The notes beneath the pieces were generated by a model that was not told the origin of the DNA, ran no database searches, and saw only the letters and a program-made list of their open reading frames with translations. DNA of 35,957 nt from Draconibacterium orientale (GTDB lineage: Bacteria > Bacteroidota > Bacteroidia > Bacteroidales > UBA12170). Of this stretch, positions 1 to 35,957 are shown piece after piece. Within the stretch, counting starts at the first letter, position 1. Each line of letters opens with the position of its first letter. The stretch lies in the NCBI GenBank assembly GCA_020718205.1, contig DYSN01000027.1, forward strand, positions 1-35,957, in the 5' to 3' direction. The position numbers were made by a program, and so were the translations under genes.

Positions 1-2
1 TA

Positions 3-227
3 GAACAAAGATACACAATTCAAGTGTTAAAAAATCAAGGCTTTGCACAAAAAAAACCCATCCATAAATCAAAAGCAAGAATACACACTTGGTTAGCCTG
101 GCAAGAGGACCCGGGAACACCAATGGGATTGGCAATTACTAAATCATATTTAGATACCAATCAGGAATTATGCAATCTGTTTGTCAATTGGTTGAATAAC
201 CTATTCAATTCTGAAAATAAAGCTTAG
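3..227 (+). CDS. C-terminal part of a DUF3226-like protein (5' end outside window)
   Basis: The frame is open to the left edge (EQRYTIQVLKNQGF...). The motif HKSKARIHTWLAWQEDPGTPMGLAITKSYLDT resembles the C-terminus of DUF3226 proteins. Confidence 0.6.
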   Translation, partial: EQRYTIQVLKNQGFAQKKPIHKSKARIHTWLAWQEDPGTPMGLAITKSYLDTNQELCNLFVNWLNNLFNSENKA

Positions 228-281
228 TAAAATCCACTTAACTCTGTTATTCTCTAAGTGCAAGTGTTCATCTAAAAATCC

Positions 282-1667
282 CTACTTCCTCACCTTCTTA
301 ATAAACTCTTCCACCTCCGGTACGCCGCCCTGATACACCAAATAGCCATTATAGGGTTCGCGGCTTGTTATTTCGTCGTTGATGGGGGTGAGCATGAGTT
401 TCTTCACTTCTTCGGGGTCGTCGGTTTGTCCCAAAGCCCAGCCCAGCTTAATGAAGGCCACTTCGGGCAGCATGTTTCCGGCGGGAATAATTCCTTTGGC
501 CATCATATCGCGGCCTGTATCGTAAACAAACATGTGTACATATCCCCAAATGGTTTGCAAAGTCATGTACATATGAACGCCCTTTTTGTGGGCGCGTTCA
601 ATGGCCGGATACAGTTCCTTGTTCACGTGGCCAAGTCCGGTGCCAATAAATACAATTCCTTTATAACCGGCATCTACCATGGCATCTAAGATATCGGGCT
701 TCATGGCTGGATAATAATAAAGCATGGTCACCTTATCGCTGAAATAGGGAAGAATCTTCACATTTTTATCTCTCCGGCGGTGATTGAATTCCTTTTTAAT
801 GGGGGTAATGCTGCTTCGCGTAACCATAGCCATGGGCACATCGCCAATGGTTCTGAAAGTAGACCGGTAGCTCGAATGCATTTTTCTCACACGAGTTCCT
901 TTGTGCAGCAGCCCATACTCGTCGGAAGTGGGGCCAAACATACAAACCATCACTTCGGCTATGTCGCTGTGTCCGGCGGCATACATGGCATGCATCAGGT
1001 TTAAGGCTGCATCGGAGCTCGGACGGTCCGATGAGCGCTGAGAACCCACCAAAATAATGGGCACAGGCGAATTCTGAACCATAAACGTAAGCGCTGCTCC
1101 TGTATGATGCAAGGTATCGGTTCCATGGCCAATAACGATGCCGTCAACGCCGCGTTCTATTTCTCTTCCAATGGCTTTGGCCAGTGCCATATATTGGTTG
1201 GGGCCCATATTTTCGGAGAATACCGCAAAAATCTTTTCGGTTTCAAGGTTGCAGATGTCGGCAAGTTCTGGCACAGCGCCATAGAGCTCGCCCGGCGAAA
1301 AGGCCGGAATCACAGCTCCTGTTCTGTAGTCGAGACGGCTGGCAATGGTTCCCCCGGTTCCAAACAGCTTCACCTTGGGCAAGCCTTCGGTATAGGGAAA
1401 TTCTTTTTCCGGAATTTTATAATTGGCCTTTTTATATCCGGTTTCTTTCATATTGGTGATGGTATTGATGTCGACCCCAACATTGTAACCGGTGATAATC
1501 TTCATTACAATATGCTGATCGTCATCGTTTTCGGCTCTTGGTAAAACAGTGCCCTGGAACATTCCGCGGGTGGTTTCCACCTGAGCCTGTCCCCAAACTC
1601 TTACATGATATTTTTTCAGCATCTCCAGCGATGCTCCCTTATAACCTTGAAATATATCGTCGCTCAT
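282..1667 (-). CDS. gatD: Glu-tRNA(Gln) amidotransferase subunit D (archaeal-type, asparaginase-like)
   Basis: 461 aa with an N-terminal GatD-type domain followed by an asparaginase fold: FGTGGTIASRLDYRTGAV, GHGTDTLHHTGAAL, VGSQRSSDRPSSDAALNL. It directly follows gatE. Confidence 0.9.
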   Translation of the reverse strand: MSDDIFQGYKGASLEMLKKYHVRVWGQAQVETTRGMFQGTVLPRAENDDDQHIVMKIITGYNVGVDINTITNMKETGYKKANYKIPEKEFPYTEGLPKVKLFGTGGTIASRLDYRTGAVIPAFSPGELYGAVPELADICNLETEKIFAVFSENMGPNQYMALAKAIGREIERGVDGIVIGHGTDTLHHTGAALTFMVQNSPVPIILVGSQRSSDRPSSDAALNLMHAMYAAGHSDIAEVMVCMFGPTSDEYGLLHKGTRVRKMHSSYRSTFRTIGDVPMAMVTRSSITPIKKEFNHRRRDKNVKILPYFSDKVTMLYYYPAMKPDILDAMVDAGYKGIVFIGTGLGHVNKELYPAIERAHKKGVHMYMTLQTIWGYVHMFVYDTGRDMMAKGIIPAGNMLPEVAFIKLGWALGQTDDPEEVKKLMLTPINDEITSREPYNGYLVYQGGVPEVEEFIKKVRK

Positions 1668-1686
1668 TATTTTAATTGATTGAATG

Positions 1687-3657
1687 TTAAGAATTTATTT
1701 GGTCTACTTTTCCCTGAAGCTCGCTGAGCGAAATATTGCCCAATGCAAAACTTCTCATTTGGCCCATCACCCAGTTTTTCTCGTTTTTCTCGTTTTTGCA
1801 CTGAGCTATTTGAACAAATTTCTCCTTTAAAAAGGGAATCTGGCTGAGAATATTTTCCTTGGCTGTTTTGCGGAAATTAATGGCGTTCAGCACCGAATCG
1901 AACTGCATTTTCGGATGGGTGTAAATAACCGGGAGCATTTTTAGTGCCAACTCTTTTTCCAGCTGGTTGTCTTTCAAATACTTGAATAAACCAAAGATGA
2001 TGTGATAGTCGAAATGATCCACCGATTTATGATGACCTTCTACAAATTTCATATGATGGCCTAAAAATGTTCCGGCAAAGCGGGGCGAAAGGCCAAGCTC
2101 CAAATACAATCTTTCAATTAGCGGATAAAGATTTTTCTTGAAAAGATAGGTATAGGTATCTTCGGGAACATTCCAGGTTTTAAGCTGATGATACCGATCC
2201 ATAATATCACTGGGCAAATTGGCACTAAGTTGTTCTATATATTTGTTTTCCAATGGAATGGGTGCGGAATCGGTGTCGGGATACATGCGGTCGGCGCCGG
2301 GTAAAACCCTCTCGAAAATGGTGGTTCCGTTGGCAAACGATTTCCGGGTTTCCTTGGGAACTTCGCTAAAGGCCATCAGACAGCGTTCTTCAATGGTTTC
2401 CAGGGCGGTTTTAACATCGTCTTTGGGTCCCCAGAAAACAATCTGACCATCTTCTTTCCCCGATTGGAGCAGGGTTCTTATTTTTTCGAAATCGTCTTCG
2501 GCTATGGTGGGCTCCAGGCTTTCGCTGTGGGTCATATTGGGGAGTTCTAAGCAGGCTATTACTTTGAGTCGCTCGGAAATCTCGTCGGCAAAAACTTTTC
2601 CTGGCTGGGTAAAATGGGAGAGGAGCTTGCGGAATTGCGGAAGATTAACAGCCACTATGGTGAACCCCTGTTTTTTAGCCTGATTGATTTCTTTCGAAGG
2701 GAAACCAAACAGATAAAAATCGAGCTCAGCGGAGGTCATTTTCCAATCTTCTTTTTTAATTCGTTCGTTTAAATCGGTGCGAAGATGCAGCAAAGCCCAC
2801 TGTCTGAATGCTTCTATATGGGTGAGTTCCGGTATCCATTTGGTGTGCGAAACTCCTTTTATTTCTACCCTTGTTCCGCCTTTGCAACTCACGTTTACGT
2901 CTTCGCGTCCGGCGCCAATTCCTGTAACGACTTTGCCGGTGCTGCGGTTAAGGAAGCGGATATAATCGCAGGCTTCTTTCACTTCGTCGGGATTCAGCAG
3001 CTCGGGCTGTGTAACGGTTTCGATGAGAGGCATTCCCAGTCGGTCGGTTTTGTAGATTCTGGTATGGCCAATGTCCGAAATTTCGCGGCAACTATCTTCT
3101 TCAATGCTCAGTTGAATGAGTCCCACTTTCTTGTTTTTCAGGGGAATTTCGCCGTTGACGCCCAAAATAGCCGTTCTCTGAAATCCTGTGGGAATACTTC
3201 CATCTAAGTATTGTTTGCGGATAATATGCACTTCGCCCACGATATTCAGCTTCGACAGAAGCGAAATTTCGAGACCAATTCCCAGTGCTTCGCGGTTGAT
3301 GGGGAAGGGGGGAGTATCGTCCACTTCGTAGGTACAGGTGGTTTGGTTTTTGAGTCGGTAGATGATGGTTTTGCGGGTTTTAAACTCCATGAGCGCAGTG
3401 CCGTCGTACTCACCCAACTCGCTCAGCGTGGGCCGCATATGACGGATAACTTCGGCATCGAAATCGTTGTGTGTGTGATATTTACCCGCCGGGCAATGGC
3501 AGAAAAGTTTTTCTTTGGTAAGTAGTTGCTGGTGCACTTCGAGCCCCGACATAAATCCAATTCGGCTATAATCTTTCTGAGTGGCTTCCTTTCTGCTCAC
3601 ATAACCAATGGCCTTTTTGGTGGCTTCGTAATTTTTTTTCGGATCGAATTTTCTCAT
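1687..3657 (-). CDS. gatE: Glu-tRNA(Gln) amidotransferase subunit E (archaeal-type, GatB/E family with GAD-like insertion)
   Basis: 656 aa; GLEVHQQLLTKEKLFCHCPAG, RHMRPTLSELGEYDGTALMEF, YEVDDTPPFPIN, EDSCREI; insertion region and tail typical of GatE rather than GatB. Confidence 0.9.
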   Translation of the reverse strand: MRKFDPKKNYEATKKAIGYVSRKEATQKDYSRIGFMSGLEVHQQLLTKEKLFCHCPAGKYHTHNDFDAEVIRHMRPTLSELGEYDGTALMEFKTRKTIIYRLKNQTTCTYEVDDTPPFPINREALGIGLEISLLSKLNIVGEVHIIRKQYLDGSIPTGFQRTAILGVNGEIPLKNKKVGLIQLSIEEDSCREISDIGHTRIYKTDRLGMPLIETVTQPELLNPDEVKEACDYIRFLNRSTGKVVTGIGAGREDVNVSCKGGTRVEIKGVSHTKWIPELTHIEAFRQWALLHLRTDLNERIKKEDWKMTSAELDFYLFGFPSKEINQAKKQGFTIVAVNLPQFRKLLSHFTQPGKVFADEISERLKVIACLELPNMTHSESLEPTIAEDDFEKIRTLLQSGKEDGQIVFWGPKDDVKTALETIEERCLMAFSEVPKETRKSFANGTTIFERVLPGADRMYPDTDSAPIPLENKYIEQLSANLPSDIMDRYHQLKTWNVPEDTYTYLFKKNLYPLIERLYLELGLSPRFAGTFLGHHMKFVEGHHKSVDHFDYHIIFGLFKYLKDNQLEKELALKMLPVIYTHPKMQFDSVLNAINFRKTAKENILSQIPFLKEKFVQIAQCKNEKNEKNWVMGQMRSFALGNISLSELQGKVDQINS

Positions 3658-3728
3658 GTTCTGAAATGTTTTTTTTGAAGATGGAAAAGGATCTGGATAG
3701 ATTGTTCTTCCTTGCCCATATTGGGTTT

Positions 3729-3736
3729 CAAAGGTA
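3729..3736 (-). promoter_or_regulatory. Predicted Bacteroidota -7 element (TACCTTTG) for gatE-gatD
   Basis: caaaggta on the + strand, i.e. TACCTTTG on -, about 70 nt upstream of the gatE start. Confidence 0.5.
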
Positions 3737-4050
3737 ACTAAACTGCCGTTAAGTCGATTGATTTGATTCTAAAACTATAAGCCCGTTTCGCCTTTTCAGG
3801 GAATTACTTAATTTTTGAATTTTATGTCTTTTTGGGGGCTGAAAATTATAGGTGAACGCTTTTTTTGGTGGCGAAATAAAACTATCAATTCGGTATGACA
3901 AGTTTGGGAAAAAAGTTGGGGATGGTTTTTCAACTATTTGTGAATAAGAGACATAAGCTTTGTTTATGAATCTGCTAAACAAGGATAATTTGTTTTCAAT
4001 CAGGTTAAATCGGATCATTCAGGAGCGAGAAACAAGAACCTCAATCTCTT

Positions 4051-4977
4051 CTATCGAATCATGCCAATCAAAGCTTCCAGCGATTTGAAAACAGTTGTTT
4101 TTTTCAAATTGTGACCTGGTTGCAGCAGGGTGGCTCGCTGTCCTGCAGCCCAAAATTCATCGTTGCGATTGTTTAGCAGCTCATTTTCAAATTGATGGAA
4201 ATAGGCATCCACCTGATCCATATCGGGCTTTATGGTGAAATAGCTGATGAATTTTATCTTATTAAACGATTTCTGCAAGGCATATAAATTGTCTATGGGC
4301 ACGCTTTGACCCAGGTAAACGCTGTAATATCCCTTTAAAAGAAGTTCGTAGTGAATGAAAAGTAAGGCAAACTCGTGAATTTCGTTGTCGGGAAGAAAAA
4401 GCACATAAACTTCTTCGGGGTTCCGGGGCAGCACTTCCTGAACCCGCTCAATGTTTATTAAAAGCTTTTGCTTTAGAAGATTGGAGAAAAAGTGCTCGTG
4501 TGCCGGCGTCAGACTGTTCGATTGCCACTCAATGCCAATATTGTGTAAAAAGGGAATCAGGACGTGAACAAAAACCTCGCGAAAGGATGATTCGCTGATA
4601 AGGCTGTTATAGGTATGCTCAAAAAGATTGCGGTCGAAATTGAGCATGGAAATCTTCAGGGAATTAACGAAGTGTTCGTGCTCATTTCGTCCACTGGTGA
4701 GCTCACGCACTTTATTTTCGAGCTCGGAGCTTTTAAAAGTGGCTATTTTAGAGATTTTTATCCCCTGATGATTTAAAATGGCAATATTGAGGAGTTTTTT
4801 TAAGTTTTCCAGATCGTAGTAGCGTATGTTCGACTCGGTTCTGTTTGGTACCAAAAGCCCGTATCGTTTCTCCCAGATTCTTATTGTGTGCGCCTTAATT
4901 CCGGTTAGATTTTCCAAATCTTTAATGGAAAAAAGAGATTGTATATTGTCCATAAAAATATTAAAAAAATTAAACAA
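4051..4977 (-). CDS. MerR-family transcriptional regulator with C-terminal cobalamin-binding-like domain (CarH/LitR-like)
   Basis: N-terminal MerR helix-turn-helix (LTGIKAHTIRIWEKRYGLLVPNRTESNIRYYDLENLKKL). C-terminal domain has a W-x9-EH motif (WQSNSLTPAHEH) and an E-x-H segment (DNEIHEFA) at the usual B12-His position. Confidence 0.8.
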   Translation of the reverse strand: MFNFFNIFMDNIQSLFSIKDLENLTGIKAHTIRIWEKRYGLLVPNRTESNIRYYDLENLKKLLNIAILNHQGIKISKIATFKSSELENKVRELTSGRNEHEHFVNSLKISMLNFDRNLFEHTYNSLISESSFREVFVHVLIPFLHNIGIEWQSNSLTPAHEHFFSNLLKQKLLINIERVQEVLPRNPEEVYVLFLPDNEIHEFALLFIHYELLLKGYYSVYLGQSVPIDNLYALQKSFNKIKFISYFTIKPDMDQVDAYFHQFENELLNNRNDEFWAAGQRATLLQPGHNLKKTTVFKSLEALIGMIR

Positions 4978-5025
4978 ACAGAATATAGAAAAATGGAATA
5001 TTCAGTATTAAAATCCCCGAAGTAA

Positions 5026-5070
5026 TTTTCTAACTAAGCAGAAAACGATTCCAAATATATTTTTCTAACT
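5026..5070. repeat. 10-bp direct repeat TTTTCTAACT, two copies (5026-5035, 5061-5070), candidate operator
   Basis: Two identical TTTTCTAACT copies with starts 35 bp apart, 49-93 bp upstream of the merR start, followed by a related GTTTAACT (5071-5078). Confidence 0.45.
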
Positions 5071-5234
5071 GTTTAACTGCCGCAAATTTAAGATTATTAT
5101 TCATTTTGTATCATTAAAAAAAATCTCTTTAGAAAAAGAAAAAAATATTTTAATGGTTGGTGGATTCATATCGAAGAATGTTTAACATTGCAGCATAAAA
5201 AATAAACAAAAAATATTTTAGTAAAGAAAATACT

Positions 5235-5347
5235 GGCTATTCTGATTGCGATTGACTAACACCCACTCTTACTCCATTAAACTTGTGAAAACTTGAAAAT
5301 CTGAATAAAACTATAACTCACACCACTTCCCCCATATCAGAATAGCC
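5235..5347. other. Long-range 12-bp perfect inverted repeat; candidate structured RNA or regulatory region
   Basis: GGCTATTCTGAT (5235-5246) and ATCAGAATAGCC (5336-5347) are perfectly complementary; the right arm is followed by ttcttttt. Confidence 0.4.
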
Positions 5348-5438
5348 TTCTTTTTAAATACGAGAGATTATCCCCGGAATATTGAGACATCAAAAACTCA
5401 GAAAAAAGTAGGAAAGAAATCGGCGGATGTTGTTTAAT

Positions 5439-6773
5439 TTAAATGATTTTGGCCTTCCATCGTCCGGTTTTGATGTACCAATAGCTAAACATGGATAGGA
5501 AAAGCATATAGACATATTCGCTGGTCCAGGCAATTTCCACAGGCCATTGTTGTATGATAACCACCCAGTAAACATAGGCGGTATAGATTATCAGCGTTAA
5601 AATTTCGATGGCCAAAGCGGTTTTTGTATTGGCGGTTCCGGAAACTCCACTAAACACCACAAAAGCCACGGCAAACAGCAGAATAGCAAAGCTGATGGTA
5701 TAAACAGAAGGAATGGTTTGGTCAATAAGCTCGGGCGAATTGGTATAGATAGAAACCAATGTTCTGGGGAAAATCAGCATCAGGGCAATAATGGGAACCA
5801 CACTCACCACACTGATTTTAACTATGCGGTTGATGATTTTAAGCACATCATCTTTAAATCCGGCACCAATGGCGTTACTCACCAAAGTGCTGGTGGCGGT
5901 ACTCAACCCCATAATTGGAATCACCAACACCATATACATGCTTCTGACGATATTGGAAATGGCTAAGGGGCGCTCGCCCATTTGTTCGATGATGGCAAAA
6001 AAACTAAACCAGATTCCCACCGAAATAAAATATTGAGCCATCACATAAACCGAAATGGATAAGGTTTTTCCAATGACCGAAAAATCGATTTTTGGAAATT
6101 GAAGCAAATGGTATTTTTTGCGGTCGATATGGATGAAGGCATAAACAATGAAGAAAACAAGAGCCACTGCTTCAGATATTACGCTGGCTAAAGCAGCACC
6201 CTGAATGCCCATGGGCTGAAACCCCAAATGTCCGAAAATGAAAATATAATCCAGAATGACATTGGTGATGGCCATAAGAAATGCCGAATAGCCCAGTGCT
6301 TTGGTTTGGGTAATTCCCACCAGCAACGACCTGAAAGCCAGATTACCAAAGGCGAAGAGTATGCCAAAAACCCTGGTTTTAAGATATACTTCGCTGGCGT
6401 CCAGAATGTTTTCTGAGGAAACAATAACACGAAGCAGCGGATAGCCAAAGAAGTAAATCAGCAAAAAGAGTAACAAGCCTAGCACCAAAAAGAAATAGGA
6501 GGATTGCAAAAATATTTGTCCAACCTTATCGTAGGCTTGCTCACCATTTCGGCGGCCAATCATAATTTGAGTTCCGGTGCTAAAGCCAAAACCCAGCATA
6601 AAAACCGAAATATAGAAAAGACCGGCAATGGCACTGGCTCCCAGCTCCACTTCGCCCACTCTTCCCAAAAATGCTGTATCCGTTACATTGATAATGTTCT
6701 GAGCCAGCATGGTAAGAATGATGGGGTAGGAAACATCCCATATTTTTCTGTACGAAGGAACTCCGGTTGTCAT
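5439..6773 (-). CDS. MATE family efflux transporter
   Basis: 444 aa multi-TM protein; IWDVSYPIILTMLAQNIINVTDTAFLGRVGEVELGASAIAG is a typical MATE N-terminus. Confidence 0.9.
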   Translation of the reverse strand: MTTGVPSYRKIWDVSYPIILTMLAQNIINVTDTAFLGRVGEVELGASAIAGLFYISVFMLGFGFSTGTQIMIGRRNGEQAYDKVGQIFLQSSYFFLVLGLLLFLLIYFFGYPLLRVIVSSENILDASEVYLKTRVFGILFAFGNLAFRSLLVGITQTKALGYSAFLMAITNVILDYIFIFGHLGFQPMGIQGAALASVISEAVALVFFIVYAFIHIDRKKYHLLQFPKIDFSVIGKTLSISVYVMAQYFISVGIWFSFFAIIEQMGERPLAISNIVRSMYMVLVIPIMGLSTATSTLVSNAIGAGFKDDVLKIINRIVKISVVSVVPIIALMLIFPRTLVSIYTNSPELIDQTIPSVYTISFAILLFAVAFVVFSGVSGTANTKTALAIEILTLIIYTAYVYWVVIIQQWPVEIAWTSEYVYMLFLSMFSYWYIKTGRWKAKII

Positions 6774-6777
6774 GGGG

Positions 6778-6785
6778 CAAAGATA
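6778..6785 (-). promoter_or_regulatory. Predicted -7 element (TATCTTTG) for the MATE gene, 4 nt from the ATG
   Basis: caaagata on +; on the - strand TATCTTTG-CCCC-ATG. Confidence 0.5.
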
Positions 6786-6849
6786 GGAGTTAAACCTAAA
6801 ACTAATGGGTTTAAGAAATTCTTAATTGCCATGGTGCTTTTGAAGCCAA

Positions 6850-8334
6850 TTACTCTTCCACACTCCAAACAGCGCCTTCTTTGGTATCGGTAATTTTGAT
6901 ATGGAGCTTTGTAAGTTCGTTGCGGATAAAATCTGCTGTGGGCCAATCTTTGTTTTGTTTGGCTTGTTGTCTGATTTCCAGCACTGTTTTCATCACACCA
7001 TCGAGCAAGGCATCGTTCTGCTCATTTTCTTTTTCCTCGGGTAAAAGTCCCAGAATTTCGAAAACTACCTCATTGAAAAACTTTTGCAATTTGGCTAAAT
7101 CCTCGGCTGTAATGGTTTCTTTTCCGTCGTTGGTGCTGTTGATAAGTCGAACGCCATCAAATAGTTGTGCTATAAGAATGGGGGTGTTGAAATCGTCGTT
7201 CAAGGCTTCGAAACTTTTCTCTATCAACTCGTCTACTGAAAAGGAAGACTTGTCCGACGGAGTAAGTTTTTGCAAAGTTACCACAGCGGTCATGAGCTTC
7301 TGAAATCCCTTTTCGGCGGCCTGAAGTGCGGCATTGCTAAAATCCAAAGGCGATCTGTAATGGGCCTGAAGCATAAAGAATCTGATATTCATGGGGCTGT
7401 ATGCTTTTTCTAGCACTGTATTATTCCCGCTGAAAAGGTCTTCGATGGTGATATAATTCCCCAGCGATTTTCCCATCTTTTGCCCGTTGATGGTTATCAT
7501 ATTGTTGTGCATCCAGTATTTCACAGGCTCTTCGCCCTTATTGGCTGCTTTGCTTTGTGCTATTTCCGATTCGTGATGAGGGAAAATAAGGTCCATTCCG
7601 CCGCCATGAATGTCGAATCGGTCGCCCAGATATTTTTTGCTCATGGCCGAGCATTCCATATGCCATCCCGGAAATCCATCGCTCCAACCCGAAGGCCACC
7701 GCATGATGTGTTCGGGGGAAGCTTTCTTCCACAGAGCAAAGTCGGCGCTATCGTCTTTTTCTTCCTGTCCGGCCAGTTCACGTGTATTTTCGAGCAATTC
7801 TTCATGCTTACGACCCGAGAGTTCTCCGTAGGGAAATTGGCTGGCATACCGGCTCACATCGAAGTAGACTGAGCCATTTCTTTCATAGGCAAAGCCCGAT
7901 GAAATAATTTTCTGAACCATGTCCATCTGTTCAATGATATGGCCGCTGGCATGGGGTTCGATGCTGGGTCGTTTAACATTGAGCATATCCATATCTCTGT
8001 GATAGCGATTGGTGTAATACTGAACCACTTCCATGGGTTCCAGTTGCTCCAGACGGGCTTTTTTTCCTATTTTATCGTCACCAAAATCCGCATCATTTTC
8101 CAAATGACCCACATCGGTAATATTTCGCACATAGCGAACTTTAAAACCCAGATATTTCAGGTATCTGAAAACGATATCGAAGGTGATTGCGGGGCGCGAA
8201 TGGCCTAAATGAGCATCGCCATAAACAGTTGGCCCGCAAACATACATGCCCACATGGGGAGGGTTGATGGGTTCAAAATCTTCCTTGCGCCTGCTGAGTG
8301 TATTGTAAATTTTTAGGGTTGACATGATGCTCAA
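6850..8334 (-). CDS. cysS: Cysteine--tRNA ligase
   Basis: [27 protein letters not shown] (HIGH region), [18 protein letters not shown] (KMSKS region). Start may be the second ATG (8325). Confidence 0.97.
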
Positions 8335-8344
8335 ATTTTTTTTG

Positions 8345-8352
8345 CAAAAATA
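8345..8352 (-). promoter_or_regulatory. Predicted -7 element (TATTTTTG) for cysS
   Basis: caaaaata on +, TATTTTTG on -, just upstream of cysS. Confidence 0.45.
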
Positions 8353-8428
8353 GATATTTTGAAAGAATAATGAATCAAATAGTCCCTGATGAAGGAAATA
8401 ATACCGAAAGCATATCTGTAAGACCGTG

Positions 8429-8446
8429 TTCCGAACTTGTTCGGAA
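8429..8446. repeat. 18-nt palindrome TTCCGAACTTGTTCGGAA
   Basis: 8-nt arms ttccgaac/gttcggaa around tt in the cysS-DUF202 intergenic region. Confidence 0.6.
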
Positions 8447-8693
8447 GTCCAATAGGAATTTGACTAAACAGCTATTGCATCGGCATTATACAATTCGTTT
8501 ATTGGACTATATGCTGTTATTATTTGGTATAAACCCCCAAAAGAGTTGCCTCTGCCATTGATGGGCGCGGATTTCAAAGTTTCCGGGAACATAATTGCCG
8601 GAAAACTTAGAAAATGATTAGCTTTGATTCAATTCCTGAGGATATTCTCCGGAGCTGCTTTTTCAAAAACGGATTCATTTTAAAACCATTGAA

Positions 8694-9059
8694 ATGGGAA
8701 ATATTATTGGCAATTTATTTCATTTTACCACTGATTATCAACCCAAAGAAGAAATCATTTTGAGAGATTATCTGGCTTTGGAACGCACCAAATTAGCCAA
8801 CGAGCGAACATTGTTATCTTATGTTCGAACCACGCTCTATCTGATTTTGGCGGGAATAGCCTTTTTGGGAATGGAAGATTTGGCTAATATCAGCATCATG
8901 GGGTATTTTTCAATTTCACTAAGTTTAATAATCTTAGCCATTGGAATCATAAGATATTACCAGCTGAAAAAGCAAATAATGAAAATGTATCGTACTTCGG
9001 ACCGGGAATATCCTGTAAAAGAAAGTCCAATGCTCAGTAAAAATACTGATATTCAATAA
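8694..9059 (+). CDS. DUF202 / YidH-family membrane protein
   Basis: LALERTKLANERTLLSYVRTTLYLILAGIAFLGM is the DUF202 signature; three hydrophobic segments. Confidence 0.85.
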   Translation: MGNIIGNLFHFTTDYQPKEEIILRDYLALERTKLANERTLLSYVRTTLYLILAGIAFLGMEDLANISIMGYFSISLSLIILAIGIIRYYQLKKQIMKMYRTSDREYPVKESPMLSKNTDIQ

Positions 9060-9068
9060 TATCTGAAA

Positions 9069-10159
9069 CTATTCCGCAAAAAAGGAAGTGCCGGAAAGTT
9101 CCTTTCCATCGAAGTCGAAAAGTGCCGGATTCTCCCGGTTTGATCCTTGCTGCGATTCTGGTCCGTCTCAGGCTACCCAGTCGGGAGCCCAGTAGCAATA
9201 GCCAAAACTTCCCGAGTGAAGGCACATTTCGCGCACTTTCATCAAAAAATCGTGTTGTCCGGTTTCTGTTGCCGGATAGGCAGGTAATATGAGCTGGTCA
9301 TTGTTGCCAATCACATTATCGGTCCAGTCGTTCCATCCCAGCGAAAAGGGGTAAGCGGTTTCGGCAATAACGATATCTTTGGCAAATTTCGTTTTTAGAG
9401 CAGAAATATTTGTTTGAATTGAGCTTGTATTTTCCCCATGCCACCTGGATAATAGGAAAGTACAATAATGTCATAATCAAACCCTTGAATGGAAGAATAA
9501 AAATAATCGGCGGTGGCTGGACCCGTATAATGAATCATGATTTTCGATTTGGATGAAAATTATCTCACAGCAAAAATCCCCTGATTCAGCAATTCTTTAA
9601 ACTGATTGAATTGGGATGATTTTTTACCCAATGGCCATAGAAACCCATCGTTTATCTAGTTTCCAATTTGAATGATATCTGGTTTAATATTGATGGCAAG
9701 TTTTTAAGTATATTGGAACACGCTGTCTTTAAGCACATTAAAGGGCAATCCGCTCCAGGCAGAGGGAATCGTATGACTTCCGGGGTCGGCCCAGGTATCG
9801 GAATAATGAACGCAAAGCCAAACCTTGAGTTCTTTGGCTTTTACCTGTTCACTGAAAGCTTTCACCTCGGCATAGGATGAGCCAGAAGTGGATGGATTGT
9901 GCCGGATTCTGATTCTCACCGTGTTCATTCCCCGTGCTTTCAGCAAATTCAACAGAGCGGTTTCGGTTCAGTTTTTATCGAAGAACTTGGTTTGCCTGCT
10001 TTCCGGAAATGGTAAAAACGACAGGTCGACACCACGGACAAAGGTCAACGGAGTTTCTACAGGATCCTCGATAACGGGTTCTTTTTCTTCCGTTTTATTG
10101 CAACAGGAAAAGGTGAGGAGCACAGCAGCCATTAAGAATAGAAGGCTTTTGATTTTCAT
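9069..10159 (-). pseudogene. Arabinogalactan endo-beta-1,4-galactanase (GH53) lipoprotein, degraded
   Basis: Lipoprotein signal (MKIKSLLFLMAAVLLTFSCC) then GH53-like sequence readable through stops: VRGVDLSFLP, GMNTVRIRIRHNPS, KVWLCVHYSDTWADPGSH, KPDIIQIGN*INDGFLWPLGK, KIMIHYTGPATADYFYSSIQGFDYDIIVLSYYP, IVIAETAYPFSLGWNDWTDNVIG, APDWVA*DGPESQQGSNRENPALFDFDGKEL. Premature stops at 9968-9970, 9704-9706, 9656-9658, 9560-9562, 9168-9170; 1-nt deletion at about 9445/9446. Confidence 0.9.
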
Positions 10160-10190
10160 TGGTTTAAGATTATTTCGTTTGTATCCGGAG

Positions 10191-10198
10191 CAAAGATA
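10191..10198 (-). promoter_or_regulatory. Predicted -7 element (TATCTTTG) upstream of the GH53 pseudogene
   Basis: caaagata on +, about 32 nt upstream of the pseudogene ATG. Confidence 0.45.
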
Positions 10199-10297
10199 AT
10201 CATCCATAAAATACAAACGGGGGACATAGGGTTTAAATGGACGAGTTTTTAAGCTTTTCGGAGAATTTTTTATTGGTTGAAGGTCTCGCCATCCGGA

Positions 10298-10741
10298 TTA
10301 TTCGCGAATCATTATCCATTCTTCGCCCTCATCGCTTCTCAGATGGTGAACTAGTTTAAAATCGGTTTTCTCATAGAAACTATGGAGTGAAAACTCTTCA
10401 ATGCTCAACCAGAATTTTTGCTGCGGCTTGAGTTTTATCAGATTTTCGAGCCAAAAAAGACCCAGCCCTTTTCCCCGGTGGCTTTCGTTTACCCATATGT
10501 ATCCCAGATAGTTATATCCTTTTTCGAAATAGCTTTGTGCAAGCTGAAAATGAGTTAGCATTTCGGGCGAAGGTTTGGTAAATTCCAGCCCGCCGCCAAT
10601 AATCTCATTGTTTTCCATCAGAATATAGAGGAAACTTGAATCGGCATAGTCAACCCAATAAGGAACTATAGCTTCCTGCCAATCGGCGGGTAAAAGCCCA
10701 AAAAACGACTCAATATTGTGATTTCCCTGAATGAAGTCCAT
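10298..10741 (-). CDS. GNAT-family N-acetyltransferase
   Basis: YLGYIWVNESHRGKGLGLFWLENLIKL resembles the acetyl-CoA-binding motif (R-G-x-G-x-G/A), then SLHSFYEKTDFKLVHHL. Confidence 0.8.
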   Translation of the reverse strand: MDFIQGNHNIESFFGLLPADWQEAIVPYWVDYADSSFLYILMENNEIIGGGLEFTKPSPEMLTHFQLAQSYFEKGYNYLGYIWVNESHRGKGLGLFWLENLIKLKPQQKFWLSIEEFSLHSFYEKTDFKLVHHLRSDEGEEWIMIRE

Positions 10742-10754
10742 GGTTCAAAAATAG

Positions 10755-12047
10755 TTATAAATAGCCCCAGGCCCAAAGTTTATCGGAATCTTCTGTCCAA
10801 CGGTCGCCAATATCGGTTCTATAATAAACATTGTTAATCAATATATTACCAATACGATTATACATTTGTCGCTGAGCTTCCTTCATGGTGAGGCCCGTTC
10901 CGCTGATGAGCAAAGCAATTCCAAAGTCGGCTGTAATGAGCCATTCCCCATTAATTTTCTTTAAATGTTGCGGGTGCACACCCTCTTTCATGGGTTTTTT
11001 AATCACCACCACCGCATCTTTCGAAAACATTTCGAAGGTTTTTTTGTCGTCGTAAGGAAAAGGTGGCACTACCATATAAGCACCCACTTGAAACCCTCTT
11101 TTAACCTGAATGGTAAATTGTTTGCCTGTGGCTATTTTAAAAAGCATTTCGCCAAAGGGTTCTGTAATTCCTGCCCTTTGAATAAAAACCTGGGGATAGC
11201 CAAAACGCGAAGTAAACTCCAAAGGATAAATACCATTTCCATTCACTATGCAGTTAATGTCCAGATGGCCGGTAAAGTGGTGAAGTTTGAATATAGTTTC
11301 AAATTTCTTTAAGGTTGCATCGAACAGGGGGCTTTGGTCGGTCCAAAACATCGAGGAACCCATTTCTCCGGTGGAAACGCCCAATTCCTTGGGGAATAGT
11401 TTTTTATGCTCGAAAGTAATGTTGTAGGGTTTAAGAAACTGTTCGCCATTAAAAAAGCCTGAAACAGAAACTTCGACACCCGTTACACGTCGTTGCAACT
11501 GAAAAACTTCTAAGGTTTTTCCCCAGGTTTTTTCGTAGGCTTTCAACACCCGGATTATGTCGCTTCCATCTTCTTCCTTGCCCACAAAGAGCAGCTGTTT
11601 ATAATCCTGCATTTCGCCGGAAGGCTTCAGAACATAGGCATTTGGGTTTTTCTGAACATAGGAAATAGCATCGCTGTAGGAGTGAAATTCCATGTAGGAA
11701 AGGATTTTTATCTTATGATTTTTCAATTCCTTTTGACCAAAGCTACGGTCAACCTCCAATAAATCGGTATATTCAGTACCGCCAATGACCGGTTTTCCGG
11801 ATTTTCTGAGTTCAGAAGCTTCTTTTCCCCAGCCGGTATAGTCGAAGACAACAATATCGGCCCAGTTTAGGTGCTTTTTCCAGTCGCGGGCTTTTGGAAC
11901 AAACCCTACGCCAATCTCGCGATAGGAAGGAGTTTCCGTATACATCTTCACATCGTTACCTTCGTTAAGTACAGCAAAGGCGATATCAAGAATTTCACCC
12001 CATTTGGAGACAAAAAGAAATTTCAGTTTTGAGTTAGTTTTTTCCAT
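10755..12047 (-). CDS. PurD (GARS)-like ATP-grasp protein of uncertain substrate
   Basis: 430 aa; GVEVSVSGFFNGEQF, GEMGSSMFW, FTGHLDINCIVNGNGIYPLEFTSRFGYPQ resemble the GARS ATP-grasp region. The N-terminus lacks the canonical PurD GGREHA motif. Confidence 0.7.
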   Translation of the reverse strand: MEKTNSKLKFLFVSKWGEILDIAFAVLNEGNDVKMYTETPSYREIGVGFVPKARDWKKHLNWADIVVFDYTGWGKEASELRKSGKPVIGGTEYTDLLEVDRSFGQKELKNHKIKILSYMEFHSYSDAISYVQKNPNAYVLKPSGEMQDYKQLLFVGKEEDGSDIIRVLKAYEKTWGKTLEVFQLQRRVTGVEVSVSGFFNGEQFLKPYNITFEHKKLFPKELGVSTGEMGSSMFWTDQSPLFDATLKKFETIFKLHHFTGHLDINCIVNGNGIYPLEFTSRFGYPQVFIQRAGITEPFGEMLFKIATGKQFTIQVKRGFQVGAYMVVPPFPYDDKKTFEMFSKDAVVVIKKPMKEGVHPQHLKKINGEWLITADFGIALLISGTGLTMKEAQRQMYNRIGNILINNVYYRTDIGDRWTEDSDKLWAWGYL

Positions 12048-12244
12048 TCTGATGCGTTAGAAAGCGGGCAAATGTATAAGAATTTTCGGTGGAGATTTAT
12101 GCCGGTGAAAAATAATTTGTGATGTTACTACCATAGGTTATTATCCATCATATCAATAGAATACATTTTTATTAGCAAGTTCTTAATGATAAGAAAATCT
12201 GATTTTTCAGTCTTATATGGCATTGTGAAATAATACGGAATAAA

Positions 12245-12276
12245 AAAACCGCTCTGTCTGTAGACAAAGCGGTTTT
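12245..12276 (-). terminator. Rho-independent terminator of the atp operon
   Basis: aaaaccgct (12245-12253) ... agcggtttt (12268-12276), with inner gtctgtagac hairpin; T-run on the - strand after the stem. Confidence 0.75.
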
Positions 12277-12310
12277 AAGAGAATTAGAAACCAATAGTGG
12301 TTAGAAAATT

Positions 12311-13189
12311 CTATGCATTTTTCAGTGCTTCGGCTCCCCCGACAATTTCGAGGATTTCGCCTGTGATGGCAGCCTGACGAGCTTTATTGTACTTGAGTTT
12401 TAAATTGCGAAGCATTTCCTGAGCATTGTCGGTGGCTTGCTGCATGGCTGTCATACGAGCTCCGTGTTCCGATGCAAACGAATCGAGCAAAGTTTTATAA
12501 AACTGAACCCGTAAAATAGAAGGAATTAAACTACTTAGAATTTCTTCTTTCGAAGGTTCGAATAAATAGCTTGTTTTTGCTCCGGTTTTAGCCTGATCTG
12601 GTTTTTGAGAAATGGGCAATAATTGTTCGGCAACCGTGTACTGGGTAGCAGCATTTTTAAATTGGTTGTAAACGATAATTACTTTGTCGTACTGCTTTTT
12701 ACTGAATTTCTCCAATATTTCTTCCGCCAAAGGCTGAATCACTTCAAAGGAGAGATGATCGAAAAACCGATCGTACGAGCCAATATGATTGAACCCTTTT
12801 TTGGAGAAAAACTCCGATGCTTTTTTGCCGATGGTGATAATTTCCACGTTTTCTTTTGGGAGATTTTTGAATTCGTCTTCCACTAAGAGACGGGTTTTTT
12901 TAATCACATTGGCATTGAAAGCGCCGCAAAGACCACGATTCGATGTTATTGAAACCAGAAGAACTCTGTTCACCGGGCGTTCAATTCCAAAAGTATTTTC
13001 CTCTGACTGGTCATTGGAAGACACATTCTGTAAAATCTCGTTCAGCTTTTTAGCGTAAGGTCGCATATTGACAATAGCCATTTGCGCCCTGCGTAACTTA
13101 CTGGCAGCCACCATTTTCATGGCGCTTGTGATCTGTTGTGTCGATTTTACAGATGAAATTCTCGTTCTGACCTCTTTTAAGCTAGGCAT
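12311..13189 (-). CDS. atpG: ATP synthase F1 subunit gamma
   Basis: PSLKEVRTRISSVKSTQQITSAMKMVAASKLRRAQ; SNRGLCGAFNANV; ITGEILEIVGGAEAL. Confidence 0.97.
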   Translation of the reverse strand: MPSLKEVRTRISSVKSTQQITSAMKMVAASKLRRAQMAIVNMRPYAKKLNEILQNVSSNDQSEENTFGIERPVNRVLLVSITSNRGLCGAFNANVIKKTRLLVEDEFKNLPKENVEIITIGKKASEFFSKKGFNHIGSYDRFFDHLSFEVIQPLAEEILEKFSKKQYDKVIIVYNQFKNAATQYTVAEQLLPISQKPDQAKTGAKTSYLFEPSKEEILSSLIPSILRVQFYKTLLDSFASEHGARMTAMQQATDNAQEMLRNLKLKYNKARQAAITGEILEIVGGAEALKNA

Positions 13190-13211
13190 GCTAATGATTT
13201 ATAATTAGTAT

Positions 13212-14792
13212 TTATTTAAATCTCTCTGATATGGTTGCGGCTGCTTTGGTGAGCACGTCCACAATCTCATCGGTATATTTTCCCTGGCTGATGGCTTTCA
13301 GTGTATCGGGATGGTTGGTTTCCAGATGGTGTAAATAGTCATTTTGGAAATCATGAATGCGGTTTACAGGAACATCCTTGAGCAAACCGGTGGTACCACA
13401 GAAAATAATGGCCACTTGTTTCTCAACCGACATGGGTGAGAAAAGGTTTTGTTTCAGCACTTCCACATTGCGTTTTCCTTTTCCTAAAACTGATAGAGTT
13501 GCGGGGTCGAGGTCGGAACCAAATTTGGAAAATGCTTCCAATTCGCGGTATTGAGCCTGGTCGAGTTTTAAAGTACCGGCAACCTTTTTCATGGGTTTAA
13601 TTTGAGCATTTCCCCCAACCCTCGATACCGAAATACCCACGTTGATAGCAGGACGGATACCCGAGTTGAACAAGTCCGACTCCAGGAAAATCTGACCATC
13701 GGTAATGGAAATAACGTTGGTTGGAATATAGGCTGAAACGTCGCCAGCTTGTGTTTCGATGATAGGAAGTGCGGTTAACGAACCGCCGCCTTTCACTTTT
13801 CCCACCAAACTGGGTGGTAAGTCATTCATTTGTTGAGCAATCTTGTCGCTGTTGATAATTTTGGCTGCGCGCTCGAGCAATCTGGAGTGCAGATAGAACA
13901 CGTCGCCGGGATAAGCTTCACGTCCTGGAGGTCTGCGGAGCAACAAGGAAACTTCGCGGTAAGCTACGGCTTGTTTCGACAAGTCATCGTAAACCACCAA
14001 TGCCGGGCGACCGGTATCACGGAAATATTCGCCAATGGCAGCACCTGCAAAAGGAGCGTAATACTGCATGGCAGCAGGATCGGAGGCTGTCGCCGATACA
14101 ATAACAGTATAGTCTAAAGCACCTTTTTCCTTTAAAATCTGCATGGTATTGGCCACTGTGGAGCCTTTTTGGCCCGATGCCACATAAATACAATATACAG
14201 GCTGGCCTTTGTCGAAAAATTCTTTTTGATTGATGATGGTATCAATAGCAATGGTCGATTTTCCCGTTTGACGGTCGCCAATGATTAATTCCCGCTGACC
14301 TCTTCCAATAGGAATCATGGCATCGATGGCTTTGATTCCGGTTTGAAGTGGTTCGTTTACAGGTTGACGGAAAATTACTCCGGGGGCTTTACGCTCGAGG
14401 GGCATTTCGAAAGTTTCGCCTGTAATGGGTCCGGCACCGTCGATGGGTTCGCCGAGGGTGTTGATAACCCGTCCGAGCATACCTTCACCCACATTAATAG
14501 AGCTAATGCGTTTGGTACGTTTCACGGTGTCGCCTTCGGTAATGTTTTCGGCATCGCCCAATAGAACCACACCCACGTTATCTTCTTCAAGATTGAGCAC
14601 GATTCCCTTTAAGCCACCTTTTTCAAACTCGACCAATTCTCCGGCCTGAGCGTTGGTTAATCCATAAACGCGTGCAATACCATCGCCCACCTGGAGTACA
14701 GTACCCACTTCCTCTAATTGAGCTTCATCTTTAAAACCTGCCAATTCTTGTCTTAAAATTGCTGATACTTCAGCGGGTTTGATTTGAGCCAT
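13212..14792 (-). CDS. atpA: ATP synthase F1 subunit alpha
   Basis: [19 protein letters not shown]-loop; [51 protein letters not shown]. Confidence 0.98.
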
Positions 14793-14817
14793 ATCTATAA
14801 TTTTTTTCTTATTTTAT

Positions 14818-15375
14818 TTATATTTTAGTGACATACAGATTGTTGGAGAAGTCTTCCCTGAGCTTCCTGATTAAGGTGCGGGTGCTGGCATCGTATTGAT
14901 AATCGCCAACTTTAACAATAAATCCGCCCAATAGATTGGCATTAATGCCTTCGTGGAGGATGATAGTTTTTCCGGTAATTTTTCCAAGCAGTTTCATCAG
15001 CGATTCGCGAACTTCGGCTTCGATGTCGGAGGCTGTTGTAATCCAGGCATCTATAAGACCTTTATAGTCCTTATAAATGGCGGTAAATTCTTTGGCAAAA
15101 TGAATTAAATATTCCTCGCGGCTTTTTTTGGCAACCAAAATCATAAACCGCAGACTTATGGGGTCGGTTAGTTTTCCAAAGAGTGCTTTCATCACCTTTT
15201 CTTTTTTGTCAAGACCGATGATGGGGCTTTTCAGCATATTGGCCAATTCACGATTTTCGTCGATGGTTTGGGCAATAAGAGTCATGTCGGCTCCCACCTG
15301 ATCCAGTTTTTTCTGTTCCAATGCCAGTTCAAAAAGTGCCTTGGCGTATCTGTTGGCAAGTCGTGCGTGATTCAT
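14818..15375 (-). CDS. atpH: ATP synthase F1 subunit delta
   Basis: ANRYAKALFELALEQKKLDQV N-terminus and GGFIVKVGDYQYDASTRTLIRKLRE C-terminus; position in operon. Confidence 0.95.
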   Translation of the reverse strand: MNHARLANRYAKALFELALEQKKLDQVGADMTLIAQTIDENRELANMLKSPIIGLDKKEKVMKALFGKLTDPISLRFMILVAKKSREEYLIHFAKEFTAIYKDYKGLIDAWITTASDIEAEVRESLMKLLGKITGKTIILHEGINANLLGGFIVKVGDYQYDASTRTLIRKLREDFSNNLYVTKI

Positions 15376-15381
15376 TAGCTA

Positions 15382-15882
15382 TTAATTTAATTGCTGGTCG
15401 GCTTCTTTAATTAAGGTATCCATCAGGGCTTTATCCTTGTTTTTTGCCGAAAGCTCTGCTTTAATCAATTTCTCGGCTATGCTGATGGACAAATCGGCAA
15501 CTTCGCTTTTAATCTGGGCGATAGCAGCTAATTTTTCCTGCTCAATTTTCTTTTTAGCATCTTCAACAATGCGTTGACCTTCAGCTTTGGCTTGATCGCG
15601 CGATTGAGCCAATATGTCTTCCTTCAATTGTTTTGCTTCTTTAATGATTAAATCGCGTTGTTCTTTGGCTTCTTTAATCAAAGATTCGTTGTTGGCTTGA
15701 AGGGCTTTCATTTCCTCGCGGGCGTTTTTAGCTTCTTCGAGCGATTGAGCTATTTCCTGCTCGCGTTCTTTTAACCCTCCTAAAATGGCTGGCCAGATAA
15801 ATTTAAAGGTAATGAATAGCAATATGCTGAACGACAGCAACATCCAAAATATCAAACCTAAACCGGGACTAACTAATTCCAT
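15382..15882 (-). CDS. atpF: ATP synthase F0 subunit b
   Basis: Single N-terminal TM (LGLIFWMLLSFSILLFITFKFIWPAIL) and long charged coiled coil; position in operon. Confidence 0.95.
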   Translation of the reverse strand: MELVSPGLGLIFWMLLSFSILLFITFKFIWPAILGGLKEREQEIAQSLEEAKNAREEMKALQANNESLIKEAKEQRDLIIKEAKQLKEDILAQSRDQAKAEGQRIVEDAKKKIEQEKLAAIAQIKSEVADLSISIAEKLIKAELSAKNKDKALMDTLIKEADQQLN

Positions 15883-15958
15883 ATATCAAAATATTATTTG
15901 TTAACAATAAATATCAAGTATCCTGACCCACCGTCAGAATACTTGAATTCAGGGTTTT

Positions 15959-16228
<270 letters not shown>

Positions 16229-16252
16229 TTATTTAATTAATAAAAATGATTT

Positions 16253-17479
16253 CTAATGATGTTCTTCGGCATGATGATGTTCTTCTACGGCCGAGCCAAA
16301 ATACAAAGCCGAAAGCAGTGTGAACACATAAGCTTGAATAAACGCTACCAAAAACTCCAGCAGCGACATAAATAACGAGAAGGCCACAGAAACAATACTT
16401 ACGCCGTAACCTGCCACGGGTGACATAGCTCCAAAAATGAAGATAAGACTCATGAACCCAAGCACTATAATGTGTCCGGCAGTAATATTGGCAAAGAGAC
16501 GGACCATGAGAACAAATGGCTTTGTAAACACTCCCATGACTTCGACAATGGGCATCAAAGGCACTGGAAACTTAAGCCACCAAGGCACTCCGGGGGTATT
16601 GAAAATGTGAACCCAGTAGTTTTTATTGGCACTCAAAGTAGTGATTACAAAAGTGAAGATGGCCAAAATACCTGTAACAGCAATATTGCCGGTTAAATTG
16701 GCTCCCCCGGGAATTATTGGGATGAGACCAAGCAAGTTGTTGAAGAAGATAAAGAAGAAAATGGTGAGTAAAAAAGGCACATATTTCTCATATTTTTTCT
16801 CGCCAATGGATGATTTGGCAATATCGTCGCGGATAAATATAATGAGTGGTTCAAATACACTTTGCATGCCTTTGGGAGACATTCCCTTTCTGGTGCGGTA
16901 GCTCTTAGCCACGCTTGCAAAAACCCAAATCATCAGTATGATGCTGAACCACAGGGCTATCACATTTTTAGTGATGCTAAAATCCAGCGGAAGTCCCGAT
17001 TCGGCAACTTCTTTTATTTCATGATTGGAAAGATAATGATAGGCATCTACATAGGCTATTTTGCCTTTGTGCGACCCATCTTCCATAATGGCGAGAGCAA
17101 AATCCACATCGGCGGTATGACCAACATCTTCTTTATGAATCATTTTACCGCTTTCATCGAAAAAGATAGGTGCTTTGTGATGTGTTTCGTGGTCGGTAAA
17201 TGCCGACGACATGAAAGTGAGGACTTTCCCCTCATGAAAAATTATTACCGGAAGTGGTACCGAAACATGTGAATGACCCCAGGTGAGGATATGCCATTCA
17301 TATGAATCTACCACGTGTTCAATAATCATCTTACCGGCATCGAACAATTCTTTGCTTTCTGTTGAACTGTGTTGGTCTTGTTCTTCGTGATGGTTATGGC
17401 CTTGTGCCATACCGGAATTCACGATGAATCCGCTAAGAACCGTGGCTAATAAAAAGAGTTTAATATGCTTCAAAATCAT
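16253..17479 (-). CDS. atpB: ATP synthase F0 subunit a with signal peptide and His-rich N-terminal extension
   Basis: FGLIPIIPGGANLTGNIAVTGILAIFTF; KPFVLMVRLFANITAGHIIVLGFMSLIF; QAYVFTLLSALYFGSAVEEHHHAEEHH. Confidence 0.95.
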   Translation of the reverse strand: MILKHIKLFLLATVLSGFIVNSGMAQGHNHHEEQDQHSSTESKELFDAGKMIIEHVVDSYEWHILTWGHSHVSVPLPVIIFHEGKVLTFMSSAFTDHETHHKAPIFFDESGKMIHKEDVGHTADVDFALAIMEDGSHKGKIAYVDAYHYLSNHEIKEVAESGLPLDFSITKNVIALWFSIILMIWVFASVAKSYRTRKGMSPKGMQSVFEPLIIFIRDDIAKSSIGEKKYEKYVPFLLTIFFFIFFNNLLGLIPIIPGGANLTGNIAVTGILAIFTFVITTLSANKNYWVHIFNTPGVPWWLKFPVPLMPIVEVMGVFTKPFVLMVRLFANITAGHIIVLGFMSLIFIFGAMSPVAGYGVSIVSVAFSLFMSLLEFLVAFIQAYVFTLLSALYFGSAVEEHHHAEEHH

Positions 17480-17691
17480 TAATTTAGATAAAAAAATACT
17501 CTATTTTGTTCAGGGTTATTTTTAACTTGTGCAATCTTACAAAAAAATCCGGCAAATTTTTGCAAAAAATTGGGATTTTGGTAAACTTTGTCCGAAATAA
17601 GCTACAAACCCTGTAAATTCTCAGTTTTTATGGAAAAATAGCATCGATAGGCGAATTTCTTTGCCTTGACCAAATATAAAGAAAGATTTTC

Positions 17692-17699
17692 TATTTTTG
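17692..17699 (+). promoter_or_regulatory. Predicted -7 element (TATTTTTG) for dnaX
   Basis: TATTTTTG followed by caaccct and ATG at 17707; TTG (in ttgacc) about 23 nt upstream. Confidence 0.5.
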
Positions 17700-17706
17700 C
17701 AACCCT

Positions 17707-19563
17707 ATGGAAAACTTTATTGTTTCGGCCCGAAAATATCGCCCTGCTACCTTCGACACAGTTGTGGGTCAGAAAAGTATTACCAATACCCTGAAAAATG
17801 CCATCAAGACCAATCATTTGGCTCAGGCGTATTTGTTTACGGGTCCCCGGGGAGTGGGAAAAACAACCACCGCGCGAATTTTTGCCAAAACAATCAATTG
17901 CATGAACCTCGATACAGAGAACATTGAGGCCTGTAACCAATGTGAATCGTGTAAATCGTTTGCCACCAATTCATCCTTTAATATTTACGAGCTCGATGCG
18001 GCGTCAAACAATAGCGTGGACGATATTCGGCAGCTGGTTGAACAGGTGAGAATTCCCCCTCAGGTCGGGAAATTTAAAATTTATATCATCGACGAGGTTC
18101 ACATGCTTTCCAACCAGGCTTTCAATGCATTCCTTAAAACCCTGGAAGAACCGCCCTCTTATGTGAAGTTTATATTGGCCACCACCGAAAGGCATAAAAT
18201 CATTCCAACCATATTGTCGCGTTGTCAGGTTTTTAATTTTAACCGGATCATGGTTAAGGATATGGCCGAGCACCTGGGTTATGTAGCCTCTCGCGAAAAC
18301 GTTTTTGCCGACGAAGATTCTCTCCACCTGATTGCCGAGAAGGCCGATGGAGCCCTTAGAGATGCGCTTTCAATGTTCGATCAGCTGGTAAGTCTCACTT
18401 CGGGAAATCTCTTTTACAAACAAGTGGTCGAGAATTTGCATGTGCTCGATTTGGACTATTATTTCCGAATAACCAGCGAAATTTTAAAGGGGAATATTAG
18501 TACCGTGCTGGTTTTATTGAATCAGGTATTGGAAAAAGGATTCGACGGACAGCATTTTATCATTGGCCTGGGCGAACATTTGCGTAACCTCATGATAAGC
18601 CGCGATGCTTCCACCATTGAGCTCATGGATACTTCCTTAAATATTAAGGAAAAGTATAAAAATCAGGCACCTCTTTACGAGGTTGGATTTTTAATCAAAT
18701 GTCTCGATTTGAATAACCAATGCGATATCAACTACAGAACCAGCAATAACAAAAGACTTTTGTTAGAGATTACCCTCATGCAAATGTGTGGATTGGCCAA
18801 TGGGTTGTTGGAAAATGAAGGGGCTGAAAAAAAAAAGATTGAGCTAAAAAAAAATGATGTTCCTTTAGATTTACTGACTGAAAATCAGAGTGTTGATGTC
18901 TCTTTGGAGAGACCGCAAGCTCCAAATCCCCCAAAGACCAATGTATTAGCCAGTCCGGTTGTGGAAAAAATCCTGGATCAAACGCCACTAAAAACTGCGG
19001 AGCCATCTCCCGAAACCATTTCTACTCCACAGCCCCTTGAACCGAAAACGTCCGAAAAGCCCAAAGAAATCAATCCATCCAAATTTGGGAAGCCGAGCTT
19101 AGGGTCCACACGAAATTTAGGCTTCTCGCTGAATTTTGACGATGAAACTGATGTAAAACCCGAAGACGAAACCGCTTATATGGTTGGTAAGGAACACATT
19201 GTAACGCCAATTGACCAGGATTTGCTTCAGGAAATAATCCACGAGTTTATTCAGCAGCTTAACAATCAGCCCAGCCTTCAATCGGCATTGACCGACATGA
19301 AACCCGAGCTTCTCGAAAATTTTGTGATTGAATTTAAACTTTACAACGATGCTCAGCAAGCAGAGTTGATGAAGCATTTGGAGGGGCTGCTAAAGAAATT
19401 GCGTATCCGGCTGAATAATTATCATATTACCCTGAAAACCACTATTTTTGCCAGTAAAGAATTTAAGGCTAATGGAGCGGTGGAGCGGTTTAATTATTTC
19501 GCCGAAAAGAACCCCAATATACTTAAGCTCAAGGAGCAATTAAATTTAGAAATTGATAGTTAA
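17707..19563 (+). CDS. dnaX: DNA polymerase III subunit gamma/tau
   Basis: SARKYRPATFDTVVGQKSITNTLKNAI; GPRGVGKTTTARIFAKTINC; IIDEVHMLSNQAFNAFLKTLEEPP; TILSRCQVFNFNRI. Confidence 0.97.
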   Translation: MENFIVSARKYRPATFDTVVGQKSITNTLKNAIKTNHLAQAYLFTGPRGVGKTTTARIFAKTINCMNLDTENIEACNQCESCKSFATNSSFNIYELDAASNNSVDDIRQLVEQVRIPPQVGKFKIYIIDEVHMLSNQAFNAFLKTLEEPPSYVKFILATTERHKIIPTILSRCQVFNFNRIMVKDMAEHLGYVASRENVFADEDSLHLIAEKADGALRDALSMFDQLVSLTSGNLFYKQVVENLHVLDLDYYFRITSEILKGNISTVLVLLNQVLEKGFDGQHFIIGLGEHLRNLMISRDASTIELMDTSLNIKEKYKNQAPLYEVGFLIKCLDLNNQCDINYRTSNNKRLLLEITLMQMCGLANGLLENEGAEKKKIELKKNDVPLDLLTENQSVDVSLERPQAPNPPKTNVLASPVVEKILDQTPLKTAEPSPETISTPQPLEPKTSEKPKEINPSKFGKPSLGSTRNLGFSLNFDDETDVKPEDETAYMVGKEHIVTPIDQDLLQEIIHEFIQQLNNQPSLQSALTDMKPELLENFVIEFKLYNDAQQAELMKHLEGLLKKLRIRLNNYHITLKTTIFASKEFKANGAVERFNYFAEKNPNILKLKEQLNLEIDS

Positions 19564-19634
19564 ATTATTGAAACACACAAACAATAGATATTTGAAAACC
19601 ACAAATTTATTGTTAAACCCTAATCAAACAAAAA

Positions 19635-21680
19635 ATGAAATTTAAATTAAAAGTATTCGTTTGGAGCATTGCTCTTGGTGGGGCATTGGTATCGTGCCGG
19701 CAAAAACCCGCCGAAACCACAAAAAAAGTTGCCGTTAAAGCGGTCGATACTAATTATATGGATCAAAGTGTGAAACCCGGCGACGATTTTTTCAAATATT
19801 CCAGTGGAGGCTGGATTGCCAGTCATCCCATTCCAGCTGATAAAACCGAGTATGGCTCGTTTACTGTGCTGATGGACGAAAACCAAAAGCAATTGAAAAG
19901 TCTCATTCTCGAGGCAGCAGAATCAAAAGCAGCGTCTGGAACAGTAGCACAGAAAATTGGAAATTTTTATTCCAGCGGTATGGATACTGTGGGAATCGAT
20001 AAAAAAGGTATAGAGCCCATTATGGCCGATTTAGATGCCATCGATGCATTGAAATCGAACGATGAGATTTTGGCTCAGGTGGCCAATATGCAAAAAAGAG
20101 GCATGTATCCACTCTTTTACTTCTTTGGTTCTCAAGACGATAGAAACAGCGAAATGGTAATTGCAAACTTCTATCAGGCAGGTATTGGATTGCCCGAGCG
20201 TGATTATTATTTCAATGCTGCAACCGCCGAAATAAGAGATACTTATGTAAAGCATATGGAGAAAATGCTGGTTTTGGCCAAATACGATTCTGTTACAGCT
20301 CAGGCAGTTGCACAACAGGTTTTTCTGTTCGAAACCCGTCTGGCCAAGGCTTCTTTAACAATGCTCGAGAACCGCGATCCTTTCAAAACCTATAATAAAA
20401 TGAGTTTGACAGAGCTTCAGAAAATGGCTCCTGAGGCTGATTGGTCATCATATTTTACCGCTTTAGGACTTCCAAATCCGGGCGATATCAACGTTCGCCA
20501 AACTGCTTTTATTCAGGAAGTGGCTAAAATGGTGAAAGAAGAAGCATTGGAAACCTGGAAAAACTATTTGAAATGGAATGTAATCAATGGTTCAGCCAAT
20601 TATTTGAGTTCCGATTTGGAAAGAACAGACTTTGAGTTCTATGAGCAATATTTGAGTGGACAAAAAGAACAACGTCCCCGTTGGAAGAGAGTTTTGAGCA
20701 CCACAAGCTCAGCCCTGGGCGAAGCCATAGGCAAGCTTTATGTAGAAAAATTCTTTCCCCCACAAGCTAAAGAACGGATGATAAATCTGGTATCTAATCT
20801 CAGAACTTCGCTCGGAAACAGAATCGATCAATTGGAATGGATGACCGATAGCACCAAAGCTTTAGCCCACGAAAAACTTAATGCCATTAATGTGAAGGTT
20901 GGTTATCCTGATAAATGGCTCGACTATAGTCCGTTACAAATAACTCCGGACGATTATTATGCCAATATCCGCAATGCCAAAGTCTTTATGTTTAATACCG
21001 AGCTTGCTAAAATTGGTAAACCATACGACCGCTCCGAATGGGGAATGACTCCTCAGACAGTAAACGCCTATTACAGCCCCAATGCCAACGAAATCGTTTT
21101 CCCCGCCGCTATTCTGCAACCCCCTTTCTTCTTTATGGATGAAGATGATGCTGTAAATTATGGCGCTATTGGGGTAGTAATCGGACATGAAATGACTCAT
21201 GGTTTCGACGATCAGGGAAGAAACTACGATAAAAATGGAAATCTGACCAACTGGTGGGCCGAAGCTGATGCAAATGCATTTCTGGAGAAGTCAAAAATAA
21301 TTGTGAATCAGTATAATAAATATATTGAGTTGGATAGTTTGAATGTGGATGGCGAATTGACATTAGGAGAAAATATTGCCGATTTTGGTGGATTAAATAT
21401 CTCCTGGGATGCTTTTCAACAGACCGCTCAAGCCAAAACTACCGATAAGATTGATGGTTTTACTCCGCAACAACGTTTCTTTTTATCCTATGCAGGGGTT
21501 TGGAGACAAAATATCATGGATAAGGAATTGGCTCGTCAGCTCAAAGAAGATGTTCATAGCCCCGGCGATGCCCGCGTTAATGTGCCTTTGTACAATATGC
21601 AGGTTTTCTACGATGCTTTTGGCATTACTCCCGACGACAAGCGATATATTGCTCCGGCAGAAAGAGCCATTATCTGGTAA
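19635..21680 (+). CDS. M13 family metallopeptidase (neprilysin/PepO-like), predicted lipoprotein
   Basis: VVIGHEMTHGFDDQGRNYDKNGNLTNWW (HExxH) and ENIADFGGL; NAYYSPNANEIVFPAAILQPPFF; lipobox-like LVSC. Confidence 0.96.
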   Translation: MKFKLKVFVWSIALGGALVSCRQKPAETTKKVAVKAVDTNYMDQSVKPGDDFFKYSSGGWIASHPIPADKTEYGSFTVLMDENQKQLKSLILEAAESKAASGTVAQKIGNFYSSGMDTVGIDKKGIEPIMADLDAIDALKSNDEILAQVANMQKRGMYPLFYFFGSQDDRNSEMVIANFYQAGIGLPERDYYFNAATAEIRDTYVKHMEKMLVLAKYDSVTAQAVAQQVFLFETRLAKASLTMLENRDPFKTYNKMSLTELQKMAPEADWSSYFTALGLPNPGDINVRQTAFIQEVAKMVKEEALETWKNYLKWNVINGSANYLSSDLERTDFEFYEQYLSGQKEQRPRWKRVLSTTSSALGEAIGKLYVEKFFPPQAKERMINLVSNLRTSLGNRIDQLEWMTDSTKALAHEKLNAINVKVGYPDKWLDYSPLQITPDDYYANIRNAKVFMFNTELAKIGKPYDRSEWGMTPQTVNAYYSPNANEIVFPAAILQPPFFFMDEDDAVNYGAIGVVIGHEMTHGFDDQGRNYDKNGNLTNWWAEADANAFLEKSKIIVNQYNKYIELDSLNVDGELTLGENIADFGGLNISWDAFQQTAQAKTTDKIDGFTPQQRFFLSYAGVWRQNIMDKELARQLKEDVHSPGDARVNVPLYNMQVFYDAFGITPDDKRYIAPAERAIIW

Positions 21681-21699
21681 GAGTTGGTGGATTAAACAG

Positions 21700-21733
21700 G
21701 AAAGCAGATGTATTCATGAATACATCTGCTTTC
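21700..21733. terminator. 34-nt perfect palindrome, likely bidirectional terminator between convergent genes
   Basis: GAAAGCAGATGTATTCATGAATACATCTGCTTTC is its own reverse complement; followed by ttttt on +; between the pepO-like gene (ends 21680) and mevalonate kinase (ends 21756 on -). Confidence 0.8.
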
Positions 21734-21755
21734 TTTTTATACAAGTGGTTGAAAT

Positions 21756-22721
21756 TTAGCTGTTTCTGTAAACTGGAATGATTTCAACGCCTTTCTCGGC
21801 CAGGGTAGTGCGGGCTTTGGAGTAATCCTGTGCAAATCCGAGCATAAATCCACCGCCCCCCGATCCGCAAAGCTTCATATTATAATCGCCTGTAGACAAT
21901 CCCAATGCCCAGATATAGCGAATGCCATCGGGTATCATCCGCTGAAAATGCTCAAACTGCAACGCGCTCAAATGTTTCAGCGATTCAAAAAACCTGATTC
22001 CGTGGCCATGAAGCAACGATTCGATACATTGGTTATTGGTGGGAATAAATTCCTCGTCAATCATTCGTTTATAGGCAGGCTCGGAGTATTGCTCCAGAAA
22101 ATGCTTTACAAGGGGCGCCGTCTTACCTGGCTTTCCGCTGTTGATGAGAAAAATAGCGCCTCCTTTATCAAATTTATTCCGGGGGATGGCTACGGTAATA
22201 ATTTCTGCCGGGTTTTTAATGAGTAGAGGGTATTGAATATAGCAGTTGAGCGGGTCGAGTCCGGAAGACTTTCCATGGAAATAGGCCTCCATCTGACTAA
22301 ATATTTCCTTGAGGCGCAAAACGCTTTTAAAACTCAGCCGGCGGTCGCTCTTAATTTTTTCTTCGGCATATTTGCTGTAGATAGCCGCCACCAAAGCACC
22401 ACTGCTACCAATACCATAACCCTGCGGAATGGTGCTTTCGAAGTACATCCCCTTTTCTATATCCCGCTGGAATTTGTCGAGGTCGAGCAGCCACGACTGA
22501 TCCTGATTTTTCTTCAATTCCACCAAATGCTGTGCATATTCGCGCAACGATTGATTGCTTTCGAGCGCCCATTCAAAATCGGTGTATTTGTATTTACTTA
22601 TGAAGCTTAGCTCTCCTTTGAAATGGGTATAGGGAATGGTGAGTGCCATGGAATTGAAAATAACCCCATACTCGCCAAAGAGTAGTATTTTTCCGTAGAA
22701 GACTTCGTTTTTCTGAGACAT
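21756..22721 (-). CDS. Mevalonate kinase-like GHMP kinase
   Basis: GKILLFGEYGVIFNSMALTIP; STIPQGYGIGSSGALVAAIY; LCGSGGGGFMLGFA; 1-nt overlap with the mvaD stop codon. Confidence 0.85.
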   Translation of the reverse strand: MSQKNEVFYGKILLFGEYGVIFNSMALTIPYTHFKGELSFISKYKYTDFEWALESNQSLREYAQHLVELKKNQDQSWLLDLDKFQRDIEKGMYFESTIPQGYGIGSSGALVAAIYSKYAEEKIKSDRRLSFKSVLRLKEIFSQMEAYFHGKSSGLDPLNCYIQYPLLIKNPAEIITVAIPRNKFDKGGAIFLINSGKPGKTAPLVKHFLEQYSEPAYKRMIDEEFIPTNNQCIESLLHGHGIRFFESLKHLSALQFEHFQRMIPDGIRYIWALGLSTGDYNMKLCGSGGGGFMLGFAQDYSKARTTLAEKGVEIIPVYRNS

Positions 22722-23806
22722 TATTTTATCTTTTTGGGTCCAACACCAATTTTATCATAAATAATTTGATGATTGAAACACAGTGGTTTAAGTTCTTTTT
22801 CGATAAATTGTACGATTTCCAGCTCATTCTCATTTCCATAAACTACATGCACATTGGGGCCGGCATCGAGGGTAAAGCCGATAAAATACCCTGTATTTTG
22901 ACGGAATTCCTTAATGCGTTCCAGTATTTGCAGCGTCTGTGGTTTCATGAGAATAAACCAGGGGTTGCCCGACATCATGAGTGCATGAAGGCTGAGGGCT
23001 TCGTTTTCAAGAATTCTGATAAACTCCTGAATATGACCATCTTTAATTGCTAAAACCACCGCTGACAAATTTTTGCTTGCTTGATTCATACGGTCATCGG
23101 CATAAGGATGTTGATCCATTAAACTGTGTCCGGCGCTGCTACTTACAGATTTAACTCCCCGGTCAACGATGAGAATGGCGTCGTTAAGTTGTTGAAAAAC
23201 AGGATGTATTTCGTTGGTAAAAGCTATTGCATATTTGTTTTCAGTGAGTTCGCTCACCGATTTTGCGGCTCCCCAAATGGAATATCCCCCAAATACCGAG
23301 CGAGCAGCACTTCCGCTACCCATTCGGGCTAGATAGCTGGCTTTGGTGAAAAAATCAAAATCGGACAATTGGGGCTGGAAAATCTGTTTCTCCATATCAA
23401 CCAGACATAGAGCCAGGGCACTGAATGCCGACGCCGATGAGGCTATTCCGGTGCTGTGAGGGAAACTGTTTTTTGTATCAATGGTAATATCTAACTGATG
23501 TAAATAGGGATAGATGGCACTCAATCCGCTGAAATATTTCCAGATTCTGTTAGCAAAGACAGGGTTTTCCTGGTTTTCAAAATAAAACTGCCATTTTGGT
23601 TCGCCCTTGGTAAACTTAAATTGAAGCGAAGTTTCTGTAAACGATTCGGTGAGCGACATGCTCAGGCTGGCATTTTTTGGCAATTGATGCCCGTATTTTC
23701 CCCAATACTTGATGAATGCGATATTGCTGGGGCTTCTCCAAACAACTTCTCCGGCCAGATTTTGGTCGGTAATCAACAGGCCCGGGTTTTCATAATGGTC
23801 TTTCAA
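22721..23806 (-). CDS. mvaD: Diphosphomevalonate decarboxylase
   Basis: SNIAFIKYWGKYGHQLPKNASLSMSL; NSFPHSTGIASSASAFSALALCL; RMGSGSAARSVFGGYSIW; TLDAGPNVHVVY. Confidence 0.95.
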   Translation of the reverse strand: MKDHYENPGLLITDQNLAGEVVWRSPSNIAFIKYWGKYGHQLPKNASLSMSLTESFTETSLQFKFTKGEPKWQFYFENQENPVFANRIWKYFSGLSAIYPYLHQLDITIDTKNSFPHSTGIASSASAFSALALCLVDMEKQIFQPQLSDFDFFTKASYLARMGSGSAARSVFGGYSIWGAAKSVSELTENKYAIAFTNEIHPVFQQLNDAILIVDRGVKSVSSSAGHSLMDQHPYADDRMNQASKNLSAVVLAIKDGHIQEFIRILENEALSLHALMMSGNPWFILMKPQTLQILERIKEFRQNTGYFIGFTLDAGPNVHVVYGNENELEIVQFIEKELKPLCFNHQIIYDKIGVGPKKIK

Positions 23807-23915
23807 AACGATTTTTTTATGGCAAAAGTATGATATTTATCTTTTTATCGGCTCCGCAGCTTTCAAACATCAATAGTCAGTGCATTTTCCATGGAATTCT
23901 TGCCGATCGTTTATA

Positions 23916-25766
23916 TTAAGAAATTTCATCCATAGCCAGCTCTTCCTCATCAATTTTCAGGTTATCGATGATAAAATCCTGCCGCTCGGGGGTGTTTTTT
24001 CCCATATAAAATTCGAGAAGTTTGTTCACAGCCGAATCCTTTTTCAAAATAACAGGATCGAGCCTTATATCATTGCCAATGAAGTGTTTAAACTCATCGG
24101 GGCTTATTTCTCCCAGACCTTTAAACCGGGTAATTTCAGGTTTTCCTTTCAGCTTCTCTATGGCTTTTAGTTTCTCGTCGTGCGAGTAGCAATAGTAGGT
24201 AGTCGATTTGTTCCTAACCCTGAACAGGGGGGTTTGTAAAATATACAAATGCCCTCGCTTAATAAGGTCGGGGTAAAACTGAAGGAAGAAAGTGAGCAAA
24301 AGCAGCCTGATATGCATTCCGTCCACATCGGCATCGGTGGCAATAACTATGTAGTTATAGCGCAGATTGTCAATCTCTTCGTCAATATTGAGTGCAGCCT
24401 GAAGCAGGTTAAACTCTTCGTTCTGATAAACGATTTTTTTGCTCAAACCATAGCTGTTCAGTGGTTTTCCTTTGAGACTGAAAACAGCCTGGGTATTCAC
24501 ATCGCGCGATTTGGTGATGGAGCCGCTGGCCGAATCGCCTTCGGTGATGAACAGCGTGGATTCCAGTTTGCGCTCGTCGTTAGCGGTGAGGTGAATGCGA
24601 CAATCGCGGAGTTTCTTGTTGTGAAGGCTGGTTTTTTTTGCAGAATCTTTAACGAGTTTTTTAATCCCCGCCATTTCCTTGCGCTCCTTCATGTTGAGAA
24701 GGATTTTATTGAGAAGCGCTTCGGCAGTTTCCGGATTTTTATGCAGGAAATTATCTAAATTCTGGGTAACCATATCGGTAATGAAAGTCCGGACGGTGCG
24801 GCCATCGGGTTCCATAAACTGGCTGCCAAGCTTGGTTTTGGTTTGCGATTCAAAAACCGGCTCCTGAACTTTTATACTGAGCGCTGCAACAATAGAAGTG
24901 CGGATATCGGCGGGTTCAAAATTCTTATTGTAAAACTCTCTGATGGTTTTAACAATGCTTTCGCGAAAAGCCTGTTGATGTGTTCCTCCCTGTGTGGTAT
25001 TTTGACCGTTTACAAAAGAATAATACTCTTCGCCATACTGTTTGGAGTGGGTGAAGGCAAACTCAAAATCCTCGGCTTTCAGATGAATAATAGGATAGCA
25101 AATGGAAGTATCTATTTCATTTTGAAGCAAATCGAGAAGTCCGTTTTTGGCAATGAACCGGCTTCCGTTGAAATATAAAGTAAGGCCATTGTTGAGATAG
25201 GCATAGTTCCACAGCATTTTTTCAATGTAATCTGTCAGGAAGTGGAAATTGCCAAAGATTTTGTTGTCGGGGATAAAGGTAATTTTGGTGCCCTGTTTTT
25301 CCTCCGAGTTCACTATATCGTCATCTTCAACCAGCTCGCCGCGATGAAACACAGAAGTTTTGGATTTGCCTTCTCTGATGGATTGAACTTCGAAATAAGA
25401 AGACATGGCATTTACGGCTTTGGAACCAACGCCATTGAGCCCCACAGCTTTTTTAAAAACGTTGCTGTCGTATTTGGCGCCGGTGTTAATTTTCGAAACG
25501 CAGGCATTCACCATTCCCAGCGGAATTCCACGGCCATGATCGCGAACTGTAACTTTATGGTCCTGAATATCAATCTCAATCGATTTCCCATTTCCCATCA
25601 CAAACTCATCGATGGAATTGTCGATAATTTCCTTTAAAAGCACATAAATACCATCGTCAGGGGCAGAACCATCGCCCAATTTGCCAATATACATACCCGG
25701 TCGCAACCGAATATGTTCTTTCCAATCCAGCGATTTTATTGATGATTCATTATAGTTTTCGCTCAT
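23916..25766 (-). CDS. parE: DNA topoisomerase IV subunit B (GyrB/ParE type)
   Basis: [81 protein letters not shown]. Start placed at MSENYN (25766) rather than 25796 because the -7 element lies between. Confidence 0.92.
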
Positions 25767-25782
25767 GCCAAAATTTTGTGAG

Positions 25783-25790
25783 CAAAGGTA
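25783..25790 (-). promoter_or_regulatory. Predicted -7 element (TACCTTTG) for parE
   Basis: caaaggta on +, 17 nt upstream of the MSENYN start codon. Confidence 0.5.
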
Positions 25791-25964
25791 GAGCAAACCT
25801 TTCTAAACACTTCCTATGCCAACAAAAACTTACAAACAGAAACTGTTGAAAACGAAATATTACAGCCGGAATTTTAGGTTTTTTTCAATGCGATTCCCAT
25901 TGGTTTTGCTAAAAATTAGCAAAAGGATTCGAAAATATTTCATGCGGATTTGTTTGGATTGCAT

Positions 25965-25972
25965 TATTTTTG
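25965..25972 (+). promoter_or_regulatory. Predicted -7 element (TATTTTTG) for purC
   Basis: TATTTTTG 27 nt upstream of ATG 25999. Confidence 0.5.
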
Positions 25973-25998
25973 CCCAATCACATTTCAATATATATTCC

Positions 25999-26946
25999 AT
26001 GAACACAATTCTAAAAACAGATTTCAGTTTCCCCGGTCAAACCCATATCTATAAAGGAAAAGTAAGGGATGTTTATACCATCAATCATGATACTTTAGTG
26101 ATGGTGGCCAGCGATCGCATATCGGCTTTCGATGTGGTTTTGCCCAAAGGGATTCCTTATAAAGGACAGGTGCTCAACCAGATAGCGTCTAAATTTTTAG
26201 ATGCAACCGCCGATATTGTCCCCAACTGGAAAATTGAATCGCCCGATCCACAAGTCACCATTGGGGTAAAATGTGAGCCATTTCCAGTAGAAATGATTAT
26301 TAGAGGATATCTCACCGGAAGCAGTTGGAGAACTTATAAATCGGGAGCCAGAGAAATTTGTGGCGTGCCCATTCCCGACGGAATGAAAGAGCATCAACGG
26401 TTCGAAAAACCCATCATCACCCCAACCACCAAAGCTGAGCTTGGGTTGCACGACGAAGATATTTCGAAAGAAGAAATACTGAAAAGCGGGTTGGTTTCGG
26501 AAGCCGATTATGCGCTGCTCGAAAAATACACTCAGGAATTATTTGAGCGCGGAAGCCAGATAGCCGAAGAAAAAGGCCTTTTGTTGGTTGATACCAAATA
26601 CGAATTTGGCAAAAAAGACGGGGTAATTTATCTCATCGACGAAATCCACACCCCCGATTCGAGCAGATATTTCTATAAAGAAGGCTATCAGGAGCGGTTC
26701 GACAGGGGAGAAGCTCAAAAACAACTCAGCAAGGAATTTGTGCGCGAATGGCTCATGGAGAACGGATTTCAGGGGCAAAAAGGTCAACAGGTTCCCGAAA
26801 TGACGGACGAGTTTGTTCAAACCATATCCGAGCGTTATATCGAGCTCTATGAAAAAATTATCGGCGAAGACTTTGTTAAAGCCGATGTGAGCCGGATTCT
26901 GACGCGTGTCGAAAAAAATATTCAGGATTTCCTGAGCCGCGGATAG
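25999..26946 (+). CDS. purC: Phosphoribosylaminoimidazole-succinocarboxamide synthase
   Basis: [75 protein letters not shown]. The ORF-track start (25816) adds 61 residues without family similarity and lies upstream of the predicted promoter. Confidence 0.95.
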
Positions 26947-27014
26947 CTGCGGGGTTTTTTTAAAGAATTCTCAGGTATTTCATTGGTTTTGGAGCAAGCA
27001 TTGAAAAATAAATA

Positions 27015-27022
27015 TACTTTTG
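27015..27022 (+). promoter_or_regulatory. Predicted -7 element (TACTTTTG)
   Basis: TACTTTTG 26 nt upstream of ATG 27048. Confidence 0.45.
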
Positions 27023-27047
27023 TAACACAATACCATAATTCATCAAT

Positions 27048-28016
27048 ATGAATAGATTATTTGCCCTTGTTTTTCTTATTGCATTGGGCTTTGCCACAAC
27101 AAGCTGCGATAAAGAAATCGATATCAACGACGATTATCAGGATATAGCCATAGTTTACGGGCTTATCAATCCCAATGACAGCATCTCGTACCTGAGAATA
27201 GAAAAAGCTTATTTGTCGAATGGCGATATCTATCAGGATGCTCAAATTGCTGATAGTAACCTGTTTCGCAATAAACTCGATGTAAAAGTTTATTCCAACA
27301 ATCGCATTATTACTTTCGATACCATAACCATCTACAATAAAAAAGAAGGCATATTCTATGCCCCAAAAATGGTGGTTTATTATGCGGTGACCAAAGGGCT
27401 CTTAAATACACTGGACACCTACAATCTGGAGATTAAAAACCCCGAAACCGGCCAGGTAATCACCTCGTCCACCTCGCTGATTGATGGCAGTAGCATTCGT
27501 TTCGAATACCCCAATCAAACCATTACTTTCGAATCGGACAAACAGGTGGCTTTTACCTCCATTCCCAATGCCAGGCTTTATCAGCTAAATCTTCGGTTTC
27601 ATTATACCGAAGGACTGATTTCGGGTAGTGATACAACTTTTTCGGAACATGCTGTTGATTGGATTTTCCCCGGCATTACATCGAGAGATTTAACTGGTGG
27701 TGAAGAATTACTTATTGACTATATCGGCGAGCAGTTTTATTCCAATCTTCTTCTCAATATACCCTATAAAGAAAGGGTAGTGCGAATGATTGGTCAATGC
27801 GAAGTGATAGTGAGTGTGGCCGACGAAACATTCAATGTTTATATGGAAGTGAACAAACCCAGCGCATCTATTGTAATCGATCGGCCGGCGTTCACCAATA
27901 TCGAAAATGGCTATGGATTGTTTGCCAGCCGATCGAAAGGCGGGGGCATGTACAGTCTTAACAATTTCACCAAGAACAGACTCAAGACTTTCGAACAGAT
28001 GAATTTTATAAGATAA
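27048..28016 (+). CDS. DUF4249-like lipoprotein
   Basis: Lipoprotein signal ending in ATTSC; DINDDYQDIAIVYGLINPNDSISYLRIEKAYL resembles the DUF4249 N-terminus. Confidence 0.65.
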   Translation: MNRLFALVFLIALGFATTSCDKEIDINDDYQDIAIVYGLINPNDSISYLRIEKAYLSNGDIYQDAQIADSNLFRNKLDVKVYSNNRIITFDTITIYNKKEGIFYAPKMVVYYAVTKGLLNTLDTYNLEIKNPETGQVITSSTSLIDGSSIRFEYPNQTITFESDKQVAFTSIPNARLYQLNLRFHYTEGLISGSDTTFSEHAVDWIFPGITSRDLTGGEELLIDYIGEQFYSNLLLNIPYKERVVRMIGQCEVIVSVADETFNVYMEVNKPSASIVIDRPAFTNIENGYGLFASRSKGGGMYSLNNFTKNRLKTFEQMNFIR

Positions 28017-28037
28017 TCTGTTAGATAGAAATTCGAG

Positions 28038-28064
28038 CCCGGTGAGTTTCATCGGGTTTTTTTT
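28038..28064 (+). terminator. Rho-independent terminator
   Basis: cccggtga-gtt-tcatcggg stem (8 pairs including one G-T) followed by tttttttt. Confidence 0.85.
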
Positions 28065-28078
28065 GCACTTTTGTTACC

Positions 28079-28654
28079 ATGATTCGATTTAAAACCATGC
28101 CGCTAAGCCAGGCTACAAAAGAATATCATTTGGTGCTCATTTCCGGAAGTGGCCGAAATGTTGGGAAAACAACTTTTGCCGCCACCATTATACAGCATCT
28201 GGTCGAGCTGAAATTGAATGTTCTGGCTGTTAAAATTACACCACATTTTCATCATACAATTCCGCCGTTTTGCATTTTTTCGTCGGAGCATTTCATCCTT
28301 TCTCTTGAAAAAGATGCCACTTCGGCCAAAGATACCGGAAGATTTTTGAGAGCAGGCGCCACCGACACATTTTTCCTTCAGGTTCAGGACTTTCATCTCG
28401 CCGAGGCTTTCGAATACACGTCGGCTTTCTTCCCGCCCGGCAGCTTTGTGGTGGTAGAATCGGGAGGGCTGGCTAAAATTCTGAAACCCGATTATCATTT
28501 CTTTATCCAACCGGCTCAACCCGCCGAAATAAAACCATCGGCTCTCGAAATTGGTCAAAGAGCCCATCAAATCATTCATTTCGATGGAATTCAATTCGAT
28601 TTCGAAATAGAAAAGATTCGCGTAGACCACCATAAATTGATTTGGAATGCGTAG
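28079..28654 (+). CDS. MobB-like P-loop NTPase
   Basis: LVLISGSGRNVGKTTFAATIIQHL Walker A at N-terminus; KDTGRFLRAGATDTF resembles the MobB 'D-S-x-R-x-x-x-A-G-A' segment. Confidence 0.6.
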   Translation: MIRFKTMPLSQATKEYHLVLISGSGRNVGKTTFAATIIQHLVELKLNVLAVKITPHFHHTIPPFCIFSSEHFILSLEKDATSAKDTGRFLRAGATDTFFLQVQDFHLAEAFEYTSAFFPPGSFVVVESGGLAKILKPDYHFFIQPAQPAEIKPSALEIGQRAHQIIHFDGIQFDFEIEKIRVDHHKLIWNA

Positions 28655-28676
28655 ATTTGGAAATAAATAGAATAAT

Positions 28677-29957
28677 ATGACCACCAGCGGAAGCATCGCC
28701 ATCAGAGCCAAAATTTTTCATTTTCTGAGTCCGGATGAATATGTCTTTTTCGAAGATGGATTGCTTATTGTAGAACGGGGATTTGTGAGCCGTTTAGGCA
28801 ATTACAGCGAGCTTTCAGCCGAAATTCCCCACGAATGCATGTATATTGATGAACGCGATAAATGGATTTTTCCGGGTTTTATCGATGGTCATATTCATGC
28901 AGTACAAACCCGGGTAATTGCCTCGTTTGGTGCCGATTTGCTCCAATGGCTCGAAAACTATACTTTTCCCGCGGAAAAACTTTTCGAAGATGAAAACTAT
29001 GCTCAATTAGAAACTGATTTCTTTTTTAGTCAGATGCTAAAAAATGGAACCACCACTGCTGCCATCTATACCTCGGTTCATGCTCAGTCGCTCAAAGCTG
29101 TGATGAACAAGGCTGCCAGCTTGAATATGCGCATCATGGCCGGAAAGACGAATATGGATAGAAACGCCCCCCCGGACCTTTGCGAAGAAACGGCGGCAAC
29201 TTTTAGTCAAACCGAAATGTTTATTCAGGAATATGAGGGCAAGCACCGTCTGGAATACATACTTACTCCGCGCTTTGCCATCACCAGCTCGCACGAACAG
29301 ATGCTTCATTTACAGGAACTTAATAAAAAATTTCCGCACATTAAAGTTCAAACCCACCTCTCCGAAAATCACGCCGAAATAAATGAGACCCTCAAGCTTT
29401 TTCCCGAAGCCAAAGACTATTTGGGGGTTTATGAATCCTATGGTTTGGTTAATTCCGGAACCCTTCTGGGTCATGCCATACATTTAAGCGACACTGAGTG
29501 GGAGCGGGTTCGGGAGCATAAAGCATCGTTGATTCATTGCCCCACTTCCAATTTGTTTTTGGGATCGGGTTTGTTTAATCTTCAAAAGGCCTTGGACATG
29601 GGTATTCCGGTTGGTCTTGGCTCGGATATTGGTGCCGGAACCAGTTTTTCTATGCTGCAAACTGCGGCAGCTGCTTATCAGGTTGCTGCCCTGAGAGGAC
29701 AGAAAACAGATGCTTTCAAACTTTTTTACCTGATAACTTTGGGCGGAGCCAAAGCACTTGGGGTTGAGCAAAAGATAGGTAGTTTTTTACCAGGCAAGGA
29801 AGCTGATTTTTTAGTGTTGAATCCCATGGCAGACACTATGCTGTCTAAAAAAATTTCAGTAGAATGCAGTCTGCACGACAAATTGTTTTCGTTCATTTTT
29901 CTGGGAAACGAGCAAATAGTTGATTCTGTTTATCTTATGGGAAATCGGGTTATCTAA
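28677..29957 (+). CDS. guaD: Guanine deaminase
   Basis: FPGFIDGHIHAVQTRVIASFGADLLQWLENYTFPAE; VQTHLSENHAEI; GHAIHLSDTEW; HCPTSNLFLGSGLFNL; VGLGSDIGAGTSFSML. Confidence 0.93.
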   Translation: MTTSGSIAIRAKIFHFLSPDEYVFFEDGLLIVERGFVSRLGNYSELSAEIPHECMYIDERDKWIFPGFIDGHIHAVQTRVIASFGADLLQWLENYTFPAEKLFEDENYAQLETDFFFSQMLKNGTTTAAIYTSVHAQSLKAVMNKAASLNMRIMAGKTNMDRNAPPDLCEETAATFSQTEMFIQEYEGKHRLEYILTPRFAITSSHEQMLHLQELNKKFPHIKVQTHLSENHAEINETLKLFPEAKDYLGVYESYGLVNSGTLLGHAIHLSDTEWERVREHKASLIHCPTSNLFLGSGLFNLQKALDMGIPVGLGSDIGAGTSFSMLQTAAAAYQVAALRGQKTDAFKLFYLITLGGAKALGVEQKIGSFLPGKEADFLVLNPMADTMLSKKISVECSLHDKLFSFIFLGNEQIVDSVYLMGNRVI

Positions 29958-30007
29958 TATTTTTCATTTCAAAACACTGCTTTTACACGCAACTTCAAAC
30001 AACTTAT

Positions 30008-30015
30008 TATCTTTG
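30008..30015 (+). promoter_or_regulatory. Predicted -7 element (TATCTTTG) for meaB
   Basis: TATCTTTG, then caggag (30018-30023) SD-like, ATG 30030. Confidence 0.5.
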
Positions 30016-30029
30016 TTCAGGAGTAAGTC

Positions 30030-31133
30030 ATGAAAAGCAATCTGGAGAAATCGGCACTAAAAGTAATGGAAGGCATAGAACAGCCCGCACCCATAAATCC
30101 GCGTTTTGTTTCAGGCAAAAGAACAGTTGCTGTAAATCAGCCTGCTTCGTGGTATGTAGATGGCATCAGAAATGATGACCGAAGTATTTTAAGCAGAGCC
30201 ATTACTCTGGTTGAGAGCAGTTTGCCGGCACATTATCAGTTGGCACAGGAAGTAATAGAAGCTTGCCTGCCTTTTTCGGGTCAATCGGTTCGAATTGGTA
30301 TTACCGGAGTTCCTGGCGTTGGTAAAAGCACATTTATCGAAGCATTTGGTTCCCGGATTATCCAAAAGACCGGCAAGAAACTGGCTGTACTTGCCATCGA
30401 TCCCAGTAGTCAGCGGACAAAAGGATCTATTCTGGGCGATAAAACCCGCATGGAAAAACTCACCAATAATCCCAACGCTTTTATCCGACCTTCGCCCTCG
30501 GCAGGTTCGCTGGGCGGAGTTGCCCAAAAAACCCGCGAAAGCATTATCCTTTGCGAAGCTGCTGGCTATGAAATTGTTTTTGTGGAAACAGTGGGAGTAG
30601 GACAAAGCGAAACCGAAGTTCACGGAATGGTCGACTTTTTCCTTCTGCTGATGCTGGCGGGTGCCGGCGACGAATTGCAGGGGATTAAAAGGGGTATCAT
30701 GGAAATGGCCGATGCCATTGCTATCAATAAAGCCGATGGCGATAATAAGCCCAAAGCCGAACTGGCCCGCCGCGAATATGCCAATGCATTGCATTTGTTT
30801 CCACCTCCCGATTCGGGCTGGATTCCACAAACCAATACCTGTTCCGCATATACCGGCGATGGTATTCCCGAAATCTGGAACATGATTGATGCCTATATCT
30901 CGGAAACTAAGCAAAATGGCTATTTCGACCAAAAGCGCAGGGAGCAATCCAAACTTGTGATGCTGGGAAATATCGAAAGAAACCTGAAGAATGGTTTCTT
31001 TCAAAATTATCAGATTAAATCAATGCTCCCGATGGTTCAGGAAAAAATACTCAAAAACGAAATATCGGCTTATAAAGGGGCCGAATTATTATTAGAAACC
31101 TATTTTAAAAGTAAAGATATTGGCAAAAGATAA
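30030..31133 (+). CDS. meaB: Methylmalonyl-CoA mutase-associated GTPase
   Basis: [88 protein letters not shown]. Confidence 0.96.
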
Positions 31134-31689
31134 AATAGAAATCAAGAAAGAAGCGAAGCAGCAGAAGATTTCAGAGAAATTAGAAAAAGCGCGAAGAGGC
31201 GAAGTCTTTGCACGTTTAAAACCACTCCTATATAGTTTTGCTTTGTGGGGGGGACTCATGGGAATTATTTATATTCCATTCATTTACAATGCGATAATTG
31301 AGTTTTTTGTTGCCTTTGTAGTCAGTTCAACCATCCTGTTAGGTAAAATTCTGTTCATTCCTGTGGAGACATCAGGCAGCCCATTGATTACGGTGGCAGG
31401 ATATACCATGAAGGTTATTTTTGAGTGTACAGCCTATAATTTCTATCTCTTTGCATTGGCTCTGGTGGTCTTTGCCCAATGGAAAATAAAAGACAAGCTC
31501 ATCAATCTGGCCATTTTCATTTTTTCCATTTTCTTTCTGAATGCCTTCCGCTTCATTATCATGGGATATGTGGGAAAGTTTTGGCCAAACATGTTTCATC
31601 AGATTCACGATTATGTCTGGACCATTGTTTTTGGTCTGGTAGTCTTTGTACTCTATATTTGGCGTAACGATAAAAGTATGATAAAATGA
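31120..31689 (+). CDS. Exosortase/archaeosortase-family membrane protein (predicted)
   Basis: Hydrophobic multi-TM protein with candidate catalytic residues Cys ([11 protein letters not shown]), Arg in N-x-x-R ([12 protein letters not shown]) and His ([10 protein letters not shown]). TTG start overlapping the meaB 3' end by 14 nt. Confidence 0.75.
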
Positions 31690-32186
31690 TAAAAAAGATA
31701 TCAATTCTTCTGGGGAGCTCTGTTTTGCTCTTTGGTTTCTGGCTTATGGGTCTCGAAAAAGTATATTCCTGGATTCTTTATTATGGAGCTTCGGCTTTAC
31801 TATCACCTTTTTCGTCGGTTACTCCGGTGTTGAAATCAGAAAAAATGCACCCGGATTTTTGCGTGGCCGTGGGAAAGGAAGGCTACTGTATGGAGTTGGA
31901 ATTGTTTGGCTTATCGGTTGTGGTGATGCTAAGCTGGTATATTCTTCTCATTTTTCTGCAACGAAATAAAGCCATGGTCATCACAGCATTCAAGCATATA
32001 GCCATTTTCTATCTGCTTCAGGTTCTCACCATGACCACTCTGGCTCTTTACGATTTTGGCAGCTTTTTTCAGCAGGCCAACAATGCCCTGAGGCAGAGTT
32101 TTATCATTTTCGCCCTGCTTTTTATCATTTGGGACAACTATATGTATCGCATATTCACCTTCTCCCCCGAAAAGGAGAACCTTTAA
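31686..32186 (+). CDS. Small membrane protein, translationally coupled to the exosortase-like gene
   Basis: 166 aa, about four hydrophobic segments; ATGA start/stop overlap with the upstream gene; two Cys in the inter-TM loop (DFCVAVGKEGYCMELE). Confidence 0.75.
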   Translation: MIKKISILLGSSVLLFGFWLMGLEKVYSWILYYGASALLSPFSSVTPVLKSEKMHPDFCVAVGKEGYCMELELFGLSVVVMLSWYILLIFLQRNKAMVITAFKHIAIFYLLQVLTMTTLALYDFGSFFQQANNALRQSFIIFALLFIIWDNYMYRIFTFSPEKENL

Positions 32187-32210
32187 AAATCCACTTTAAA
32201 AATATCGTTT

Positions 32211-32711
32211 ATGAATAAAATTTTTATGGTTTTAGGATTTCTGGGGTTTCTGGTTTTGTTGGTCTCCTGCGAAACCAAACAGGAATCGGCTCAGGAAATA
32301 ATGTCAATGCAACCAGTATACGACTCGGTGAAAGCTGCCCAATATGGTGCCGACGATTATGGTATGAAAAAATATATTGTGGCATTTTTAAAACGCGGAC
32401 CAGCTTTTGGTGTCAATCCAGACAGTGCTGAAATATTGCAAATGGCTCATTTGAAAAATATTATGCGGATGGCCGATGAAGGAAAGTTGGTTGTGGCGGG
32501 CCCATTTTTGGGGAATCAAAGCATCAGGGGGATTTATATCTTTAATGTTTCAACCATTTCCGAAGCCCAGAAACTCACCCTCACCGATCCGGCCATCAAA
32601 GCAGGAATTCTGGAAATGGAGTTGTTGGAGTGGTATGGCTCGGCAGCCCTCATCGACGTGAATAGAAACCACAGAATTTTCGAAAAGAAAAACATTCTTT
32701 CCACCGAATAA
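32211..32711 (+). CDS. YCII-related domain lipoprotein
   Basis: Lipobox-like LLVSC followed by KKYIVAFLKRGP...HLKNIMRMADEGKLVVAGPFLGNQSIRGIYIFNV...LTDPAIKAGILEMELLEWYG, a YCII-like pattern. Confidence 0.7.
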   Translation: MNKIFMVLGFLGFLVLLVSCETKQESAQEIMSMQPVYDSVKAAQYGADDYGMKKYIVAFLKRGPAFGVNPDSAEILQMAHLKNIMRMADEGKLVVAGPFLGNQSIRGIYIFNVSTISEAQKLTLTDPAIKAGILEMELLEWYGSAALIDVNRNHRIFEKKNILSTE

Positions 32712-32968
32712 TATTTCCGGACTTGTTCAATATGCTCAAAATCTGCAATTAACAGATTTTATTACTTTATCATTTCGTTAAGTTCTCCCGGCAAGGGCTA
32801 CCTTGGGCATACAAATCGATTTTTTGGTTTTTAAGGCCGAAAAAAATAATTACTTTAGCCACCAATAAAAAATCTGATTTATAGCGAGCATGTTCGTTGG
32901 TGTTAAAAAAACAGGGTTGATGATTCATATGCGGGTTTCAGCCAGAAATTATTTTAATTCTACAGAGG

Positions 32969-33967
32969 ATGAAAAAGTTTTTAATTGTCGTAGTAGCTTT
33001 GGCCATTCTGGTGGTCATGGGTCCAAAAACCGAAAAACCAGGCATTGACGGACATGTGCCGGTTATTAGTCAAACAGTTGATTTACAGTTGCTAAAACAA
33101 GAAATCGATCAAAAGGAGAGCATCACCCCTTTCATTAAACCTAACAATGCTTCACGAATTATATTTGCCGACAGCATTCCACAGAAAACAGATTGGTGCC
33201 TGCTCTATATTCATGGATTCTCGGCCAGCCCGCAAGAAGGATATCCGGTGAACGAAGACTTTGCCAAACGCTATCATATGAATGCCTACATACCGCGTCT
33301 GCATGAGCATGGCCTCGAAACAGGTCAGAATTTGCTCAATATGACGCCCGACAAGCTCATTCAGTCGGCAAAAGATGCTTTGCAAATTGCCCGCCAAATG
33401 GGCGAAAAAGTAATTCTGATGAGTACCTCAACCGGGGGAACCTTGTCTTTAATTTTGGCCGCAGACAATCCGGAAATTGCAGGGCTCATTCTTTATGCCC
33501 CTAATATCGAAATGAAAGAAGATATGACTAAAATATTAACCTATCCCTGGGGTTTGCAAATTGGAAAAATGGTGAGCGGCGAGATGATTACCTATCCCGA
33601 TGATCCGGAAATGGTGAAAAAATACTGGCAATCAAGCTATCGCGTAGAAGCTGTAGCTTATCTTCAAAGCCTGGTGGAAAACACCATGAACGAAAAAACA
33701 TTCGATAAAATTCACCAGCCTGCCTTTTTGGGGTACTATTTCAAAGATGAGCTCAACCAGGATAACACTGTGAAAGTGAGTGCCATGCTCGAAATGTTCG
33801 ACGAGCTGTCCACGCCCGACGAGCTAAAAAGAAAAGTCGCCTTTGCCACTGTTGGTGTGCATCCTTTTGCCTCCGACATAAAGTCGAAAGATATTCCCGC
33901 AGTTGAGGCCGAAACCTTTAAATTTGCTGAGGAGATTTTAGAATTAACCCCAGAAAAAACCGAGTAA
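32969..33967 (+). CDS. Alpha/beta hydrolase
   Basis: [24 protein letters not shown] oxyanion region; nucleophile segment [17 protein letters not shown]; likely His near GVHPFASD. Confidence 0.8.
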
Positions 33968-33968
33968 A

Positions 33969-34673
33969 ATGAGTATACATATTGATGCAAAACCAGGCGA
34001 CATTGCCGAATCGATTCTCCTTCCGGGCGATCCGCTACGTGCAAAATTTATTGCCGAAAACTATCTCACCGAGCCCAAACTTTATAATAATGTTCGTGGC
34101 ATGCTGGGTTACACAGGCTTCTATAAAGGAAAACGTGTATCGGTTCAGGGCACAGGAATGGGGTTGCCTTCAATTAGCATTTATCTTCACGAACTCATGC
34201 GCGATTATGGGGTGCAAAAACTGATGCGGATAGGTACCTGCGGAACCATAATTCCAAATGTAAACCTGAAAGACGTGGTTTTAGCTCAGGCTTCTTCCAC
34301 CGACAATGCCATGAACCTGCTCAGATTCGACGGAATGAGCTATGCCCCCATTGCAGATTTCGAATTGCTCAAAGCTGCGTGGGATGCGGCAAAACTGGCA
34401 AACCTCGATGTAAAAGTTGGAAATGTTCTGGCTTCCGATACATTTTATAACGACGATTATATAAAAGACCCCTATAAAAAATGGCGCGATTTCGGCGTGA
34501 TGGTGGTGGAAATGGAATCGGCCGCTTTATATACCCTGGCTGCCAAATATGGCCGAAAAGCACTCACAATGCTCACGGTGAGCGATAGTTTGCTTACTGG
34601 CGAAAAATGCACCCCCGAAGATCGTCAGCTCACTTTTACCCAAATGATAGAAATAGCTCTCGAAATAGCCTAA
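33969..34673 (+). CDS. deoD: Purine-nucleoside phosphorylase
   Basis: [84 protein letters not shown]. Confidence 0.97.
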
Positions 34674-34686
34674 AGAAACATAAAAA

Positions 34687-35448
34687 ATGACAAAAACAGT
34701 ATTAATCAGCGGGGCAACTTCAGGCATCGGAGAGTCCTGTGCCCATAAATTTGCCGCCAATGGTTTCAACTTAATAATTACCGGACGACGCAATCAAAAA
34801 CTCCAGGAGATCAAAGAGACCATCGAAAAACAATATAAAATTGCGGTTCTTCCACTCAATTTCAACATCACTAAAAGAGACGAAGTGGAATTGGCCATCG
34901 CCTCCATTCCTGCCGGATTTAGATCGGTTCATATACTCATAAACAATGCTGGTCTGGCTCTGGGAGTAAATCCAATAGACAAAGGTCTTTTAGACGATTG
35001 GGATCAAATGATTGATACCAACGTAAAAGGATTGCTGTATTTGAGTAAAGCGGTAATCCCCATGTTGAAGGAAAACAAAAACAGCCACATCATCAACATC
35101 GGTAGCATAGCCGGAAAGTTGGTTTACCCAAACGGAAATGTGTATTGCGCCACCAAAAGTGCTGTTCAATCCATCACCGAAGGAATGCGGATCGACCTGA
35201 TTCCCTATGGAATCAAAGTAACTCAGGTGGCTCCCGGTGCTGCCGAAACCGAATTTAGTTTGGTAAGACTCAAAGGCGATGCCAATGCAGCCAAACGTGT
35301 TTATGATGGTTATCAGCCACTTACACCCAATGATATTGCCGATGCAGTGTATTTTTGCACCACCCTTCCGCCACATGCCAACATCAACGATTTGGTCATA
35401 ACGCCCACAGCACAAGCCAATGCTTATGTCTATAATAAAAGTGAATAA
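34687..35448 (+). CDS. Short-chain dehydrogenase/reductase (YdfG-like)
   Basis: TVLISGATSGIGESCAHKFA (TGxxxGIG), LINNAGLALG (NNAG), YCATKSAV (YxxxK). Confidence 0.93.
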   Translation: MTKTVLISGATSGIGESCAHKFAANGFNLIITGRRNQKLQEIKETIEKQYKIAVLPLNFNITKRDEVELAIASIPAGFRSVHILINNAGLALGVNPIDKGLLDDWDQMIDTNVKGLLYLSKAVIPMLKENKNSHIINIGSIAGKLVYPNGNVYCATKSAVQSITEGMRIDLIPYGIKVTQVAPGAAETEFSLVRLKGDANAAKRVYDGYQPLTPNDIADAVYFCTTLPPHANINDLVITPTAQANAYVYNKSE

Positions 35449-35485
35449 TTATTTTAAGAATTGTTTTTTCAGGTCAAAAATTTTT

Positions 35486-35493
35486 TACCTTTG
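35486..35493 (+). promoter_or_regulatory. Predicted -7 element (TACCTTTG) for the receiver-domain gene
   Basis: TACCTTTG 2 nt upstream of the first ATG (35496); suggests translation starts at 35520 instead. Confidence 0.5.
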
Positions 35494-35495
35494 AA

Positions 35496-35924
35496 ATGGA
35501 AAAACCAAATTTAATCAATATGGAACCCCAAAAAGAAAACTTCGATTGGTCGGAAAAGACAGTGTTAATAGCTGAGGATGTGGATGATAATTATCTTTTT
35601 TTAAAAACTTTTTTGAGGAAGACCAAAATAAAAGTCCTTTGGGCTAAAGATGGCATGGAAGCCATTGAAAAGTGCAAAAACGACGAAAACATCGACTTAA
35701 TACTCATGGATATTAGAATGCCTTTTATCGATGGGTACGAAGCCACCAGGAAAATAAAGGAATTTAGACCCAATTTGCCCATCATCGCTCAAACAGCTTA
35801 TGCACTAAACTCTGATTATCAGAAAGTTTACGATGCCGGATGCGATGATTATATTACAAAGCCCATTCTGGGGAAAATCCTTTTCCAGAAAATGAGTAGG
35901 TTTTTGGAAAAAAAGGTTGAATAA
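35496..35924 (+). CDS. Single-domain response regulator receiver protein
   Basis: TVLIAEDVDDNYLFLKTFL (acidic pair), LILMDIRMPFIDGYEA (phospho-Asp), PIIAQTAYA, ITKPI (Lys). True start may be 35520 (MEPQKENF). Confidence 0.92.
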   Translation: MEKPNLINMEPQKENFDWSEKTVLIAEDVDDNYLFLKTFLRKTKIKVLWAKDGMEAIEKCKNDENIDLILMDIRMPFIDGYEATRKIKEFRPNLPIIAQTAYALNSDYQKVYDAGCDDYITKPILGKILFQKMSRFLEKKVE

Positions 35925-35929
35925 AACTT

Positions 35930-35953
35930 AAAACGCCCCGAAAAGGGCGTTTT
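35930..35953 (+). terminator. Rho-independent terminator
   Basis: aaaacgccc-cgaaaa-gggcgtttt: 9-bp perfect stem ending in a T-tract. Confidence 0.85.
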
Positions 35954-35957
35954 GTAT

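What the first reader, a model, noticed from the sequence alone, without database searches (positions are those of the whole stretch)
282..3657. Archaeal-type GatD-GatE amidotransferase pair in a Bacteroidota genome
Both subunits of the GatDE Glu-tRNA(Gln) amidotransferase sit side by side (GatE then GatD, 19-nt gap, one predicted promoter) and look full length with family motifs intact. GatDE is the archaeal route to Gln-tRNA(Gln); bacteria usually use GlnRS or GatCAB, and typical Bacteroidota use GlnRS. A complete, apparently functional pair among normal bacterial housekeeping genes suggests inter-domain transfer. It could replace, or duplicate, the standard Gln-tRNA pathway, or have been adapted to another amidation substrate.
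Basis: partly seen in the sequence, partly recalled or inferred. Interest (0 to 1): 0.72.

Follow-up and report, generated by a model that had tools for sequence, protein, structure and literature searches.

The report
Archaeal-type GatDE in Bacteroidales beside GlnRS
A pair of genes that makes glutaminyl-tRNA in archaea, and that reviews still call exclusive to archaea, turns out to be an old, intact and vertically inherited gene pair in about two fifths of the Bacteroidales genomes sampled, which also keep the ordinary bacterial enzyme for the same job, so its role there is an open and testable question.

Summary
gatE (1687-3657, minus) and gatD (282-1667, minus) are intact, 19 nt apart, pass curated GatE/GatD cut-offs, and keep every catalytic residue checked. 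The predicted GatE fold is closest to archaeal GatE crystal structures.

This is not an odd transfer into one genome: GatE is in 126 of 295 sampled genomes of the order (NCBI-named relatives are almost all "Bacteroidales bacterium"), 10 of 11 in the genus, and its tree follows GTDB families (33 label changes; minimum 32, shuffled 69). A second clade sits in other classes of the phylum. It has not replaced GlnRS: GlnRS is found in 114 of 126 GatE+ genomes. Genomes lacking GlnRS are enriched for GatCAB, not GatDE. GluRS looks discriminating in all 52 enzymes checked, and tRNA-Gln does not differ visibly with GatE.

Best reading: an active Glu-tRNA(Gln) amidotransferase under strong purifying selection, working beside GlnRS as a second or corrective route. 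A new substrate is the main rival. Reviews say GatDE is archaea-only; I found no paper reporting it in bacteria in the open-access library. Donor and direction of transfer could not be tested: only three archaeal sequences were reachable.

The parts
1687..3657 (-). gatE: Glu-tRNA(Gln) amidotransferase subunit E, 656 aa, kinase/transamidase subunit with tRNA-binding insertion and tail regions
   Evidence: NCBIfam NF003107 and TIGR00134 over cut-off; GatB_N Pfam; best PDB relatives 1zq1_C and 2d6f_C; AF2 model pLDDT 88.5, Foldseek best hits 1zq1_C, 2d6f_D, 2d6f_C; E40, H42, E186, E213 invariant
282..1667 (-). gatD: Glu-tRNA(Gln) amidotransferase subunit D, 461 aa, asparaginase-like ammonia-releasing subunit
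   Evidence: TIGR02153 490 bits, cut-off 324; GatD_N + Asparaginase + Asparaginase_C Pfam domains; T107, T183, D184, K262 = M. thermautotrophicus T101, T177, D178, K254, invariant
1668..1686 (-). 19-nt intergenic gap; gatE-gatD two-gene unit, same strand
   Evidence: coordinates; same-strand pairing in 106 of 106 loci where both genes were read
3658..4050 (-). region upstream of gatE, probable location of the promoter; the sigma-70-like match at 3874-3845 is no better than chance
   Evidence: 7 sites found, 7.7 expected

Best explanation
The window encodes a genuine, active GatDE. GatD hydrolyses an amide donor and passes ammonia to GatE, which phosphorylates and amidates the glutamate of Glu-tRNA(Gln), giving Gln-tRNA(Gln). 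The pair is an old resident of Bacteroidales, inherited vertically and frequently absent, and works beside GlnRS rather than instead of it: most likely it converts the Glu-tRNA(Gln) that GluRS makes by mistake (or under some condition) into Gln-tRNA(Gln), as a corrective or backup route. Shown: intact genes, family membership, conserved catalytic residues, purifying selection, spread and vertical inheritance, coexistence with GlnRS and with a GluRS of discriminating type. Inferred: the enzymatic activity, the tRNA substrate, the corrective role, and an ultimately archaeal origin.
For: Curated GatD/GatE models passed; closest solved structures are archaeal GatDE by sequence and by fold. 73 GatE and 97 GatD positions are invariant across archaea and both bacterial clades, including the GatD Thr-Thr-Asp-Lys set and GatE E40/H42/E186/E213. 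dN/dS about 0.04 (GatE) and 0.003-0.02 (GatD) in close pairs. The two genes are on the same strand in 106/106 loci while their neighbours differ; in one genome glnS lies directly upstream of gatE-gatD. GatE in 10/11 genomes of the genus and 126/295 of the order, tree congruent with families. The tRNA-Gln genes in the bin have U1-A72 and a short D-loop, and tRNA-Glu has G1 and, by my reading, an extra D-loop base at 20a; U1-A72 and U20a are the amidotransferase determinant and antideterminant described for GatCAB-type enzymes (PMC9976931).
Against: No GatE+ genome type was found that clearly depends on GatDE: GlnRS absence is the same in GatE+ and GatE- genomes (12/126 and 12/169, p=0.52), and GluRS keeps the Thermus Arg358 equivalent in 28/28 GatE+ and 24/24 GatE- genomes, so little Glu-tRNA(Gln) is expected. 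tRNA-Gln does not differ visibly with GatDE presence. The tRNA-reading tail of GatE (about 501-656) has diverged strongly from archaea, which would fit a changed substrate as well as adaptation to bacterial tRNA.
Confidence: 0.6

Rival explanations
1. GatDE keeps its chemistry but has a new substrate (another misacylated tRNA, or a non-tRNA carboxylate), so its tail evolved away from tRNA-Gln recognition.
For: GlnRS present and GluRS of discriminating type leave little need for it; the tail is the most diverged region between archaea, clade A and clade B; GatDE does not compensate for loss of GlnRS, whereas GatCAB seems to.
Against: Residues outside the tail, including the catalytic core, are strongly kept; 54 of 73 relatives still match the GAD and YqeY-tail Pfam domains; glnS is next to gatE in one genome; AsnRS is present, so an Asn role is not needed.
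Confidence: 0.25
2. GatDE replaces GlnRS as the route to Gln-tRNA(Gln) in these bacteria.
For: Family function in archaea; a minority of GatE+ genomes lack a GlnRS hit, e.g. G469 and G429 at 99% and 96% completeness.
Against: GlnRS found in 114/126 GatE+ genomes of the order and 26/29 GatE+ genomes of other classes. Lack of both GlnRS and GatB in GatE+ genomes (9/126) equals the rate at which the indispensable GluRS is missed (8/126, p=1.0), i.e. genome incompleteness.
Confidence: 0.04
3. Artefact: an archaeal contig mis-binned into a Bacteroidales genome.
For: The bin is mixed (6.2% contamination, two GlnRS, two GluRS, 4.1 Mb; the genus mates in the order-wide sample have 2.9-3.1 Mb).
Against: The window carries bacterial genes throughout (F1Fo ATP synthase, dnaX, gyrB-like, cysS); independent relatives have 76-79% GatE and 90% GatD identity; 10/11 genomes of the genus carry GatE.
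Confidence: 0.01
4. A decaying relic of an old transfer with no present function.
For: Patchy presence (43% of the order) and changing gene neighbourhood even inside the genus.
Against: Full-length in nearly all loci read, strong purifying selection, invariant catalytic residues, constant pairing.
Confidence: 0.05

Closest known systems
Archaeal GatDE Glu-tRNA(Gln) amidotransferase (M. thermautotrophicus 2d6f, P. abyssi 1zq1)
   Same: Same two subunits, domain set for GatD, catalytic residues, overall GatE fold.
   Different: Host is a bacterium that has GlnRS and a discriminating-type GluRS; GatE tail strongly diverged; host tRNA-Gln starts U1-A72 where archaeal tRNA-Gln has A1-U72 (PMC9499178).
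Bacterial GatCAB amidotransferase
   Same: Same reaction type; GatE and GatB share the catalytic domain.
   Different: GatB models fall far below cut-off; fold match to GatB is weaker (TM by target 0.57-0.73 against 0.78-0.80); GatB is absent from the bin and rare in the order (14/295).
GatCAB coexisting with GlnRS and AsnRS (Bdellovibrio, Deinococcus, Thermus; PMC4206432 abstract)
   Same: A tRNA amidotransferase kept in bacteria that have the direct synthetases.
   Different: There the extra enzyme is GatCAB; here it is GatDE, with AsnRS present and no sign of a non-discriminating GluRS.
Bacterial type I L-asparaginase
   Same: GatD's catalytic domain belongs to this superfamily (TIGR00519 passed).
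   Different: GatD_N domain present, GatD equivalog model scores higher, and gatE lies on the same strand near it in every locus read.

Membership tests
GatDE | GatD equivalog model passed | tested here: met
   TIGR02153 490.4 bits, cut-off 324
GatDE | GatE equivalog model passed | tested here: met
   NF003107 457.7 (cut-off 456) and TIGR00134 387.5 (cut-off 319.55)
GatDE | GatD amidase residues (Mth T101, T177, D178, K254) | tested here: met
   T107, T183, D184, K262, invariant (97% or more in each bacterial clade) over 103 bacterial and 2 archaeal GatD; the role of these residues is from my own knowledge
GatDE | GatE kinase-site residues (Mth E13, H15, E157, E184) | tested here: met
   E40, H42, E186, E213 invariant; the role of these residues is from my own knowledge
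GatDE | AspRS-like (GAD) insertion and YqeY tail in GatE | tested here: inconclusive
   Not detected by Pfam in the window protein, but in 54 of 73 relatives each; an insertion and a helical tail are present in the model
GatDE | Fold of archaeal GatE rather than GatB | tested here: met
   Best Foldseek hits 1zq1_C, 2d6f_D, 2d6f_C, E 1e-39 to 1e-44; GatB from 5e-22
GatDE | gatD and gatE both present | tested here: met
   Adjacent in the window; same strand in 106/106 loci
GatDE | Amidates Glu-tRNA(Gln) | not testable with these tools
   Needs biochemistry
Archaeal GatDE pathway (indirect Gln-tRNA route) | No GlnRS in the genome | tested here: not met
   GlnRS in the bin and in 114/126 GatE+ genomes of the order
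Archaeal GatDE pathway (indirect Gln-tRNA route) | Non-discriminating GluRS | tested here: not met
   Arg358 equivalent in 28/28 GatE+ GluRS; a one-residue marker, not a proof
Archaeal GatDE pathway (indirect Gln-tRNA route) | tRNA-Gln with A1-U72 | tested here: not met
   U1-A72 in the tRNA-Gln genes of the bin; A73, the archaeal discriminator, is present but also in most tRNA-Gln of GatE- genomes
GatCAB | GatB model passed | tested here: not met
   Best GatB model 107 bits against cut-off 338

The most novel reading that the evidence does not exclude
Bacterial GatDE is not a supply route for Gln-tRNA(Gln) but a fidelity enzyme, or an amidotransferase with a new substrate, that evolved in Bacteroidota after an ancient acquisition; its diverged tail is the adapted recognition part.
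Probability: 0.4. Interest if true: 0.8.

Novelty: new variant of a known kind. Interest (0 to 1): 0.6.

Why it matters
Reviews state that GatDE exists exclusively in archaea, call it an archaeal signature, and explain the absence of GlnRS from archaea by coevolution of GatDE with archaeal tRNA-Gln (PMC8762117, PMC9499178). Here GatDE and GlnRS live together in the same cells across a large bacterial order, and in a second lineage of the phylum. That breaks the archaea-only statement, complicates evolutionary arguments built on it, and gives a natural setting in which to ask why a cell keeps both routes. Automatic annotation probably already names these genes; what appears unreported is their spread, their vertical inheritance and their coexistence with GlnRS.

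Tried and rejected
Plasmids: one haloarchaeal gatE-like stretch (Natrinema) and GatB-level hits only. Literature searches for bacterial GatDE: none found among the 28 papers listed for the term; Sheppard and Soll 2008 itself is not held. GluRS columns separating GatE+ from GatE- genomes: none. tRNA-Gln differences: none visible. A conserved third gene: only a NUDIX-domain gene in 20 of 62 loci, mostly one syntenic group. Rejected: contamination, plain asparaginase, GatB, replacement of GlnRS, relic.

Full report
OBSERVATION. The window holds gatE (1687-3657, minus, 656 aa) and gatD (282-1667, minus, 461 aa), 19 nt apart. GatD passes TIGR02153 (490 bits, cut-off 324) and has the GatD_N, Asparaginase and Asparaginase_C domains; GatE passes NF003107 (457.7 against 456, narrowly) and TIGR00134 (387 against 319.55), while bacterial GatB models stay far below cut-off. 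The nearest solved relatives are the archaeal GatDE structures 2d6f and 1zq1. An AlphaFold2 model of GatE (mean pLDDT 88.5, 73-sequence alignment) finds 1zq1_C and 2d6f_D/C first (E 1e-39 to 1e-44) and GatB from 5e-22. The promoter claim is not supported: 7 consensus-like sites against 7.7 in shuffles.

IS IT REALLY BACTERIAL. The genome bin is mixed: 4.12 Mb, 6.2% contamination, two GlnRS (70.5% identical) and two GluRS. The window contig nevertheless belongs to the named lineage: it is full of bacterial genes (F1Fo ATP synthase, dnaX, gyrB-like, cysS, purC), and 10 of 11 genomes of the genus carry GatE, the exception being 75% complete. Named relatives are almost all 'Bacteroidales bacterium' or 'Bacteroidetes bacterium' MAGs, the closest with 76-79% GatE and 90% GatD identity.

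SPREAD AND INHERITANCE. In 295 genomes drawn from the order, GatE is found in 126 (43%). In a phylum-wide sample of 396, 30 pass the cut-off: the window's genome and 29 from other classes. A tree of 78 GatE proteins from 33 GTDB families needs 33 label changes, where 32 is the minimum and shuffles average 69; the genus is one branch (support 99). The pair has therefore mainly been inherited vertically within the order. With three archaeal sequences as outgroup, the order's GatE (clade A) forms one branch and 24 of 25 sequences of the other classes (clade B) another; L031 sits apart on a long branch and its position is unsafe. Donor and direction of transfer cannot be judged from this.

FUNCTIONAL STATE. 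GatD residues T107, T183, D184, K262 and GatE residues E40, H42, E186, E213 are invariant across archaea and both bacterial clades, among 97 GatD and 73 GatE invariant positions. In the closest pairs dN/dS is about 0.04 for GatE and 0.003-0.02 for GatD. gatE and gatD lie on the same strand in 106 of 106 loci, while surrounding genes change even within the genus. In one genome glnS is immediately upstream. The C-terminal tail of GatE is the most diverged part; in GatDE the tail distinguishes tRNA-Gln from tRNA-Glu partly by D-loop shape (PMC4810234).

PATHWAY CONTEXT. GlnRS occurs in 271 of 295 genomes and in 114 of 126 GatE+ genomes (genomes without a match beyond the 20 printed were worked out from the handles missing in the list). 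Lack of GlnRS is not associated with GatE (12/126 against 12/169, p=0.52). Lack of both GlnRS and GatB in GatE+ genomes (9/126) matches the rate at which GluRS is missed (8/126), that is, genome incompleteness. In contrast GatB is enriched in GlnRS-lacking genomes (7/24 against 7/271, p=2e-5; few families, so not phylogenetically independent). So GatCAB, not GatDE, appears to stand in when GlnRS is lost. Of the 29 GatE+ genomes of other classes, 26 also have GlnRS. GluRS carries the equivalent of Thermus Arg358, a marker of discriminating enzymes (own knowledge), in 28/28 GatE+ and 24/24 GatE- genomes (position mapped). tRNA-Gln has U1-A72 and mostly A73 with or without GatE. AsnRS is present in the bin.

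MECHANISM. [quoted passage not shown] Steps shown: intact enzyme parts, selection, spread, coexistence with GlnRS. Steps inferred: activity, substrate, corrective role. The chief rival is a new substrate, which the diverged tail and the apparent lack of need would also fit.

WHAT IS KNOWN. [quoted passage not shown] PMC9499178; PMC7373986, describes it as the archaeal enzyme). None of the 28 papers listed for the term was seen to report it in bacteria, judged from titles, abstract starts and the passages read; subscription journals are mostly not covered.

VERDICT. Real, intact, ancient within the order; not an isolated transfer and not a GlnRS replacement. New variant of a known kind, interest 0.6.

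Noticed in passing
G000 (whole bin); L001/L002 and L003/L004: The window's genome bin is a mixture: two GlnRS and two GluRS. L003 GluRS is 69-72% identical to genus mates, L004 only 54-57%. Gene counts from this bin should be used with care.
   Followed up: partly
order-wide sample: GlnRS-lacking genomes of the order are enriched for GatB (7/24 against 7/271), suggesting replacement of GlnRS by GatCAB in a few families.
   Followed up: partly
L206-L235, tRNA-Gln genes: tRNA-Gln in this order mostly has discriminator A73, whereas PMC9499178 states G73 for bacterial and A73 for archaeal tRNA-Gln.
   Followed up: partly
L157, L158, L132, L162: Clade A GatDE in MAGs titled Candidatus Zixiibacteriota (two, sister to all others of the clade) and Candidatus Edwardsbacteria (grouping with an unnamed MAG): spread to other phyla or misnamed bins.
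   Followed up: no
L033 (G156): An order-type (clade A) gatE-gatD pair in a genome of another class of the phylum, whose family otherwise has clade B: later transfer or mis-binning.
   Followed up: no
L138, L142-L145, L147-L149, L151, L153, L155, L160: GatD of rumen and gut Bacteroidales is 485-491 aa, about 25-30 residues longer than the usual 461.
   Followed up: no
L165 4001-5900 (CP031304.1 about 706.1-708.0 kb): An unannotated gatE-like stretch on a Natrinema megaplasmid reads in two frames, so it looks frameshifted.
   Followed up: no
window 10755-12047: A PurD-like protein far below the purD cut-off (94 against 288 bits): a diverged ATP-grasp enzyme of unclear function between cysS and the ATP synthase genes.
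   Followed up: no
window 4051-4977: A MerR-type regulator with a B12-binding-domain match (CarH-like but far below the CarH cut-off) upstream of gatE.
   Followed up: no
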